Positions 1 through 64,000 of a stretch of DNA of 64,000 bases are shown in pieces. The first letter of the stretch is position 1. Every line of letters starts with the position of its first letter. Source of the stretch: Bacteroidia bacterium (GTDB lineage: Bacteria > Bacteroidota > Bacteroidia > Chitinophagales > Chitinophagaceae); assembly GCA_030429205.1 (NCBI GenBank), contig JAUICZ010000002.1:124001-188000 (forward strand), read 5' to 3'. The notes under the pieces are model-generated. The model was not told where the DNA came from. It ran no database searches and worked only from the letters and a program-made list of their open reading frames with translations. A program made the position numbers and the translations under genes.

Positions 1-307
1 ATTCCACACCATACCACCTGCCATATGTTTTGCTGTCTTTTCTGAGGTCTACAACAACGTCCCAGATAGCACCTTCAAGTGCTCTTATTAGTTTTGTTTG
101 TGCATGAGGCGCATTTTGGTAGTGTAATCCTCTTAAAACATTTATGGTTGATCTTGCTTGATTGTCTTGAACAAAATTGATTTCTAAACCTGTGGCTGCA
201 TTAAATGTGCCGGCATTATAGCTTTCGAAGAAATAACCTCTGTCATCTCCATGTACTACAGGCTCTAGTATAAGTAGATCTTTTATTGGTGTCTCAATTA
301 CTTTCAT
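1..307 (-). CDS. rfbC: dTDP-4-dehydrorhamnose 3,5-epimerase, N-terminal part (runs off window)
   Basis: The first 102 residues of an RmlC-type epimerase are encoded; the rest lies left of the window. The family epimerises C3 and C5 of dTDP-4-keto-6-deoxyglucose in the cytoplasm on the way to dTDP-rhamnose and related sugars. Visible family signatures are the cupin stretch with DDRGYFFESY (residues 21-30), FVQDNQARS (45-53), the active-site RGLHYQ with His62, and Lys72 in AQTKLIRA. The ATG overlaps the stop codon of the upstream aminotransferase (TAATG, 309-305), so the two are translationally coupled. With a sugar aminotransferase beside it, it probably serves an amino-deoxysugar for surface glycan; which sugar cannot be told from here. 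Confidence 0.93.
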   Translation of the reverse strand, partial: MKVIETPIKDLLILEPVVHGDDRGYFFESYNAGTFNAATGLEINFVQDNQARSTINVLRGLHYQNAPHAQTKLIRALEGAIWDVVVDLRKDSKTYGRWYGVE

Positions 308-1446
308 TACTTGCTCAATTGATCAATTACTTCTAAGAAATTACTCGTGATGTATTTTAGTTCTTCCTGTGTAAGCTCTGTATGTATAGGTAGTGATATT
401 ACACAGTCTTGCAGCATATTTGTTACAGGCAGGTCTATGTCTGCAACGTTATACTCTTTTAGCATGTTTTGTTTATGACAAGGCACTGGGTAATATATCA
501 TTGATGGTACATCTCTTTCTGCTAATAGTTTTTGTACCTCATCTCTGTCAATATTTTTTAACTGTAGCGTATATTGATGAAATACATGATAGCTATAATC
601 TGCTCTGTGAGGTGTAATGATATTAGGATTGTCTTTAAACGCATTATCATAATAATCAGCAGCATCACGACGAGCCCTACAGTATTCATCAAGCAGAGGC
701 AATTTTATACGTAAAACTGCTGCTTGCATATTATCTAGTCGGCTATTACAACCAACTATTTCATGGTAATATCTTTTATTTTGCCCATGGTTAGCTATCA
801 TTCTTAGCTTTGCAGCCACTTCATCATCATTTGTAAAGATAGCTCCGCCATCACCATAGCAGCCCAGGTTTTTTGACGGGAAGAAAGAGGTACAACCTAT
901 CAATCCTATACCTCCGGTTTTAACAGTCTTGCCATCAGAGAATGTATAGGTGCCTCCTATAGCTTGTGCGTTGTCTTCTATAACCGGTATATTGTGCTTA
1001 TCTGCTATTGCCAGTAAAGGCTCCATATCTACACTCTGACCATACAAATGAACCGGTACTATAGCTTTTGTATTAGGAGTAATAGCTGCGGCTACACTAT
1101 CAACATTCATCGTGAACGTATCTGCATCTACATCTACAAACACCGGTTTAAGCTTTAAAAAAGCAATCACTTCTACAGTTGCAATAAAAGTGTAAGAGGT
1201 TGTAATTACTTCATCACCTTCTTTTAATCCCAACGACATTAATGCTATTTGTAAAGCATCAGTTCCATTAGCACAAGGTATTACATGTTTTACTCCAAGG
1301 TAGTCTGCCAGTTCTGTACTGAACTTTTGTACATTTTCGCCGCCAATGAACATGGTGCTGTCTATCACCTCCTGAAGAGCAGCATCTACTTGCGGTTTAA
1401 TCTTTTGGTATTGACGCTTAAGGTCTACCATTTGCAATTTATGCAT
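307..1446 (-). CDS. DegT/DnrJ/EryC1/StrS-family nucleotide-sugar aminotransferase
   Basis: PLP-dependent sugar aminotransferase of 379 residues, the normal family length. It transfers an amino group, usually from glutamate, to a keto group of a nucleotide-linked deoxysugar. Visible motifs: PCANGTDALQIAL (57-69) binding PLP phosphate, TTSYTFIAT (82-90), EDNAQAIGG (157-165) with Asp158 for the pyridine nitrogen, and FFPSKNLGCYGDGG (188-201) with Lys192 as the Schiff-base lysine. The N-terminal LKRQYQKIKPQV is typical of enzymes acting on dTDP sugars (VioA/FdtB/WecE group). It overlaps rfbC downstream, so both likely act in one pathway. Exact substrate and regiochemistry (3- or 4-amino) are not resolvable. 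An internal ATG at residue 6 is an alternative start. Confidence 0.93.
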   Translation of the reverse strand: MHKLQMVDLKRQYQKIKPQVDAALQEVIDSTMFIGGENVQKFSTELADYLGVKHVIPCANGTDALQIALMSLGLKEGDEVITTSYTFIATVEVIAFLKLKPVFVDVDADTFTMNVDSVAAAITPNTKAIVPVHLYGQSVDMEPLLAIADKHNIPVIEDNAQAIGGTYTFSDGKTVKTGGIGLIGCTSFFPSKNLGCYGDGGAIFTNDDEVAAKLRMIANHGQNKRYYHEIVGCNSRLDNMQAAVLRIKLPLLDEYCRARRDAADYYDNAFKDNPNIITPHRADYSYHVFHQYTLQLKNIDRDEVQKLLAERDVPSMIYYPVPCHKQNMLKEYNVADIDLPVTNMLQDCVISLPIHTELTQEELKYITSNFLEVIDQLSK

Positions 1447-1588
1447 AGCTATAATTATGCTTGCAAACCTACATTTTAGGCATCATTCGTCAAAATAATT
1501 GAGTAGGCTTTCTACAGTATTATGATACTATTAGCAGTATAGAACGGAGTATTTCTCTTATCTTCACGGGCTGAAAAGGCAATTATTG

Positions 1589-2347
1589 ATGCGTAAGTTA
1601 TTATTTGTAGTTTTTACATGTTTTGTAGCGCAAGTCAATGCGCAGGATGGGTTATTCTCCTTAGAAAGAGCTCCAACAAGAAAAGGTATTGTTTTTGGAT
1701 TTAACGGTGGGGTAGATTTTCCTTTGGGGGACATGGCAGATAGATTTGGTACAAGTTATAGGGTAGGTGGAGAGATCTTCTATAAAACAAAAACTAACTG
1801 GTTGTTTGGAGCGAAGTTTGATTACCTGTTTGGCAATAAGATTAAAGAAGACTCTTTAATGATCAATATATCAGACCCCGATGGCGGCTTTATTAGTCAG
1901 ATAGGGCAGAGGGTTGGTGTTAATATATTTGAAAGAGGTTTTTTGACGGGCCTAGAAGTAGGTAAGATATTTCCATTAGGAAGAACAAGTGGTGATAATG
2001 GTATTATGACGATGACTACAGTCGGACTTATGCAGCATAAGATATTCATTCGCGATAGAGATGATATCATTAGCCCGTTGAAGGGTGATTATAAAAAAGG
2101 ATACGATAGATTAACAAATGGTCTCTTTTTAGAACAATACATTGGTTATGTGTATTACGATCCCAATAGCCTTGTAAACTTTAACATTGGTCTGGATATA
2201 GTAGCTGGGTTTACAAAAGGTAGAAGGGACTTTTTGTACGATGTAATGCGAACAGATAATATTGCCAGGGTTGACATCCTATTTGGCATCAGAGCGGGCT
2301 GGTATTTGCCTATATTCAGACGTAAGTCTGAGGAATTATTCTTTTAA
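1589..2347 (+). CDS. Secreted or outer-membrane protein of unknown function
   Basis: Hypothetical protein of 252 residues. I start it at the ATG at 1589 (MRKLLFVVF); the in-frame TTG three bases earlier is less likely. A signal peptide ends near VNAQ (about residue 19). The mature part has alternating aromatic and glycine-rich strands (GIVFGFNGGVDFPLGDM, YKTKTNWLFGAKFDYLFG, RAGWYLPIF near the C-terminus), the look of a small outer-membrane beta-barrel or porin-like protein. Its stop codon directly abuts the ATG of waaA, so it is probably co-transcribed with an LPS core gene, which fits an envelope role. No specific family is recognised. Confidence 0.75.
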   Translation: MRKLLFVVFTCFVAQVNAQDGLFSLERAPTRKGIVFGFNGGVDFPLGDMADRFGTSYRVGGEIFYKTKTNWLFGAKFDYLFGNKIKEDSLMINISDPDGGFISQIGQRVGVNIFERGFLTGLEVGKIFPLGRTSGDNGIMTMTTVGLMQHKIFIRDRDDIISPLKGDYKKGYDRLTNGLFLEQYIGYVYYDPNSLVNFNIGLDIVAGFTKGRRDFLYDVMRTDNIARVDILFGIRAGWYLPIFRRKSEELFF

Positions 2348-3607
2348 ATGATATCTGTATTCATATATCAGCTTGGAATAAAAGTATATGTGCTATTTGC
2401 ATCAATAGCTTCTTTTTTTAATGCCAAAGCGAAGCTGTTTGTACAAGGTAGAAAGGGACTGTTAGAAAAAATACGATATTCTCTTATCGATGATCAACGA
2501 GAAAGAGTATGGGTACACTGTGCATCGCTTGGAGAGTTTGAGCAAGGCAGGCCTGTTATAGAAGAATTAAGACGTAACCATCCTGAACTCGCTATTGTAA
2601 TTACATTCTTCTCACCTTCAGGATATGAGGTAAGAAAAAAATATGGTGGTGCAGATTATGTTTTTTATCTACCATATGATAGTGTTAGTAATGCCAGAAA
2701 GTTTATTGAACTTATTAAACCCAAACTTGCAATATTCGTCAAATACGAATATTGGTACTACTATCTTAATACATTAGCACAGAAGGATATTTCAACGATA
2801 TTAATTTCCGCAATCTTCAGAAAAGAACAGCCCTTCTTTAAATGGTATGGCATTTTGCATAGAAAGATGCTCAAGCTATTCAATCATATATTTGTTCAGG
2901 ATGAAGCATCCGAACGACTACTTACTAAACTTGGTGTAGAGCAAGTTTCCGTGGCTGGAGATACTCGTTTTGACAGGGTAGTTGATACGGTACGTTCTGT
3001 CGAACCGATTATTCAACTTGAAGGGTTTTGTTCTGGCTCAAAAATTCTTGTTGCCGGTAGTACTTGGCGAGAAGATGAAGTCCTATTGAAAGCTACTATT
3101 GATGAACTGCCAGGTAACTGTAAAATGATATTGGCACCTCATGAAGTACATGAAAGTCATATTCGCCAACTTCAAGAACTATACACCGGTTCTGTCTTAT
3201 GGTCTGAATATGAGCCGGAAGTTGAAGGTAATTGTCGTGTACTAATTATTGATCGTATGGGGTTGTTGTCCGGTTTGTATCAATATGCTTATATAGCCTA
3301 TATAGGTGGTGGATTTAATAAAAGTGGCATACATAATATACTTGAAGCAGCTACATATGGTAAGCCATTAACGCACGGACCTAATTATGAGAAGTTTAAG
3401 GAGGCTAGGGACCTATATGCTCTTGGCGGGTCTTTTATTACCAGAACTAAACGTGATTTACTGGAAAAACTAAACCAATACGAAAAGAACGAGAGTAGTT
3501 ACGATAGTGCTTGTAATATTGCGAAAGAGTATGTAGAAAAAAATGTAGGAGCTACTTATTTAATACTCGATTATATTCAAGAAAAGCTGCTGGACACTAA
3601 GTTATAA
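2348..3607 (+). CDS. waaA: 3-deoxy-D-manno-octulosonic acid transferase (Kdo transferase)
   Basis: WaaA/KdtA adds Kdo from CMP-Kdo to lipid IVA on the cytoplasmic face of the inner membrane, linking lipid A to LPS core. At 419 residues it has normal length. It has an N-terminal hydrophobic anchor (about 5-25), the conserved WVHCASLGEFEQGRP (55-69) carrying the SLGE acceptor-site glutamate, TFFSPSGYE (86-94), VAGSTWREDE, ILAPHE, and the C-terminal GT-B donor-binding block AYIGGGFNKSGIHNILEA followed by PLTHGPNYEKF. It follows the secreted-protein gene without a gap. Its 3' end overlaps the convergent gene at 3577-4053 by 31 bases. Confidence 0.95.
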   Translation: MISVFIYQLGIKVYVLFASIASFFNAKAKLFVQGRKGLLEKIRYSLIDDQRERVWVHCASLGEFEQGRPVIEELRRNHPELAIVITFFSPSGYEVRKKYGGADYVFYLPYDSVSNARKFIELIKPKLAIFVKYEYWYYYLNTLAQKDISTILISAIFRKEQPFFKWYGILHRKMLKLFNHIFVQDEASERLLTKLGVEQVSVAGDTRFDRVVDTVRSVEPIIQLEGFCSGSKILVAGSTWREDEVLLKATIDELPGNCKMILAPHEVHESHIRQLQELYTGSVLWSEYEPEVEGNCRVLIIDRMGLLSGLYQYAYIAYIGGGFNKSGIHNILEAATYGKPLTHGPNYEKFKEARDLYALGGSFITRTKRDLLEKLNQYEKNESSYDSACNIAKEYVEKNVGATYLILDYIQEKLLDTKL

Positions 3608-4053
3608 AAAGACTTTACTGTCTCGTCATTACTATCCCAGTTGAGGGTAGCGTCCAGCTCCTTTTTAACCCAAGTTAAAGCCTCTTCTTCGCTGGTGATT
3701 TGACTGAGTTGCTTTATAGCTTCTTCATAAGCTGTTTTATCTCCGCTAAACAATTCGCTAATGAATAAATATTTATCATTAATACCTATAACCGTTCTCA
3801 GGTCATTATAAATTGTAGTAGATTTTGGTTCTGGTGCATTTGCTTTAGGTTGTTGCAGCGTATCTTGCTCATTTGTAACCTTGGTTTCTTCTGGTTGTAT
3901 ATTTTGAAAGCCTGCTTTCTTTCTTTCTTCTAGTAAATCAGCATACATAACTCTTGTATAATCCAGCATGAGGTCTATGTCAATAGCTGTAAGAGTTCTT
4001 TGTGATTTAGATAGTTCTGATAACTTTTCTATAAGGTACTGTACTCGTTGCAT
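3577..4053 (-). CDS. Hypothetical cytoplasmic protein downstream of the exosortase substrate gene
   Basis: Protein of 158 residues, not recognised. It has no signal peptide or membrane segment. The N-terminal half (VQYLIEKLSELSKSQRTL, IDLMLDYTRVMYADLLEER) is strongly helical and charged, residues about 50-80 are a low-complexity Glu/Pro/Gln linker, and the C-terminal part (DKYLFISELFSGDKTAYEEA, TWVKKELDATLNW) is again helical. Its ATG directly abuts the stop of the Asp-rich secreted protein upstream (4054), so the two form a transcription unit. Its 3' end overlaps waaA by 31 bases tail to tail. The short helix-linker-helix form would suit a small structural or regulatory protein, but nothing more can be said. 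Confidence 0.72.
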   Translation of the reverse strand: MQRVQYLIEKLSELSKSQRTLTAIDIDLMLDYTRVMYADLLEERKKAGFQNIQPEETKVTNEQDTLQQPKANAPEPKSTTIYNDLRTVIGINDKYLFISELFSGDKTAYEEAIKQLSQITSEEEALTWVKKELDATLNWDSNDETVKSFYNLVSSSFS

Positions 4054-4605
4054 CTATTTCTGATCTTTTTGCTTTTTGGCTCTCATATCAGCTGCCTTTT
4101 TTATTCCTAATCCGGCACCGGCAAATGCTAAAAAGCTTAAGCCACCATCAAGTGGAATGTCGTTATTATCGTCGTCATCATCGTGGCTATAATTGTTGTC
4201 ATCATCGTCATGGCTGTAACTGTCGTCGTCATCATTATTATAGCTATCATCATCGTCGTTATTGTAGTAATCGTCATCATCATCATTGTTGTAATAGCTG
4301 TCGTCGTCGTTTCCCCACCACCACCAACCAGAACCTTCGTCTTTACTGCCACCACCACCAGAGCCCCAGTTACTACCCCCTGAAGTGTTTTGATGTCCAC
4401 TATTTGATGGTTTAGAACTAGTACCGTATTGATAGCTAGCAGATTGATTCTTACTGCTATTGTAGTTGCTGTTATACTGATAGGTTCTATCTTGTCGGCT
4501 TTTATTTCGTGAATCTTCGCCGTCAGGATTACCGTAAATGTTATTACTAAATAAGCTACATAGCAAAATGATGCATGCTGATGCAGATTTTGTTAAACTC
4601 CTCAT
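4054..4605 (-). CDS. Secreted Asp/Asn-rich protein with a C-terminal exosortase-type sorting tail (PLDGG; PID-CTERM-like)
   Basis: Protein of 183 residues with a signal peptide (about 1-25), a Ser/Asn/Gln/Tyr-rich low-complexity region (30-80), a Gly/Trp patch with WWWWG (94-98), then about 50 residues of Asp runs separated by Tyr/Asn/Ser/His pairs (99-149). The C-terminus has three parts: PLDGG (151-155), a short hydrophobic stretch LSFLAFAGAGLG (156-167), and a basic tail beginning KK (169). That motif-hydrophobic-basic layout is the architecture of exosortase sorting signals, and the motif resembles the Bacteroidota 'PID-CTERM' type. An exosortase-like gene lies just upstream on the same strand, so I infer this is its substrate. 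The Asp-rich part could bind Ca2+. A promoter match lies at 4644-4651. Naming of the sorting class is from memory. Confidence 0.75.
   Translation of the reverse strand: MRSLTKSASACIILLCSLFSNNIYGNPDGEDSRNKSRQDRTYQYNSNYNSSKNQSASYQYGTSSKPSNSGHQNTSGGSNWGSGGGGSKDEGSGWWWWGNDDDSYYNNDDDDDYYNNDDDDSYNNDDDDSYSHDDDDNNYSHDDDDDNNDIPLDGGLSFLAFAGAGLGIKKAADMRAKKQKDQK
4159..4311 (-). repeat. Degenerate in-frame GAT/GAC-AAT/TAT tandem repeat encoding Asp runs
   Basis: About 150 bases consist of imperfect units of Asp codons (GAT, GAC) alternating with Tyr, Asn, Ser or His codons, giving blocks such as NNDDDDDYY and SHDDDDNNYS. Codons within the Asp runs are mixed, so this is an old, degenerate repeat, not a fresh expansion. 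In the other frames it yields meaningless Ile/Val/His/Arg-rich open frames. Confidence 0.8.
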
Positions 4606-4643
4606 ATATGTATTTTTAGTTGAGTCCTCAATTCAACTAAGGT

Positions 4644-4651
4644 CAAATATA
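4644..4651 (-). promoter_or_regulatory. Candidate Bacteroidota -7 box (TATATTTG) for the Asp-rich secreted protein
   Basis: On the minus strand TATATTTG matches TAnnTTTG exactly and ends 38 bases before the ATG at 4605. No good TTTG -33 box is at the expected distance. If used, the substrate gene is transcribed separately from the exosortase genes upstream. Confidence 0.4.
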
Positions 4652-4694
4652 CATATATTCAGTTAACTATATAGGTTAACTATTGATAAACTTA

Positions 4695-5087
4695 TTATTT
4701 ACTTGCTCTGGAAGATAGAATATAGAGTATAATAATAAATAAATAGGGCAGAGGGCTGCAAAAGAAAGAACGCAGTTCTTGAATTTTATCCAAAAAAACA
4801 TTTCCAAAAAAACGGGTGAATCGTTGTATAGCTCCTATAGTTACAATAAATATAAGTACACCTGCATACGCACGCAACCATACTTTTGAGGCCCAGTGTA
4901 AAGGGTGATTTTTTAATGCCCAATACCCTACAGGAATCATGGCTATAAGTATGACTAAATGCCCCCCTTGCCTTATTATTGGAGACATTTTGCGTACAGC
5001 ATATCCTTCAGTAAAAAAATGATAGTCTAAGTATGCTATTATTGAGATTAACAGCAAACCTAACCACGTTTTAGCTTTTTGACTCAT
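4695..5087 (-). CDS. Small exosortase-associated membrane protein
   Basis: Polytopic membrane protein of 130 residues with about four hydrophobic segments (about 8-23, 43-59, 68-88, 112-127), separated by basic/aromatic loops (FTEGYAVRKMSPIIRQGG, IQRFTRFFG). Its start overlaps the exosortase gene by 17 bases, so it is co-translated with it. Bacteroidota exosortases of the XrtF and XrtX types are known to be paired with a small membrane protein of this size (exosortase F-associated or XrtX-associated protein). Assignment rests on size, topology and position more than on a motif. A role as exosortase partner or chaperone in the inner membrane is inferred. Confidence 0.7.
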   Translation of the reverse strand: MSQKAKTWLGLLLISIIAYLDYHFFTEGYAVRKMSPIIRQGGHLVILIAMIPVGYWALKNHPLHWASKVWLRAYAGVLIFIVTIGAIQRFTRFFGNVFLDKIQELRSFFCSPLPYLFIIILYILSSRASK

Positions 5088-5604
5088 TAGCTTTTGGCTT
5101 TTTTAGGTATAAAACCCACCCCAGGAAAACTACAGCATATATGATGATCTTAAACAAGTAGTGGTGTGCAAAATCTGCCATCTTATGGCTTTGTTCAAAC
5201 ATAGCAGCCAAAGCAGCTGTTCTGAAAATGTTTAGCGTATATATGATCAATGTTCCGATTACACCATAAGCAACCATTCTCTTAATGTTTGTTGGTACGC
5301 AGAGTAAAAATCCCAGATACAAAACTATTAGCTCAAGACCATTACATTGGCGCGCAATATCAACTGCCTCTACGCCATCTAGGATGATAGTGTTACCATC
5401 AGCTCTAACATCAGTATAAAACCATTTAAGTACTTCCATGCCGCCGTACTGAACCACTTGTGTCAGTTGATCATCAGGTATGCCTGCAGGCATTAATATA
5501 AAAGTGTACAGCAACTCCCAACCAATTAGTAAAATTGCTGCTCTTATTACAAATGGACGGATATTAGGAGGTATTTTATTAATGATGTTTTTGATAAAGC
5601 TCAT
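5071..5604 (-). CDS. Exosortase/archaeosortase family protein (Bacteroidota XrtF/XrtX type)
   Basis: Inner-membrane transpeptidase-like protein of 177 residues. Exosortases recognise a C-terminal tripartite signal on secreted proteins, cut it and pass the protein to the cell surface or exopolysaccharide. The catalytic triad is visible: Cys87 in ARQCNGLELIVLY, Arg128 in LNIFRTAALA, and His147 or His148 in ADFAHHYLFK. About five membrane segments surround these (20-38, 88-104, 110-125, 127-137, 152-167). It is short, as expected for Bacteroidota forms that lack the EpsI extension. It lies 15 bases after the HTTM gene and overlaps the next gene. An apparent substrate is encoded two genes downstream. 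Choice between XrtF, XrtX and other named subtypes is not possible by eye. Confidence 0.88.
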   Translation of the reverse strand: MSFIKNIINKIPPNIRPFVIRAAILLIGWELLYTFILMPAGIPDDQLTQVVQYGGMEVLKWFYTDVRADGNTIILDGVEAVDIARQCNGLELIVLYLGFLLCVPTNIKRMVAYGVIGTLIIYTLNIFRTAALAAMFEQSHKMADFAHHYLFKIIIYAVVFLGWVLYLKKPKANESKS

Positions 5605-5619
5605 GAGCTTACTTTTTAT

Positions 5620-6954
5620 TTATTTAAAATCAGTCAATATCCAATCATGATGCTTAAAAAGGTTCCATTCTTCTGCTGCAAGATCAACTGTTGTATCAAC
5701 CATGTATTTGTAAGGTCTGCCGTTTACACTACATCTGCTGTATGCATATACCCTTACGTCTAGCCCCTGTTCTTTATATTTATTTTTTAAGTGTTGAGAG
5801 AACTGCCAAATGAAGTCAGGTTTTGAAGCTACATCTTTTGCCTGATAGCTTAACATATGTTTTTCAGGAAATTCATACCAGCTACTATCTGTTCTTTTAT
5901 CAACTACTTTAAACTTTGCTTCTCCTTTTTTAGTACGCAACATCATTCTCCAAGCCATTCTATGACCTTCTTCAGTCCATAATACATCTCCTGGTATTAA
6001 GTGATGTCTAAGAGGGGTGAGCACTTGCCAAATAAGATAAGTACCAAACATTATAGTTATAAACCGTTGTTTGCCAGACGATGCTAACCTGAAATCAGAT
6101 GTGTTACTTTCTATGCCTAGTACATTATCAAAGGTTTTACCCGGGAAAAAGAAGACGTTCAGGCTCATTGCAAGAAAAGGGAAAACCCCAATGCCAAATA
6201 CAACACCATTAAAGTAATGGAATATTAGCATCGCAGCTACCGACAAATTTCTCGTCTTTTTCCATAGTAGGGCTGGGACAATGAGCAGGTCAAATAAAAT
6301 GCCCATGTAAGAGATGAAGAATGCAAATGGTTTACTGCCAAATAAAAAGCCGAATGTTGGATGGTTAGCTCTACTACTAAACCATATTTGTACCGGTTTG
6401 GCTAATAGCCAATCTGGGTACATTTTAGCGATGGATGCATAAATGTATACAATGGCAATTTGTATGATAAACACTTGTATACACCACCTATAGCAAACGT
6501 TTGATGCTTTTGTTAAACCAAACTTTACGTCTAAGGAGGTTCGTTTATTAGCAGGCATGATAGTCATTATCCAGCTAATCAACATCATCAAATAATAGTG
6601 GTTGTTATAATGACCTTTTTGCGAGAAATACACGCCGGACCATAGAAGTGCAATAATGATAATAGCTGGGCGATAGAATAATCCGAAAATGACCAGTAAT
6701 GCCATAGCGGTTGCTACGCTAAAATAGAGATACATAATATCTCCATTTAAGTTTTGTAGAAACTCAAAGCCTATAAATGTAAACCTGAAAGGAGCTATTG
6801 TGTATACATGCTTTACCCAACCATCATACAAATCTCCACCAAACTCCATTAGCATGATACATCCAAACAAGATTCTGAATGTAATTAAAGGGCTGTTGTT
6901 GACTGGCTGAAACCAGTATTTCTGAAATTTTGTTGTAAGTGTATTAGCTGCCAT
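5620..6954 (-). CDS. HTTM-domain membrane protein (vitamin K-dependent gamma-carboxylase-like)
   Basis: Membrane protein of 444 residues with the HTTM fold shared with the membrane part of vitamin K-dependent gamma-carboxylase. About seven to eight hydrophobic segments lie before residue 310. Signature pieces are RILFGCIMLMEF (27-38), GHYNNHYYLMMLISW (about 113-127) and YASIAKMYPDWLLAKP (about 172-187), the last matching the conserved K-x2-PDW loop. The C-terminal 130 residues are soluble. Bacterial HTTM proteins are mostly of unknown activity; carboxylation has not been shown for this type. It is the first gene of the exosortase operon (15 bases to the exosortase), which suggests a role in modifying or handling the sorted product. 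Confidence 0.88.
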   Translation of the reverse strand: MAANTLTTKFQKYWFQPVNNSPLITFRILFGCIMLMEFGGDLYDGWVKHVYTIAPFRFTFIGFEFLQNLNGDIMYLYFSVATAMALLVIFGLFYRPAIIIIALLWSGVYFSQKGHYNNHYYLMMLISWIMTIMPANKRTSLDVKFGLTKASNVCYRWCIQVFIIQIAIVYIYASIAKMYPDWLLAKPVQIWFSSRANHPTFGFLFGSKPFAFFISYMGILFDLLIVPALLWKKTRNLSVAAMLIFHYFNGVVFGIGVFPFLAMSLNVFFFPGKTFDNVLGIESNTSDFRLASSGKQRFITIMFGTYLIWQVLTPLRHHLIPGDVLWTEEGHRMAWRMMLRTKKGEAKFKVVDKRTDSSWYEFPEKHMLSYQAKDVASKPDFIWQFSQHLKNKYKEQGLDVRVYAYSRCSVNGRPYKYMVDTTVDLAAEEWNLFKHHDWILTDFK

Positions 6955-7011
6955 ATATTACAATGACTAAGTTATTACAACAAAATATGATGCGCAATGA
7001 AGTGTGAATAA

Positions 7012-8139
7012 CTAAACTAACTCCTTTAACTTGCTAATAACAGTGTCTACTTCGTCTTTCGTGTTGTGGTGCGAGAAAGAGAACCTGATTGGCACTAATT
7101 TATCAGCTTCATCTCCATATAAAGCCTTAATAACATGACTTACAGAGCTAGCTCCGCTACTACAGGCGCTTCCTCCGCTGACACAGATGCCTGCCATGTC
7201 TAAATTAAAGAGCAACATATCTGTTTTGTCCGATTGAGGAAAAGCAACGTTCAACACTGTATACAGGCATTTACCCAAAGTATCTCCATTGAACTTGATA
7301 TTGGGAAAGTTTGCTCTTAATTGTTCTGCCATATAGGTTTTAATGTCTAAGATGTAAGCACTATCTTCCTCATAGCGATTGGTGGCTATTTCAAGAGCTT
7401 TTGCATAGCCGATAATCCCATATATATTTTCTGTACCGGCCCTCATGTTCCTTTCTTGAGATCCGCCATATATCATTGGGTTAATTGTAACATCATTATT
7501 GATATATAATACACCAATGCCCTTTGGTCCGTGAAACTTGTGACCGGCCGAACTTGCAAAATGAATTTTAGTTTCTTTTAAATTAATAGGGTAGTGTGCT
7601 ATGGTTTGTACCATATCGCAATGGAATATGGCATTATATTTTTCGCAAAGGTTGCCAACATCCTCAATGTCTAGTAGGTTTCCTATCTCATTATTAGCAT
7701 GCATTAGTGTTACTAATGTTTTTTCATTGCTGCTAGCTAGTAATTCTTCTAAGTGTATTAAGTCAATATGTCCAATGTCTGTCAGGTTTACCAAGCTGAG
7801 TGTTGCCGCTCCTTGCTTATCCAGGTGTTCTGCAGTATATAAAGTTGCATGGTGTTCTATAGCAGAAGTAATGATGTGCTTACACCCAATATCTCTTACT
7901 GCACTATTGATAGCTGTATTACTACTTTCAGTTCCTCCTGACGTGAAGAATATCTCTCCTGGAGCTACTCCTAAGGTTTTTGCAACGTATTTTCTAGCTG
8001 TTTCAATACCCAGTTTTGTTTCTCTGCCATATCCATAAATAGCAGAAGGGTTGCCAAATTTCTCTGACAAATAAGGCATCATTTCTTTAAGCACATCAGC
8101 ATCTAGAGCGGTTGTCGCAGCATTATCGAAATATATCAT
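7012..8139 (-). CDS. Cysteine desulfurase (NifS/IscS family)
   Basis: PLP enzyme that removes sulfur from cysteine and passes it as persulfide to iron-sulfur cluster, thiocofactor or tRNA thiolation pathways. I use the ATG at 8139 (MIYFDNAATT); a TTG lies one codon earlier. Numbering from that ATG, the PLP lysine is Lys201 in SSAGHKFHGPKGIG and the persulfide cysteine is Cys326 in GGSACSSG. At 375 residues and with a short SACSSG loop it belongs to the group I (NifS/IscS) class. It stands alone: no iscU or regulator beside it. Co-directional with dnaB upstream and the HTTM gene downstream, with 57-58 base gaps. Confidence 0.93.
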   Translation of the reverse strand: MIYFDNAATTALDADVLKEMMPYLSEKFGNPSAIYGYGRETKLGIETARKYVAKTLGVAPGEIFFTSGGTESSNTAINSAVRDIGCKHIITSAIEHHATLYTAEHLDKQGAATLSLVNLTDIGHIDLIHLEELLASSNEKTLVTLMHANNEIGNLLDIEDVGNLCEKYNAIFHCDMVQTIAHYPINLKETKIHFASSAGHKFHGPKGIGVLYINNDVTINPMIYGGSQERNMRAGTENIYGIIGYAKALEIATNRYEEDSAYILDIKTYMAEQLRANFPNIKFNGDTLGKCLYTVLNVAFPQSDKTDMLLFNLDMAGICVSGGSACSSGASSVSHVIKALYGDEADKLVPIRFSFSHHNTKDEVDTVISKLKELV

Positions 8140-8197
8140 CAATTGGATCTTTAGCGCCGCAAAAGTACAAAAAGCAAATGATTAGCTGTGCTTGATT

Positions 8198-9832
8198 TTA
8201 AAAAGGTGCATCGTCGTTAGGTGGTGGCGTTTGCTGAGGTTCGTCATCGTCTAAGTTAAAATCATTAGCTTTTGATGAGAACGTTTGATAACCTCCGTCC
8301 TGAACATACATTTTGGAGCCACTGAAATCACTTGCATCGCGACCCCTTATGCCAGCTTGAGGGTTATCTCCTCCCGGTGTAGGGTAGCCGCCGCCGCCGC
8401 CAAATCCACCGAAACCGCCTTGGTCAGGCATATCGGTAAACTTTTGGTACTCTTTGATGAAGCGTACTTTCACTGTATCAGTGCTACCGTTACGGTGTTT
8501 TGCTACGTGTACATGTGTTTCGCCTTCAATAGGTTGTCCCATTTCGTCGTTATCTATACCGTAGTATTCCGGACGATATAAGAACATAACCATATCCGCA
8601 TCCTGCTCAATCGCTCCAGACTCACGAAGGTCACTCAACTGAGGTACTTTAGATTCTTTTCTAGACTCAACAGAACGGTTCAACTGAGAAAGTGCCATTA
8701 CAGGTATTTCCAATTCTTTTGCAAGAGCTTTCAAGTCACGAGATATTTTTGAGATCTCTTGTTCACGGTTACCTCCACGCTCAATACTGCCTTGCATCAA
8801 TTGCAGGTAATCTATGATGATCATCTTAATATCGTGCTTTTGTTTTAGCCTTCTGGCTTTTGCACGAAGCTCAAATATATTCAGTGCTGCCTGGTCATCG
8901 ATGAAGATAGGAGCACTGGCCAGCTTAGTCATGCGCTGTGTCATTTGCACAAACTCATGCTCTTGCATGCGGCCCTTTGTAATGGCATCCATGCTTACTT
9001 CTGTAACCGCAGCCAACATTCTTTTTACCAATTGTCCTGCGCCCATCTCCAGCGAGAAGAATGCTACCGGGAATGGTTCGCCAGAATTCATAGCAGCATT
9101 CATTGTCAGGTTCAAACAGAAAGCAGTTTTACCCACGGCAGGTCTTGCCGCAAGAATGATAAGGTCTGTCTTCTGCCAACCGGATGTAAGTTTGTCTAGT
9201 TCTGTAAAACCAGTAGGAACGCCCGTTAAGTCATCTGTTTTGTTTTTAGCTTCCTCAATCTCATTTACTGTTTTAATGAGCACCTCCTTCAAACCAGTGA
9301 AGTTTTTCCTCAGGTGATTATCTGTTATTTCATATAAGTTGCTTTCAGCCTTATCTAACAGGTCGAAAACGTCTGTACTATCTTCGTATGCATCTTTTAT
9401 GATCTCTCCTGACAAACGGATCAGTTCTCTTTGGATGAATTTCTCCATCACAATACGAGCGTGAGATTCAACGTGAGCACTGGATACAACACCCATTGTA
9501 AGGTTGGTAAGGTAGTACGGACCACCTACTAACTCCAACTCATCGCTTTTCTTAAGTTCTTCTGTAACAGTCAGTAGGTCAACAGGCATACCTTTATCAA
9601 ACAGATTACGTATAGCAGCGTAAATTCTTTGATTGGCGTCTACATAAAAGCAATCCGGACTTTGAATGATCTCCAATACTTCGGCCAGCTTATCTTTTTC
9701 AAGCATGATGGCACCTAGCACAGCTTCTTCTAATTCTTTGGCCTGCGGTGGTATTTTTCCATAAACTAAGCTAGATGTGTCTTGTTTGCGGCTACGTGTA
9801 TTGCCAAACTCCTTCTTAATGTTTACTGCCAT
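8198..9832 (-). CDS. dnaB: Replicative DNA helicase DnaB
   Basis: Hexameric 5'-3' helicase that unwinds DNA at the replication fork. The 544 residues comprise an N-terminal primase-binding helical domain (about 25-130), a linker, and the RecA-like motor from about 205. Walker A is ARPAVGKT (229-236), Walker B/H2 includes IKMIIIDYLQLM, followed by REQEISKISRDLKALAKEL and the DnaB signature ALSQLNRSVE. The arginine-rich end AKHRNGSTDTVKVRF is intact. Beyond that is a 75-residue Gly/Pro/Asp-rich tail (GGFGGFGGGGGYPTP) typical of Bacteroidota DnaB. No intein. A long non-coding region with an inverted repeat lies upstream. Confidence 0.97.
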   Translation of the reverse strand: MAVNIKKEFGNTRSRKQDTSSLVYGKIPPQAKELEEAVLGAIMLEKDKLAEVLEIIQSPDCFYVDANQRIYAAIRNLFDKGMPVDLLTVTEELKKSDELELVGGPYYLTNLTMGVVSSAHVESHARIVMEKFIQRELIRLSGEIIKDAYEDSTDVFDLLDKAESNLYEITDNHLRKNFTGLKEVLIKTVNEIEEAKNKTDDLTGVPTGFTELDKLTSGWQKTDLIILAARPAVGKTAFCLNLTMNAAMNSGEPFPVAFFSLEMGAGQLVKRMLAAVTEVSMDAITKGRMQEHEFVQMTQRMTKLASAPIFIDDQAALNIFELRAKARRLKQKHDIKMIIIDYLQLMQGSIERGGNREQEISKISRDLKALAKELEIPVMALSQLNRSVESRKESKVPQLSDLRESGAIEQDADMVMFLYRPEYYGIDNDEMGQPIEGETHVHVAKHRNGSTDTVKVRFIKEYQKFTDMPDQGGFGGFGGGGGYPTPGGDNPQAGIRGRDASDFSGSKMYVQDGGYQTFSSKANDFNLDDDEPQQTPPPNDDAPF

Positions 9833-10254
9833 TTTGGGTTAGTACATGATTTTTTGATGTTCAACCATTTTTCCTACAACTCTAAGCCTTTCCCAGCCAC
9901 TATTACAGTCCCTTTTTATGTTAACACAGTGTTTCTTCTGTGTTAATCTAGCATTACCGGAAGGTTAACAGCCTAGAGCAGAGAGCGAATGTAAACGATA
10001 TTATGATAGATTGAGAGCAAACGGAAGTATATAGTTATCTGCTATCAGTACACAGCCTCTGCACAGGTTGTTCTATTGTATTCTTGATATCTATTAAAGT
10101 TACTAACTTTTTTAATATCAAAATCACAGCTCACCCACAGGGTACTCACAAATACATGTTAATAAATAGAATAACTGCGGATTTTTGTAAAGACATGCAA
10201 TTTGCTATGACGATGGTTTATCTTTACGCCAGATTTAAGAAATAGGCATAAAGA
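9833..10254. other. 422-base intergenic region between divergent dnaB and pheT
   Basis: No open frame of note. It must hold the promoters of dnaB (leftward) and pheT (rightward). It contains a perfect 9-bp inverted repeat (9921-9946) and, near pheT, TTTG at 10201 and TATCTTTA at 10220-10227, a poor promoter match with only a 15-base spacer. The stretch 10080-10200 is AT-rich without clear structure. I saw no DnaA-box cluster, so I do not call it an origin. Confidence 0.6.
9921..9946. promoter_or_regulatory. Perfect inverted repeat TTAACACAG-N8-CTGTGTTAA, possible operator
   Basis: Two 9-base arms (9921-9929 and 9938-9946) are exact reverse complements around an 8-base spacer, 89 bases upstream of the dnaB ATG. 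No U-run follows on either strand, so a terminator is unlikely. A dimeric regulator binding site is the simplest reading. Confidence 0.45.
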
Positions 10255-12654
10255 ATGATTATATCGTATAAATGGTTGTCAGACTATTTACCAGAAGAGG
10301 TTTCAATAGAAAAACTATCTAAAATACTTACTTCTATAGGCTTAGAAGTAGAGGGTTTGGAGCCTGTAGAGTATGTAAAAGGAGGCTTAGACGGATTGGT
10401 GATAGGCGAGGTGTTGACTTGTGAGAAACACCCCGATGCAGATAAACTAAAAGTAACTACAGTGAACATTGGTGGAGATACCCCATTAAATATCGTTTGT
10501 GGTGCTCCTAATGTGGCCGCAGGGCAAAGGGTAGTGGTAGCTCCTGTAAATAGTTTTGTACACCCTGTAAATGGTGAGGCATTCAAAATAAAGAAAGCTA
10601 AAATAAGAGGACAGGTAAGTGAAGGAATGATATGTGCCGAAGATGAAGTAGGTTTGGGCAACGATCATGATGGTATCATGGTGTTGAAAGAGGATGCTGT
10701 TATTGGTACTTTGGCTAAGGATTATTTTAATATACCTGAGCCGGACACTGCAATACATATTGGCTTAACACCTAACCGCTCTGATGCTATGAGCCATATA
10801 GGTGTCGCTAAAGATGTAGTGGCATATTTGTCTTACCACAATGGTAAAGAATATAAGGTTCAATTACCTGAAATAAAACCAGCAGAAAAAACTGCTGACC
10901 TGAACATCGATGTAGAAGTAAAAGATGCAGCAGCTTGCCCCAGATATATGGGCTTGACAATTGCTGGTGTTAAAGTTGGTCCTTCGCCGGAGTGGTTGCA
11001 ACGCAGATTACAGGCAATAGGTTCTCGTCCTATTAATAATGTGGTAGACATCACTAACTATATACTTCACGAATGGGGGCAACCATTACATGCATTTGAT
11101 GCAGATAAAATAAAGGGACAAAAAGTAATAGTGCAAACGCTGGCAGAAGGAACAAAATTCACAACACTGGATGAAGAGGAACGTATACTTACAGCTAGTG
11201 ACTTAATGATATGCAATGCCGAAGGTGGCATGTGTATTGCGGGGGTGTTTGGTGGTGTGCATAGTGGCGTTACCGATGTTACTACTAACATCTTTTTAGA
11301 GAGTGCATTTTTTAATGATATGCACATCAGGCGTACGTCATTAGACCATGGCTTACGTACAGATGCTGCTACGCATTTTGAGAAAACCGTTGATGTAAAC
11401 AATCTTGAACCTGCATTGCTTAGAGCAGCGCAGATGATTGTAGAATTTGCTGGTGGGCAAATTGCATCAAATATTGTTGACATCTATCCTGAAGATGTTC
11501 AGCCTAAAAAAGTAACTACTACTTATGAGTACATTAATAGGTTGAGTGGTAAAACATACCAGCCTGAAAAAGTGAGCTTGTTGTTGACAGCTTTAGGATT
11601 TACCATAGAAGAGCAAACAAACGAAAGCATTACTGTAAGTGTACCAACCAACAAAGCAGATGTTGCAATACCGGCAGACATTGTAGAAGAGGTGTTGCGC
11701 ATAGATGGTTTGGATAATATTCCAATACCGGAAAGACTGAATATTAGTTTAAATGCTCCAATCGAAAATGACCGAGGAATACGAAACAAAGTAGCTGATA
11801 TACTGGTAGGTATAGGCTTTAGAGAGATTGTGACCAACTCTATTGTGAATAGCAAATATTATTCTGAAGAGAAAAGCATTGTGAAAATGCTAAATAGTTT
11901 GACCAGTGAATTGGATATACTACGTCCGCATATGCTGGAAAGTGGTTTAGAGATTATCCAATACAACTGCAATAGAAAGAACAACGATTTACTGTTGTTT
12001 GAATTTGGTAAAACATATGGTCAAACTGAACAGGGGTACTATGAGGACAACAAGCTGGTGTTGTATGTAACAGGTACAGCACAAATAGGCGCTTGGAATA
12101 GAAAAGAACAACAGGTTGATGCATTTTACCTGAAAGGTGTAGTGGAAAAACTGATAGCACAAGCCGGGATTAAGAAAGTCAACGACAAGACAACTGATAA
12201 CGTTACAGTTTATAGCTGGAAGAAGAAAGAACTATGTAGGGTAGAGGAAGTGACTGATAAAAAACTTTATGACTTTGATATAAAGCAACCAGTATATTTT
12301 GCTACAGTTAATTGGGACTTATGGCTAGAAGCTATTAAAAAAACAAATGTCATGTATGCAGAGGTGTCAAAACATCCTGCTGTTAGTCGTGATTTATCGA
12401 TAGTATTAGATAAGTCAGTAACTTATCAGCAAGTAAAGGCTGCTACAAATAAGTTAAATATCAACGAGCTGCAGAATTACAATTTGTTTGATGTGTTTGA
12501 AAGTGATAAATTAGGAGAGAACAAGAAGTCTTATGCATTGAACTATACGTTCCAGTTACAAGACCGTACTTTAACGGACGATGAAACCGACAGTATAATG
12601 CAAAAGCTTATTGATAGTTATAAGAAAGAGTTGCAGGCTCAAATTAGAGACTAA
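10255..12654 (+). CDS. pheT: Phenylalanine--tRNA ligase beta subunit
   Basis: Beta chain of the heterotetrameric PheRS. The 799 residues show the full bacterial domain order: N-terminal MIISYKWLSDYLPE, an EMAP-II/OB tRNA-binding domain (about 40-155) with HPDADKLKVTTVN and IVCGAPNV, the B3/B4 editing domain (about 215-390) with RPINNVVDITNYILHEWGQP and LDHGLRTDAATHFEK, B5 (about 405-475), the catalytic-like core, and the C-terminal FDX-ACB anticodon-binding domain (about 705-799, SKHPAVSRDLSIVLDK). The alpha subunit is elsewhere. Its stop overlaps the ATG of the following coiled-coil gene (TAATG at 12652-12656). Confidence 0.98.
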   Translation: MIISYKWLSDYLPEEVSIEKLSKILTSIGLEVEGLEPVEYVKGGLDGLVIGEVLTCEKHPDADKLKVTTVNIGGDTPLNIVCGAPNVAAGQRVVVAPVNSFVHPVNGEAFKIKKAKIRGQVSEGMICAEDEVGLGNDHDGIMVLKEDAVIGTLAKDYFNIPEPDTAIHIGLTPNRSDAMSHIGVAKDVVAYLSYHNGKEYKVQLPEIKPAEKTADLNIDVEVKDAAACPRYMGLTIAGVKVGPSPEWLQRRLQAIGSRPINNVVDITNYILHEWGQPLHAFDADKIKGQKVIVQTLAEGTKFTTLDEEERILTASDLMICNAEGGMCIAGVFGGVHSGVTDVTTNIFLESAFFNDMHIRRTSLDHGLRTDAATHFEKTVDVNNLEPALLRAAQMIVEFAGGQIASNIVDIYPEDVQPKKVTTTYEYINRLSGKTYQPEKVSLLLTALGFTIEEQTNESITVSVPTNKADVAIPADIVEEVLRIDGLDNIPIPERLNISLNAPIENDRGIRNKVADILVGIGFREIVTNSIVNSKYYSEEKSIVKMLNSLTSELDILRPHMLESGLEIIQYNCNRKNNDLLLFEFGKTYGQTEQGYYEDNKLVLYVTGTAQIGAWNRKEQQVDAFYLKGVVEKLIAQAGIKKVNDKTTDNVTVYSWKKKELCRVEEVTDKKLYDFDIKQPVYFATVNWDLWLEAIKKTNVMYAEVSKHPAVSRDLSIVLDKSVTYQQVKAATNKLNINELQNYNLFDVFESDKLGENKKSYALNYTFQLQDRTLTDDETDSIMQKLIDSYKKELQAQIRD

Positions 12655-12932
12655 TGCAAGAGTTGACAACGCTACATACTAAACTTGACAGGTTGCTAAA
12701 ACAATATGCAACCTTGCAATCTGAGAATGATGGATTGCTGCAAACGTTGCGTGAGCAAAATAAAGAGTTGGATAAGCTAAATACCAAAGTAGCTACACTG
12801 GAAAATAAACTTAATAATGTACAAACAGCCAATGTGCTTGCTGGTAACAATGGTGATTCTGCAGTGGTAAAGAAACAACTGAATTCATTGATCGGAGATA
12901 TTGATAAACTATTAGCCACCCTTAATGACTAA
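12654..12932 (+). CDS. Small coiled-coil protein downstream of pheT (ZapB-like)
   Basis: Acidic protein of 92 residues. Residues 1-60 form heptads with leucine and asparagine core positions (LTTLHTKLDRLLKQY, LQTLREQNKELDKLNTKV, LENKLNNV), then a short flexible loop and a second helix (VKKQLNSLIGDIDKLLATL). This resembles small division-associated coiled coils of the ZapB kind. In other Bacteroidota I recall a similar small gene between pheT and zapA; here no zapA follows. It is translationally coupled to pheT (1-base overlap) and its own 3' end overlaps the DUF6452 gene by 8 bases. Function is not established. Confidence 0.75.
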   Translation: MQELTTLHTKLDRLLKQYATLQSENDGLLQTLREQNKELDKLNTKVATLENKLNNVQTANVLAGNNGDSAVVKKQLNSLIGDIDKLLATLND

Positions 12933-13413
12933 GTCAGGTTATTTAGCGATATTATATTTAGTGCTTTTTATTACAGTAGTAAGCTGTACACAAGAGCGCA
13001 ATCCATGCCTGGAGCCAACGAGGTATTTTTTAAAGTTAAAAACACTAAAGCCTGCTGATACCGGTAGTGCCGGGGTAGACAGTAGTTTGCCCGGGGCTAT
13101 TATTGGATTGGTAGATACAAATGTACTTTTTGTAGATAGCGTATCGGCGAATACTTTTTCCGGCACCTTATCTTCTATAGCAGATAGTGTACGCTGGTTT
13201 ATATGGCCCGAGAAATCGAACCCAGCCAATGGAGATACTATTACTCTTTATTATGAGCGAAAACTAAACTTCTTATCTACAGCATGTGGTTATAACTATG
13301 TATATGCATTAACAAATATTGCAACAACAAATAATAGTATTGATTCTGCAAGAATAGAAACTGCTGAGGTGAACAGTAAAACAGATGCGCTGCATGTTAA
13401 GGTATTTTATTAG
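12925..13413 (+). CDS. DUF6452-family lipoprotein
   Basis: Protein of 162 residues with a lipoprotein signal peptide ending in TVVSC (Cys21), so it is probably a periplasmic-side or outer-membrane lipoprotein. The body follows the DUF6452 pattern as I know it: an N-terminal NPCLEPTRYFLKLKTLK, a central beta-rich part (SGTLSSIADSVRWFIWP), then DTITLYYERKLNFLSTACGYNYVY and a Thr/Asn-rich NIATTNNSIDS. DUF6452 genes commonly sit next to DUF6048 genes in Bacteroidota, as here, which supports both assignments. No biochemical function is known. It overlaps the coiled-coil gene by 8 bases and the next gene by 20 to 29 bases. Confidence 0.8.
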   Translation: MTKSGYLAILYLVLFITVVSCTQERNPCLEPTRYFLKLKTLKPADTGSAGVDSSLPGAIIGLVDTNVLFVDSVSANTFSGTLSSIADSVRWFIWPEKSNPANGDTITLYYERKLNFLSTACGYNYVYALTNIATTNNSIDSARIETAEVNSKTDALHVKVFY

Positions 13414-14092
13414 CATATTATTAATGGCTGTTACATTGCCAGCTTTTGCGCAGGATGACGAAGATTCGCGTCCTGCAGTAAAAGACAGTGCACACCAAAT
13501 ACGTATTGGTTTCGATGTAAGTAAAGTGGTTTATAATCAGCTACAATCTGATAAACAAAAGCGTATCGCATACGAAGTAGAGTTGGATTATTATTGGAAG
13601 AAAGATGTTTATTGGGTGCTGGATGCAGGGCTGGGTAACGCCAGTCTTGATTATACTGACTTAAGCTACAAAAGCGACAATGTTTTTTTTAAAGCAGGAA
13701 TTAATAAAAGCTTGTTACCAAGACTGAAAACCAGCGATTGGGATATGGCTTTTATCGGATTGCGGTATGGTGTTGGTTTAATCAATAGAGGAGATGCAAA
13801 CTATACTATAACAGATAGTACGTGGGGTACCTCATCTGGAACTATACCAGGCAGTAGTTTAACCGCACATTGGATGGAAATAACAGGCGGAGTAAGGGTA
13901 GAGGTTGTTAAACAGTTTTTTATAGGTTGGAATGTACGTGGTAAGTTTATGCTTAACCCCAAACAATTTAAAGAACTGCCACCATACTATATTGCAGGTT
14001 ATGGTAAGGGTGAGAAGAGTACAGCTTTTGACTTTAATGTATATGTATCTTACGCTATGCGCTGGGCAAAAAAGAAAAAGACCGATAAATAA
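13394..14092 (+). CDS. DUF6048-family outer-membrane-like protein
   Basis: Protein of 232 residues with a signal peptide ending AFAQ (about residue 20). I take the ATG at 13394 (MLRYFISILL); the in-frame ATG at 13385 adds three residues. The mature part has the DUF6048 pattern: IRIGFDVSKVVYNQ, a VELDYYWKKDVYWVLDAGLG strand pair, MAFIGLRYGVGLIN, HWMEITGGVRVEVVKQFFIGW, and a C-terminal YVSYAMRWAKKKK. This is what an eight-stranded beta-barrel of about 230 residues looks like. It is the last gene of the pheT unit and forms a conserved pair with DUF6452. Function unknown. Followed by two hairpins before the convergent DUF937-like gene. Confidence 0.8.
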   Translation: MLRYFISILLMAVTLPAFAQDDEDSRPAVKDSAHQIRIGFDVSKVVYNQLQSDKQKRIAYEVELDYYWKKDVYWVLDAGLGNASLDYTDLSYKSDNVFFKAGINKSLLPRLKTSDWDMAFIGLRYGVGLINRGDANYTITDSTWGTSSGTIPGSSLTAHWMEITGGVRVEVVKQFFIGWNVRGKFMLNPKQFKELPPYYIAGYGKGEKSTAFDFNVYVSYAMRWAKKKKTDK

Positions 14093-14132
14093 TCGGCCTC
14101 TTATTTTATTTGTTTCGTTTTGAAACGCTTTT
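14082..14132 (+). terminator. Tandem hairpins ending the pheT-DUF6048 unit
   Basis: CCGAT/ATCGG (14082-14086/14092-14096), overlapping the stop codon, is followed by a T-rich stretch. A second hairpin GTTTC/GAAAC (14112-14116/14122-14126) is followed by GCTTTTATTT. The second is the better rho-independent terminator for rightward transcription. Confidence 0.5.
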
Positions 14133-14637
14133 ATTTGAACATACCCAGCACATCGTCTATTCCTACATCTCCGTCTTTATCTTTATCCAAACCCAGCATG
14201 CCGCCTATATTATCAATAGCACTGCCAGAGTTTGCGCTACCACCGCGCAATGAGGATAATATATTGGCAAAGTCAATGCCGCTATCATTAGGGTCTTTCG
14301 CCTTGTTAGAAAGTTGACTCAACACCATTGGTATTAAAGACATTGCTATGCTTTTAGCACTATCCCCGCTGATGCCAAATTTTTCAGTGATGTTGTTAAT
14401 GAAATCTCCCGATAACATATTCATGGTTTGTTCATCGTCAGTAGGGTTTTTGTTGCCTTGTAACATAGCAGTAAGCTCTGTAGTTTGTCCGCTGTTCAGC
14501 ATGTTTTGTAAACCGTTGAAAATGGAGTGGCTTGCTTCTTGCATAACAGCTTCGTTATGTTCATTGGGAACATCGTTGTTATCAACAACATTGCCTTGAG
14601 CTTGTTGCTGTACTATTTCTAATAATTGATCTAACAT
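14131..14637 (-). CDS. DUF937-like protein with EF-hand-like C-terminus
   Basis: Protein of 168 residues, no signal peptide. The body (MLDQLLEIVQQQ, LQNMLNSGQTTELTAML, INNITEKFGISGDSAKSIAMSLIPMVLSQL) fits the small helical DUF937/YidB type found in many bacteria, whose function is unknown. The C-terminus DKDKDGDVGIDDVLGMF (about 151-167) has Asp spacing like a Ca2+-binding dockerin or EF-hand loop. Stand-alone leftward gene, 47 bases after the DUF58 gene and convergent with DUF6048. The domain assignment is moderate; no close relative is recalled. Confidence 0.72.
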   Translation of the reverse strand: MLDQLLEIVQQQAQGNVVDNNDVPNEHNEAVMQEASHSIFNGLQNMLNSGQTTELTAMLQGNKNPTDDEQTMNMLSGDFINNITEKFGISGDSAKSIAMSLIPMVLSQLSNKAKDPNDSGIDFANILSSLRGGSANSGSAIDNIGGMLGLDKDKDGDVGIDDVLGMFK

Positions 14638-14684
14638 TGTAAAACTTTATTGATTGAAGGTATGGTTATAATATTACCGGAATG

Positions 14685-16067
14685 TTACAATGTAGTGCAT
14701 GCAACAGAGTGTTTCTGTAGAATTACTTCTATTTCTTTCTCTCTTTTACGAATACGGTAGCGCATTGTCGAGAACGTCCACTTAGTACGTAACTTATTCA
14801 GCCGGTCTTTAGGCGGTAAAAGCATTAATCGTTTCAGCCATCCCCATGCAACGATATGTTTAAATGCTCTAGATAGCTTTACATAGTATACTATTGTAGA
14901 CTCGTTACAATTGTCTAATACTTGTTGCAACTCCTCAATATCTGTCAGCGACGATATACAAAGTACAGTGCCTTGTTTAGGGTCAAAATACTGTTGCAAG
15001 CTAGTGTCTTGTTGCCAACTACTATTACTAATGATACGTTGCGCTTTCTGATTCTCCGTTAGTTGTTCTTTAAGTTTAAACTCTTGATCGGGGATATACC
15101 TCATCGCAAAATCTTTAGATGCTAATGTGTCATAAACAGTCCAAATATGATTTTTGTAGTAGTTGAGCATCTCTTTTAGATAGCCGTCATTTAACCACTG
15201 CTTTTTTATGTCTGCATGAAAAGAAGCATAGAAGTACAAATGAGAAGCAAAAGGTTGAAACCTTTCCGGTATGCGTACAACAAGCTCTCTATTCTTAGCA
15301 TATACTTTCCATACAATACGGCGAACGTCATCTCCAGCTTCAAAGTTTTTATAATTCAGGTATTCTCCATCAATGCGTCGTAGTTCATCTATACGAACAT
15401 CTGTGTCTTCTGTTTTTTTAGGGGCTACATCTTTTTCATCTCTACCTTTAAAAACGGGTGGTTGGTGAAACTGTCCTGATAATGCTTGAGGCGCAGCTAG
15501 TGAAAACAAGTGCAGCATGTCCTGAAAGAACACCAGTCCACCTTTTAAATTGTATTCTTTTATGTCAGGTAGCTGCAATCTGCTACGCCCAGTAATACTG
15601 ATGGGTATTATGCTGCCTTTTTTATGCTTGTTTGACAATAAGCTAAACTTATCGGTCATTTCGTTATCGTCGTATAACAACCTTCCTTTGACGAATCCCA
15701 GTAAAGGACGTTTTGCTCCATGTAGCTCCGCATCCATGAACAGCTTAGTTTTTTTACCATTTTTAGTTTTTGTAGAAAAAGCTAATTGTAGTTGCGTGCC
15801 TTTCTTTTTCTGCAAGTATATATAGTATATCCAACTGATCAATGTGCTCACGATAGAAGCCAGAATAATAGTGATGACAAACCAGAACGCAAGCTTGCCC
15901 ATTAGTATAATAAACGGACGGAATGGTTGAGGCTCAGCATTGTTGTATGGTTGATACAGTATACGATAGCCGACATATGCAGCCAACAAACATAATAAAG
16001 TGTTTATGGTAAAGGGAAAGAACTGGCTATAATACCTTATATACCATCTAATGTTTTTCCAACTCAT
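14685..16067 (-). CDS. DUF58-domain membrane protein
   Basis: Protein of 460 residues. Two membrane segments lie near the N-terminus (about 15-35 and 50-75). Residues about 220-260 carry the DUF58 signature: RIDELRRIDGEYLNYKNFEAGD followed by DDVRRIVWKVYAKNRELVVR. DUF58 proteins are typically encoded with MoxR AAA+ ATPases and VWA-domain proteins and are thought to help assemble or activate envelope complexes. Here it stands without a moxR or VWA gene, which is unusual. It is divergent from the DUF4412 gene, with a 128-base gap that must hold both promoters. Confidence 0.88.
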   Translation of the reverse strand: MSWKNIRWYIRYYSQFFPFTINTLLCLLAAYVGYRILYQPYNNAEPQPFRPFIILMGKLAFWFVITIILASIVSTLISWIYYIYLQKKKGTQLQLAFSTKTKNGKKTKLFMDAELHGAKRPLLGFVKGRLLYDDNEMTDKFSLLSNKHKKGSIIPISITGRSRLQLPDIKEYNLKGGLVFFQDMLHLFSLAAPQALSGQFHQPPVFKGRDEKDVAPKKTEDTDVRIDELRRIDGEYLNYKNFEAGDDVRRIVWKVYAKNRELVVRIPERFQPFASHLYFYASFHADIKKQWLNDGYLKEMLNYYKNHIWTVYDTLASKDFAMRYIPDQEFKLKEQLTENQKAQRIISNSSWQQDTSLQQYFDPKQGTVLCISSLTDIEELQQVLDNCNESTIVYYVKLSRAFKHIVAWGWLKRLMLLPPKDRLNKLRTKWTFSTMRYRIRKREKEIEVILQKHSVACTTL

Positions 16068-16195
16068 GAATGCTTATTCTGTAACAACAGCAATATATAG
16101 AGTAAATATGAAAGGTGATGTTAAAAACCTGAGATGCTCTTTCTTGCATAAACATACCAAGTATGGTAAATTAGACGTAGATCAAGTAAAATGCT

Positions 16196-16987
16196 ATGAA
16201 ACAGTTACTTCTTACGTTATTGACAATAGTAATCACATTGCAGGTATATGCTCAACCCGGACGTAGTCATGTAGAAAATGCGCTACAGGACAAATACATG
16301 AAAAAGTATGGGGAGCCTGGAATGAACAAGTTCAATAAGTTTGCAATGGGCAAAATTGAGGCTGAATATGAATTTCCACAGGTAGTACATATGCACTTTG
16401 TAGAGTATAAAAACGGCAAAAAGAAAGACGAGACAGATGTTGTATTTCATGTAAATACAAAACAGCAAATTTTTGGTTATAGCGGATCTGATGTTAATAA
16501 TGGAGAGGCGGCAACCATCATCATAGATGAAAAAAACGGTACCATGGTTATGCTCAATGAAAAAGACAAAACAGCTTTTGCCATGAATACCAAAAATATG
16601 GGTATGCAAAACATGAGCAAAATGTATCAGAACAAGGTAAATTATTCTGAGGTGTACGAGGATGTTAAATGCAGTAAGTCGACGGGTAATAGAACAATAG
16701 CAAACTTGTCATGTGTGAAATATCATTGTGTTGACGAGGAAGAAGGCACGTCCGCAGATATATGGGTAACAGATAAAAAGCCAATGAGCTTTGAGAAAGC
16801 AGGTAGCATGACACCCTGGACCATGTATCTTAATGGAGTTGGTGGAGTAGAAGGAACTATGATGGCAGGCAAGTTTTACAAGAAAGATAAACTAGATAGC
16901 GAGTTTGAGGTGACTAAACTCGAAACAGATTCAGACTATACGGTTAAAACATCAGAATATAAGCAGATGGATATGTTTGGACGTTAA
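16196..16987 (+). CDS. DUF4412-domain secreted protein
   Basis: Protein of 263 residues with a signal peptide ending QVYAQ (about residue 19). After a short linker comes a DUF4412-like region: beta strands around YEFPQVVHMHFVEYKNGKK, ATIIIDEKNGTMVMLNEKDKTAFAM, a conserved-looking SCVKYHCVDEE..SADIWVTDKKP, then a C-terminal strand. Met-rich patch (MGMQNMSKMYQN). The family is common in Bacteroidota, is predicted periplasmic or surface-exposed, and has no known activity. Its TAA stop shares bases with the stop of cvfB on the other strand (TTAA at 16984-16987). Confidence 0.82.
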   Translation: MKQLLLTLLTIVITLQVYAQPGRSHVENALQDKYMKKYGEPGMNKFNKFAMGKIEAEYEFPQVVHMHFVEYKNGKKKDETDVVFHVNTKQQIFGYSGSDVNNGEAATIIIDEKNGTMVMLNEKDKTAFAMNTKNMGMQNMSKMYQNKVNYSEVYEDVKCSKSTGNRTIANLSCVKYHCVDEEEGTSADIWVTDKKPMSFEKAGSMTPWTMYLNGVGGVEGTMMAGKFYKKDKLDSEFEVTKLETDSDYTVKTSEYKQMDMFGR

Positions 16988-17814
16988 TCAGCTGCTTTTA
17001 TACCTGTTTTTGTGAATGATATTTTACGCTGCTTATATAAGGCACCAATAGCCATTTTAAAAGCTTTCTTACTCATCTTAAAGTAATCGTATATTTCTTC
17101 AGGCGTCGATTTGTCGTGATAAGGTAGGTAGCCGTTATTCTCCTGTAATAGTCGCCATACTTTATCTACCTCCGATTCTATGCGTTGGTAACCCTTTTTA
17201 CCGAGTGATACATTGATCTTATTATCTGCCTGAATTGATTTGACATAACCTGATAGTTGTTGTCCAATGGTCAAGTCTTGGAATAACTCATTACTGTGTA
17301 CTAAACCTTCGTGAACACCATTGATTACTACAGCAAAACCTATATCTGTTTTTCGCCAAACAGTAAGGTCTACTTCTTCACCTTCTTGAACAGTCAGGTT
17401 TTCATTATCCAGATGACGAGAAATGTACTCGCTGGCAGCTACTCGTCCTGTTTGCTCATCTACATAAATGTAAACTAAGTACTTACCACCTACACGTATC
17501 ACAGACCTTTGTTGAGAAAGGGGGAGAAATAAATCTTTCATGATGCCCCATTTCAAAAAAGCACCTTGCTTCGTCTTATCCGCAACTTCCAGTAGTACAA
17601 TATCACCTACTTCACCATATGGTTCCTGAGTAGTGGCAATTAGACGTCCTTCATTGTCATGATATATAAAGGCGTCTATTGTATCGCCTTCTTGTATACC
17701 ATCAGGAATAAACCTTTTAGGCATTAGTATTTCCTCGTCGTTAAACAAAAGGTAAATACCAAAGTCTACTAATTTTATTACTTGTAATGTATGAAAACTA
17801 CCTGCTTGCAACAT
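16984..17814 (-). CDS. cvfB: S1 RNA-binding protein, CvfB family
   Basis: Protein of 276 residues matching CvfB/YitL: two N-terminal S1-like domains (about 1-65 and 66-140), a third true S1 domain (about 145-215, with VEGLVHSNEL-like GVHEGLVHSNELFQDL and QADNKINVSLGKKGY), and a C-terminal winged helix (about 225-275, STPEEIYDYFKMSKKAFKMAIGALYKQRKI). CvfB binds RNA in the cytoplasm; in Staphylococcus aureus it affects virulence gene expression, but its general role is poorly defined. Stands alone, convergent with the DUF4412 gene with a 4-base overlap of stop codons. Confidence 0.9.
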   Translation of the reverse strand: MLQAGSFHTLQVIKLVDFGIYLLFNDEEILMPKRFIPDGIQEGDTIDAFIYHDNEGRLIATTQEPYGEVGDIVLLEVADKTKQGAFLKWGIMKDLFLPLSQQRSVIRVGGKYLVYIYVDEQTGRVAASEYISRHLDNENLTVQEGEEVDLTVWRKTDIGFAVVINGVHEGLVHSNELFQDLTIGQQLSGYVKSIQADNKINVSLGKKGYQRIESEVDKVWRLLQENNGYLPYHDKSTPEEIYDYFKMSKKAFKMAIGALYKQRKISFTKTGIKAAD

Positions 17815-17889
17815 ATATCAATAAAAATGCGAAGCTACATATCTAATTCGACAATATAGCTTCGCATTGTAAGTGTTTTGTATTGACGT

Positions 17890-18756
17890 CTAGTTTAGTT
17901 CGTTTAGCTCAGCTTCCAGCGTATACGAGTTTGTAGCAGGGTTTGTCGTATCGTCAAGCCTTGTTGTATAGTTTATTTTAAGAATATTGTTCTTGGTATC
18001 GGCTTTACCGGTTCCCCATATTTCAAACTCTTTTATTACACCACCACCTAAAGGTCTGCCTTCTATTTTTTGCATAGGGATGGTTGCTGTTCCTGTATAG
18101 CAATCATACTTTATCATAACATGGAAGAAGCTGTTGCTATTAAATGTTCTAAAAGTATTGAAAGGAGACTGGTCGAATACCAGAATCATATTTCTCAGGT
18201 ATATTTCATTGTCCTGGGAGCTTGTAACAATTGAGGCGTTTTGGTCAACAATACTATCAATAGAAGTGTCTCTTGTTTGAAATTGGTTTGTGCGGAGAAT
18301 ATTGAATATTGCGATCTCGCACTCTCTTTTAGTAGGAGTGTCCACCACCAAATCAATTTTATAATCTCTTTTTTTACCCGATTCTGTTGTGCTGGTAATA
18401 GTAATAGGGTACATGCCGGGAGGTGTTATTCTTGATACAGCCCTTAGTGTTGATGAAAAGCTTGTGTATCCTGAGGCTGGCCTGAACTTGACCTCCATAG
18501 TTTGTGGTACTCCTGTTACGGAAAGAGTCACTTTTTCTTCCAAACCACTATTACGCATTACCTGTATGTTGGCATTATTAATACCAAATATAGGAAGATG
18601 AATGTTCGCAATACCTGATATTGTTGTACTGGTATCTACAACTTCCTCTACAACAGTAGCTGTGTCTTTTGGAGGAATAACATCATTTTTTTGTTTTTTA
18701 CAAGAAGTGATAGCAATAGCTCCTATTGCTAATGTTAAGATCGTTTTAGTACGCAT
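17890..18756 (-). CDS. Hypothetical lipoprotein
   Basis: Protein of 288 residues with a lipoprotein signal: hydrophobic LTLAIGAIAITSC with Cys19 as the lipidated residue, followed by KKQKNDVIPP. The rest is beta-rich and lacks membrane segments; residues about 45-140 (NIQVMRNSGLEEKVTLSVTG, PPGMYPITITSTTESGKKRDY) read like an Ig-like or bacterial adhesion-type beta-sandwich, and the C-terminal 150 residues are a second domain of unknown type. No family recognised. Divergent from fdhD across a 165-base gap. Adhesin-like surface lipoprotein is a guess from composition only. Confidence 0.75.
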   Translation of the reverse strand: MRTKTILTLAIGAIAITSCKKQKNDVIPPKDTATVVEEVVDTSTTISGIANIHLPIFGINNANIQVMRNSGLEEKVTLSVTGVPQTMEVKFRPASGYTSFSSTLRAVSRITPPGMYPITITSTTESGKKRDYKIDLVVDTPTKRECEIAIFNILRTNQFQTRDTSIDSIVDQNASIVTSSQDNEIYLRNMILVFDQSPFNTFRTFNSNSFFHVMIKYDCYTGTATIPMQKIEGRPLGGGVIKEFEIWGTGKADTKNNILKINYTTRLDDTTNPATNSYTLEAELNELN

Positions 18757-18907
18757 TTTATTTAATTTTTCGTTTACCTACAAGCTGGCAAATTACGTAT
18801 TTTATCCTATTTTTTTACGTAAGTAATTATTTTCTAATTGTTTATAAATTACGAGTTAATATTTATTGCAGTCATTAGTATAGGGTGCTAAATAGCGTAT
18901 TAACAGC

Positions 18908-18915
18908 TATTTTTG
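18908..18915 (+). promoter_or_regulatory. Candidate -7 box TATTTTTG upstream of fdhD
   Basis: Exact match to TAnnTTTG, ending 6 bases before the fdhD ATG. No clear -33 box. If functional, the mRNA would be leaderless or nearly so. Confidence 0.3.
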
Positions 18916-18921
18916 AAAGCT

Positions 18922-19740
18922 ATGACAGAGCACTTGATAAAACAGCAGAAAATATGGAAAGTGAGAGCAGCAGGTCTGGAGTGTGTGGATGATTTACTTG
19001 CAGTAGAAGAACCACTGGAGATACGTTTGGTTTTTGGTAAACAGCGTAGCAAAACCAACTTAGCCGTTACCATGCGTACACCTGGTAATGATGAAGAGTT
19101 GGCAACTGGTTTCTTGCTGACAGAGGGTATTGTTACTACAAATGATGAAGTAGTAGCTTTTGAGCAAGTTGATGATAATGCGGTACAATTAACACTGCAT
19201 CCTGATGTGCAAATAGCTGATAAGAAACTACAGCGTAACTTTTATACTACCTCTAGTTGCGGTGTTTGCGGTAAAGCCAGTATCGATGCGATAAAAATAG
19301 AATGTAATATATATGATAAGGTAAAGCCTTTTTCTATTTCAGCAGATATCATTAAATCATTACCAGACGTAGTAAGAAAACACCAATCCGCATTTGATGC
19401 GACTGGAGGAATACATGCTGCTGCATTATTTGACATGAATGGCAAAATGCAGCTTTTACGAGAGGATGTTGGTCGTCATAATGCGATGGATAAACTAATA
19501 GGAGCTGCAATGAAAGGAGATCTGTTGCCAATGGATAGATATATTGTATTATTAAGCGGCAGGGCGAGTTTTGAACTGCTGCAAAAAGCAACCATGTGCG
19601 GTGTTAAAGTTGTATGTGCAGTTGGCGCTCCATCTAGCTTAGCCGTTGAAACAGCTGAAGAGTTTGGTATAACACTGGTGGGCTTTTTAAAGAGTGATAA
19701 ATTCAACATCTATACCTATACAGAAAGGATTATCAATTAA
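18922..19740 (+). CDS. fdhD: Formate dehydrogenase accessory sulfurtransferase FdhD
   Basis: FdhD takes sulfur from a cysteine desulfurase and adds the sulfido ligand to the molybdenum or tungsten of formate dehydrogenase, without which the enzyme is inactive. Start is the ATG at 18922 (MTEHLIKQQ); an in-frame TTG nine bases upstream is less likely. 272 residues, usual length. Visible motifs: PLEIRLVFGK, MRTPGNDEELATGFLLTEGI (51-70), the redox/sulfur-carrying SSCGVCGKAS with Cys113 and Cys116, and REDVGRHNAMDKLIG near the cofactor site. First gene of the formate dehydrogenase locus that follows. Confidence 0.96.
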   Translation: MTEHLIKQQKIWKVRAAGLECVDDLLAVEEPLEIRLVFGKQRSKTNLAVTMRTPGNDEELATGFLLTEGIVTTNDEVVAFEQVDDNAVQLTLHPDVQIADKKLQRNFYTTSSCGVCGKASIDAIKIECNIYDKVKPFSISADIIKSLPDVVRKHQSAFDATGGIHAAALFDMNGKMQLLREDVGRHNAMDKLIGAAMKGDLLPMDRYIVLLSGRASFELLQKATMCGVKVVCAVGAPSSLAVETAEEFGITLVGFLKSDKFNIYTYTERIIN

Positions 19741-19774
19741 TTATATTTACGAAGTTATTCTACAATACAGATTT

Positions 19775-20149
19775 ATGAAAATACGAATCAGGGGTAATTC
19801 AGTGAGGTTGAGGCTCACAAAATCAGAGGTTGATAAGTTTGCTCAAGAGGGAATAATAGAAGAGTTCACTCACTTCGGCCCTTCGAAGCTTACTTATGCA
19901 CTCAAAAAAGTATCGAATGAGAAAATGTCTGCAACTTATTTGAATGATACAATTACAATGATGATACCCGATACCCAGGCAAACATATGGTGTACAACAG
20001 AAAGGATAGGTTTTGATGGATTAATGGACTTAGGAGATGGTAATGAATTATACCTATTGTTAGAAAAAGATTATAAGTGTTTGGACAATACAGATGAAGA
20101 CCAATCTGATAATTACGAGAACCCTTTTGCCGCACAACTGAATAAATAA
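19775..20149 (+). CDS. DUF7009-family protein in the formate dehydrogenase locus
   Basis: Protein of 124 residues, starting at the ATG at 19775 (MKIRIRGNSVRLRLTKSEVDKF); the open frame extends further upstream into fdhD but without a sensible start. No signal peptide. It begins with the conserved MKIRIRGNS-RLRL, continues with YALKKVSNEKMSATYLNDTITMMIP, and ends with a short acidic tail. I recognise this as DUF7009, a small Bacteroidota family; its function is unknown. It sits between fdhD and the formate dehydrogenase subunits (34 bases after fdhD), so a role in assembly, cofactor handling or regulation of this enzyme is a reasonable inference. Confidence 0.78.
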   Translation: MKIRIRGNSVRLRLTKSEVDKFAQEGIIEEFTHFGPSKLTYALKKVSNEKMSATYLNDTITMMIPDTQANIWCTTERIGFDGLMDLGDGNELYLLLEKDYKCLDNTDEDQSDNYENPFAAQLNK

Positions 20150-20245
20150 TTCTGATTTTACTCATACAGGAAAATTAAGTACATTTAATACCAAACATTT
20201 AGAAAAATAAATTTAGCTTAAATGCCTTATACATAGCATTTACAA

Positions 20246-20253
20246 TAGATTTG
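20246..20253 (+). promoter_or_regulatory. Candidate -7 box TAGATTTG before the formate dehydrogenase subunits
   Basis: Exact TAnnTTTG, ending 4 bases before the ATG at 20258. No TTTG at the usual -33 distance. A transcript from here would have essentially no leader. Confidence 0.28.
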
Positions 20254-20257
20254 AATC

Positions 20258-21907
20258 ATGTCAAAAAACCTAGGAGAATTATCAGGCAGGAAAGGATTAC
20301 AGGATAACCTCTTTGAAGAGCTGGGTATTGCAGCTCGTGAGTCAGGTACAGTTCCGACTGAAGACATAGAAAAGCTGGCTGAAAAGTTTTTAATGGGCGA
20401 AGCAAACGTATACGGTACCGCTACCTTTTATGATTTTTTGCGCCCGGAACATAAAGGAAAGAAAGTTTATGTGTGTAACGGAAGCTCTTGTATGACAGCC
20501 AGCACACAAGAAGTATTAAAACAAAAGTTATCTGAGCATTATAAACCCGAAGAAATAGGGGAGATGTGTTGTCTTGGTCGTTGCCATGAGAATAGCGCAT
20601 TCAATGTAAACGGATTAAACTATTCTGGTGATGCTATAGATAGTATAGGCAGCTTGAAGGAAGGAGATAAAGGCACTATAGACAAGTATAATGTAGCTGC
20701 TCATGGTACACCAATATTAACTAACGCTTTCCCGGGGATAGATGAATATTACAAGATACTAAGTACGGCACTTAATATGTCTGCAGAAGAGCTGCTTCTG
20801 GAGTTAAAAGAGTCTGGTTTGCGTGGTCGTGGTGGTGCAGGTTTTCCAATTTCTTTCAAACTAGATTCTTGCAGAAATACGGAAGGGGATACTAAGTTTA
20901 TTGTGTGTAATGCAGACGAAGGAGATCCGGGTGCATACAGTGACAGGTATTTGTTAGAAAAGCAACCGCACTCTGTATTGCTGGGTATGATGATTGCCGG
21001 ATACATTACAGGTGCAAAAACAGGTGTGCTATACATTCGTGGAGAGTATCCAGAATCTGTAGAAATAGTAGAACAGGCACTTGCCGATTTAAGATCAAAA
21101 AACCTTCTAGGCGAAAATATTCTTGGGACAAACTTCTCTTACGATTTTAAAGTAATCAAAGCACAAGGTGCATACATTTGTGGAGAAGAGACAGCTTTGC
21201 TTTCTTCTATAGAAGGGCAACGTCCTGAAGTGCGTGTGCGTCCGCCGTATCCTACACATGAAGGTTTGTTTAATAAGCCAACCGTGGTGAATAATGTAGA
21301 AACGCTGGCTTGTATACCGTGGATTGTTCAAAATGGTGGTAATAAGTTTGCATCAATTGGTGTCGGTAAATCTACAGGTACAAAGCTGGTGTCGCTGGAT
21401 GGGTTCTTTAATAAGCCGGGTATTTACGAGGTGGATATGGGTGCTCCTCTATCTGTAGTTGTAGAACAGCTTGGCGGCGGTTTTAAAGAAGAGATAAAGG
21501 CAATGCATATAGGTGGCCCATTGGGTGGCTTAGTTCCTGTTGAGAAAATAAAAGATCTGAATATTAGTTTTGAATCTTTCTCAGAAAATGGCTTTTTGCT
21601 TGGTCATGCGTCAGTTGTATGTATACCGAAGGACTTCCCGATCATTCAGTATTTAGAACATCTTTTCCAGTTTACAGCACACGAAAGCTGCGGTAAATGT
21701 TTCCCTTGTCGCCTGGGTTCTACCCGTGGTTATGAGATGATAGACAAGGCCAGAACTAGCGATTATAAGATGGACAGAAAACTATTTACAGATCTTATCA
21801 ATACGATGGAGGTCGGTTCTCTTTGCGCATTAGGTGGAGGTTTACCTTTACCAATACGTAACTCATTAAAATATTTTGATAACGAATTAGCACAATACTT
21901 CTCATAA
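20258..21907 (+). CDS. NAD-dependent formate dehydrogenase beta subunit (NuoE-NuoF-type fusion)
   Basis: Diaphorase subunit of 549 residues that passes electrons from the alpha subunit to NAD+. Residues about 10-150 are a NuoE-like thioredoxin-fold domain with 2Fe-2S ligands in VCNGSSC and CCLGRC. Residues about 160-549 are NuoF-like: the FMN-binding GLRGRGGAGFP, NADEGDPGAYSDR for NADH, YIRGEYPES, GAYICGEETALL, and the 4Fe-4S ligands in ESCGKCFPCRLG and GSLCALGG. The usual extra C-terminal ferredoxin domains are absent; they are found in the alpha subunit instead. Separated by 11 bases from the alpha-subunit gene. Confidence 0.95.
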   Translation: MSKNLGELSGRKGLQDNLFEELGIAARESGTVPTEDIEKLAEKFLMGEANVYGTATFYDFLRPEHKGKKVYVCNGSSCMTASTQEVLKQKLSEHYKPEEIGEMCCLGRCHENSAFNVNGLNYSGDAIDSIGSLKEGDKGTIDKYNVAAHGTPILTNAFPGIDEYYKILSTALNMSAEELLLELKESGLRGRGGAGFPISFKLDSCRNTEGDTKFIVCNADEGDPGAYSDRYLLEKQPHSVLLGMMIAGYITGAKTGVLYIRGEYPESVEIVEQALADLRSKNLLGENILGTNFSYDFKVIKAQGAYICGEETALLSSIEGQRPEVRVRPPYPTHEGLFNKPTVVNNVETLACIPWIVQNGGNKFASIGVGKSTGTKLVSLDGFFNKPGIYEVDMGAPLSVVVEQLGGGFKEEIKAMHIGGPLGGLVPVEKIKDLNISFESFSENGFLLGHASVVCIPKDFPIIQYLEHLFQFTAHESCGKCFPCRLGSTRGYEMIDKARTSDYKMDRKLFTDLINTMEVGSLCALGGGLPLPIRNSLKYFDNELAQYFS

Positions 21908-21918
21908 AACAAACTGTT

Positions 21919-24717
21919 ATGAGTAAACAATATTACGTAAAGCCTTCGCAGGGAGGCATACAAAGTACAGATAAGGTAGCTGCAAAAGTTGCCTATGTAG
22001 ACGGTGTGCCTTACGAATTGAATAAAGGCGAAACAATACTTGCTTTTTTAAAAAGAAACTTTGGAGAGGATTATGTACCTACTCTATGTGATGCGCCTAA
22101 CTTAAAACCATTTGGTGCGTGTCGTGTATGTAGTGTAGATGTTGCTCTTACTGCTAATGGTAGCACAAAAGCAGTAGCATCATGTCATACTCCCGTATCT
22201 CCGGATATGCATATATTTCCGCATACCCAAAACATACAAGATCTTCGTAAAAATATTGTTGAACTTGTATTGACAGATCATCCATTAGACTGTCTTACTT
22301 GCGAGGTAAATAATAACTGTGAATTACAAACAGTAGCAGCTCAGGTTGGTGTTCGTGATGTACGTTATCCGGAAGGGAAAAATCATCTGGATCGCCAGAA
22401 AGACTTAAGCCACCCGTACATGAAGACAGATATGTCTAAGTGTATTAACTGTTCTCGTTGTGTGCGAGCGTGCGACGAAGTACAAGGGCAGTTTGTATTG
22501 AGTATGGCCGGAAGAGGTTTTGATGCTCATATTGTAAAAGGGCAGGAAGTGCCATTCTTCGAGTCTGATTGTGTGAGTTGTGGTGCATGTGCTCAGGCTT
22601 GTCCTACCTCTGCAATATCTGATGTATATGAGTCTAAGTCTACAGCGTATGATGAGAAAGTACGTACCGTATGTACTTACTGTGGGGTAGGTTGTAATCT
22701 TGATGTAGCAATTAAGGGAGGACAGGTAAAATCTATACAGGCACCTTTTGATGCGGATACAAACGCCGGACATACTTGCCTGAAAGGACGTTATGCTTTC
22801 GCTTTTTATAATCACCCTGACCGCCTTAAAACACCTCTTATTAAAAAGAACGGAGAGTTTGTAGAGGCAACATGGGATGAAGCATACGACTTTATCACAG
22901 ATAAATTAAAAGACATTAAATCGAAATATGGTGGTGATGCTGTTGCAGGCATCTCATCTGCACGTGGTACAAACGAAGAGAACTACTTAATGCAAAAGTT
23001 CATTCGTGCTGTAATGGGAACCAATAATATTGATTGTTGTGCACGTGTTTGTCATTCGCCTACGGCAGTGGGTATGCAGCGTACTTTTGGTACAGGTGCT
23101 GCTACCAACTCTATAATGGATCTGGATTATACAGAGTGTATCATGGTAATAGGTGCCAACCCAACATCGGGGCACCCTGTAACAGGTGCTAAGTTGAAGC
23201 AATTTGAAATTAGCGGTAAGCCTAGTATTGTAATCGATCCTCGTAGAACAGAGTTGGCAAAATATGCTACCTACCATTTGCAGCTACGCCCTGGAACAAA
23301 CGTGGCTATGCTCAATATGTTATTGTACTACATCATTAGCGAAGGATTGGAAGCCAAAGATTTTATTGATGCACGTACAGAAGGGTATGATGAGTTCAAA
23401 GAGAATATCCTGAAGTTGGATATGGATGAACTATCGAAGATAACAGGTGTAGATAAAGATCTGGCACGTAAAGCAGCTATTGCATATGCCTCAGCACCTG
23501 CAGCTATGTCTTTCCATGGCTTAGGAGTTACAGAGCATTCTCAAGGTACATTTACAGTGATGCAGATAGCTGACTTAGCTATGATAACCGGTAATATTGG
23601 TCGTCGTGGAGTAGGTGTTAATCCGCTGCGTGGACAGAATAATGTACAAGGGGCAGCAGATATGGGAGCTCAGCCATATCAGGGTGCAGGTTATATGGCA
23701 GTAAACGATCCTCAATCACACGAACGATATGAGCAGTTTTATAATGCTAAATTGCCTGATTACGAAGGCTTGAAAATACCAGAGATGTTTGACTCTGCTA
23801 TAGACGGCAGTTTGAAGGCAATGTGGGTAATAGGTGAAGACATTGCTCAAACAGATCCCAACACACAACACGTGGTGAAGGCGTTAAACAGCCTTGATTT
23901 ATTGGTAGTGCAGGAATTATTTATGACAGAAACTGCTAAGTTGGCTACTGTTGTATTACCGGCAGCATCATTCTTAGAGAAGAGTGGTACGTTTACCAAT
24001 GGTGAGCGCAGGGTACAAAGAGTACAACAGGTGGTAGAGCAACTGCCGGGTGTTAAATCTGATGGACAAATCATGGTAGACATGATGAACCGTATGGGAT
24101 ATGAGCAACCTGAAGTGTACAATCCTGAATGGGTGCTGGAAGAAATATCACAGATCGTTCCATTCTTTGAAGGTATTAAGTGGAACGAACTGGGCGTAAA
24201 CGGTAAGCAATGGCCGGTAGCTAAAGATGGTAAAGGCACAGACATGCTGCATACCGAAACATTTAAACGCGGTTTAGGTCAGTTCGTATTCAGCGATTGG
24301 AGAGAGTCAGAAGAGATTGTACAACACAGTAAAGAGTATCCGTATATTATTACTACAAACCGTGAGTTGGAGCATTACAATTGTGGTGCAATGACACGCC
24401 GTACCTTCAATGCAGAAATATTGAAAGATGATGTACTGATGATATGTGCTGAAGATGCTGCAAAGCATAACATCAGCGATGGAGATATGGTATGTGTAGA
24501 ATCTCCTCGCGGCAAAGTGGATATCAAAGCCAGAATTACTGACGAAGTAAAACCGGGTGTTTTAAGTAGTACATTCCACTTTCCTGAGATAATGCTGAAT
24601 AATATCACTTCAGGTGTTTCTGACTCAGAAACGATGTGCCCTGAATACAAAGTGGTAGCTGTTAACATCAGAAAGAGTAAGGGGAAGTACAAACATAAAC
24701 CTGCTACGAAAATATAA
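21919..24717 (+). CDS. fdhA: Formate dehydrogenase alpha subunit (Mo/W-bis-MGD, NuoG-type N-terminus)
   Basis: Oxidises formate to CO2 in the cytoplasm. In order: a 2Fe-2S domain (Cys57, 68, 71, 89), a His-Cys3 4Fe-4S site (DHPLDCLTCEVNNNCE, 120-135), two ferredoxin 4Fe-4S motifs (KCINCSRCVRAC, 174-185; DCVSCGACAQACP, 217-229), then the molybdopterin domain with its own 4Fe-4S (CTYCGVGC, 252-259, and Cys287). The metal ligand is Cys378 followed by His379 in CARVCHSPT, aligned with Sec140-His141 of E. coli FdhF, so this is a cysteine, not selenocysteine, enzyme. The C-terminal dinucleotide-binding domain is complete (about 810-932). 932 residues. Cytosolic: no Tat signal. A strong terminator follows. 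Confidence 0.96.
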   Translation: MSKQYYVKPSQGGIQSTDKVAAKVAYVDGVPYELNKGETILAFLKRNFGEDYVPTLCDAPNLKPFGACRVCSVDVALTANGSTKAVASCHTPVSPDMHIFPHTQNIQDLRKNIVELVLTDHPLDCLTCEVNNNCELQTVAAQVGVRDVRYPEGKNHLDRQKDLSHPYMKTDMSKCINCSRCVRACDEVQGQFVLSMAGRGFDAHIVKGQEVPFFESDCVSCGACAQACPTSAISDVYESKSTAYDEKVRTVCTYCGVGCNLDVAIKGGQVKSIQAPFDADTNAGHTCLKGRYAFAFYNHPDRLKTPLIKKNGEFVEATWDEAYDFITDKLKDIKSKYGGDAVAGISSARGTNEENYLMQKFIRAVMGTNNIDCCARVCHSPTAVGMQRTFGTGAATNSIMDLDYTECIMVIGANPTSGHPVTGAKLKQFEISGKPSIVIDPRRTELAKYATYHLQLRPGTNVAMLNMLLYYIISEGLEAKDFIDARTEGYDEFKENILKLDMDELSKITGVDKDLARKAAIAYASAPAAMSFHGLGVTEHSQGTFTVMQIADLAMITGNIGRRGVGVNPLRGQNNVQGAADMGAQPYQGAGYMAVNDPQSHERYEQFYNAKLPDYEGLKIPEMFDSAIDGSLKAMWVIGEDIAQTDPNTQHVVKALNSLDLLVVQELFMTETAKLATVVLPAASFLEKSGTFTNGERRVQRVQQVVEQLPGVKSDGQIMVDMMNRMGYEQPEVYNPEWVLEEISQIVPFFEGIKWNELGVNGKQWPVAKDGKGTDMLHTETFKRGLGQFVFSDWRESEEIVQHSKEYPYIITTNRELEHYNCGAMTRRTFNAEILKDDVLMICAEDAAKHNISDGDMVCVESPRGKVDIKARITDEVKPGVLSSTFHFPEIMLNNITSGVSDSETMCPEYKVVAVNIRKSKGKYKHKPATKI

Positions 24718-24726
24718 CTGTAATAT

Positions 24727-24760
24727 AAAAAAGGTTAGCGCTCATTGCTAACCTTTTTTA
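24727..24760 (+). terminator. Rho-independent terminator of the formate dehydrogenase operon
   Basis: Perfect stem GGTTAGC (24733-24739) / GCTAACC (24747-24753) with a 7-base loop, A-run before and T6 after. Also symmetrical enough to work on the other strand. Confidence 0.9.
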
Positions 24761-24807
24761 TAATGCATACTAAAATAGATTTTGTTACAGTACCTTATCT
24801 TTACTTA

Positions 24808-24975
24808 ATGAAACCTACAATATTTACCCTTGCTATATTACTTGTCGTAAACAGCTTGTTTGCACAATCGAAAGTGTATTTTGACAAGCGAGAATACCCA
24901 TTAAATAATAAGAAAGGGGCTGAGTATTACAGAATAGTATATTATACTTTACCACTCACTTTTAAACTACAATAA
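24808..24975 (+). CDS. TonB-C-family remnant: signal peptide joined to the C-terminal tail
   Basis: Open frame of 55 residues with signal peptide MKPTIFTLAILLVVNSLFAQ, then about 23 residues, then IVYYTLPLTFKLQ. The tail matches the end of the next two proteins (KVYYTLPLSFKLK, KVYFTLPVSFKLK), and the gene is 5 bases upstream of them with the same spacing. The whole TonB-C domain between signal and tail is missing. I read it as a paralogue with a large internal deletion, or a very short expressed relic. The open frame extends further upstream, but the ATG at 24808 gives the signal peptide. Confidence 0.55.
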   Translation: MKPTIFTLAILLVVNSLFAQSKVYFDKREYPLNNKKGAEYYRIVYYTLPLTFKLQ

Positions 24976-24980
24976 CTACG

Positions 24981-25382
24981 ATGAAGCAAATTATAATAAC
25001 TCTAACAATACTCTTGCTAAGTACAGGCTTATACGCACAAACATCTGAAACTACAGACGCACCAGTAAACGATGAGGTTGTTTACAGTTATGCAGAGAAA
25101 ATGCCGGAACCGCCATATGATGTATACAAAAAGATATCAGGCGTATTGAAATACCCTAAAGAGGCCAAGAAAAAGGGCATTGAAGGTAAGGTGCTGATAC
25201 AGTTTGTTGTAGATGAGCATGGCAAGATCACGAATATAGTAGTCAAAAAAAGTCCCCATAAACTATTGTCTCAGGCAGCAGTAGAAGCAGTATCTCAACT
25301 ACCTAAATGGAAACCGGGTATACAATATGGTAAGCCTGTAAAAGTATACTATACCTTGCCACTGTCTTTTAAGCTTAAGTAA
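24981..25382 (+). CDS. Secreted TonB C-terminal-domain protein, copy 1
   Basis: Protein of 133 residues. A cleavable-looking signal peptide (ends LYAQ, about residue 19) is followed by an acidic linker (to about 40), PEPPYDV, and a TonB C-terminal domain (about 50-133): KYPKEAKKKGIEGKVLIQFVVDEHG, AAVEAVSQLPKWKPGIQ, VKVYYTLPLSFKL. Classical TonB is anchored by an uncleaved N-terminal helix and has a Pro-rich span to cross the periplasm; both are missing. Such short 'energy transducer TonB' proteins are common in Bacteroidota and probably free or lipid-independent periplasmic proteins of unknown partner. It is in tandem with a 54-60% similar copy 5 bases downstream. Confidence 0.85.
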   Translation: MKQIIITLTILLLSTGLYAQTSETTDAPVNDEVVYSYAEKMPEPPYDVYKKISGVLKYPKEAKKKGIEGKVLIQFVVDEHGKITNIVVKKSPHKLLSQAAVEAVSQLPKWKPGIQYGKPVKVYYTLPLSFKLK

Positions 25383-25387
25383 TACTC

Positions 25388-25792
25388 ATGAAACGCATTG
25401 TATTAGTATTTGTATCCTTCTTTTTAATGAATGGTTTGCAGGCACAGTCTGCCGATACTGCAGATGTATACAGCGATGTTGATGAGAAGATCTTATCGTA
25501 TGTAGATGAGATGCCCGAGCCTCCCTATGATGTGTCTGCAAAAATCGCAGAGTTGTTGAAATATCCTGACGAGGCCATTAAGAAAAAACTGGAAGGCAAA
25601 GTGTTTGTAAAATTTGTAGTAGATGAAGAGGGAAATATAAAAAAGGTGCGTGCAAAGAGAAGAGCCAATAAAATATTGGCAAAAGCAGCAGTAGAAGCAG
25701 TATCTCAACTGCCCAAATGGATACCGGGAGAGCAAGATGGAGTACCTGTAAAAGTATACTTTACCTTACCCGTTAGTTTTAAGCTTAAGTAA
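25388..25792 (+). CDS. Secreted TonB C-terminal-domain protein, copy 2
   Basis: Protein of 134 residues and paralogue of the gene just upstream. Signal peptide ends LQAQ (about residue 20), then an acidic linker, MPEPPYDV, and a TonB C-terminal domain with LEGKVFVKFVVDEEGNI, AAVEAVSQLPKWIPGEQDGVPVKVYFTLP. DNA identity to copy 1 is patchy: 26 bases are identical over the AAVEAVSQL codons (25685-25710 versus 25275-25300), as are the last 16 bases, while the linker has diverged. That points to duplication with conserved or converted C-terminal blocks. As in copy 1, no membrane anchor or Pro-rich span. exbB/exbD at 41-42 kb are not linked. Confidence 0.85.
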   Translation: MKRIVLVFVSFFLMNGLQAQSADTADVYSDVDEKILSYVDEMPEPPYDVSAKIAELLKYPDEAIKKKLEGKVFVKFVVDEEGNIKKVRAKRRANKILAKAAVEAVSQLPKWIPGEQDGVPVKVYFTLPVSFKLK

Positions 25793-25814
25793 GTCTGGCA
25801 TGATTAAACCTGAC

Positions 25815-27044
25815 TTACTGTATCACCAGTTTATGGAATGTATTGCTATATGCACTGTTTAGTTGCAGCAAATACACTCCTGCAGGAACGCTGCTAAGAT
25901 CAACGATCAACTTTTTGTGCTGTTGTTCTGTTCTAAATATTACCCTGCCGCTCATGTCTGTAATTAGGATTTTTGTTTGTGTATCCGGAAGTTCTATTGT
26001 ACATATACCATCAGTAGGGTTGGGGTATATTTTTGTTATTATTTCGTCTTGTTCCTCAATGTTTAGTGGTGTGCAAGCAGCTGCAGTAAACAAAGAGTCA
26101 AATTGCGGATTAAGCAGGTCGTCATTCCATACTTCCCAGTAGCATATTTTGTCGTCTATCCCCAGTTGCAATGCCACGGGCATTCCTCCTGCACCAAACC
26201 TTGCTGAATCTTTCGAGCCATTTCCTGCAAACTGTACTGCACTAAATGTATTGTTAGCGGCAGAGTTTTTCATGATACTATATTGCGCCGGGTACACGGT
26301 TGTGTTCTTTTGCGTCCACCACCAGGCAGCAGCACCATACCTTTGCCCTATAGTGCTTACCGCGTATTGATACACTGTATCGGCAACAGCGTCGCTATTA
26401 TTAACGGGGTGAAAATCGTTGGATAAATAATGGTTCGGAAATGCATTATTAAAAGCATCAATTACCTCCTTCCACGAGTCCGACATTTTATTGTCTGTAT
26501 AACCTATAGCAGATAGTGTAGGTGTAGTAGTTCTAGGTAGCTGCATTTCGAAACCATTTGCAGTAGAGTGAGTGATGTACACCATCCTGATGATGGTATC
26601 GTTTTTATATCTGTTACCCAACTCATTTATAAACTCTTTCCATTTGTTCAGGTATACACGATCCCATGGTACGGCAATAGTATCAGCAATCGGCATAGAG
26701 GAAACCACACGTTGCGCACCGGCATTAAAAACCCATTAAGGAATATGTATGCCCGAGCCTATGCCCAAAGATATTTTCTTACCGTATTGGCGTACTCTGT
26801 TTATCTGCGTGTCTAATAAAGCCCAGTTATAGCTATTGTCTGTGGGTTCTATAACATCCCAACCTGCACGTACCAGTATGCCTTCAACAAAAGGTTTTGC
26901 GGCAACCGCAGGGTTTACAGAGCCGTTTCCTTGCCCAGTTGTAGGTCCGCAGCTACAGTACAAACCTTGTGGTGGTGGAAAAGAAGGTTGTGCCTGGCAG
27001 TTGATAAATGATAGTAGTAATACAGCGTAAAAAGCTAATCGCAT
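25815..27044 (-). pseudogene. Secreted glycosidase-like protein with T9SS sorting domain, interrupted by an in-frame TAA
   Basis: Two open parts read in the same frame, separated only by a TAA at 26738-26736. Part 1 (102 residues) has a signal peptide (ends NCQAQ) and VRAGWDVIEPTDNSYNWALLD; part 2 continues WVFNAGAQRVVSSM and so on. Joined with one residue at the stop, the protein is about 409 residues. The segment reads IHIP-stop-WVFNAG, so CAA (Gln) to TAA is the simplest lesion. The N-terminal two-thirds looks like a TIM-barrel glycoside hydrolase (GH42/GH5-like barrel start), which is a tentative assignment. The end (IYPNPTDGICTIEL to the last residue, with GVYLLQL) is a type A T9SS C-terminal sorting domain. 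Nonsense mutation or sequencing error. Confidence 0.78.
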
Positions 27045-27149
27045 GTGCAGTAGTTTAGTATAAGACAGATTTAAGCAGCAGAAGTTTAATTATAAGAATG
27101 GCCATTTTTTGAACTATAATAGAATAATTAGCTCAATAAAAACTTACTG

Positions 27150-27170
27150 AACTACAACAATACTGTAGTT
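27150..27170 (-). terminator. Weak hairpin after the small lipoprotein genes
   Basis: AACTAC/GTAGTT (27150-27155/27165-27170) with a 9-base loop; a modest T-rich stretch follows on the minus strand. May end the lipoprotein unit. Confidence 0.3.
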
Positions 27171-27179
27171 AGCTACTTG

Positions 27180-27401
27180 CTATCTCTTTTCCAGCCTGCA
27201 GCCTGTTTTGCTTTCAGGGTTGTTTTGGCGTATTAGTATACCAATGTTATCACAACTGTTTTTTGCTTCAGCTTTACTGGTAGGGGGTATTGGGTGTATA
27301 GATGTTTTGTCGTTACCAACGCAAATACAATTATAATCTCTTTTGCAAGATGTGGCACACAGTATTACTGCCACCAAAAAGGGGATAGTAAAATATTTCA
27401 T
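27180..27401 (-). CDS. Small Cys-rich lipoprotein, intact copy
   Basis: Lipoprotein of 73 residues. Lipobox ATSC with Cys19, then the pattern Cys19-x5-Cys25-x-Cys27 (CKRDYNCIC), then EAKNSCDNI with Cys50 and a C-terminal GCRLEKR with Cys68. The four cysteines after the lipid anchor could form two disulfides in the periplasm. Two damaged paralogues with identical cysteine spacing lie directly upstream (27474-27696 and 27703-27959). Proteins of this kind (SCKKDYTCTC-type) are frequent in Bacteroidota and have no known function. Intact frame, so this is the copy most likely to be expressed. Confidence 0.75.
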   Translation of the reverse strand: MKYFTIPFLVAVILCATSCKRDYNCICVGNDKTSIHPIPPTSKAEAKNSCDNIGILIRQNNPESKTGCRLEKR

Positions 27402-27473
27402 AGCACTCTCTCTTTTATCTTACCTGCAATTTACGATATTAACGATAAACCGTAGCAGTGCTACAAAATAATG

Positions 27474-27696
27474 CTACTTGAGCTCGCAGGATACAGATAA
27501 TCCCGTTATTGTGCTGCCACCTACGTATGCTTTGTATGCAGCACAGTTGTCTTTGGCTTTTTTCTTAGTTGTTTTTTCAATGTTGTTAACATACTCTCTT
27601 CCGTTAGAGGCATTACATGTACAGGTATAATCTTTCTTGCAAGCATTTATGCTTATTACAACTATTCCAATAAAGTAGGTTAGTGTTTTTTTTCAT
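27474..27696 (-). pseudogene. Small Cys-rich lipoprotein, frameshifted at an A8 run after the start codon
   Basis: Reading ATG at 27696 with eight A's (minus strand; T's at 27686-27693) gives a frame that stops after 27 codons. With seven A's the frame becomes MKKTLTYFIGIVVISINAC and runs on as CKKDYTCTCNASN through KAKDNCAAY to SCELK and a TAG at 27474, 73 codons in all. It then matches both neighbours in length and in Cys19/25/27 spacing. The length 223 is 3n+1, as expected for one extra base. The lesion may be a slip-prone switch, a fixed mutation, or a homopolymer sequencing error. Confidence 0.75.
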
Positions 27697-27702
27697 TGCA
27701 GG

Positions 27703-27959
27703 TTATTTGAGTTTGCAGTTTACATAATTGGAGGGTATACCATTAAAGGTTGCGATATTATCTCTGTTTTTATCACATTCGCTTTGTGCATTTTTCTTAA
27801 AACCAGTGAAAGTCACCTCAGAATGTTGATAGCTTCAGCAGAATTACCTGTACAGGTAGGAGCGTTGGAATCTACTTCGCACTCGCATGTCCATACTTTA
27901 AAGCATGAGCTTAAAGAGAGTACTGCAAGTACTAAAAAGGGTAGTAATAGGTTCTTCAT
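27703..27959 (-). pseudogene. Small Cys-rich lipoprotein, frameshifted mid-gene
   Basis: From ATG 27959: MKNLLLPFLVLAVLSLSSC (lipobox Cys19), then CFKVWTCEC with Cys25 and Cys27 and SAEAINI, and stops at 27813 after 48 residues. The other frame continues the family pattern: EVTFTGFKKNAQSECDKN through NYVNCKLK, stop at 27703. The total 257 is 3n+2, so one base is missing near 27816-27826. Its start is 7 bases after the fused E1 gene's stop, and the next copy begins 6 bases later, so the three lipoprotein genes form a tight array. Confidence 0.72.
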
Positions 27960-27966
27960 AAATTGT

Positions 27967-30036
27967 TTAATAACTGATTAGCTCTTGTATTTTGGCAGCT
28001 ACCTTATCGGCACTAGGCAACATTTCTGCTTCCAGCCCCATATTCATAGGTACGGCAGGTAAGTCTAGAGCACCCATAGTAGCTACAGGAGCATCCAAAC
28101 TTTGGAAACAGTTTTGTGCTATACGCCCAGCAAGAGATTCTGCAAAAGAGTTGTTTAATTGCTCTTCTGTAAGTACCAGACATTTACCGTGTCTGCGTAC
28201 AACTTCAAATATCAGTTCTTCATCCAGCGGATATATAGTACGTAGGTCTACTATCTCTACCTGCCCTTTGTAGTTGTTAGCAGCATTTTTAGCCCAGTGT
28301 ACGCCCATACCATAAGTGATGATGCACATACTCTCGCCGTTGTCCATAGCTTCTTGCGTAGCACGTGTTACGATAGAGGCCTTACCAAAAGGTACAACAT
28401 AATCCTTATCCGGTTCAATTGTCATGGCATCTTGAGTGCCTGGTACTTTACTCCAGTACAAGCCCTTGTGTTCCAACATTACCACCGGGTTAGGATCGTG
28501 ATACGCCGCTTTCATTAAGCCCTTCATATCCGCAGCATTACTCGGGTATGCTATTTTAATACCTTTTATAGTTGCCAATGTACTTTCTACGCTGCCGCTG
28601 TGGTATGGGCCACCACCTCCATACGCACCAATTGGTACACGTATAATGGATGCTACGGGAAACTTACCACAACTCAGGTAACAGCTTTTACTCATTTCTG
28701 TTACCAGCTGATTTAAGCCCGGATATATATAATCTGCAAATTGTACTTCTACAATTGGCTTCAACCCTACAGCGCTCATACCTACGGTACTACCTATTAT
28801 ATAGGCCTCTTGTATGGCTGTATTGAATACGCGGGCATCACCAAACTTTTGTGCCAGCGTTGCCGCTTCACGAAATACGCCGCCTATACGTCCGCCCACA
28901 TCCTGACCGTAGAATAAGCTTTCGGGGTATTCTCTCATGATCTCTTCAACTGCGTGCAGTGCAGCATCTACCATTACTACTTTTTCGCCACCTGCAGGTG
29001 TACGATTGCCTTGCTCTTCTGTAATAGGCGTAGGTGCAAACACATGGTCTGCAACAGTTGCCGGATCTGGGTCTGGGGCAGCTACAGCTTGCTTAAATTC
29101 TTCTTCAACGTATGTACGTTCTTCTTCTTCAATTTTGTTCAGCTCTTCTTCCTTAACACCTTTTTCCAATAACTTTTTTCTCAGTTTTGGTCCTGGGTCG
29201 TCCAGAGCATGTTTTGCCAGATCTTCCTCATCACGATACCACTCTCTGCGTACACCACTGGTATGATGTCCTAATAATGGCACTTTGGCATGTACCAAAA
29301 TAGGTTTACGTTCTTTACGCACCCAGTCTATGGTATACTGCATGGTTTTGTAACTGTCAGCAAAGTCGCTGCCATTTACACGCACACGCTCCATCCCTTT
29401 AAATCCTGCAGCAAACTCATAAGCGTCCATGGTACGCGCTTCATTGCTGGTTACGGAGATACCCCAGTCGTTATCTTGTATCAAGTAGATGATAGGTAGT
29501 TGGTGTAATACAGCAAATTGGAAAGCCTCGCTCACTTCACCTTCTGTTACACTACCATCGCCCAGTGAACATACTACAACCGGTGGAGTAGGGTAATCTA
29601 TCAACCCTTGCTTCTCTATATATTGTATGCCTTGTGCAACACCTGTTGTTGGTATTGCCTGCATGCCTGTAGCACTACTTTGGTGTATGATTTTCGGAAA
29701 ATTATCTCTGCGGATGTTAGGGTGGTTGTAGTAAGCACGTCCTCCGGTAAAGGGGTCGTCACCTTTTGCCAATAATTGCAACATGAGCTCGTATGGTCTG
29801 TAACCCATACCCAGCATAATGCTTTCATCCCTGTAGTAAGGGCTCACATAGTCGCAGTCTTCCAGTAAAAAACCTGTTGCTAACTGAATGGCTTCGTGCC
29901 CGCGAGAGGTACTGTGCACATATTTTGTAATCTGCTTGTTCTCGTCGTATATATCAGCCATAGCCTTAGCGGTCATCATCAACCTGTAGGCCTTTAATAA
30001 TGTATCCGTAGATAGCGTTGCAGTCTTCTTGTCCAT
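27967..30036 (-). CDS. Fused alpha-beta E1 of a branched-chain 2-oxoacid dehydrogenase-type complex
   Basis: TPP-dependent dehydrogenase/transferase of 689 residues with alpha and beta E1 chains in one polypeptide, a form common in Bacteroidota. Start is the ATG at 30036 (MDKKTATLS); a TTG six codons upstream is unlikely. Alpha part (about 1-310): SRGHEAIQLATG, YYRDES, and the TPP/Mg2+ motif LGDGSVTEGEVSEAFQFA with Asn in QDNDWGIS. Linker of Glu/Pro-rich helix (about 310-355). Beta part (about 360-689): EEIMREYPESLFYGQDVG, NTAIQEAYIIG, VEVQFADYIYPGLNQL, RVPIGAYGGGGPYHSGS, and a transketolase C-domain. Substrate could be branched-chain 2-oxoacids or pyruvate. E2 and E3 are not nearby. Confidence 0.92.
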   Translation of the reverse strand: MDKKTATLSTDTLLKAYRLMMTAKAMADIYDENKQITKYVHSTSRGHEAIQLATGFLLEDCDYVSPYYRDESIMLGMGYRPYELMLQLLAKGDDPFTGGRAYYNHPNIRRDNFPKIIHQSSATGMQAIPTTGVAQGIQYIEKQGLIDYPTPPVVVCSLGDGSVTEGEVSEAFQFAVLHQLPIIYLIQDNDWGISVTSNEARTMDAYEFAAGFKGMERVRVNGSDFADSYKTMQYTIDWVRKERKPILVHAKVPLLGHHTSGVRREWYRDEEDLAKHALDDPGPKLRKKLLEKGVKEEELNKIEEEERTYVEEEFKQAVAAPDPDPATVADHVFAPTPITEEQGNRTPAGGEKVVMVDAALHAVEEIMREYPESLFYGQDVGGRIGGVFREAATLAQKFGDARVFNTAIQEAYIIGSTVGMSAVGLKPIVEVQFADYIYPGLNQLVTEMSKSCYLSCGKFPVASIIRVPIGAYGGGGPYHSGSVESTLATIKGIKIAYPSNAADMKGLMKAAYHDPNPVVMLEHKGLYWSKVPGTQDAMTIEPDKDYVVPFGKASIVTRATQEAMDNGESMCIITYGMGVHWAKNAANNYKGQVEIVDLRTIYPLDEELIFEVVRRHGKCLVLTEEQLNNSFAESLAGRIAQNCFQSLDAPVATMGALDLPAVPMNMGLEAEMLPSADKVAAKIQELISY

Positions 30037-30136
30037 ATTATCCAGAGTGGGCAAATGTAACTTCTAATCCTGAAAAATACGGAATTGTGGAACAACTTTA
30101 TATGCACAGCCTGTGGAGGGCTACATATGTTGTTGA

Positions 30137-30895
30137 TTAATATGTGGCGTGTACATCAAACCAAGAGAACCTATTGTATTTTTTGTCATGGAACTCGTTA
30201 TATATATACATGATCTCATCATAGCTCAACCATTTACCTTCCAGATGCTCACCAAATGGCCCGGTAGCACCTTTTTTATGCTTGAATGGTACGAATGGGA
30301 AATACTTTTGTATGCTTTGTTTTACCTGTAGTGTAAACAGCCAAGACCTACTTTTTTCTTTCTTCAGGTTAACGTCTTTATAACTCAATTGGTTGATAAG
30401 CTTGAATTTAGTGTACCCCTTATCGCGTACAATGTCTATCCAGGATGCCTCGGTAGCTTCAAAAGATACATACTTAGGTTTTATATCTCCCTCTGGTATA
30501 TCTTTTAAAACAAGGTAGTCAAAGCCTTCAATATCAACCTTTAAGTAGTAAGGTACGCCGTATTCTTCAAATATGTCTTTTTGTGTAACACATTCTACCT
30601 CAATGGTAGTATAAGTAGAGCCTTCTTTAGATGCATATTGCTTGTCAAAAGAGCTCCAGGTACTCATACGGTTATTCACATAAAATGGAAGAACTCCTTT
30701 CTCTTCTGCAATACCCACGTTTACAATTTGTAAGCGTCCGTCAGCAATGTAGTTCTGAAACTTCTTAGTACATTCTTCAACCAGCATAGGGTTGGCCTCT
30801 ACAGCTACTACTTTGTAGCCCATTTTCAGGTAATAGATGGTATCTTGGCCATTGTGCATACCTATGTCGAATATCGTATCTTCCTTAAAGGTCAT
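30137..30895 (-). CDS. FkbM-family methyltransferase
   Basis: SAM-dependent methyltransferase of 252 residues from the ATG at 30895 (MTFKEDTIFDIG); a TTG 20 codons upstream is not supported. SAM-binding motif I is FDIGMHNGQDTIYYL, motif II VVAVEANPMLVEE, then KVDIEGFDYLVL with the acidic FkbM motif and a C-terminal basic tail. FkbM enzymes usually O-methylate sugars or lipids, often on surface glycans. It has no transport signal and no obvious partner: the fused E1 starts 100 bases downstream and the YfhO gene is divergent. Substrate unknown. Confidence 0.85.
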   Translation of the reverse strand: MTFKEDTIFDIGMHNGQDTIYYLKMGYKVVAVEANPMLVEECTKKFQNYIADGRLQIVNVGIAEEKGVLPFYVNNRMSTWSSFDKQYASKEGSTYTTIEVECVTQKDIFEEYGVPYYLKVDIEGFDYLVLKDIPEGDIKPKYVSFEATEASWIDIVRDKGYTKFKLINQLSYKDVNLKKEKSRSWLFTLQVKQSIQKYFPFVPFKHKKGATGPFGEHLEGKWLSYDEIMYIYNEFHDKKYNRFSWFDVHATY

Positions 30896-31083
30896 GAGTG
30901 TTTGAATATCAAAATAAAACGTGCAAAATAATAAATAGTTTCGATACTTGTGCAAATACTAACTGTCTGTAAATAAGCGTGGCTAATGCTGTTATTGGCG
31001 ATAATAGGTGTATTTATTTTATGTGTTCTTTATATTTCGTGTAGCGCTTATAATGTTTATTTTTACTAATTCAAATACCTGTA

Positions 31084-33588
31084 ATGCAGAAAATAGATCT
31101 AAAGAGCTTTTTGCCTCATATATATATTATAGCAGGCTTTATTGTAGTAGCGTTTATATTTAGTAGCCCCCAGTTTGACGGTGTGCTATATCAAGGCGAT
31201 ACGATCAGCTGGAAAGCATCGGCGCACGAGGCTATGGAATGGCACAAAAAAACAGGAGAGAATACTTTTTGGAGTAACTCTATGTTTGGTGGTATGCCTA
31301 CATATACACACTATGTACCGGAAACCAATAATATAGCGCACCCCGTTCAGCGTGGTTTCATGGGCATATTTGGTAAACCGGCAGGCTTTTTAATATTAGC
31401 GATGCTTGGTTTTTATATGTTGGGCGCTGCAATGAGGTTCAATAAATGGATATGTGCGGCAGGTGCTGTAGCGTATGCATTTTCTACCTACAACATTACA
31501 TTAATAGAAGCAGGGCACGAAACAAAGATGTTTGCACTGGCTTACCTGCCTGCAGTTTTAGGCGGGTTGATCTATTTGTATAAAGGAGATTGGTGGAGAG
31601 GTATACCGTTGTTAAGTGTCTCTTTGCTATTGTTTATGTCAACAGGTCACTACCAGATCATGTACTATTCAATCATGATTATATTGGGCATGGTGATCAT
31701 TTACTTTATCAACTTACTTAAAGAAGGTAAACTCAAGCAATTTTTTGTTGCATCGGGTATCTCTCTGGGTATCTCGGCTATAGCTGTTGGTTGTACTATG
31801 CAACTCTTTTTGGTAACATTAGAATACAATAAAACAACAATGCGTGGCGGTGAAAGTGAACTTACCATCAACCACGATGAAGGAAAGAAGAGTGGTGGTT
31901 TAGATAAAGAATATGCTTTTCGTTGGAGTAATGAGTGGGCAGAAAGTTTTACCGTACTAATACCTATGTACTATGGTGGTGCCAGTCAGGAAGATGTGGG
32001 CGAAGGTTCTGAAACTGCAGATGTAATGAGCAGTATGGGAGTACAACCTCAGGCAGTGGAAGGGTTTACAAAAAACTTACCTACCTACAGGGGTAGTCAA
32101 CCATTTACAGGTGGTCCATTTTATTTTGGCGCAGTAATAGTGTTTTTGTTTGTACTTGGCTTGTTCCTGATAAAAAGTAACCACAAATGGTGGGTGATTG
32201 GTGTTTCAGCGTTGGCATTCCTGATGTCATTGGGTTACCACTTTGCAGGTTTCAACTACTTTCTGTTTGACACTTTGCCGGGCTTCAATAAGTTTCGTGT
32301 GCCGAATATGATACTTACCATACCTCAATTGCTATTCCCATTTTTTGCCGCATGGGCTCTAAATGATGCACTTAGTGAGCAATTATCTAAAGAAAAGCTT
32401 TGGAAGGCAGTTAAACTATCTGGTATTATTACCGCATCGCTTTGTGTTTTGGCTTTGATTGCAGGAAGTATGTCGGATTATAAGTCTGAAAAAGATGCGC
32501 AGCTAGTTCAGCAATTGACACAATCGTTCGGACAAGAAGAACCTGCAGCTCGTGTTGTAAGAGCTATACAAGAAGATAGAGCTAGCATGGCCACTAAGTC
32601 GGGGATTACAAGCATTGTGTTTATTGCATTAATGGTTGGTTTGCTATGGGCATACAGTAAAAACAAGCTTAAGGCACAATATGTAGCTTTTGCTGCAATA
32701 GCACTTATAGCGGCAGATTTGATAAGAATTGATACACGCTATTTAAACGAAGATAATTTTGTTGACGAAATGGACTATGAAGCTCAGTTTGAGCCGCGCC
32801 CTGTTGACAGACAAATACAGCAAGATCCTGATCCATATTACCGTGTACTAGACCTGTCTCGTAATGTGTATAATAACTCTATACAATCTATACATCACAA
32901 ATGTATTGGTGGTTATAGCCCTGCTAAAATGGAAATCTATCAGGATATGATTGACATCCATATGAATGGTAGATACAACGCCGAGGTGTTGAATATGTTG
33001 AATACCAAATACATTATTTCTCCGCAAGGGCAGGGGGGGCAACCTGTAGCTATTCCTAACCCCGAGGCTAATGGTAATGCCTGGTTTGTAAATAATATTA
33101 AATGGGCAGAAACTGCTGACGATGAGATACTGGCACTTAATGCACATGCATTAGGAGATACTGCAAAATCAGGTGATTTTGATTCGAAAAGTACAGCTGT
33201 ATTAAGAAGTAGCTACAAAAACGAATTGAACCTCAATAGCATTGGTAAGGATAGTGCAACAAGTATTATGCTGACAAAGTATGGTTTGAATGACCTTGAG
33301 TTTGCGTCAAGTAACAGCCAAGATGGATTTGCCGTATTCTCAGACATATATTATCCGTATGGCTGGCATGCATATATAGATGGTGAGGAAACTCCAATAT
33401 ATAAAACCAACTACCTGTTACGCGGTATTAAAATACCTGCTGGAGATCATAAGATTGTATTTGAGTTTCATCCTGAGAAGTTTATTAAAGGTGATAGAAT
33501 TGCAGGTGTTTGCAGCTTACTGTTATTAGTGCTTATAGGTGCATCTGTGGGTATGAGCCTGAAAGGCAAGAAGAAAAATGCAGCCTGA
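31084..33588 (+). CDS. YfhO-family membrane protein
   Basis: Large polytopic protein of 834 residues. About 12-13 hydrophobic segments lie between residue 10 and about 560, a soluble C-terminal domain (about 560-805) follows, and a last segment (about 808-825) ends in GKKKNAA. Features of the YfhO/GT-C-like fold are the extracytoplasmic loop after segment 1 with DTISWKASAHEAMEWHKKTGEN, FGGMPTYTHY, and VAYAFSTYNITLIEAGHETKMFALAYLPAV. YfhO in Bacillus helps lipoteichoic acid glycosylation; in Bacteroidota it is thought to act on envelope glycans or lipids. The next gene is a polysaccharide-type flippase, which fits that role. Confidence 0.92.
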   Translation: MQKIDLKSFLPHIYIIAGFIVVAFIFSSPQFDGVLYQGDTISWKASAHEAMEWHKKTGENTFWSNSMFGGMPTYTHYVPETNNIAHPVQRGFMGIFGKPAGFLILAMLGFYMLGAAMRFNKWICAAGAVAYAFSTYNITLIEAGHETKMFALAYLPAVLGGLIYLYKGDWWRGIPLLSVSLLLFMSTGHYQIMYYSIMIILGMVIIYFINLLKEGKLKQFFVASGISLGISAIAVGCTMQLFLVTLEYNKTTMRGGESELTINHDEGKKSGGLDKEYAFRWSNEWAESFTVLIPMYYGGASQEDVGEGSETADVMSSMGVQPQAVEGFTKNLPTYRGSQPFTGGPFYFGAVIVFLFVLGLFLIKSNHKWWVIGVSALAFLMSLGYHFAGFNYFLFDTLPGFNKFRVPNMILTIPQLLFPFFAAWALNDALSEQLSKEKLWKAVKLSGIITASLCVLALIAGSMSDYKSEKDAQLVQQLTQSFGQEEPAARVVRAIQEDRASMATKSGITSIVFIALMVGLLWAYSKNKLKAQYVAFAAIALIAADLIRIDTRYLNEDNFVDEMDYEAQFEPRPVDRQIQQDPDPYYRVLDLSRNVYNNSIQSIHHKCIGGYSPAKMEIYQDMIDIHMNGRYNAEVLNMLNTKYIISPQGQGGQPVAIPNPEANGNAWFVNNIKWAETADDEILALNAHALGDTAKSGDFDSKSTAVLRSSYKNELNLNSIGKDSATSIMLTKYGLNDLEFASSNSQDGFAVFSDIYYPYGWHAYIDGEETPIYKTNYLLRGIKIPAGDHKIVFEFHPEKFIKGDRIAGVCSLLLLVLIGASVGMSLKGKKKNAA

Positions 33589-33650
33589 TGAAAGAATACT
33601 AAACTGTATAGCGTGTGACGCTTAAAACAAAGCCTACAAATAGCAACTCT

Positions 33651-35063
33651 ATGTGGAGTAATTCTTTCTTGATATTTTTAATCAAGTTCTTCCCCACATT
33701 AGCTACTTTATTGGTGATTATTGGTTTCTCCAGAGAACTCCCTCAAGAGGTTTATGGAACATACCAAAGTTTTTGGGTGCAGTTGTATTTGCTAAGCGCT
33801 GTAGCACTTGTTGGGATACCGGCTATAATTTTAACATATTCTCCTTCGTTTATCAAACAGCTGATACAAACGCTTAGAGCAAAACACTATTTGCTTTTAA
33901 GTGTCTGGTTGTTAGTTGTAGCATTTGTGTTTAGCTATCTAAGCAGCAAGGCAATTGATATTGCGTGGTATATACCGTTCTTGTTTTTTATAGTTTATTC
34001 TTGCAATGCTATAGCAGAGGCTATTCTAATTGTATACCGCAGGTTTAGCATTTTACTTTTTGTAAATATTGGATATGCCATAGCATTTCTATTGCTGCAT
34101 CTGGATATGCTAAATGGAACAATGACCATGCCGCAGCTATACGGCTATCTGCTAGCATTAGGAGGTACCAGATTATTAGTTACAGCTACCAAGTCGTTAA
34201 GCCATACTCAAAAAATAATAGGGCAACAAGATAATCGTTATACAGTTGCGGATATACGTTCATTATGGTTGCATATAGGCATATATGACGTTTTCCAAAA
34301 AACTATTACATGGGTAGATAAGTTTGTGATTGTTTTGTTGTTCTCTTCCGGAGTTTCTGCTGTATACTTTAATGCTACTTATGATATACCGTTTTTGCCA
34401 TTAATAATTGGTGCTGTTAGTGGGGCAGCATTAATGCAGATGGCCACATTTAAAAACAACACAAGCGATGCCTCAACAATACAAGTATCTCATCAAACAG
34501 GCAGGATATTATCATGTATCGCGTTTCCGTTGTTTTTCTTTCTGTATCTATACAGGCAAGAGTTATTTACAGTTGTACTTACCAGTAAATATGCAGAGTC
34601 TATACCCATTTTTGCAGCAGCAGTATGGATGGTTCCATTAAGAGCATACAGCTTTACATCTATTCTGCAAAACAAACATAAAGGGCGCATTATCAATACA
34701 GGTGCTTTGATAGATTATATAGTTGCTTGTTTGTTGATGTACCCATTATATAAATTAATGGGTTTACCGGGTATTGCATTGAGCTTTGTATTGAGTACTT
34801 ATGTGCAAAGTGCTTATTATGTGCAGAAAACAGCAAAGATTTTAAATACATCTATGTTAAGACTTTTACCTGTTAAGAACTGGATTGTAAAATTGCTTGT
34901 TTTTGCTATTGCCTTTATAGCTATTCATTATATAACAGCTCGTTTTTTTACAGCAGGTTTTGTATTAATTTCAGGTATACTTTCAATGATTCTGCTCGTT
35001 GCAGTATCTGTTTGGGTGGAAATCAGGTTCTTGAAAAAAGAATATGGCAACAAAACGGCGTAA
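33651..35063 (+). CDS. Polysaccharide/lipopolysaccharide flippase-like membrane protein (MATE/MOP superfamily)
   Basis: Membrane protein of 470 residues from the ATG at 33651 (MWSNSFLIF); an in-frame GTG at 33615 would add 12 residues. About 12-14 membrane segments are spread evenly, as in Wzx-type oligosaccharide flippases: the N-terminal FLIKFFPTLATLLVIIGFSREL, a mid-loop with KTITWVDKFVIVLLFSSGVSAVYFNA and the C-terminal KLMGLPGIALSFVLSTYVQSAYY. The family flips lipid-linked oligosaccharides across the inner membrane. It follows YfhO by 62 bases and overlaps the K+ channel gene by 20 bases. No glycosyltransferases are adjacent, so the cargo is unclear. Confidence 0.82.
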   Translation: MWSNSFLIFLIKFFPTLATLLVIIGFSRELPQEVYGTYQSFWVQLYLLSAVALVGIPAIILTYSPSFIKQLIQTLRAKHYLLLSVWLLVVAFVFSYLSSKAIDIAWYIPFLFFIVYSCNAIAEAILIVYRRFSILLFVNIGYAIAFLLLHLDMLNGTMTMPQLYGYLLALGGTRLLVTATKSLSHTQKIIGQQDNRYTVADIRSLWLHIGIYDVFQKTITWVDKFVIVLLFSSGVSAVYFNATYDIPFLPLIIGAVSGAALMQMATFKNNTSDASTIQVSHQTGRILSCIAFPLFFFLYLYRQELFTVVLTSKYAESIPIFAAAVWMVPLRAYSFTSILQNKHKGRIINTGALIDYIVACLLMYPLYKLMGLPGIALSFVLSTYVQSAYYVQKTAKILNTSMLRLLPVKNWIVKLLVFAIAFIAIHYITARFFTAGFVLISGILSMILLVAVSVWVEIRFLKKEYGNKTA

Positions 35064-36030
35064 GATATTTGAACGAAAAGGTGTTGACAACACAGGCTTC
35101 TCTAACAATAGTACTATTGAAGGTGGGCGTATATTGAATAAAGACGGAAGTATTAACGTGCGGAAAACGGGGCTGACATTATTTGAACGCATCAGCCTTT
35201 TTCATACGCTCATCAAAATGAAACCCTGGAAGTTTCTTTTGGCAGTGTTCTCTTTCTATGCTACTATCAATGTCATTTTTGCACTGATTTATGTTTTGCT
35301 GGGTGTAGAATACTTAAAAGGAGTAAGTGTAGAAGCTAATAATTTACTTGGTGGTTTTGCACAAGCGTTTTTCTTTAGTTCTCAAACACTAACTACTGTT
35401 GGTTATGGTCATATCAGTCCTTTAGGTTTGGCAACAAATATAGTAGCAGCACTAGAGTCTTTTGTTGGTATATTGTCTTTTGCGATGGTTACCGGTTTGC
35501 TGTACGGGCGTTTTTCTTTGCCAAAGGCATACCTCAAGTTTAGTGAGAATATACTGGTGTCTCCGCACAAAGGTTATAGGGCATTAATGATTCGTATTGC
35601 CAGTTTTAAGAATAACCATATTACTGATGTTGAGGCTCAGGCAACTATGGCAATGCATTTTATGGATGGAGATAGAGAGGTGACAAGGTTTTTCAGGTTG
35701 AAATTAGAAATAGATAAGATCACATCATTAGCATTAAGTTGGACAATAGTACACTTGATAGATGAGGATAGTCCACTATATGAAATGAGTTACGAGGAAC
35801 TAAAACAAGCTGATATAGAAATGATGTTTTATATAAAAGGCTTTGATGAAAACTTTTCAAACATAGTACAGCAGAGAACATCATATACTTTTGAAGAAAT
35901 GGTGTACGGTGCTAAGTTTGAGCCAGCCTTTCAGAGAGCAGACGACGGGAGTTCTACAATACTTAATATAGATAAACTCAATAGCTATAAGGCTGTAAAA
36001 GTGCCCGAACCTGTAATTTCTCAGTTTTAA
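35044..36030 (+). CDS. Inward-rectifier-type (KirBac-like) potassium channel
   Basis: Channel of 328 residues. TM1 is about 62-88, a pore helix and filter follow ([22 protein letters not shown], filter TVGYG at 118-122), TM2 about 129-155, then a C-terminal cytoplasmic beta-sandwich domain (about 160-320; [58 protein letters not shown]). That cytoplasmic domain is the Kir immunoglobulin-like fold, not the RCK or CNBD of other channels. Tetramer in the inner membrane that passes K+. Overlaps the flippase gene by 20 bases; 19 bases before rocD, probably one transcript. Confidence 0.93.
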
Positions 36031-36036
36031 AATTAT

Positions 36037-36044
36037 TAGATTTG
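36037..36044 (+). promoter_or_regulatory. Candidate -7 box TAGATTTG just before rocD
   Basis: Exact TAnnTTTG ending 5 bases before the ATG at 36050, in the short gap after the K+ channel gene. A leaderless transcript would result; equally the genes may be read from further upstream. Confidence 0.25.
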
Positions 36045-36049
36045 TGACT

Positions 36050-37288
36050 ATGATGGGTACAGTAAATATTTCAGAAAAAACACAGGCATTAATAGGTAAG
36101 GAGGAAAAATATGGTGCTCATAATTATCACCCGTTACCTGTAATGCTCAACAAAGGCGAAGGCGTCTATGTATGGGATGTTGATGGAAAAAGGTATTATG
36201 ATTTTCTGTCAGGATATTCTTCTCTTAACCAAGGTCATCGTCATCCAAAAGTAATGGAAGCGTTCTTTGCTCAAGCAAATGAACTTACACTCACATCAAG
36301 GGCTTTTCATAGTGAACCGATGAGTGAGTTTGCGGAGTACATCACAAAGTTGTTTAAATACGACAAGGTATTGCCGATGAACACAGGTGCAGAAGCTGTT
36401 GAAACGGCTTTGAAACTAGCCAGACGTTGGGGTTATAACAAGAAAGGTATTGCCGAAGATAAAGCTAAGATCATAGTATGTGATGGTAACTTCCATGGTC
36501 GTACTATCAATATTATTTCTTTCAGCAACGATCCTGAGTCGAATAAAGATTTTGGACCATATACACCCGGTTACGAAATAATACCATATAACGATATAGA
36601 AGCTTTAGGTGAAGCTTTACAGGATAAAAATGTTGCTGGATTTTTAGTTGAACCTATTCAAGGAGAAGCTGGTGTTGTTGTTCCAGAAGATGGTTATCTG
36701 GCTAAGGCTGCTGCAATGTGTAAAGAGGCTAATGTCCTGTTTATTGCAGATGAAATACAATCAGGTCTTGCACGTACAGGTAAAATGCTGGCTTGCGATC
36801 ATGAGTTTGTGCACCCTGATATATTGATTTTAGGGAAAGCTCTTTCTGCAGGTGTAATGCCGGTATCCGCTGTATTAGCTGACGATGAGGTTATGTTGAC
36901 GATTCAGGCGGGAGAACATGGCTCTACATATGGTGGTAACCCATTAGGTTGTAAAGTGGCCATTGCTGCTCTGAAAGTACTGGTAGAAGAAGATCTTGCA
37001 GAGAATGCTGCAAATCTCGGTGTTTATTTTCGTATGAGGATGCGCGCTATAAATATACCTTTGGTAAAAGAGGTGCGTGGTAAAGGTTTGTTGAATGCCA
37101 TTGTTATAGAACATTCTAACAAAGATGCTGCCAGCGAAATATGTATGCAAATGATGGAGAAGGGGTTGTTGGCTAAACCTACTCATGGAGATAAGATTCG
37201 TTTTGCTCCACCTTTGGTTATTACAGAGCAACAAATTGACGAGTGCATTGATATTATTACTGAGACTTTGCGCGCGTATTCTTCTTAA
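36050..37288 (+). CDS. rocD: Ornithine aminotransferase
   Basis: PLP enzyme (412 residues from the ATG at 36050; [10 protein letters not shown]) that converts ornithine and 2-oxoglutarate to glutamate semialdehyde and glutamate in arginine/proline catabolism. Motifs: [13 protein letters not shown] (substrate side), [20 protein letters not shown] for phosphate binding, [33 protein letters not shown] with the conserved Asp, and [15 protein letters not shown] with Lys263 as the PLP lysine. The tandem [10 protein letters not shown] is typical of ornithine rather than acetylornithine aminotransferases. Its stop overlaps the next ATG (TAATG, 37286-37290). Confidence 0.95.
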
Positions 37289-37926
37289 TGGACAAAAAGC
37301 AAACTTATTATCATCCTTCTGACAGATTGATTGATATTTTTGTCGGGGCATCAGATGGTATTATAATTCCGTTTGTTGTTATTTCTGCCTTATACGGTGC
37401 AAAGTTTGCGAATAATACTATTATGATAATTGCCACCATAGCTGCTGCTATTGGTGGCATTATTATGTTTGCAAGTACTTACCTGACGGGTAAACATCAA
37501 ATAGAAGAAGAGGGTAGGTTGACCGAAAAAGAAAAACAAATTGCTGAAGAAATAGGATTGGATGAAAGCATTATACAGAGAATGGATAGTGAGGCTGCAA
37601 AGGAAAAAGAAGAGTATTCATCTTACGCTATTGAGTACGACCTACAACCAGCATCCAAACCCGTGAAAGAAATAACCGTCAGCGCATACACAATTGGTCT
37701 TTCTTATTTTATAGCTGGCATGCTCCCTACTGTTCCATTTTATATCCTGCAAGAGGTGAAAAGCGGGTTTCTGTGTTCTATAGGTATAACACTTGTATTT
37801 GTTTTTATATTGAATGTTTACAGAGCAAAAGTTACAGAGCAGGGTGTTTTGTACAGTTCAGTAAGAGCTGTTGTTATGGCAACAGTAGCTGCGTGGGCGG
37901 CATACTATATTGCCTATTTGTTTTGA
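37288..37926 (+). CDS. VIT1/CCC1-family transporter-like membrane protein
   Basis: Membrane protein of 212 residues. The N-terminus RLIDIFVGASDGIIIPFVVISALYGA is the family hallmark (charged entrance then small-residue TM1), followed by TM2 (about 45-66, with GGIIMFASTYLTGKH), an acidic helix-rich loop (70-115; EEEGRLTEKEKQIAEEIG) that carries metal-binding Glu residues in VIT1, and three more TMs (about 130-212). The family moves Fe2+ or Mn2+ (yeast Ccc1, plant VIT1). Translationally coupled to rocD (1-base overlap); convergent with truA (13-base overlap). Metal specificity unknown. Confidence 0.88.
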   Translation: MDKKQTYYHPSDRLIDIFVGASDGIIIPFVVISALYGAKFANNTIMIIATIAAAIGGIIMFASTYLTGKHQIEEEGRLTEKEKQIAEEIGLDESIIQRMDSEAAKEKEEYSSYAIEYDLQPASKPVKEITVSAYTIGLSYFIAGMLPTVPFYILQEVKSGFLCSIGITLVFVFILNVYRAKVTEQGVLYSSVRAVVMATVAAWAAYYIAYLF

Positions 37927-38690
37927 TGATACTTGTCTACAAGTTCCAATAATGAACCCTCAGGATATTCGATGTTTTCCAAATATAAGCCGTGCCCGGG
38001 TACACTAAAATCTGCTTGAGTACAGTCTTTACTTTCTATAATACTTTTATACTGTTCTATTGTAGTTCTTCCTCTGGCTACTTGTAGTTGCGTACCGACT
38101 AAACCGCGAACCATACCTCTAAGAAAACGATTGCCTTTTACTACATAGTGCAACTCATTACCTATTTCCTCCCAATAAGATTCAAATAGTTCACAATTGA
38201 AAGTATAGGTTTGGGTGTTCTTTTTAGAAAAGGTTTCAAAGTCAGTATGTTGTTTTAAAAGTTTAGCTGTTTCATTCAGTAATGCTCTGTCAATCTGAAA
38301 AGGAAAGTAATATGCACGGTGATATTTAAAAGGGTTTTTTTCTGTGTAAATTCTATATCTGTATGTTCTGCTGATGGCTGCAAACCTGCAATTGAATTCA
38401 GGATCAACAGTTTTGAATAGTTTATTGATTGACAAATGTTCAGACAGGATAGAGTTGAGTTTATATTTAAAGTTTTCAGGTAGCGGTTGTTCCAAATCGA
38501 AATGGTAATAACTGCATAAAGCATGTACACCTTCGTCAGTTCTGCTAGCTCCGTATGCTTCTACTTCTTGTCTTAAAAGGGTTGAAATAGCTTGATTTAG
38601 TGCTAGTTGTACAGTGGGGATATCTCCCTGTACTTGCGATCCGTGAAATGCAGCACCGTTATACATAACCTCTATAAAATACCTTGTCAC
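37914..38690 (-). CDS. truA: tRNA pseudouridine(38-40) synthase TruA
   Basis: Makes pseudouridine at positions 38-40 of the tRNA anticodon arm. 258 residues. Motifs: YFIEVMYNGAAFHGSQVQ (4-21), the catalytic Asp52 in YGASRTDEGVHAL (47-59), FNCRFAAISRTYRYRIYT, and NRFLRGMVRGLVGTQLQVARG in the second half. Stand-alone leftward gene, 3' end overlapping the VIT1-like gene by 13 bases. The 138 bases between its start and recG hold a candidate small RNA on the opposite strand. Confidence 0.96.
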   Translation of the reverse strand: MTRYFIEVMYNGAAFHGSQVQGDIPTVQLALNQAISTLLRQEVEAYGASRTDEGVHALCSYYHFDLEQPLPENFKYKLNSILSEHLSINKLFKTVDPEFNCRFAAISRTYRYRIYTEKNPFKYHRAYYFPFQIDRALLNETAKLLKQHTDFETFSKKNTQTYTFNCELFESYWEEIGNELHYVVKGNRFLRGMVRGLVGTQLQVARGRTTIEQYKSIIESKDCTQADFSVPGHGLYLENIEYPEGSLLELVDKYHQNK

Positions 38691-38732
38691 AGCGCAATGA
38701 TAATGATTTATCGGATATTAAAATAGTTGATG

Positions 38733-38740
38733 TACTTTTG
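38733..38740 (+). promoter_or_regulatory. Candidate promoter TTTA-N22-TACTTTTG for the small RNA
   Basis: TACTTTTG matches TAnnTTTG exactly. TTTA at 38707-38710 is a near -33 box with a 22-base spacer. Points rightward, away from truA and towards the recG end. Confidence 0.35.
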
Positions 38741-38745
38741 CACTG

Positions 38746-38830
38746 GTGCCAAACCTCGAGGTTGCAAAGGGCGAAAGCCTTTTTTGCAACATTATTAGAA
38801 GTCCTTGCTTATGCAAGGCTTCTTTGTTTT
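38746..38830 (+). ncRNA. Candidate small RNA between truA and recG
   Basis: About 85 bases with no coding capacity on the plus strand, while both flanking genes run leftward. It contains a GNRA-capped hairpin: 38761-38772 pairs with 38777-38790 around the tetraloop GAAA, with one G-U pair and a 2-base bulge. A second hairpin with a run of T's closes it (38798-38822). A promoter match lies just upstream. No Rfam family is recognised. The alternative is that the hairpins belong to the leftward recG mRNA, but no U-run follows on that strand. Confidence 0.4.
38798..38830 (+). terminator. Intrinsic terminator of the candidate small RNA
   Basis: Stem GAAG-CCTTGC (38798-38808, one unpaired T) with GCAAGG-TTC (38813-38822), 4-base loop, then TTTGTTTT. 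On the minus strand the base after the hairpin is not U-rich, so the rightward direction is favoured. Confidence 0.55.
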
Positions 38831-40862
38831 AGCTGATTTTGCTCCAGTTATTACTTCCCCTGGTTTCTTTGAGTAGCATGTTTTTTATGCCGTGGTGCTG
38901 CGGTAGCATTAACTGTGGGTCCTCACTTAAAATCTTCTGAGCTGCCAACTTTGTGTGTTCTAGTATCTCAGTATCATGAATAATATCGGCTAGTTTAAAC
39001 TTAAAAGTACCGCTTTGGCGGGTGCCGTAAAGATCTCCCGGGCCGCGCATGGCAAGGTCTTGTTCAGCAATCACAAATCCATTACTGGACGATGTCATGA
39101 TCTTCATGCGTTTAGCACTTTCTTCAGATAGTTTGCTGCCAGTCATTAGTATACAGTAAGACTGTTCAGCTCCTCTACCAACACGCCCCCTTAACTGGTG
39201 TAATTGAGACAGTCCGAACCGTTCTGCACTTTCAATAAGCATTACAGAAGAGTTGGGTACGTCTACACCCACCTCTATAACAGTAGTAGCAACTAATACA
39301 TATGCTTCTCCATTTACAAAACGAGCCATATTTCTTTGCCGTTCATCTTGGTCTTGCCTGCCATGCACCATAGCTATACGGTATTTATCATCAGGGAAGA
39401 ATGTTCTCACCTGTTCATAGCCTTTCATTAAGCTTTCGTAGTCAATTTTCTCAGATTCTTCAATTAAGGGATATACTATATATGCTTGTCTGCCTTTGTC
39501 TATTTCTTGCCTGATGAACTCCATAACATGAGCTCTACGCATTTCATTTCTATGGAATGTTTTAATCTCTTGCCGGCCAGGTGGTAGCTCGTCTATAACA
39601 GATACATCCAGATCTCCATATAATGTCATTGCCAATGTACGTGGAATTGGGGTAGCAGTCATGACCAATATATGCGGTTGCGTAGTATTCTTCTTCCATA
39701 GCCGAGCCCTTTGTCCAACTCCAAAGCGGTGTTGTTCATCTATTACAGCTAAGCCAAGATTCTCAAATTGTACAGTGTCTTCTATCAAAGCATGTGTACC
39801 TACCGCTATTTTTGTGGCACCGCTTTCTAACCCGTTTAGTATTTCTTTTCGTGCTTTCCCCTTAACGGTTCCTGTCAGCAATTCAACAGTAATGCCCATA
39901 GGGGTAAGCAGTTTAGTAATACTTCTATAATGCTGTTGTGCCAGTATCTCTGTGGGAGCCATTAAGCAAGCCTGAAACCCATTATCTAAAGCCAACAACA
40001 TAGACATTACTGCAACTATTGTTTTACCACTACCAACATCGCCCTGCACGAGTCGGTTCATTTGTCTGCCGGTTGCGGTATCGCCTCTTATCTCTTTTAA
40101 TACACGTTTTTGTGCACCGGTTAACTCAAATGGTAAGTGCTTTTTATAAAAAGTGTTGAAATGGTCCCCAACCGTTTTGAACACCCAGCCCGGCTGAGCA
40201 TGATTGTGTACCCTTAGTTGGCCAACTTTTAATTGAGAAGTAAATAGTTCCTCCCACTTCAACCGGTACTCTGCAGCACGGGCGTGCTCATTGCTTTCAG
40301 GAAAGTGAATCCACTTTATTGCACTATACCTGTCTATAAGCTTGTGTTGTTGAATTATGTTTGCAGGCAATATTTCCGGAAAATCATTCTTACTAACTTT
40401 CCCTAACAACTCCTTCATAATCTTGCTCAGCGCACGGTTGTTAAGCCCTTTGTTTTTTAATTTTTCAGTTAAAGGGTATACCGGAGATAATGTGGCTTTT
40501 GCTGTTTCAGACTTTAAAGGGTCTATGTCAGGGTGAGCTATATTAGGTATCCCATTAAAGAAAGACACTTTCCCAAATACTATATAATGCTCATTGGATA
40601 CTAAACTCTTTTTCATCCAAGGTGCACCTTGAAACCATATCAGTTCAATTTTACCTGTGTCATCGTAAAGGGTGGCAGTCAATCTTTTTTTTCTGCCTGA
40701 TCCTTCTTCATAAATGTTTGTGAGTGTACCGATAAGTTGTACATAGCTATCATCGGGTTTTATATTGCCAATCTTGTTTAGCTTGGTTCTGTCGGTATAT
40801 CTGAAAGGGTAGTGCTCCAGCAAGTCAATTGCATAGTGAACATCCAGTTCTTTACGCAACAT
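38829..40862 (-). CDS. recG: ATP-dependent DNA helicase RecG (true N-terminus extends upstream of 40862)
   Basis: RecG remodels stalled forks and Holliday junctions. From the first ATG (40862) there are 677 residues: wedge/OB domain (about 35-150), Walker A GDVGSGKT (274-281), DEQHRFGVGQRARL, ATPIPRTLAMTLYGDL, HGRQDQDERQRNM, VLVATTVIEVGVDVPN and the QLHQLRGRVGRG motif VI. The frame stays open upstream to a TGA at 40949 and encodes SDTPIEYIKGVGPQRGD immediately before that ATG, the expected RecG N-terminus, but contains no ATG, GTG or TTG. The real start is probably a rare codon (ATA 40916, ATC 40934 or ATT 40937), or a base is missing. Confidence 0.95.
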   Translation of the reverse strand: MLRKELDVHYAIDLLEHYPFRYTDRTKLNKIGNIKPDDSYVQLIGTLTNIYEEGSGRKKRLTATLYDDTGKIELIWFQGAPWMKKSLVSNEHYIVFGKVSFFNGIPNIAHPDIDPLKSETAKATLSPVYPLTEKLKNKGLNNRALSKIMKELLGKVSKNDFPEILPANIIQQHKLIDRYSAIKWIHFPESNEHARAAEYRLKWEELFTSQLKVGQLRVHNHAQPGWVFKTVGDHFNTFYKKHLPFELTGAQKRVLKEIRGDTATGRQMNRLVQGDVGSGKTIVAVMSMLLALDNGFQACLMAPTEILAQQHYRSITKLLTPMGITVELLTGTVKGKARKEILNGLESGATKIAVGTHALIEDTVQFENLGLAVIDEQHRFGVGQRARLWKKNTTQPHILVMTATPIPRTLAMTLYGDLDVSVIDELPPGRQEIKTFHRNEMRRAHVMEFIRQEIDKGRQAYIVYPLIEESEKIDYESLMKGYEQVRTFFPDDKYRIAMVHGRQDQDERQRNMARFVNGEAYVLVATTVIEVGVDVPNSSVMLIESAERFGLSQLHQLRGRVGRGAEQSYCILMTGSKLSEESAKRMKIMTSSSNGFVIAEQDLAMRGPGDLYGTRQSGTFKFKLADIIHDTEILEHTKLAAQKILSEDPQLMLPQHHGIKNMLLKETRGSNNWSKIS

Positions 40863-40976
40863 ATCTCCGCGCTGCGGACCAACTCCTTTTATGTACTCTA
40901 TCGGAGTGTCTGATATGGATGAAGAATAACTGATAATGTTTGCCTTTCAACAAATATAATAAAGCGAAAGCGTACA

Positions 40977-41375
40977 CTACTCATTACTAACAGCCTCTAC
41001 AACTCTAAAGTTGGACGCTTTTGCTGCTTGTAGCACAGCCATAATACTTCCATGGTATGCTTTTACATCTCCGTTTACAACAACGGTAGGTTCTGCATCA
41101 GTATTTTGTATAGCTATTCTGGCTAAAACAGATTTTAGAGAATCTATTGGAGTGAGTGTAGTACCTACATAAACTCGCTGTAGCGAATCTACTGTTACTA
41201 CAACGGTTTGCTTAGCCTTTGTGTCTGTCTTGCCTTTAGGCGTCATTACCTTAACCACATTGGGGTTGGCAAGTGTAGAGATGATGAGAAAAAAGAAGAG
41301 AAGTATGAACAGTATGTCGTTCAATGCAGATGTATGTACTTCGTTTTTATCTCTTAGTCCTTTCCTTAGGTTCAT
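40977..41375 (-). CDS. exbD: ExbD/TolR-family biopolymer transport protein
   Basis: Protein of 132 residues: short cytoplasmic N-terminus (MNLRKGLRDKNEVHTSALND), one membrane helix (about 18-38) with the proton-relay aspartate in LNDILFILLFFFLIIS, then a periplasmic domain (about 55-130). ExbD works with ExbB in the inner membrane to couple proton flow to TonB. The usual NPNVVKV start of the periplasmic part is present. It lies 12 bases after exbB. Only one exbD here (many Bacteroidota loci have two) and no tonB adjacent. Could equally serve a TolR role. Confidence 0.93.
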   Translation of the reverse strand: MNLRKGLRDKNEVHTSALNDILFILLFFFLIISTLANPNVVKVMTPKGKTDTKAKQTVVVTVDSLQRVYVGTTLTPIDSLKSVLARIAIQNTDAEPTVVVNGDVKAYHGSIMAVLQAAKASNFRVVEAVSNE

Positions 41376-41387
41376 AACCAGACTGTT

Positions 41388-42083
41388 TTAGTGTGTAGGT
41401 TCGTGTAGTATATCTAAAAACTCAACAGACGCGGCCTCCATCTTATTTACAGTCTTGTTGATCTGTGCATTTAGGTAGTTGTATGCTACATAAGATAGTA
41501 GACCAATGATCAGACCTACAGCAGAAGTAACCATCTTGGTATAAATACCTCCAGCAATATTTGCTAATGAAAAGCCCTGATGCTGAATATTAAAGAATAG
41601 TATGATCATACCGGCAATAGTACCCAGGAAACCGAACATAGGTGCAATATTGGCAATTGATGAAAGTATAGACAAGTTCTTTTCTAGGTTGTATACCTGT
41701 AGTTTGCCTGTATTCTCCATTGATTTTTCGATATGATCAAATGGTTTACCAATACGACTTAATCCTTTATCTATAATCCTCGCGATAGGACCACTGGTGC
41801 TTTTTGCTAGGTTCTTTGCACCATTCAAGTTGCCATCTGTAACATGCTCCCTGATACGGGCCATGAAAGTAGGATCTATTTTAGATGCTTTACGTATGTA
41901 CGATAGGCGTTCAACAAAAATATATACCATTAGCACAGAGCATGCTAAAAGTGGTATCATTAATACACCACCTTCTTTAAGCAAATAGATTAGCGATAAT
42001 TTTTCTGCAGAAGTTTCCTCTAAAGTGGATACTGCCTGAGTTGCAGTATCAAGTTGTAATAATATTGTTGACAAAACTGACAT
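41388..42083 (-). CDS. exbB: MotA/TolQ/ExbB proton channel family protein
   Basis: Protein of 231 residues with three membrane segments (about 35-55, 130-155, 173-200). Family motifs: IPLLACSVLMVYIFVERLSYIR, an intracellular helix-rich loop (60-125), IANIAPMFGFLGTIAGMI, and GIYTKMVTSAVGLIIGLLSYVAYNYL with the conserved Thr. Pentamer that surrounds ExbD helices and conducts protons. The first 25 residues (STILLQLDTATQAVSTLEE) are an extra N-terminal stretch of low conservation. First gene of a two-gene unit with exbD. A terminator for the gene upstream lies just before it. Confidence 0.93.
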   Translation of the reverse strand: MSVLSTILLQLDTATQAVSTLEETSAEKLSLIYLLKEGGVLMIPLLACSVLMVYIFVERLSYIRKASKIDPTFMARIREHVTDGNLNGAKNLAKSTSGPIARIIDKGLSRIGKPFDHIEKSMENTGKLQVYNLEKNLSILSSIANIAPMFGFLGTIAGMIILFFNIQHQGFSLANIAGGIYTKMVTSAVGLIIGLLSYVAYNYLNAQINKTVNKMEAASVEFLDILHEPTH

Positions 42084-42136
42084 GAGTTAGCATTGATTAT
42101 TAACAAATGTACTCATTCAGTATTTTTTAAGTTGTT

Positions 42137-42164
42137 AAAAAAAACGCCGGACTAATGCCCGGCG
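42137..42164 (-). terminator. Rho-independent terminator of the SlyD-like gene
   Basis: CGCCGG (42145-42150) pairs with CCGGCG (42159-42164); on the minus strand the stem is followed by T8. Strong terminator. Confidence 0.9.
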
Positions 42165-42189
42165 CCAATATTATTATAATAACAATGTA

Positions 42190-42618
42190 TTATCCTATTG
42201 ATACTAGTTCAAGATCAAAAACCAGCTCTTTACCAGCTAGTGGATGATTTGCATCTAAAACAACAACCTCTTCTTTTACTTCAGTAATAACAACGGGGAA
42301 GTTATTACCTTGATTGTCACTCATGTTTAATTGCATGCCCACTTCCGGTGTCATTTCGTCAGGAAAATCTTGCTTAGGGTATTCAACTACCATGTCCTCT
42401 CTACGCTCACCATAAGCCTCATTAACAGGGATTTCAACTGTTTTTTTATCACCAACTTTCATGTCTAACAACGCGTCGTCAAAGCCTTTAATAACCATAC
42501 CTTGTCCAACAGTAAATTCTAATGGATCACGGCCATCAGAAGTATCGAAAGTTGAACCATCTGTTAATTTTCCATGGTAGTGCACTTTAACCTTGTCGCC
42601 ACTTTTTACTTGTGTCAT
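42190..42618 (-). CDS. SlyD-like FKBP-type peptidyl-prolyl isomerase
   Basis: Protein of 142 residues with an FKBP fold at both ends and an insert-in-flap chaperone domain between (about 65-120). Motifs: VKVHYHGKLTDGSTFDTSDGRDPLEFTVG (10-38), VIKGFDDALLDMKVGDKKTVEI (42-63), PEEAYG-like NEAYGERR, and the C-terminal LDANHPLAGKELVFDLELV. This is the cytoplasmic SlyD/FkpB type that isomerises prolyl bonds and acts as a chaperone; the long His/Cys metal-binding tail of E. coli SlyD is absent. Divergent from namZ. Ends in a strong terminator. Confidence 0.93.
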   Translation of the reverse strand: MTQVKSGDKVKVHYHGKLTDGSTFDTSDGRDPLEFTVGQGMVIKGFDDALLDMKVGDKKTVEIPVNEAYGERREDMVVEYPKQDFPDEMTPEVGMQLNMSDNQGNNFPVVITEVKEEVVVLDANHPLAGKELVFDLELVSIG

Positions 42619-42670
42619 GATATTTGCTTTAAATCTTAAAAATTATTTTCATGCAAGGTACATCATTATA

Positions 42671-42700
42671 TTTGGATATCTATATGACAGTGTATCTTTA
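42671..42700 (+). promoter_or_regulatory. Candidate promoter TTTG-N18-TATCTTTA for namZ
   Basis: TTTG at 42671-42674 and TATCTTTA at 42693-42700 with an 18-base spacer, one mismatch (last base) to TTTG-N19-TAnnTTTG. Ends 15 bases before the ATG at 42716. Confidence 0.4.
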
Positions 42701-42715
42701 AGCAAATTTTGGCAA

Positions 42716-43936
42716 ATGGTTTTAAGGCGAATTATATCTGGTTTGATATTATCTGTGCTAATAGTTAGTCAAACTGCTATCGCGCAAGATTTTGGTATTG
42801 AAGAAGAACAGATATTACTTACAGGTGCAGAAAGAATGAATGCGTATCTGCCCATGTTAAAAGATAAAAGGGTAGGTCTACTTATCAACCAAACGTCTGT
42901 AGTAGGTGACGGTTTAGTTTTGCTGCCGGATACACTAATTGCTAGAGGCGTTAATGTAGTAAAGATATTTGCTCCCGAACATGGTTTCAGAGGAAAAGCT
43001 GAAGCAGGGGAAAATGTGAGTGATGCTGTTGACAGTAAAACGGGTTTACCTGTTGTTTCTTTATACGGTAAAACTAAAAAACCTACACAGCAGCATCTAG
43101 CAGACATAGATATATTGATTTATGATATTCAGGATGTAGGATGTCGTTTTTATACATATATATCTACTATGCAATATGCTATGGAAGCATGTGCCGCCTA
43201 TGGTAAAACATTTATGATACTCGACAGGCCTAATCCCAATGGCTTTTATGTTGATGGTCCTGTTCTGGATAAGTCTTTAAAATCTTTTGTAGGTATGCAA
43301 CCAATTCCAGTTGTTTATGGAATGACAGCAGGCGAGTATGCTCAAATGCTAAAAGAAGAACAATGGTTTACGGGAGCTTCTAAACTAGATCTTAAAGTTG
43401 TGCAATGTGAAGGGTATGATCATAATACCAAATACAATTTACCCGTTAACCCTTCTCCTAACTTAAGAACTATGGCAGCTATATATTGTTATCCGTCTCT
43501 TTGTTTGTTTGAAGGTACAGATATAAGTGTGGGACGTGGGACGAATACACCTTTTCAGTGTTTTGGACACCCGTATTTTAAGGAAAAAACCGTTTGGGGA
43601 TTTATGCCTAATGTACCTGATAAAGGTCCTGAGCCAAAGCACGCAGCTAAAACCTGCTACGGCTTAATGATCGCTACTACTGCCCAAGATGCAGGTATGA
43701 CTATTGGCAGCTCGTTTAGGTTGTCATATCTTATTAAAGCATACAATTGGTTCCCTCCGGAGAAACGAGACGAGTTTTTTAATAATTTTTTTGAAAAACT
43801 AGCGGGTACTAAAGAGTTAAGAAAGCAAATACAACAGGAGTGGTCTGAAGCAGATATAAAGGCAACATGGAAGAAAGATATTGAAGCCTTTAAAAAAGTC
43901 AGAAAGAAATATTTGCTTTACACTGACTTTGAATAG
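42716..43936 (+). CDS. namZ: DUF1343/NamZ-family exo-beta-N-acetylmuramidase
   Basis: Secreted protein of 406 residues from the ATG at 42716, with signal peptide MVLRRIISGLILSVLIVSQ (ends AIAQ, about residue 23). The mature part is a DUF1343 protein: GLLINQTSVVG, FAPEHGFRGKAEAGE, DSKTGLPVVSLYGKTKKP, DIQDVGCRFYTYISTM, DRPNPNG, and FEGTDISVGRGTNTPFQ. In Bacillus subtilis NamZ (same family) removes terminal MurNAc from peptidoglycan fragments, so a role in cell wall recycling in the periplasm is likely. It is followed by the large fusion protein after 14 bases. Upstream ATGs in the long open frame are not supported. Confidence 0.92.
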   Translation: MVLRRIISGLILSVLIVSQTAIAQDFGIEEEQILLTGAERMNAYLPMLKDKRVGLLINQTSVVGDGLVLLPDTLIARGVNVVKIFAPEHGFRGKAEAGENVSDAVDSKTGLPVVSLYGKTKKPTQQHLADIDILIYDIQDVGCRFYTYISTMQYAMEACAAYGKTFMILDRPNPNGFYVDGPVLDKSLKSFVGMQPIPVVYGMTAGEYAQMLKEEQWFTGASKLDLKVVQCEGYDHNTKYNLPVNPSPNLRTMAAIYCYPSLCLFEGTDISVGRGTNTPFQCFGHPYFKEKTVWGFMPNVPDKGPEPKHAAKTCYGLMIATTAQDAGMTIGSSFRLSYLIKAYNWFPPEKRDEFFNNFFEKLAGTKELRKQIQQEWSEADIKATWKKDIEAFKKVRKKYLLYTDFE

Positions 43937-43950
43937 ATAGCCAGTACATA

Positions 43951-46900
43951 ATGGATATATTCTTTGCCGGTTTATATGATTTCTTTAATAAAAGAAAAGC
44001 AGTCTTCTGGATTGTATTTCTTTTATCGTTTGTATTGTTGATATATAGCAGTATCAACATCGACCTAAAGGAAGATGTGTCTTCTATGCTGCCAGACAGT
44101 AAGGCTGCTAAAACAATGACCAATGTTATTGGCAATACAAAAGCTGGTGAGCAAGTTGTTTTTTTACTTAGTGGCAGCAGTAATAAAGATATTCTTACAG
44201 GTGCTGCAGATAGTTTTACCAATGCTTTATATAGTCAGTTTGATGAATATATAGATACTATAGCGCTTCAGCCTTCTGCTGGTGTTGAGCAAGAGCTAGT
44301 AGGCTTAGTGAGTAAAAAACTGCCACTGTTGCTTAAAAATGAAGACTACGCCCTTATAGACAGTTTAATACAACCAGAAAGAGTAGAACAAACCTTAAGG
44401 GCTAATAAACGTATATTACTTTCTCCCGCAAGTGCATATTATAAAAGACTAGTAGCATCAGATCCTTTGGGTATTTCTAATATTGTATGGCAAAAATTGA
44501 GTGCTTTACAAAAGGATACCACTTATGAAAGCTATAACGGTTATTTCTTTCATAAAGAGAGCAATCAGCTTATGTTCTTCTTAAAGCCGTTTTATAAGTC
44601 TAACGAAACAGGCAAGAATAGTAAGTTCTTTGAGGCTTTAGATGAATATATAAATATATGGCAAACTGGACACCAAGAATTAGGTGTTACATATTTTGGT
44701 GCAGCAGCGGTAGCAGCAGGTAATGCTACCCAAATGCGTAAGGATACTATTCTTACGTTATCCCTCACTGTGTTGTTGTTGTTGTTGGTTACATTTTACT
44801 ACTTCAGGCGTAAGCGCGTACCATTGTTACTACTTGTTCCTGTACTATATGGTGCGGCAGCAGGTGTTGGCATTATCAACTGGTTCAAAGGAAGCATATC
44901 TATTATTGCATTAGGTGCTGGCGCAATAGTTATGGGGATAGCAATAGATTTTTCTATCCACTTTCTTTCTCATGCCAGAAAAAGTAACAGTATTCGTACA
45001 TCAGTAAAAGAGTTAGCTCAACCTTTAACCTTAGGTAGCGCAACAACCATTATAGCGTTCCTTGCATTAACACTTATTGATACACCCATTTTACAAGATT
45101 TGGGTTTGTTTGCAGCCACAAGCCTTTTAGGTGCAGCTTTGTGTACTTTAATTTTTCTGCCACATTTAATATCAACAAAGTCTGCAAGCAGAAAAGATTA
45201 CAATACTGTTTTTGATAAGTTGGCACTTTTAAAACCTGAAAGAAACAAATGGTTGCTCATATCAATTGTTGTACTCACACCTGTTCTACTTTATTTTAGT
45301 TCAGATGTGCAGTTTGATAGTGATCTCAATAATTTGAACTTTTTGTCTCCCAAGCTTGAAAAAGCTCAGGATAAAATTGCCGGTGTAAATAGCGATGTCT
45401 TAGGGTCTGTTTATGTGATGTCTAAAGGCCGAACCGAAGATGAGGCTTTGGCTAATATTGAACATGCCGCTACAGCATTTAATGAATTAGAATCAAATAC
45501 TGCTGTTGATGTAAAAGTAAACCCCGCTTTACTTTATTTGTCACAAAGTGAACAAGAACGCCGAATTGAGAAATGGAAGAACTATTGGCAGGAAAATAGC
45601 AGAGACTCAATAGTTGCTAAAAATATTAGGTTAGGTGCTAAGAAAGTTGGTTTTAAACCTGAAGCTTTCAATCGTTTTGAAGAGACGTTAACTGAAGGAT
45701 GCAATGTGTATGATGATGCTGAAAAGGAGTTGATTAAGTCATTATTCCCTTCAGGTTTTGCTACATATAACAATGAATATTACGTTGTAAGTACATTAAA
45801 AGTAGATCAGGAGTATAGAGAAGACGTTTTCAATAATTTTGCAAACCAGGAAAATATAATAGTAACCGATAGGCAAGATGTTGCCGGTCAATTGGCAGAT
45901 GTATTAACGGGTAATTTTACAGATATTGCTTTATACTCATCGCTTATCGTGTTCATTGCTTTATTGGTAGGTTATGGTCGTATAGAACTTGCGATAATAG
46001 CATTCATTCCAATGGCGGTATCCTGGGTTTGGATATTGGGTATAATGTCTTTATTAGGGTTAAAGTTCAATGTAGTAAATATTATTATCTCATCACTTAT
46101 TTTTGGGTTGGGGGATGACTACACCATATTTACTATGGATGGCTTGGTAGAACGGTACAAAACGGGCAAGCAGAAGTTGGCATCTGTAAGAGCCGCTGTA
46201 TATATATCCGCAGTAACTGTAGTTATTGGGTTAGGGGTTTTATTATTAGCAAAACATCCTGCATTAAAATCAATCGCTTTCATTTCTGTCACAGGGTTGG
46301 TATGTGTATTATTCATTTCTCAAACATTGCAACCATTTTTATTCAATTGGCTGATACAAAAAAGAGCTGATAAGAAGTTTTTACCTTTTACATTGTTGAG
46401 TTTATTTATCTCAATATTTGCGTTTGTTTATTTCGTTACAGGCGCAATTGTACTCACAATACTAGGCATCATATTTACTAAGCTTTGGCCATTTAATAAG
46501 GAGAATGGTAAGTATTATTTCCACCTCTGGATTAGCAGGTATACTTGGTCGATCATGTATATCATGCGTAACCAGAAAGTGAAACTTTACAATGTAAAAG
46601 AACACGATTTTAATAAGCCCGCTGTGATTATAGCTAATCATTCTTCTTTTCTAGATATACTGGCAACAACGATGTTGCATCCTAAGGTTGTTTTGCTGAC
46701 GAACAAATGGGTTTGGAACTCTCCTGTATTTGGCGCCGTTGTTCGTATGGGGGAATATTATCCAGTCGCAGACGGTGCAGAGGCTAGTATTGAACCTTTG
46801 AGAGATTTAGTTCAAAGGGGGTATTCTGTAGTTGTTTTTCCGGAGGGTACAAGAAGTTATGATGGTAATATCAAGCGCTTTCACAAAGGGGCATTCTATA

Positions 46901-47784
46901 TAGCCGAACAGTTAAAGTTAGATATAGTGCCACTGCTTTTACATGGTATCAGCTATAATATGCAAAAAGGTGACTGGTTGCTAAAAAATGGTACAGTTTC
47001 TATATATGCATATCCCAGAGTGAGTGTTGGTGACAAAACATATGGTGATAGCTATAGCCAAAGAGCTAAGTACATGGGGAGATGGATGAGGAAAGAGCTA
47101 GAAGCGGTTAGAGCTGAAAAAGAAACGCCTTCTTATTTCAAAGAACGAATAATTAGGAGCTACACATACAAAGGACCTGTATTAGAATGGTATTGCCGTA
47201 CTAAGGTTAAGCTAGAGAATTATTATGAAACATTTCATAAGTTGATACCCAGGCATGGAGAGTTTTATGACTTAGGATGTGGTTATGGTTTTATGACTTA
47301 TATGTTGCATTGGGCAGCGCCTGATCGGAGGTTTACCAGTATAGACTATGATGAACAAAAAATAGAAACTGCACAAAACAACCTGTTCAAAAACGAAGAT
47401 ATACATTTTGAAAGTGCCGATATAACAGCTGTGGAATTGAAACCGTGCGACGGAGTAATAATTAGTGATGTATTGCATTATCTGCTGCCGAATCAACAAG
47501 AAGAGTTGTTGTTGAAATGTGCTACAGCTATAAAAGATAATGGAGTATTAGTGATAAGAGACGGTGTTGCTGAACTAAAAGACCGTATAAAAGGAACTGA
47601 GCTTACAGAGCTGTTCTCTACTAAAATATTATCGTTCAATAAAACACAGAACGATCTGCACTACATCAGTCAAAAGTATATTGAAAACTTTGCAACTAAA
47701 CATGGCTTTGATCTGCAAATAATTGACAAAACTAAGTTTACTGCAAACTTGATATTTATATTGAAGAAGAAAACTACTGTATAG
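43951..47784 (+). CDS. Trifunctional MMPL transporter / lysophospholipid acyltransferase / SAM methyltransferase
   Basis: Single frame of 1277 residues. Part 1 (about 1-850): RND/MMPL exporter with segment 1 at about 17-33, six-helix cluster about 265-420 (AIVMGIAIDFSIHFLSHARK) and a second about 650-850 (LIFGLGDDYTIFTMDGLVERY). Part 2 (about 870-1085): PlsC-type acyltransferase with HX4D NHSSFLD (His897 to Asp902) and FPEGTR (963-968). Part 3 (about 1090-1277): class I methyltransferase with motif I YDLGCGYGF (1106-1114), TSIDYDE and ISDVLHY. This architecture is known in Bacteroidota and resembles aryl-polyene/flexirubin-type export genes, though no polyketide genes are here. Lipid acylation and methylation coupled to export is inferred. 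Convergent overlap of 11 bases with the ABC permease. Confidence 0.93.
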   Translation: MDIFFAGLYDFFNKRKAVFWIVFLLSFVLLIYSSINIDLKEDVSSMLPDSKAAKTMTNVIGNTKAGEQVVFLLSGSSNKDILTGAADSFTNALYSQFDEYIDTIALQPSAGVEQELVGLVSKKLPLLLKNEDYALIDSLIQPERVEQTLRANKRILLSPASAYYKRLVASDPLGISNIVWQKLSALQKDTTYESYNGYFFHKESNQLMFFLKPFYKSNETGKNSKFFEALDEYINIWQTGHQELGVTYFGAAAVAAGNATQMRKDTILTLSLTVLLLLLVTFYYFRRKRVPLLLLVPVLYGAAAGVGIINWFKGSISIIALGAGAIVMGIAIDFSIHFLSHARKSNSIRTSVKELAQPLTLGSATTIIAFLALTLIDTPILQDLGLFAATSLLGAALCTLIFLPHLISTKSASRKDYNTVFDKLALLKPERNKWLLISIVVLTPVLLYFSSDVQFDSDLNNLNFLSPKLEKAQDKIAGVNSDVLGSVYVMSKGRTEDEALANIEHAATAFNELESNTAVDVKVNPALLYLSQSEQERRIEKWKNYWQENSRDSIVAKNIRLGAKKVGFKPEAFNRFEETLTEGCNVYDDAEKELIKSLFPSGFATYNNEYYVVSTLKVDQEYREDVFNNFANQENIIVTDRQDVAGQLADVLTGNFTDIALYSSLIVFIALLVGYGRIELAIIAFIPMAVSWVWILGIMSLLGLKFNVVNIIISSLIFGLGDDYTIFTMDGLVERYKTGKQKLASVRAAVYISAVTVVIGLGVLLLAKHPALKSIAFISVTGLVCVLFISQTLQPFLFNWLIQKRADKKFLPFTLLSLFISIFAFVYFVTGAIVLTILGIIFTKLWPFNKENGKYYFHLWISRYTWSIMYIMRNQKVKLYNVKEHDFNKPAVIIANHSSFLDILATTMLHPKVVLLTNKWVWNSPVFGAVVRMGEYYPVADGAEASIEPLRDLVQRGYSVVVFPEGTRSYDGNIKRFHKGAFYIAEQLKLDIVPLLLHGISYNMQKGDWLLKNGTVSIYAYPRVSVGDKTYGDSYSQRAKYMGRWMRKELEAVRAEKETPSYFKERIIRSYTYKGPVLEWYCRTKVKLENYYETFHKLIPRHGEFYDLGCGYGFMTYMLHWAAPDRRFTSIDYDEQKIETAQNNLFKNEDIHFESADITAVELKPCDGVIISDVLHYLLPNQQEELLLKCATAIKDNGVLVIRDGVAELKDRIKGTELTELFSTKILSFNKTQNDLHYISQKYIENFATKHGFDLQIIDKTKFTANLIFILKKKTTV

Positions 47785-49060
47785 ATATCTGACGTTTCTT
47801 ATTCTTAACAGTACTAATACCCCATAGTGTCGCGCTAAAAACCATCAGTACAGTTACATTAGGTGCTATATCTGCCACACCACCATTACGTAAGGTGACT
47901 GTATTAATACTGTCTAGTCCCCAATAAAGAGGGGATAGCATTGCCAGCTTTTGTAAAGCCGGAGAAAAAATATCTACAGGCACCCATATACCACCTAAAG
48001 CGGAAAGTATTACAACCGATATTGCTCCAAACGGCATAGCCTGGTTAGCAGTTCTAAAAACACTGCCTATGAAATATCCGTAAGATGTGGCTGCAATAGC
48101 AATGCTAATCGCTGCCACTAATAATACCCAAGCATTTGGACCTAGATGAAGTGCAGGTAAACCTAATAATGGCAGTAACCATAAGCCAACACAAAACATC
48201 ACTACAAATTGCATAGTGCATACTATTGTGTAGAAAAGTATTTTACCTAATGCTACCATTTTTCTGGCGTTAGGTATTAACTCGATACGCAATGCACTTC
48301 CTTCCTGACGTTCTCTTATTAAATGACTACAAATAGGGATCACGATAAAAAACATTCCGAAAATAGCCCAGGCAGGTACATTGTGCTGTACAGAATTTGC
48401 ATGACTGTTACTGACAATCTCTTCCCCCAACATCCTCTCTTCTATACCTATTGAACTAAATATTGTCTTGAAGTCCACAGATCTCGTTTCACTGTCTTCT
48501 GTGTTGTTCATTTTTGTAAACCGGTCTACAAGAATTCCTGTACTAGAAACTGTTATTAGTTTATCCAAAGCAAAACTCACAGACATTCGGAAAGTTGGTT
48601 TTGAGACAGGATCAAAGTACATACGTATTTTGTTGCTATCTCTTGCCGTACGTGTTGGTAAGCCGTTAGACTGTGTTACATTGTTAGCTACAGTGTTGGC
48701 TGCATTCACAATTTCTGCAGAAGCTCCTTTAGGTATAACAATCCCTACCTTATAATCACCATTTTGTAAAAGGTTCTTTAGCTGGATTTCTGATACTTGC
48801 CTGTTGTCTATTGTATCTATTATATGAAAGTTGCCACTGGACGCCAGGCCGTTTTTGATTTGTTGTGTAATATTAGTGTTGTCGTTATCAACAATTAATA
48901 ATTCAAAACTTCTTTCCTGATAATCTTTAAAAGGGGCATCTTGCACCATAGCCATAACAACTATGAGTAATGCGGGCATTAAGAATAATAGCATAATACC
49001 CGCAACATCTCTGCGGGTGAGGGTCCATTCTTTTACTATTGTTGCCCAAATTTTCTTCAT
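47774..49060 (-). CDS. ABC-2-type transporter permease
   Basis: Protein of 428 residues in the ABC-2 / YhgE-type layout: TM1 at about 18-38 (GIMLLFLMPALLIVVMAM), a long extracytoplasmic domain (about 40-225), then five TM segments (about 233-415) including AIFGMFFIVIPICSHLIRERQEGSALRI and the conserved FGAISVVILSALGGIWVPVDIF near the end. It forms the membrane half of an exporter with the ATPase 9 bases upstream. The large extracytoplasmic domain fits efflux of lipid-like or peptide substrates; the cargo is unknown. 11-base overlap with the convergent fusion gene. Confidence 0.9.
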   Translation of the reverse strand: MKKIWATIVKEWTLTRRDVAGIMLLFLMPALLIVVMAMVQDAPFKDYQERSFELLIVDNDNTNITQQIKNGLASSGNFHIIDTIDNRQVSEIQLKNLLQNGDYKVGIVIPKGASAEIVNAANTVANNVTQSNGLPTRTARDSNKIRMYFDPVSKPTFRMSVSFALDKLITVSSTGILVDRFTKMNNTEDSETRSVDFKTIFSSIGIEERMLGEEIVSNSHANSVQHNVPAWAIFGMFFIVIPICSHLIRERQEGSALRIELIPNARKMVALGKILFYTIVCTMQFVVMFCVGLWLLPLLGLPALHLGPNAWVLLVAAISIAIAATSYGYFIGSVFRTANQAMPFGAISVVILSALGGIWVPVDIFSPALQKLAMLSPLYWGLDSINTVTLRNGGVADIAPNVTVLMVFSATLWGISTVKNKKRQISIQ

Positions 49061-49069
49061 GCTTTTTAC

Positions 49070-49816
49070 TTAGTCTCTTACAGTATGTCCTGTATGGTAT
49101 AAAAAAACTTCTTCTAGACTGGTACAATCTTCAGTAGTGTCAATTAAATGTTTAGGAGTTCCACTCGCTATAAATTTACCAGAATCAATTATCACAACAT
49201 CATGGCATATTCTTTCTGCTTCTTCCAGCAAGTGAGAGGTGTATAGTACTGTTTTTTTGCGTTGATTGTATTCTTTCAAAAAGTCTAAAATCATAGCTCG
49301 CGATTGTACATCAACACCTGCGGTAGGCTCATCTAATATAAGTATCTCAGGTTCATGAAGTAGAGACGCTATAATATTAGCTCTTCTTTTCATGCCTCCG
49401 CTGTACCTGCCAATTCGTTTTCCTGCATGTTTTTCCAACCCCAGTCTTTCAAGCAGCTCGTTGCTTTTCTTTCTAATACTTGTTTTAGAAAGCCCGTATA
49501 GCTGACCGATATAGTCAAAGTTTTCCTGAGCTGTTAGGTTAGGGAAAAGTGCTATTTGTTGTGGTACTACTCCTATGATTCCTCTAATTGCTGCAGTTTG
49601 CGTTTGCGCATTATGCCCTAATATAGCAGCATGTCCTGAGCTTGCTTGTAGTAATCCGCAGAGTATGTTAATTGTTGTAGACTTTCCAGCACCATTAGGC
49701 CCAAGAAGCCCGGTGATGTTATGCTCTTTAACCTCTAGGTTTAAGTGGTCTAATGCAGGTGTTTCTGCATCAGGGTACTCTTTGTATAATTCTTTTATTT
49801 CAATCGCTAGAGACAT
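49070..49816 (-). CDS. ABC transporter ATP-binding protein
   Basis: ATPase of 248 residues. Start taken as the ATG at 49816 (MSLAIEIKELY); a GTG nine codons upstream would overlap kynA. Walker A is GPNGAGKST, Q-loop PQQIALFPNLTAQENF, signature YSGGMKRR, Walker B EILILDEPTAGVD, and the H-loop is in LYTSHLLEEAE. Class: drug/ABC-2 exporter type (CcmA/NatA). Partner permease follows after 9 bases. Four bases downstream of kynA, so all three may be one transcript. Confidence 0.95.
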   Translation of the reverse strand: MSLAIEIKELYKEYPDAETPALDHLNLEVKEHNITGLLGPNGAGKSTTINILCGLLQASSGHAAILGHNAQTQTAAIRGIIGVVPQQIALFPNLTAQENFDYIGQLYGLSKTSIRKKSNELLERLGLEKHAGKRIGRYSGGMKRRANIIASLLHEPEILILDEPTAGVDVQSRAMILDFLKEYNQRKKTVLYTSHLLEEAERICHDVVIIDSGKFIASGTPKHLIDTTEDCTSLEEVFLYHTGHTVRD

Positions 49817-49820
49817 CCGC

Positions 49821-50831
49821 TTATTGGTATCCAAGTTTTGCACTAATGTCTTCTGGTAATTTAGGTATCATATTCTTTGGTATCAGAAAAGAAGACAATT
49901 CTGCAAATTCTTTAAATATGATATGACTATCAGCTGCCGCTTTTAAATAATGAGCTCCGGTACTGCCTCCTGTTCCTACACGTTTGCCAATTGTACGCTG
50001 TACCATATGTATATGTCTGTGTCGCCACATAGATAGTTTCTCGTCGATATCAAGTAAACAGTTGATTAACTCAAATGGTAAATGAAGCATAGGGTAGTCT
50101 CTGTACAGCATGATGAATAATGTACTTCTGTTTGCTGCTGCACTCATACTACGCTCTTCCGGATAGTTGTCATCATCCATAAAGAGCGTATCAAAAGTTG
50201 TTAGGTTACCTTGCTCTGCTTCAAGCAAGCTATCATCATATATTTTCCTGTATTGATCTAAAAAGTCCCAGTTGCCATTGTTTAAAAATGGCATACGCTC
50301 CAGCCAGTTGTTTACTAATACTAATAAGGATACTTGTTCTTCTGCATCTTTTACACGGGCAATGTCTTTTTCATTTAATTGAGAGATGTAATAATTCTGC
50401 CCATGACGCTTATCGTAAGTAAGACCAAGTGTTGCTTCTATTATTTTGAACTGTATACTCTGAAAGCCTGATGCTGGCCTGAGCAGATCTCTGAATTCCA
50501 AAAAATCAAGCGGCGTCATTGTTTCCATAACAGTCATTTGTTCAACAGCTATTTGCAGAATACTGCTAATGCGCCTTAAACGATGTACCGTATTATAAAT
50601 GTCAGGAGAGTTATTTGGTATATCCTCCTGTTTGAATATTTCTCTGATGATTCCTAATTCATGAATGATTTGTTTAAACCACAGTTCATACGTTTGATGT
50701 ATGATTATGAACATCATTTCATCATCTGCTTTTATACCTTCTTTTAAGCTTTCGGGAGCTTGTGCATTAAGGATTTTGTCCAACTGAAGGTACTCACTGT
50801 AGTATACCGGCGGACGCTGCTTTTTTTTCAT
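49821..50831 (-). CDS. kynA: Tryptophan 2,3-dioxygenase
   Basis: Haem enzyme of 336 residues that opens the indole ring of tryptophan, the first step of the kynurenine route. The family signature FIIIHQTYELWFKQIIHEL (about 42-60) contains the substrate-binding His and Tyr/Phe; REIFKQEDIPNN and RLRRISSILQIAVEQMTVMETM follow; the haem-ligand region is WRHRHIHMVQRTIGKRVGTGGSTG (about 280-303). At 336 residues this is a long bacterial TDO, more like the eukaryotic ones. No other kyn gene is nearby. Leads a leftward unit with the ABC ATPase and permease. Confidence 0.95.
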   Translation of the reverse strand: MKKKQRPPVYYSEYLQLDKILNAQAPESLKEGIKADDEMMFIIIHQTYELWFKQIIHELGIIREIFKQEDIPNNSPDIYNTVHRLRRISSILQIAVEQMTVMETMTPLDFLEFRDLLRPASGFQSIQFKIIEATLGLTYDKRHGQNYYISQLNEKDIARVKDAEEQVSLLVLVNNWLERMPFLNNGNWDFLDQYRKIYDDSLLEAEQGNLTTFDTLFMDDDNYPEERSMSAAANRSTLFIMLYRDYPMLHLPFELINCLLDIDEKLSMWRHRHIHMVQRTIGKRVGTGGSTGAHYLKAAADSHIIFKEFAELSSFLIPKNMIPKLPEDISAKLGYQ

Positions 50832-50961
50832 GGGGTTAAAATACTAAACTTAAAGAAACTGCTAAAGCTATTAGTTTATATCATATATCATATTTTTTTG
50901 AAAAAGGAGTAGGGGTAAGGCAAGGGTGTGGTGTCTTTATACCAAAGGATACTAACTAAAT

Positions 50962-51633
50962 ATGAAAATGATGAAACAAATTTTAACTATCGTACTAGCA
51001 TTGGCAATTGTAACTGGTGCTACATCTTGCCGCAAAAAAGTTCTAAGAGGAGAAGGTGCATATATCTCTGAAACTAGGCAATTAAGCCGTTTTAGCGAGA
51101 TAGTCGCTAACGGAAGTGAATATATAACAGTTGTAAAAGATGATAACTACAAAGTGGTATTAACTGGCTACAGTAGCTTGATTCCACAGTATGAAACTGA
51201 TGTGCGTGGCGAAAGGTTGATTTTGGAGTATGATGACAGATATTGGAATGTAAAAAACGATAATATAAAGATTGAAGTACATACACCATATGTAGATGAT
51301 GTAGTACTAAACGGATCCGGCAGCATTTATGTGGGTTCCGGGTTTGATCAGGCAAGTTTTAGCGGAGAAGTAAGCGGTTCAGGAGATATTACCTTAGGTC
51401 ATAACTTCTACGATCAGCTTAATATGCAGGTGAACGGTTCCGGTAATTTTGATGCTGAAAATACTGAAGCTATTTCTGCCGTAGCTAATGTTTCCGGCTC
51501 AGGGAATATTTATACTTGGGTGGTTGATTTTCTAATAGTTAATATTAGTGGTTCAGGCGATGTTTATTATAAGGGGAATCCAAGAACGGATATTAGTATT
51601 AGCGGTTCCGGAAGGGTTCGCAGACTGGACTAG
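50962..51633 (+). CDS. Head-GIN-domain (DUF2807) lipoprotein
   Basis: Protein of 223 residues. Signal peptide with lipobox TGATSC (Cys23), so it is probably an envelope lipoprotein. The remainder is a right-handed repeat of GSG-containing turns (SETRQLSRFSEIVANGSEYITV, then NGSGSIYVGSG, VSGSGDITLG, VNGSGNFDAENT, VSGSGNIYTW, ISGSGDVYYKG, ISGSGRVRRLD), the hallmark of the head GIN/DUF2807 fold, a beta-helix family abundant in Bacteroidota. Function unknown; possibly adhesion or envelope integrity. Terminator follows. Confidence 0.9.
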   Translation: MKMMKQILTIVLALAIVTGATSCRKKVLRGEGAYISETRQLSRFSEIVANGSEYITVVKDDNYKVVLTGYSSLIPQYETDVRGERLILEYDDRYWNVKNDNIKIEVHTPYVDDVVLNGSGSIYVGSGFDQASFSGEVSGSGDITLGHNFYDQLNMQVNGSGNFDAENTEAISAVANVSGSGNIYTWVVDFLIVNISGSGDVYYKGNPRTDISISGSGRVRRLD

Positions 51634-51657
51634 AATTTCATAAGTACAGTTGTATAT

Positions 51658-51691
51658 GGCCTGCTGGTTTTTACCACAGGCCTATTTTTTT
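51658..51691 (+). terminator. Rho-independent terminator after the GIN-domain gene
   Basis: GGCCTGCTGG (51658-51667) pairs with CCACAGGCC (51674-51682) with a one-base bulge, followed by a T-rich run to 51691. It overlaps the stop region of the convergent methyltransferase. Confidence 0.8.
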
Positions 51692-52419
51692 ATAATAAAC
51701 GCTTTTATGAATATAGGGAAGCGAACTATTTTGTGATTTAGCCATAACCTTCTCAGTTTATCTTCTATAAATTTAATAACAGGGTTTATTTTGTGCTTTT
51801 TTATATGGCGTTGTACTGCTGACCATGAATGTAAATAGCCAATCATATCCTCAATATCCCATTTAAGTTGTATTTGCAGATTGGGTGTTTGAATTAAAGG
51901 GTAGGGCATATTTATTCTAGAATATTCATCGTCTACATGTGTACGTTCCTCATCCCAGGAGTTTTTTAATATGCTTTTGTAAAAGAAGTCTATTACGATG
52001 TTAATTGCAGGATCAACCCTGATCAAACTATACCCCCATGCTGCAAATAGAGCATTGGGCTTGGCAACTCTTATCACTTCATTGAAAAACTTATCATGAT
52101 CAAACCAGTGCAATGCCTGGGCTACTGTAATCAGGTTGAAAGTATTGTCCTTAAAAGAGGTGACCTCTGCTTGTTCTACATTATAGGTAATATTATCAAG
52201 AGGTGTCGCATTTTCTATTTGTTGCGAGCTGATGTCAGTGGCATATACCTTCTTGAAATGTTTTGCCAACTCAACGGCAGCCTGGCCATTGCCTGTTGCT
52301 ACATCCCATGCCGTATCATAATGTTTACAGTGGCTTAGTAAGAATTCAAAAAGCTCTGGTGGATAAGTAGGGCGGTGTCTTGCATATAAGTTTGCCTGTG
52401 CCGAAAAATTATCTTTCAT
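51682..52419 (-). CDS. Class I SAM-dependent methyltransferase
   Basis: Protein of 245 residues with a canonical Methyltransf_11 domain: N-terminal YARHRPTYPPELFEFLL, motif I WDVATGNGQAAVELAK (about 38-53), VYATDISSQQIENA, motif post-I DNTFNLITVAQALHWFDHDKFFNEV, then ARKPNALFAAWGYSL-like VAKPNALFAAWGYSL. The C-terminal half is basic and substrate-specific. This type (Tam/SmtA-like) often methylates small carboxylates such as trans-aconitate, but the substrate here is unknown. Divergent from the DMP19 gene with only 32 bases between starts. Confidence 0.88.
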   Translation of the reverse strand: MKDNFSAQANLYARHRPTYPPELFEFLLSHCKHYDTAWDVATGNGQAAVELAKHFKKVYATDISSQQIENATPLDNITYNVEQAEVTSFKDNTFNLITVAQALHWFDHDKFFNEVIRVAKPNALFAAWGYSLIRVDPAINIVIDFFYKSILKNSWDEERTHVDDEYSRINMPYPLIQTPNLQIQLKWDIEDMIGYLHSWSAVQRHIKKHKINPVIKFIEDKLRRLWLNHKIVRFPIFIKAFIIKK

Positions 52420-52451
52420 ACTTTAGCTAAATTACAAGAAGAATAGTTAGC

Positions 52452-52964
52452 ATGAGTAAAGAGTATTTTCTACCCATAATAGAACGCATTAAGCTTGAGG
52501 AAGTCCAAAAATCTAATGACTTACACGCATATTACGACTTGTTATGCCAACCACTACATGCGGAGTTGTACAGAAGGCAGAATTTTTCTTTTTTCAACGA
52601 ATTGACTGAAGGACAACAACTGCTTATTTCTTACGATTATGTACAGAATCAGGTCTTGCAAGGTGGATTTATACAGTTTATCCAAAACGGTTATATAAGC
52701 TTACTAGCTCCTATGCCCGGCTGGTTAATTACGCTTGGGTTGAACGATATGGCACAAGTGATAGATGACGCCTTGAAAGCTTATGTTATCAATAGAGATG
52801 TTTTAGACAAAGAAACAACTGTTGAAGAGTTTGCAATGATGTACGAGCAGCTACCTGTGTTTACTGATATAGACAAGAGGTACGAAAGTTTACATGAGTC
52901 AACTATAAAAGCTCTTTTACAATATGCAACACATCATATACAAGAGTTTGCAGAAGTAATGTAA
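52452..52964 (+). CDS. DMP19-family (DUF4375) protein
   Basis: Protein of 170 residues, cytoplasmic. It carries the family core FNELTEGQQLLISYDYVQNQVLQGGFIQFIQNGY (about 50-83): a hydrophobic helix, then QGGFIQFI, followed by PMPGWLITLGLNDMAQVIDDAL and an acidic C-terminal half. DMP19 of Neisseria is an acidic DNA mimic that binds a regulator; many relatives in Bacteroidota have not been tested and may do something else. Divergent from the methyltransferase; abuts the CHU_C gene with no gap at its 3' end. Confidence 0.78.
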   Translation: MSKEYFLPIIERIKLEEVQKSNDLHAYYDLLCQPLHAELYRRQNFSFFNELTEGQQLLISYDYVQNQVLQGGFIQFIQNGYISLLAPMPGWLITLGLNDMAQVIDDALKAYVINRDVLDKETTVEEFAMMYEQLPVFTDIDKRYESLHESTIKALLQYATHHIQEFAEVM

Positions 52965-54650
52965 TTACCTGATCAATGTAATATCTCCTTTCAGTAACTC
53001 TTTTTGATAGGGTTGTTGTATAGTATTGTATTGGATAAGGTAATGGTAAACGCCTGCTTCTGCTGGCTGGTTATTATATTGCCCTTGCCATCTGGAGCTT
53101 AAGTCACTACTGGTAAATACTCTTTCTCCCCACCTGTTATAAATATTTAGTGAGAAATTCTGAATGTCACATTTCGGGTGCACTCCATAAGTATCGTTTA
53201 TACCGTCTGCATTTGGTGAAAATATTGTAGGTATAAAAAAACAATTCTTACACTGACTGATCTTTACAGAAATGCTATCGGTGTATACATTACATGCATC
53301 ACTTACATTTAATACGTATGTTCCACTTTCTTTAGGAGATATACAGCAATCTGTAGATCCATTACTCCAGCTATACGCTATAGCATGAGGGTAAACAGAC
53401 CCTATGTGAACTTCTTTTTCTTCACACACCTCAAAATCTTTACCGATATCTATACTGTTGATTAATGACTTTTGAACTAAGTGTATTGTATCCACGTATA
53501 GATTACAATCTTTTATTGAAGAGCACCATATTGTACCAAATTTGTCTGTATTAACATTTTGCGTTCTTCTGCCATTACTCCATTTGTAGTCAATTGCATT
53601 ACCTCTTGTGCTCAAGGTAGTATCGGGTGAGCAAGCAGTAATAGTTTTACTGCTATATATAGTGTCTTTTAAATAGCTGATATTAAAAGTATCTCTGACA
53701 ACATTACATCCGGAGAAAGCATTACTCCAGTAAATACCGGATGTGTTCACAAACGAACTGCTAGTGATTGCTGCATTACTCCAGGTGTATTGGCTTGCAC
53801 CTGTGTCACTGGAAGTGAGTTGCAGAGGGAAATCGTTAGGGTTACAAATAACTTCGGTATGACTATATGCTAATGTATCACATTGAGGTTTTTCAATTAC
53901 GGATACATCATCTAATAAATAGTAGCTATGATATGCAGTAAAAGGCGCAGGCGTTGTGGGGCTCACCTGTATTGAGGAGGGTACAGTGGTTCCGCTAAAG
54001 ACACCAATTGTTAACCATTCTTCACCGCCAACAGCAGTGTACTCACCTCTTATTTCCATCCAATTATTTAAATTGTCTATATATTGAGATGAAATCGATT
54101 TTAACGCTATGCTGGGTTGCCCCATAGGCGCAGTGCTTGAAACGGTTTGAAAATGGCTTAACACAGCTCCAATACTTTCCATACCTCTAATATTAGTAAC
54201 ATGTAGAGGGTCAATTCTAAATGTCAATCTTACAAAACAGCTTATTTCATATGTTTTTCCTGCTATAAGAGGATTTGTTAATTTGCATTCTACATATTCA
54301 GCATATGTGCTGGGCGGCATACTGAAATTCGGGCCAGCAGAGTAGGCTACTATTGCTGTGTAAGCATTTCCGCTGTGTGGTGGATGGTTGCCAAAGTAGT
54401 TGTTAGGTACAGATGCGTATATATTTCCGGAACAAGTATTGTAGTAATCAGGACTGTTAGGGACTGCAGAAATCCAGTCTTGTACTGTAGCTGAAAAAGG
54501 AGGAGTAGCTACCAATGGGCAAGCTATTTGACCAAAACTTGTAGGGCAGTTAGTGTAATTTTCAAAACCGGGGTTGGGGACAAGGTTTTGTCCGAAAAGC
54601 AATAAAGTGTGGTATGCCAGTAACGTGGTTGTAAGTAGAAGCTTTTTCAT
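52965..54650 (-). CDS. Large secreted T9SS substrate with gliding-motility-type C-terminal domain
   Basis: Protein of 561 residues from the ATG at 54650 (MKKLLLTTT; another ATG lies 11 codons upstream). Signal peptide ends LLFGQ. Residues about 20-260 are a carbohydrate-binding-like jelly roll (NLVPNPGFENYTNCP, YYLLDDVSV), 265-470 are several small Cys-containing Ig/PKD-like modules with repeated YTWSN/YKWSN/YSWSNG motifs, and the last 90 residues (IFSPNADGINDTYGV, NIYNRWGERVF, AGVYHYLIQY) are a CHU_C/type B T9SS sorting domain. It is exported by T9SS and attached to or released from the cell surface. The organism therefore carries T9SS. Adhesion or polymer binding inferred. Confidence 0.9.
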   Translation of the reverse strand: MKKLLLTTTLLAYHTLLLFGQNLVPNPGFENYTNCPTSFGQIACPLVATPPFSATVQDWISAVPNSPDYYNTCSGNIYASVPNNYFGNHPPHSGNAYTAIVAYSAGPNFSMPPSTYAEYVECKLTNPLIAGKTYEISCFVRLTFRIDPLHVTNIRGMESIGAVLSHFQTVSSTAPMGQPSIALKSISSQYIDNLNNWMEIRGEYTAVGGEEWLTIGVFSGTTVPSSIQVSPTTPAPFTAYHSYYLLDDVSVIEKPQCDTLAYSHTEVICNPNDFPLQLTSSDTGASQYTWSNAAITSSSFVNTSGIYWSNAFSGCNVVRDTFNISYLKDTIYSSKTITACSPDTTLSTRGNAIDYKWSNGRRTQNVNTDKFGTIWCSSIKDCNLYVDTIHLVQKSLINSIDIGKDFEVCEEKEVHIGSVYPHAIAYSWSNGSTDCCISPKESGTYVLNVSDACNVYTDSISVKISQCKNCFFIPTIFSPNADGINDTYGVHPKCDIQNFSLNIYNRWGERVFTSSDLSSRWQGQYNNQPAEAGVYHYLIQYNTIQQPYQKELLKGDITLIR

Positions 54651-54817
54651 AATGCAGCCGTTTAGACGGGCTAAAGTGTTCATTGGTTTGTATTTATCTG
54701 CGATACTACCGTATTATGACAATAATAATGTCACCCTCTTTGCGGTAAATTCAACAATTAAATAAAGTCTATTGATAGAAATAAGCTTAAAAAATTCCAT
54801 AATCAGTATTTCTGCCT

Positions 54818-54825
54818 TATTTTTG
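54818..54825 (+). promoter_or_regulatory. Candidate -7 box TATTTTTG upstream of pyrR
   Basis: Exact TAnnTTTG, 17 bases before the TTG start of pyrR. No good -33 box. Most likely promoter of the pyr unit. Confidence 0.38.
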
Positions 54826-54842
54826 AAGTAAATTCAGAGTAT

Positions 54843-55373
54843 TTGAAGACCCTGCTTAATCATAAACAACTCAATATTACATTGCAGCGGTTAGCTCACC
54901 AGCTGATAGAGAACCATCTTGATTTTAAGGATACTGTAATAATAGGAATTCAGCCTAGAGGGGTGCTATTGTCTGATAGAATAGCTGAATTAGTAAGGGG
55001 GTTAACAAAACAGCCTAACATATCATACGGTAAATTAGATATTACGTTCTACAGAGATGATATACATACCGGAAATGACATTCATCTACCCAATAAAACT
55101 GATATTGAATTCAGTATAGAAGGTAAGCATGTAATTCTAATAGATGATGTGCTACACACAGGCAGAACAATCCGTTCTGCTATGGATGCACTAATAGATT
55201 TTGGACGACCTGAAAGTGTGGAGTTGCTTGTTTTGATTGACAGAATATTTAGTAGAGAATTACCTATACAGCCAGACTATGTTGGTGAGGCTGTCGACAC
55301 CATCATCACACAAAAAGTAAAAGTATATTGGTCTGAAGAAGACAAGAAGGACGAAGTTGTACTTATTGATTAA
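54843..55373 (+). CDS. pyrR: Bifunctional pyr-operon regulator / uracil phosphoribosyltransferase PyrR
   Basis: Protein of 176 residues. PyrR binds pyr mRNA in response to UMP in Firmicutes and makes UMP from uracil and PRPP; a regulatory role in Bacteroidota is less clear. Signatures: VIIGIQPRGVLLSDRI (32-47) and the PRPP loop VILIDDVLHTGRTIR (97-111). The start is the TTG at 54843 (MKTLLNHKQLNITL): the next Met is at residue 114, and the N-terminal HKQLNITLQRLAHQLIEN is conserved in the family, so a non-ATG start is needed. 10 bases upstream of pyrB. Confidence 0.93.
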   Translation: MKTLLNHKQLNITLQRLAHQLIENHLDFKDTVIIGIQPRGVLLSDRIAELVRGLTKQPNISYGKLDITFYRDDIHTGNDIHLPNKTDIEFSIEGKHVILIDDVLHTGRTIRSAMDALIDFGRPESVELLVLIDRIFSRELPIQPDYVGEAVDTIITQKVKVYWSEEDKKDEVVLID

Positions 55374-55383
55374 AAGCGCATAA

Positions 55384-56316
55384 ATGTCGTTGACTGTAAA
55401 ACACTTACTGGGAATTAAAGAGCTGACTAAAGAGGATATCCAAACCATCTTTAAAACAGCTGATAATTTTAAACAAGTGTTGCAACGCCCTATTAAAAAA
55501 GTACCGTCGCTAAGGGATACGACTATTGCCAATGTATTTTTCGAAAACTCTACCCGTACCAAAATATCATTTGAACTTGCTGAAAAAAGATTAAGCGCTG
55601 ATGTTGTTAACTTTTCTGCATCAGGGTCTTCAGTCGCAAAAGGAGAGACGCTCATAGATACTGTCAATAACATACTTGCAATGAAAGTAGATATGGTCGT
55701 AATGAGGCATAGTGCCAGCGGTGCGCCTTGGTTCTTAGCTAAGCATATAGATGCATCAATTATAAACGCTGGTGATGGAGTAAACGAACACCCTACGCAA
55801 GCTTTGTTGGATGCTTTTTCTATGCGTGAGGTTCATGGAGATTTAAAAGGGAAAAGAGTAACAATAATAGGGGACATACTACACTCAAGAGTAGCACTGA
55901 GTAATATATTCTGCTTGACCAAATTAGGTGCTGAAGTAACAGTTGCAGGCCCACCTACCTTGATCCCGAAGCATATACAAGATTTGGGAGTAAGGGTTGA
56001 GTATGACGTTAAGAAAGCCTTAGAATGGTGTGAAATTGCTAATGTGTTGCGTATACAACTAGAACGCCAAAACAAACCTCTATTTTCAACTTTAAGAGAG
56101 TACTCTTTATACTATGGTATTAATAGAGATATGCTCGATGGATTAGAAAAAGACATTACGATTATGCACCCCGGCCCAATAAATAGAGGTGTAGAGATAA
56201 ACTCAGACGTAGCCGATAGTGATCAATCTATTATACTAGACCAGGTAGAAAACGGAGTTGCTATAAGGATGGCTGTACTTTATCTCTTGTCCGGAAAACG
56301 GGATTTAGTTGAATAA
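55384..56316 (+). CDS. pyrB: Aspartate carbamoyltransferase catalytic subunit
   Basis: Joins carbamoyl phosphate and aspartate, second step of pyrimidine synthesis. 310 residues. Motifs: FENSTRTKISFELAEKRL (53-70) binding carbamoyl phosphate, SGSSVAKGETLIDT, VMRHSASGAPW, NAGDGVNEHPTQALLDAFSM, IGDILHSRVALSN, and MHPGPINRGVEI near the end. It lacks a regulatory chain (pyrI) nearby. Downstream of pyrR in a two-gene unit. Its last 56 bases overlap the convergent GT39 gene. Confidence 0.97.
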   Translation: MSLTVKHLLGIKELTKEDIQTIFKTADNFKQVLQRPIKKVPSLRDTTIANVFFENSTRTKISFELAEKRLSADVVNFSASGSSVAKGETLIDTVNNILAMKVDMVVMRHSASGAPWFLAKHIDASIINAGDGVNEHPTQALLDAFSMREVHGDLKGKRVTIIGDILHSRVALSNIFCLTKLGAEVTVAGPPTLIPKHIQDLGVRVEYDVKKALEWCEIANVLRIQLERQNKPLFSTLREYSLYYGINRDMLDGLEKDITIMHPGPINRGVEINSDVADSDQSIILDQVENGVAIRMAVLYLLSGKRDLVE

Positions 56317-57790
56317 AATCAAAGTGCATTAATATGAAGTTTGCTTTGTATATGCTGTATCTGTTAAGCTCCGTGTTTATTTTACGATACCCTAACTCCT
56401 GTATTTTATTTACAAACGCCCCTTCACATAAATAAGTATCAACTATAACATATTGCTTACCCCATAACTTTCCGGTGACATTTACCCTGTTATATCTTTG
56501 TATGTACGATAGAAAAGAATATTCATTTTCTAGTTCGTTACATATACCTACGGTTTCATCTGTAGGTAAATATTGAGACATCATATTGATCTCTGAAATC
56601 ATTTCTTTATCTCGTCCTATTTGATTGACTTTTGAGCCTAGATATAATACTAAACCAATTGAAATAATTGCAGCTACTATTTTGAATATTTTAATTCGTT
56701 TGTGTCCAGAAGAGAGCTTTTCTGTTATTTGGTAAAAAAGAGGTGAGACTAATAATGAGATTGCCAGTACATAGTATGGCAGTGCGGGTAGTAGATAGAA
56801 ACCTCTTTGCTTTACACTAATGAGTATAGGTAAGGATCCTCCCAATCCAACCAATAAGAAGAACCATATGTTTTTATCCGTTTTGTTTAGTTTGGTGGGT
56901 GTTTTTATTAGTCGTGCTATAATAAATAGTATTATGCTAATAGCAATAGGAGCTATAAGCATTATTGCTAGGTCTAAAAACATTTGATATCGTCCCAGAC
57001 CATCATCAGTGATCTCCCTGCGGCCTTCCATAGCACAGAACAACTGCTCATCTAAATATCTATCAAAGTTGATTTGTGCATCTGTAAACAGATACAAAGC
57101 GATAAATACAAGAGATATAATAGCTGTTATTAATACGCTATATCCAATGTGTCTAAAAAAACTCTTTAATATTTTAGTTTCATATACTAGCCAGTACGCC
57201 ATTGGTATTCCTAACGGAAATGCTCCAACAGGACCTTTTGTTAATAATGCACAGCATGTAAATAAGGCTCCTAATATAAATAGGGGCGTTCTGTTTTTGG
57301 AGTTTCTTAATGCCTTGAAAAGTACGATAACGGCAATCAGGTCAAACATAGCCATCGTTGTATCAAGAATATTATTGGTATATGCCCAAGTAACGGTAGG
57401 TACTATAGACCACATGAGCACAGGTAATATATAGCTGTATTTAACATCATCAATACTATTCCACAATCTACGAATCAACAACACTGTAATAAGCCAAACA
57501 ACAAAACAATATAATTTTTCAACAAGGTAATGATCGCCCAATACTTTGAAAAATATAGACTCTATCCCAAACATTAAAGGAGGGTGTTCCGCAAAAAAAA
57601 CATCACTACGGAATATGGGAGCCCAGAAGCTACCTTTGCCAATTGCCAGGTTTCGAGAAATGGATGCATACGTAACGCCATCCAGGAACATGCCCTGAGG
57701 TACTAAACGATCCAGTATCAATGTTATAAGTAGTATAAATACAGTGATACTTATGGCTAACCGAGTATTGTCTCCACTAAGCTTTTTCAA
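56261..57790 (-). CDS. GT39/ArnT-like membrane glycosyltransferase
   Basis: Protein of 509 residues with about 11-12 membrane helices in the first 390 residues and a soluble C-terminal part. Features of the PMT/ArnT GT-C superfamily: a first extracytoplasmic loop with FLDGVTYASISRNLA (Asp37 as candidate catalytic acid, after TM1 at about 12-30), FAEHPPLMFG (67-76), and TKGPVGAFPLGIPMAYWLV. ArnT-type enzymes use polyprenyl-phosphate sugars to modify lipid A or other envelope targets. The 3' end overlaps pyrB by 56 bases on the other strand, the longest overlap in the window. Acceptor and donor unknown. Confidence 0.88.
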   Translation of the reverse strand: MKKLSGDNTRLAISITVFILLITLILDRLVPQGMFLDGVTYASISRNLAIGKGSFWAPIFRSDVFFAEHPPLMFGIESIFFKVLGDHYLVEKLYCFVVWLITVLLIRRLWNSIDDVKYSYILPVLMWSIVPTVTWAYTNNILDTTMAMFDLIAVIVLFKALRNSKNRTPLFILGALFTCCALLTKGPVGAFPLGIPMAYWLVYETKILKSFFRHIGYSVLITAIISLVFIALYLFTDAQINFDRYLDEQLFCAMEGRREITDDGLGRYQMFLDLAIMLIAPIAISIILFIIARLIKTPTKLNKTDKNIWFFLLVGLGGSLPILISVKQRGFYLLPALPYYVLAISLLVSPLFYQITEKLSSGHKRIKIFKIVAAIISIGLVLYLGSKVNQIGRDKEMISEINMMSQYLPTDETVGICNELENEYSFLSYIQRYNRVNVTGKLWGKQYVIVDTYLCEGAFVNKIQELGYRKINTELNRYSIYKANFILMHFDFIQLNPVFRTRDKVQPSL

Positions 57791-57887
57791 CTATAAATTA
57801 CTGATTACGAAGCATTAAATATATCACATTTACAATGAGAAATGATAAGTTTTTAAGGTTTATGCTTTTTACTTCTGTAGCAAACCA

Positions 57888-57895
57888 TATATTTG
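57888..57895 (+). promoter_or_regulatory. Candidate -7 box TATATTTG upstream of accD
   Basis: Exact TAnnTTTG, 50 bases before the accD ATG; T-rich bases at about 57866-57870 are a weak -33 candidate. Confidence 0.42.
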
Positions 57896-57945
57896 TACAT
57901 TCGTTTTGATTGTAATAGTGAGATTGTTTATTTAAAAAGAATATC

Positions 57946-58803
57946 ATGTCATCTACATGGTTCAAGCGTATTAAGAAAGGAATACTAACCAGCACGCACG
58001 AAAAGAAAGAGGCGCCTGACGGACTGTGGCATAAATGCCCGGAGTGTAAGAATACGCAAACCTCTAAGGAGCTTGAGGAGCAATTATATGTTTGCCCTAA
58101 GTGTAATTATCATAATCGCATTAATGCTAAAGAATACTTCTCATTTCTTTTTGATGAAGAGCCTGAGTTGTTATTTGAAAATATAGTACCAACAGATAAA
58201 CTGCAGTTTGTAGACTTGAAGCCATATCATGAGCGTTTAGATAAAGCTCAGGAAACTACAGGCTTGAAAGATGCAATGACCGTTGGCGTAGGTAAAGTAA
58301 ACGGAAAGGATCTTGTAGTAGCCTGTATGAATTTCAACTTTATTGGTGGTTCTATGGGGTCTGTAGTTGGTGAAAAAATAAGCAGAGGAATAGATCATGC
58401 TATCAAGCATAAAATGGCTTTTATGATCATCTCTAAATCTGGTGGTGCTCGCATGATGGAAAGCGCTTTTTCTCTGATGCAAATGGCCAAAACATCGGCT
58501 AAACTAACGCTACTGTCTAAAGCGCAGCTTCCTTATATTTCTTTAATGACAGATCCTACAACGGGTGGTGTTACAGCATCATATGCTATGTTGGGCGATA
58601 TTAATATAGCAGAACCTAAAGCACTAATAGGCTTTGCAGGTCCACGTGTTATTAAAGAGACTATCAAAAAAGACCTGCCTGATGGATTCCAGCGTTCAGA
58701 ATTTTTACTGGATCATGGTTTCTTAGATTTCATTGTAAGTAGACAAGACCTTAGAGATACGCTTTCTACTGCGATAGACTGGTTTTTAAAAGACAATAAA
58801 TAA
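57946..58803 (+). CDS. accD: Acetyl-CoA carboxylase carboxyltransferase beta subunit
   Basis: Beta chain of the ACC carboxyltransferase, which passes CO2 from biotin to acetyl-CoA to start fatty acid synthesis. 285 residues. N-terminal zinc ribbon with Cys31, Cys34, Cys50 and Cys53 ([16 protein letters not shown]), then the crotonase-like core: [83 protein letters not shown]. smpB begins 1 base after its stop, so the two are one unit. accA is elsewhere. Confidence 0.97.
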
Positions 58804-58804
58804 T

Positions 58805-59254
58805 TTGTCGAAACAGCAAGTATATATAAAGAATAAACCTGCCACATTTGAGTATGCTATAGATGATAAGCTTACAGCAGGTATTGTACTTACAGGTTCA
58901 GAGATAAAATCTGTAAGAGCAGGCAAGGTGAGTTTTAATGACAGTTATTGCTTTTTTCATAAAGGTGAACTATTGATAAAAAGCTTACATATTGCTGAAT
59001 ATGTAAATGCAGGCTATGCTGGTCACGACCCAACACGCGAACGGAAACTACTCTTGAATAAAAGAGAGCTCAATAAATGGGAACAAAAGCTAAAAACCAA
59101 AGGTTACACAATTGTTCCTCTTTCCATGTACATCAATGAAAACGGTTTTGCGAAATTAGACATTGGGCTAGGAAAGGGTAAAAAACAACACGATAAACGC
59201 GAGACAATCAAAAAACGAGATGTTGATCGTGAGATAAAGCGATATTTGAAATAG
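58805..59254 (+). CDS. smpB: tmRNA-binding protein SmpB
   Basis: Binds tmRNA and brings it to stalled ribosomes for trans-translation. 149 residues. Motifs: FEYAIDDKLTAGIVLTGSEIKSVRAGKVSFNDSYC, AEYVNAGYAGHDPTRERKLLLNKREL, a basic C-terminal helix GLGKGKKQHDKRETIKKRDVDREIKRYL (122-149). The start is the TTG at 58805 (MSKQQVYIKNKPATFEY); the first internal Met is near residue 107, so the non-ATG start is certain from the protein. It follows accD with one base between. Confidence 0.96.
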   Translation: MSKQQVYIKNKPATFEYAIDDKLTAGIVLTGSEIKSVRAGKVSFNDSYCFFHKGELLIKSLHIAEYVNAGYAGHDPTRERKLLLNKRELNKWEQKLKTKGYTIVPLSMYINENGFAKLDIGLGKGKKQHDKRETIKKRDVDREIKRYLK

Positions 59255-59256
59255 TT

Positions 59257-60585
59257 CTAGCTGACTTTTTCTTCGAATATAATACCGTATTCTTCTAACT
59301 CGGATAATACCGGCTTGTAAACTACAGGCATATTGGGTATATGCACACCAGCCGGTGGTGTAACTTTACCCATCATAACAAGCTTTGCAAGTATGGCCAT
59401 TGGTAACCCGACTGTTTTAGCCATAGCAGAGTATTGGTTTCCTTCACCTTTCAAAGTCATAGTACTGGTAAGTACTGTCTTTGTATTGTTACGATGTTGA
59501 TACTCTATTTCGTGTACCATTACTATCAGATCCTTATCTTCGTCTTTCAGCGCCCACTTTTTTAGCAATATGCTTAGTAATATTTCCGCAGAGGTCCTTT
59601 TTTTCGCTGTAATCGGTAACTCATCAAATACGCCCAACCATGACAGCTGCTTCATTATGGTACTATCGAGGTTTATATTCAATTTATTAGCTACTTGCGT
59701 CTCTATAGCTGTAGTATTATCAAAACCATTGCGTTCTATTAGCCAGGTTTTATTTGTGTCTGCTTTTACATTTATGGTGTCATCCGTTAAACCAAGTTCA
59801 ATAACAGCTTGCCAACCTTTACAAAAATCCGGGTAGCGTAACGTAGCACGAATGAAGGTGCTAACTTCCGGCAAGTCATATTGCTCCAGATAGCTTAAAC
59901 TATTTCTGTTAGGGTAGTATACCAAATCGCCTAACTCTTTTGAAACAGTTAGCTTTTTGGGGGCCGCAAACACTTCGTTATATGAAAGCTCTTGCACTTC
60001 GCCATCAACTAGGTGTTTGGCGCCCATATTGCCCGCCAGAACAATGTTTTTGGGATTCCAAGTAAACTTGTAGTGCCATGGATTATCATCGCTTTCTGGC
60101 GCTATAAGCCCGCCTGCATAAGATTTGAAAGATTTTACTGTTGCGGCAACCTTGTGTATACCATGTATCATGCTGCTAGCAGACATGTGATCTATCCCTG
60201 GATCTAACCCCATCTCACACATAAACATTAAACCCGCTTTTTTTGCTTGTTCATCCAGTTCCTTTATTTGGGGAGAAACATATGATGAGGTGATCAAGTG
60301 TTTTCTATACTCCAAACAGTCTTTTGCCAGGTGTATATGCAAATGAGGAGGCATTAACGATACTACAATGTCAGACCTCTTTACCAACTCAGTTCTGTCT
60401 TCATTATTAGTAATGTCAAGAACAACAGGTTCAGCATTTTTATGCCCCTGAGTTTTACCTATTATAGCTTCAATATTTGCATCTGCAACTATCAGTCGCC
60501 ATTTACAGGTAACGGAATGTTTAAGTAAATATTCAATCAGGTAAACAGAGGTTTTACCTGCACCTACTACAAGTATTGTTTGCAT
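59257..60585 (-). CDS. Saccharopine dehydrogenase-like NAD(P)-dependent oxidoreductase
   Basis: Protein of 442 residues with a Rossmann N-terminus (TILVVGAGKTSVYLIEYLL), VVLDITN, VVSLMPPHLHIHLAKDCLE, and MCEMGLDPGIDHMSA, the saccharopine reductase (Lys9) signature. The C-terminal half has SYAGGLIAPESDDNPWHYKFTWNP and ends MPVVYKPVLSELEEYGI. In eukaryotes Lys9-type enzymes act in lysine metabolism; bacterial homologues have variable roles, including carboxynorspermidine synthesis. Lysine or polyamine metabolism is the best guess. Stand-alone, two bases from the convergent smpB stop. Confidence 0.88.
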   Translation of the reverse strand: MQTILVVGAGKTSVYLIEYLLKHSVTCKWRLIVADANIEAIIGKTQGHKNAEPVVLDITNNEDRTELVKRSDIVVSLMPPHLHIHLAKDCLEYRKHLITSSYVSPQIKELDEQAKKAGLMFMCEMGLDPGIDHMSASSMIHGIHKVAATVKSFKSYAGGLIAPESDDNPWHYKFTWNPKNIVLAGNMGAKHLVDGEVQELSYNEVFAAPKKLTVSKELGDLVYYPNRNSLSYLEQYDLPEVSTFIRATLRYPDFCKGWQAVIELGLTDDTINVKADTNKTWLIERNGFDNTTAIETQVANKLNINLDSTIMKQLSWLGVFDELPITAKKRTSAEILLSILLKKWALKDEDKDLIVMVHEIEYQHRNNTKTVLTSTMTLKGEGNQYSAMAKTVGLPMAILAKLVMMGKVTPPAGVHIPNMPVVYKPVLSELEEYGIIFEEKVS

Positions 60586-60748
60586 AATTTTGAGCTAAGA
60601 GTATTAAGGTTCAGAATCAAATGTACTATTAAGGCAATGATTTATCCCACTAGTTTGCCTATTTTTTTGTTAGTATGTTCTTAAATATCATATAGTTATG
60701 ATGGTGGATGGCTTTTAGTATATTCACAAAGCAATAAAAACAGCACCT

Positions 60749-61210
60749 ATGAAAAGAATAGAAATCATGCTGGTAGGCTTAATGGTAATCGCTTTGATAA
60801 TGAAAGTATATCATTTGCCTGGAGCTGGTATCTTACTAACAGCAGCATCTTTATCTCTTGCGTTTATTTATGCTTTATTGGGTGTTACTAACTTTGATGA
60901 AATAAGTATTAAAAGAATATTTCAACAAAAACTAGATATTTCGATCAATAATAAAGATCAATTACTTGGATTTGTTACAGGCATGAGTTTATCTGTCGGT
61001 GTAATATCTATCTTATTTAAAGTTCAGCATTGGCCCAGCTCAAATATGATGCTTCTGGCAAGCATGCTCACATTAGCAATCATATCGATTATTTTGGCTA
61101 GGTTTTATGTGAATAAGAAGGACATTAAGTATCTAAACATTTTTCAACGAGCAATTGCAGTGATATGCATATTGGGGGTATTATGGTTTAGTAAAAGTGC
61201 AATCGTGTAA
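60749..61210 (+). CDS. Small four-helix membrane protein with GldL-like motifs
   Basis: Protein of 153 residues with about four to five membrane segments (6-19, 27-46, 72-93, 100-117, 129-147). Two similar motifs, MKVYHLPGAGILLTA and FKVQHWPSSNMMLLA, sit at the ends of segments 1 and 3; GldL of the T9SS motor has a comparable KxxHWPGA motif near its first helix. The protein lacks the long cytoplasmic and periplasmic domain of GldL, so it is a relative of that membrane unit only. Function unknown. The thioesterase gene begins one base after its stop. Confidence 0.68.
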   Translation: MKRIEIMLVGLMVIALIMKVYHLPGAGILLTAASLSLAFIYALLGVTNFDEISIKRIFQQKLDISINNKDQLLGFVTGMSLSVGVISILFKVQHWPSSNMMLLASMLTLAIISIILARFYVNKKDIKYLNIFQRAIAVICILGVLWFSKSAIV

Positions 61211-61211
61211 T

Positions 61212-61637
61212 ATGAGTATTTGGAAAGAACTAGTCTCTTTAAAGTCTATCAATGAATTGTCTGCTAATACTTTGGCAGAGGTGTTAAATATAGAATTTAC
61301 AGAGCTGGGTATTGATTACCTAAAAGCTACTATGCCTGTAAACAAAACAGTTCATCAGCCTTATGGATTATTACATGGAGGGGCATCTGCTGCATTAGCA
61401 GAAACAGTTGGTAGTGTAGCCTCTTCTCTATGTATTGATAATGATAAGCAGATTTGTGTGGGTATCGAGATCAATTGTAACCATATCAGGGGAAAGAAAT
61501 CGGGTATCGTTACAGCTATAGCTAAACCTTTACACATAGGTTCTACAACCCATGTTTGGGATATAAAAATCAACGACGAACGTGATAAATTGATTTGTAT
61601 AAGCAGGCTTACGGTAGCGATACTGAAAAAGCCCTAA
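61212..61637 (+). CDS. PaaI/MenI-like hotdog thioesterase
   Basis: Hotdog-fold acyl-CoA thioesterase of 141 residues, starting at the ATG at 61212 (MSIWKELVS). Motifs: FTELGIDYLKATMPV, and HQPYGLLHGGASAALAETVGS (about 52-72), with the HGG turn and the catalytic Glu and His of the PaaI/MenI group, then GIEINCNHIRGKKSGIVTA. It hydrolyses an aromatic or acyl-CoA; the closest known activity is 1,4-dihydroxy-2-naphthoyl-CoA hydrolase of menaquinone synthesis (MenI), but no men gene is near. One base after the GldL-like gene. Followed by a palindrome and then gyrA. Confidence 0.88.
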   Translation: MSIWKELVSLKSINELSANTLAEVLNIEFTELGIDYLKATMPVNKTVHQPYGLLHGGASAALAETVGSVASSLCIDNDKQICVGIEINCNHIRGKKSGIVTAIAKPLHIGSTTHVWDIKINDERDKLICISRLTVAILKKP

Positions 61638-61651
61638 ATACTACTGTTAAA

Positions 61652-61668
61652 ATACACATGATGTGTAT
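61652..61668. promoter_or_regulatory. Perfect palindrome ATACACAT-G-ATGTGTAT upstream of gyrA
   Basis: Eight-base arms around one central G, followed by ATTTTTAG. As a terminator of the thioesterase gene it is AT-rich but plausible; as an operator it would sit just upstream of the gyrA promoter match. Confidence 0.4.
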
Positions 61669-61698
61669 ATTTTTAGCCTATTTCAGGTAGGATTTTGC

Positions 61699-61706
61699 TA
61701 TATTTG
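61699..61706 (+). promoter_or_regulatory. Candidate -7 box TATATTTG upstream of gyrA
   Basis: Exact TAnnTTTG, 22 bases before the gyrA ATG. The expected -33 region lies just after the palindrome at 61652-61668. Confidence 0.45.
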
Positions 61707-61728
61707 CACATTGCATTTAACATAGTTT

Positions 61729-64000
61729 ATGGACGAAAATAATCAGGACCTGAATCCTCAGGAAAACGCTGATGACGCGAACAAAATAATCCAGGTTAAC
61801 ATTGAAGAACAGATGAAAACTGCTTACATAGATTATTCTATGTCTGTAATAGTTGGTCGTGCTCTTCCTGATGTGCGTGATGGCTTAAAACCAGTACACA
61901 GACGTGTATTATATGCTATGCACGAACTTGGTGTAAACCACAACAAACCTTACAAAAAGTCTGCTCGTATCGTCGGGGAGGTATTAGGTAAGTACCACCC
62001 GCACGGAGACACCGCAGTGTACGATGCTATGGTACGTATGGCACAGCCATGGAGTATGCGCTATACACTAGTTGATGGTCAGGGTAACTACGGTTCTCAA
62101 GATGGTGACGGGCCGGCAGCAATGCGTTACACAGAGGCGCGTTTGCAACGCTTGTCAGAAAGTATCATGGATGATCTTGACAAGGATACGGTAGATTTCT
62201 CTCTGAACTTTGATGACTCTTTGCAAGAGCCTACTGTAATGCCAACACGTATTCCGCAATTATTGGTTAACGGGTCGTCTGGTATTGCGGTTGGTATGGC
62301 AACCAATATGATGCCTCATAACTTAACCGAGGTGATCAACGGTTGTATTGCTTACATTGATAATAATGAGATTACTATTGATGAGTTGATGACTCACATA
62401 AAAGCGCCTGACTTCCCAACAGGTGGTATTATCTATGGTATGGATGGTATCAAGTCGGGTATGCACACAGGGCGTGGTAGAGTAGTGATGCGTGGCGTCG
62501 TGAATGTGGAGACCATGAAAAATGGTAAAGAGCAAATCATTATTTCCGAAGTTCCATATCAGGTAAGTAGGGATGCACTAGCGGAGAAGATTGGTAACTT
62601 GGTGAATAACAAGACTGTAGAGGGTATAACTCACGTAGCGAATGAATCTAACAAAGAAGGTACAAGGATAGTTGTTGAGTTGCGCAGAGATGCTGTAGCA
62701 CAGGTTGTTATTAACAATCTATACAAATACAGCGAGTTGCAAACTTCATACGGTATCAACAACGTTGCATTAGTCAACGGTCGTCCGAGAACGCTGAACA
62801 TCAAGGATTTAGTGTCAGAATTTGTGAAATTCCGTCACGAAGTCGTTGTTCGACGTACTGAATATGAACTTAAAGAAGCTGAAAAGCGTGCACATATCTT
62901 AGAAGGGTATATTATAGCCCTTGACAATCTTGATGAAGTAATAGCACTCATCAGAAACTCTCAAAGCCCCGATATAGCAAAAACAGGGCTGATCGAGAAG
63001 TTTGGCATGACAGAGATTCAAGCAAAAGCGGTGCTTGAGCTACGTCTGCAACGTTTAACAGGCATGGAGATTGAGAAAATACGTGCCGAACATGCTGAAA
63101 TAATGAAATTGATAGCTCATTTGAAAGAGATACTAGGTAATGTTGATATTCGTTACCAGATCATTAAAGATGAGCTTACTGAGGTGAAAGAGAAGTTTGG
63201 TGACGAACGTAAATCTCAAATCCAATACTTAGCAAACGAAATGAGTATTGAAGACCTAATTGAAGAAGAAGATGTAGTTATCACAATCTCTCATTTAGGG
63301 TACATCAAACGTACTTCTGTTGATGAATATCGTGCTCAGCGCAGAGGAGGTAGAGGAGCGCGAGGAGGCCGTACACGTGAAGAAGATTACATAGAGCATT
63401 TATTTGTTGCATCTACACACCACACGCTACTATTCTTTACAGAGAAAGGAAGATGCTACTGGCTGAAGGTATACGAGATACCTGAAACAGATCGGAATGC
63501 TAAAGGTAGAGCTATCCAAAATCTAATTCAATTACCACCGGATGATAAAATACGCGCGGTATTAGATATAGCTAAGCTGGAAGACAAAGAGGTGAACGAA
63601 GGCAAATACATCATACTGTGTACAGAAAAAGGTATCATCAAGAAAACGAGGTTGAACGACTTTAGTCGCCCTCGTCAAACAGGTGTAAATGCGATCACCA
63701 TTCAAGAAGGTGATCAACTATTATATGCTGATGTTACCGATGGTGATAATTACATTATGATGGCAGTGGCATCTGGTAGAGCTATTACTTTTGAAGAAAG
63801 TAAGGTTAGACCAACAGGACGTGGAGCCATAGGTGTTTCGGGTATATCATTAGAAAATGATAATGATAAGGTAGTTGGGTTGATTTGTTTACCAAAATCA
63901 GATACGACAAGCCAAGTGTTGGTAGTATCTGAAAAAGGACTAGGCAAAAGAACAGCTTTTGCAGAAGAGAACGAATCAGGAGAACTGGAGACAACTTACC
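61729..64000 (+). CDS. gyrA: DNA gyrase subunit A, N-terminal part (runs off window)
   Basis: The first 757 residues of GyrA from the ATG at 61729 ([11 protein letters not shown]); the end lies beyond the window. The winged-helix/tower part is complete, with the catalytic tyrosine Tyr134 in AMRYTEARL and the quinolone-resistance region [13 protein letters not shown], where Thr95 takes the place of E. coli Ser83 and Asp99 that of Asp87. The GyrA-box QRRGGRG is at residues 537-543, so it is GyrA and not ParC. The beta-propeller follows and is truncated. A promoter match and a palindrome lie upstream. Confidence 0.97.

What the first reader, a model, noticed from the sequence alone, without database searches (positions are those of the whole stretch)
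4054..6954. Compact exosortase module: HTTM protein, exosortase, small membrane partner and secreted substrate
Four leftward genes (5620-6954, 5071-5604, 4695-5087, 4054-4605), with a fifth abutting (3577-4053), are spaced by 15 bases, -17 bases and 89 bases. The exosortase has Cys87, Arg128 and His147/148 visible. Known exosortase systems pair with small membrane proteins and tailed substrates, but usually sit by exopolysaccharide genes; here the whole set is about 3.4 kb with no glycan cluster attached. I infer a self-contained surface-display unit for one dedicated substrate.
Basis: partly seen in the sequence, partly recalled or inferred. Interest (0 to 1): 0.65.

Follow-up and report, generated by a model that had tools for sequence, protein, structure and literature searches.

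The report
Exosortase operon with gamma-carboxylase-like enzyme
This is a real protein-sorting operon of a Bacteroidota bacterium: a membrane peptidase, its unnamed small membrane partner and an aspartate-rich tailed surface protein, and in this one genus they sit beside a relative of the human vitamin K-dependent carboxylase, so a shared role for that enzyme is possible but unproven.

Summary
In detail: all coordinates and spacings are exact, and the exosortase's Cys87, Arg128 and His147 are invariant in 26 relatives. The exosortase is XrtX-like but scores below NCBIfam's XrtX cut-off (134 vs 170 bits). It belongs to a well-supported clade limited to this taxonomic family; 31 of its 35 members have the ~130-residue four-helix gene beside the exosortase. 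That partner has no Pfam or NCBIfam family. The substrate carries a known PID-CTERM sorting tail and an Asp-rich mature region. The 'HTTM protein' is a full-length homologue of vitamin K-dependent gamma-carboxylase, with Lys218 and His160 equivalents kept. It lies next to the exosortase only in this genus (3 of 3 resolvable species); its relatives elsewhere mostly sit between ribF and serS. 'One dedicated substrate' fails: the genome has five PID-CTERM proteins and three exosortases. I read this as an ordinary exosortase sorting operon with an undescribed partner, plus a genus-specific carboxylase-like neighbour. Carboxylation of the substrate is a testable long shot: long Asp-rich PID-CTERM proteins were found only in this genus, but that is one lineage, the tract has almost no Glu, and the genome has no VKOR.

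The parts
5620..6954 (-). Vitamin K-dependent gamma-carboxylase-like membrane protein (HTTM domain + VKGC lumenal domain), 444 aa; H119 and K177 align with GGCX His160 and Lys218
   Evidence: PF05090 8.5e-63 and PF22777 9.4e-47; GGCX chains of the PDB at 1.6e-19, alignment showing H119/K177; both residues invariant in 81 window-type and 42-43 imelysin-type homologues
5071..5604 (-). XrtX-like exosortase, 177 aa, catalytic Cys87, Arg128, His147
   Evidence: NF046081 134 bits (cut-off 170), TIGR04178 56.6 (cut-off 23), PF09721 36.4 (cut-off 25.7); invariant residues; family-limited clade with support 100/100
4695..5087 (-). Small four-helix membrane partner, 130 aa, start codon inside the exosortase gene (17-base overlap); no Pfam or NCBIfam family
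   Evidence: No family; beside the exosortase in 31 of 35 loci of the clade; AlphaFold2 model pLDDT 95.7, all helical, no PDB relative at E<=0.001
4644..4655 (-). Conserved TATGTATATTTG with a TAnnTTTG (-7 type) promoter box before the substrate gene
   Evidence: Near-identical in three species of the genus in an otherwise diverged intergenic stretch; that TAnnTTTG is the Bacteroidota -7 consensus is from general knowledge
4054..4605 (-). Substrate: signal peptide, Asp/Asn/Tyr-rich mature region, PID-CTERM tail (PLDGG, hydrophobic helix, basic end)
   Evidence: NF046080 28.2 bits over cut-off 26; orthologues with Asp-rich tracts in three other species of the genus
3577..4053 (-). 158-aa protein of unknown family, start codon directly after the substrate's stop; conserved downstream of the substrate within the genus; link to sorting unknown
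   Evidence: No confident family; orthologue at the same place in G191, UBA5543 and G272
7012..8142 (-). Cysteine desulfurase (NifS/IscS-like), upstream and co-directional, 57 bases before the carboxylase; conserved neighbour in the genus, not regarded as part of the system
   Evidence: TIGR03402 380.9 bits, below that model's cut-off of 530.75; PF00266 over cut-off; same place in UBA6221 and UBA5543

Best explanation
An exosortase protein-sorting operon. The substrate leaves the cytoplasm by its signal peptide and is held in the inner membrane by its C-terminal helix and basic end. The exosortase (Cys87/Arg128/His147), with its small four-helix partner, cuts at or near PLDGG and passes the Asp-rich chain on for surface display. 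The same exosortase probably also serves other PID-CTERM proteins of the cell. The carboxylase-like protein is an accessory, genus-specific member of the gene block; its catalytic residues are kept and its active face should look into the periplasm, but what it modifies is unknown. Shown here: gene content, conserved catalytic residues, conserved exosortase-partner pairing, tail motif, genome-wide co-occurrence of exosortase and tail. Inferred: cleavage, transfer to an anchor, surface location, the partner's role, co-transcription.
For: Exosortase and tail models. Invariant C87/R128/H147 in 26/26. Partner beside the exosortase in 31/35 loci of one clade with support 100/100, one of the four exceptions being cut by a contig end, and in 0 of 26 XrtX-like loci from other families (one apparent hit, L022, was a misread PID-CTERM protein). 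Exosortase and PID-CTERM co-occur: 44 and 46 of 149 genomes of the family, 38 with both, Fisher p 3e-21. PID-CTERM gene beside the exosortase in many of those loci. The same block in three species of the genus. In the analogous XrtF system, deletion of xrtF or of its small partner Fjoh_1449 abolishes zorbs, strongly lowers biofilm and lowers sand colonisation (PMC10936215).
Against: No cleavage or surface data for XrtX or PID-CTERM were found in the held literature. The exosortase is below the XrtX cut-off. Many loci with exosortase and partner show no PID-CTERM gene next door. The partner has no detectable homology to the XrtF partner once spurious N-terminal extensions are trimmed (probability 0.7%, within the range of shuffled controls).
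Confidence: 0.82

Rival explanations
1. On the carboxylase-like gene: it is a bystander, a stand-alone membrane enzyme that came to lie upstream of the exosortase in the genus ancestor and shares at most transcription.
For: 73 of the 80 closest homologues follow ribF, mostly with serS next, and have no exosortase nearby; the exceptions examined lie in unrelated neighbourhoods; 0 of 32 exosortase loci of the clade outside the genus have it; dnaB and cysteine desulfurase genes are co-directional upstream.
Against: The adjacency, with a 15-19 base gap, is kept in all three resolvable species although the carboxylases are only ~62% identical; in the family sample, window-type homologues occur only in this genus and always here.
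Confidence: 0.62
2. On the carboxylase-like gene: it modifies the exosortase substrate (or another periplasmic acidic protein) before sorting, using menaquinone hydroquinone, giving carboxylated acidic residues that bind Ca2+.
For: GGCX architecture with Lys218 and His160 equivalents conserved; Lys218 starts the reaction and both residues are essential in GGCX (PMC9146348); Asp-rich substrate in 4 of 4 species of the genus and a second Asp-rich PID-CTERM protein in two of them, while no long Asp-rich PID-CTERM protein appeared among those read from other genera.
Against: GGCX acts on Glu; the substrate has two Glu in a ~130-residue mature part and its tract is Asp. VKOR is absent from this genome and present in G191 only. 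Window-type homologues elsewhere have no acidic partner gene in the loci examined. One lineage, so the correlation counts once.
Confidence: 0.12
3. On the substrate: the exosortase is a general PID-CTERM processor of the cell and the neighbouring substrate is just one client, not a dedicated pair.
For: Five PID-CTERM proteins; two of them (C12:197405, C4:1866696) have no exosortase beside them; up to nine per genome in the family.
Against: Two XrtY-like exosortases with their own adjacent PID-CTERM genes could serve the others.
Confidence: 0.6

Closest known systems
Exosortase X (XrtX, NCBIfam NF046081) with PID-CTERM (NF046080)
   Same: Best-scoring exosortase model; same tail model; substrate gene often adjacent
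   Different: 134 vs a cut-off of 170 bits; XrtX loci over the cut-off (L020, L021) have no partner gene and fall outside the clade
XrtF (TIGR04128) with exosortase F system-associated protein (TIGR04127), e.g. Fjoh_1448/Fjoh_1449
   Same: Exosortase directly followed by, or overlapping, a small multi-helix membrane gene; both genes needed for normal biofilm in F. johnsoniae
   Different: Exosortase 64 bits vs a cut-off of 90; partner not recognisably homologous; no PID-CTERM gene noticed beside XrtF in the loci listed (read by eye only)
[quoted passage not shown]
   Same: HTTM membrane domain and lumenal domain; His160 and Lys218 equivalents
   Different: Remote (E 1.6e-19); 444 aa vs 696-766 aa PDB chains, with nothing aligned to the C-terminal part of GGCX; no VKOR in the genome; bacterial substrate unknown
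HTTM/VKGC protein of imelysin-TonB-DUF4856 loci
   Same: Same domain architecture; this genome has one at C4:402691
   Different: Separate clade (100/100), about 34% identical

Membership tests
Exosortase/archaeosortase family | Signature model over cut-off and conserved Cys, Arg, His | tested here: met
   TIGR04178 56.6 vs 23, PF09721 36.4 vs 25.7; C87, R128, H147 in 26/26
Exosortase/archaeosortase family | Cleaves and transfers a C-terminal sorting tail | not testable with these tools
   Needs biochemistry
XrtX (NF046081) | Score over the curated cut-off of 170 bits | tested here: not met
   134.1 bits; relatives in the genus and family score 115-137
XrtF (TIGR04128) | Score over the cut-off of 90 bits | tested here: not met
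   64.4 bits; separate clade
XrtF system-associated protein (TIGR04127) | Model hit or profile homology of the partner | tested here: not met
   No TIGR04127 hit in 27 members; trimmed profiles 0.7% probability, like shuffled controls
PID-CTERM substrate (NF046080) | Domain score over cut-off near the C-terminus, behind a signal peptide | tested here: met
   28.2 vs 26 bits, residues 151-170 of 183; N-terminal hydrophobic signal read directly from the sequence, no signal-peptide program run
Vitamin K-dependent gamma-carboxylase | HTTM plus VKGC lumenal domain | tested here: met
   Both Pfam domains far over cut-off
Vitamin K-dependent gamma-carboxylase | Catalytic Lys218 and His160 | tested here: met
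   K177 and H119 by alignment, invariant in homologues
Vitamin K-dependent gamma-carboxylase | Quinone epoxide recycling by VKOR in the same genome (a feature of the animal cycle) | tested here: not met
   No PF07884 hit in this genome; one in G191
Vitamin K-dependent gamma-carboxylase | Carboxylates Glu in a substrate | not testable with these tools
   Needs mass spectrometry; the adjacent substrate has almost no Glu

The most novel reading that the evidence does not exclude
A bacterial carboxylation-and-sorting line: a menaquinone-driven GGCX relative carboxylates acidic residues of an Asp-rich PID-CTERM protein in the periplasm, and the exosortase with its partner then fixes the Ca2+-binding protein to the cell surface.
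Probability: 0.08. Interest if true: 0.85.

Novelty: new variant of a known kind. Interest (0 to 1): 0.4.

Why it matters
It exposes an unnamed, family-wide exosortase partner in a two-gene unit that can be deleted and assayed, in a phylum where an analogous pair controls biofilm formation. It is also a place where a bacterial gamma-carboxylase homologue has an acidic secreted protein in the same gene block, so the function of bacterial HTTM/VKGC proteins becomes testable.

Tried and rejected
Partner homologous to the XrtF partner: hhalign on untrimmed alignments gave 73%, but this came from spurious upstream extensions; trimmed it is 0.7%, no better than controls. Partner fold in the PDB: nothing at E<=0.001. 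Carboxylase as a conserved module member: no adjacency elsewhere in the order sample or outside the genus. Window carboxylase as the imelysin-locus type: a separate clade. A partner hit in L022 was a PID-CTERM protein picked up by the iterated profile. Literature linking exosortase and gamma-carboxylase: no paper in the held library; no relevant text on XrtX or PID-CTERM. Solved exosortase structure: none by sequence.

Full report
What is there. 5620-6954 is not just an HTTM protein: HTTM (PF05090) is followed by the VKGC lumenal domain (PF22777), the architecture of vitamin K-dependent gamma-carboxylase. It aligns with solved GGCX chains at 1.6e-19; H119 and K177 face GGCX His160 and Lys218 and are invariant in 81 window-type and 42-43 other-type homologues. 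Those two residues are described as essential in GGCX (PMC9146348). 5071-5604 is an exosortase by TIGR04178 and PF09721, nearest to XrtX but below that model's cut-off; C87, R128 and H147 are invariant in 26 of 26. 4695-5087 matches no family. 4054-4605 passes the PID_CTERM model. 3577-4053 has no confident match.

The core module. In 149 genomes of the taxonomic family the exosortase query hits 44 and the PID-CTERM model hits 46, with 38 shared (Fisher p 3e-21). A maximum-likelihood tree puts the family's exosortases in one clade (35 rows, 100/100). 31 of the 35 have the ~130-aa partner beside the exosortase, usually overlapping or abutting; one of the four exceptions is cut by a contig end. 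The 26 XrtX-like loci from other families, including those over the XrtX cut-off, lack it (1.5-kb flanks; the single apparent hit, L022, was a PID-CTERM protein). So the pair exosortase+partner marks this clade. A PID-CTERM gene is often but not always next door. The partner is predicted with high confidence as an all-helical protein (pLDDT 95.7) with no relative among solved structures and no Pfam or NCBIfam family.

Relation to XrtF. Flavobacteria have the analogous pair XrtF plus TIGR04127. Deletion of either gene in F. johnsoniae abolishes zorbs, strongly lowers biofilm and lowers sand colonisation (PMC10936215). The layout is alike, but trimmed profiles show no homology between the two partners: probability 0.7%, against 0.2-4.3% for block-shuffled controls. 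An earlier 73% was an artefact of over-long ORF starts. The analogy is of layout and perhaps of role, not of proven descent.

The carboxylase-like gene. It is next to the exosortase in this genome, in UBA6221 (the same as G191) and in UBA5543 (by coordinates the same as G375), with 15-19 base gaps and the same flanking genes: cysteine desulfurase upstream; partner, substrate, the 158-aa gene and the Kdo-transferase gene downstream. In the fourth species of the genus, G272, the contig begins just before the substrate, so it cannot be judged. No exosortase locus of the clade outside the genus has it. Of the 80 closest homologues, 73 lie after ribF, mostly before serS, and none of the loci outside the genus gave an exosortase hit. 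The tree places the window protein in that clade, apart from the imelysin/TonB-associated type, of which this genome has a copy at C4:402691. At this locus the gene is therefore an addition in one genus.

Could it act on the substrate? For: kept catalytic residues; kept adjacency despite ~62% identity; Asp-rich substrates in all four species of the genus, and a second Asp-rich PID-CTERM protein in two of them, while those read from other genera are short or not Asp-rich. Against: GGCX makes Gla from Glu and there are only two Glu in the mature region; no VKOR in this genome; one lineage gives one independent observation; the homologues elsewhere have no acidic partner gene in the loci examined. 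I put it at about 0.1.

One substrate? No. The genome has five PID-CTERM proteins and three exosortases; the two other exosortases are XrtY-like (101-121 bits, cut-off 160) with PID-CTERM genes beside them, near type IX-secreted proteins; two further PID-CTERM genes have no exosortase nearby. The substrate gene here probably has its own promoter: TATGTATATTTG at 4655-4644 is conserved in three species within a diverged spacer, so it need not be co-expressed with its neighbours.

Glycan context. No polysaccharide cluster is attached, but a DegT-type aminotransferase gene, an rmlC gene and a Kdo-transferase gene lie within about 4.5 kb, and the same three genes are near the block in G191.

Limits. 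Family and genus are given by the tool's anonymous labels; organism names come only from the genome contigs records. Counts come from samples of 149-150 genomes, not all. MAG contig ends hide some neighbours, and flanks of 1.5 kb limit what can be seen. One search's position counts rest on mechanical ORFs; ribF and serS were named by me from their sequences, not by a family search. Cleavage, anchoring and any carboxylation are inference.

Noticed in passing
L015:2705-6315, L016:6-6334 and L017:2380-5795 (G000 contig C4): Three PID-CTERM genes lie downstream of large type IX-secreted (Por_Secre_tail) proteins, two of them also next to XrtY-like exosortases; suggests a recurring T9SS-protein / PID-CTERM / exosortase association.
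   Followed up: partly
L014:4504-10404 (G000 contig C4): A second HTTM/VKGC protein sits in a TonB receptor / VKGC / imelysin / DUF4856 locus that recurs across the order: a carboxylase-like enzyme in an apparent iron-uptake cassette.
   Followed up: partly
L146-L223 (genome-contig loci, mostly Flavobacteriaceae): Window-type VKGC proteins lie between ribF and serS with very stable gene order: a stably kept gamma-carboxylase homologue of unknown role.
   Followed up: partly
PID-CTERM proteins in L224-L252: Most PID-CTERM proteins read from this family have a mature part of only about 10-40 residues between signal peptide and tail, so the displayed product would be a short peptide.
   Followed up: no
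window:3577-3607: The Kdo-transferase gene (2348-3607, +) and the 158-aa gene (3577-4053, -) overlap tail to tail by 31 bases; the same convergent overlap (37 bases) is seen in L126.
   Followed up: no
L145:8001-9315: In the UBA5543 MAG the carboxylase homologue is split over two overlapping ORFs (a frameshift, possibly an assembly error).
   Followed up: no
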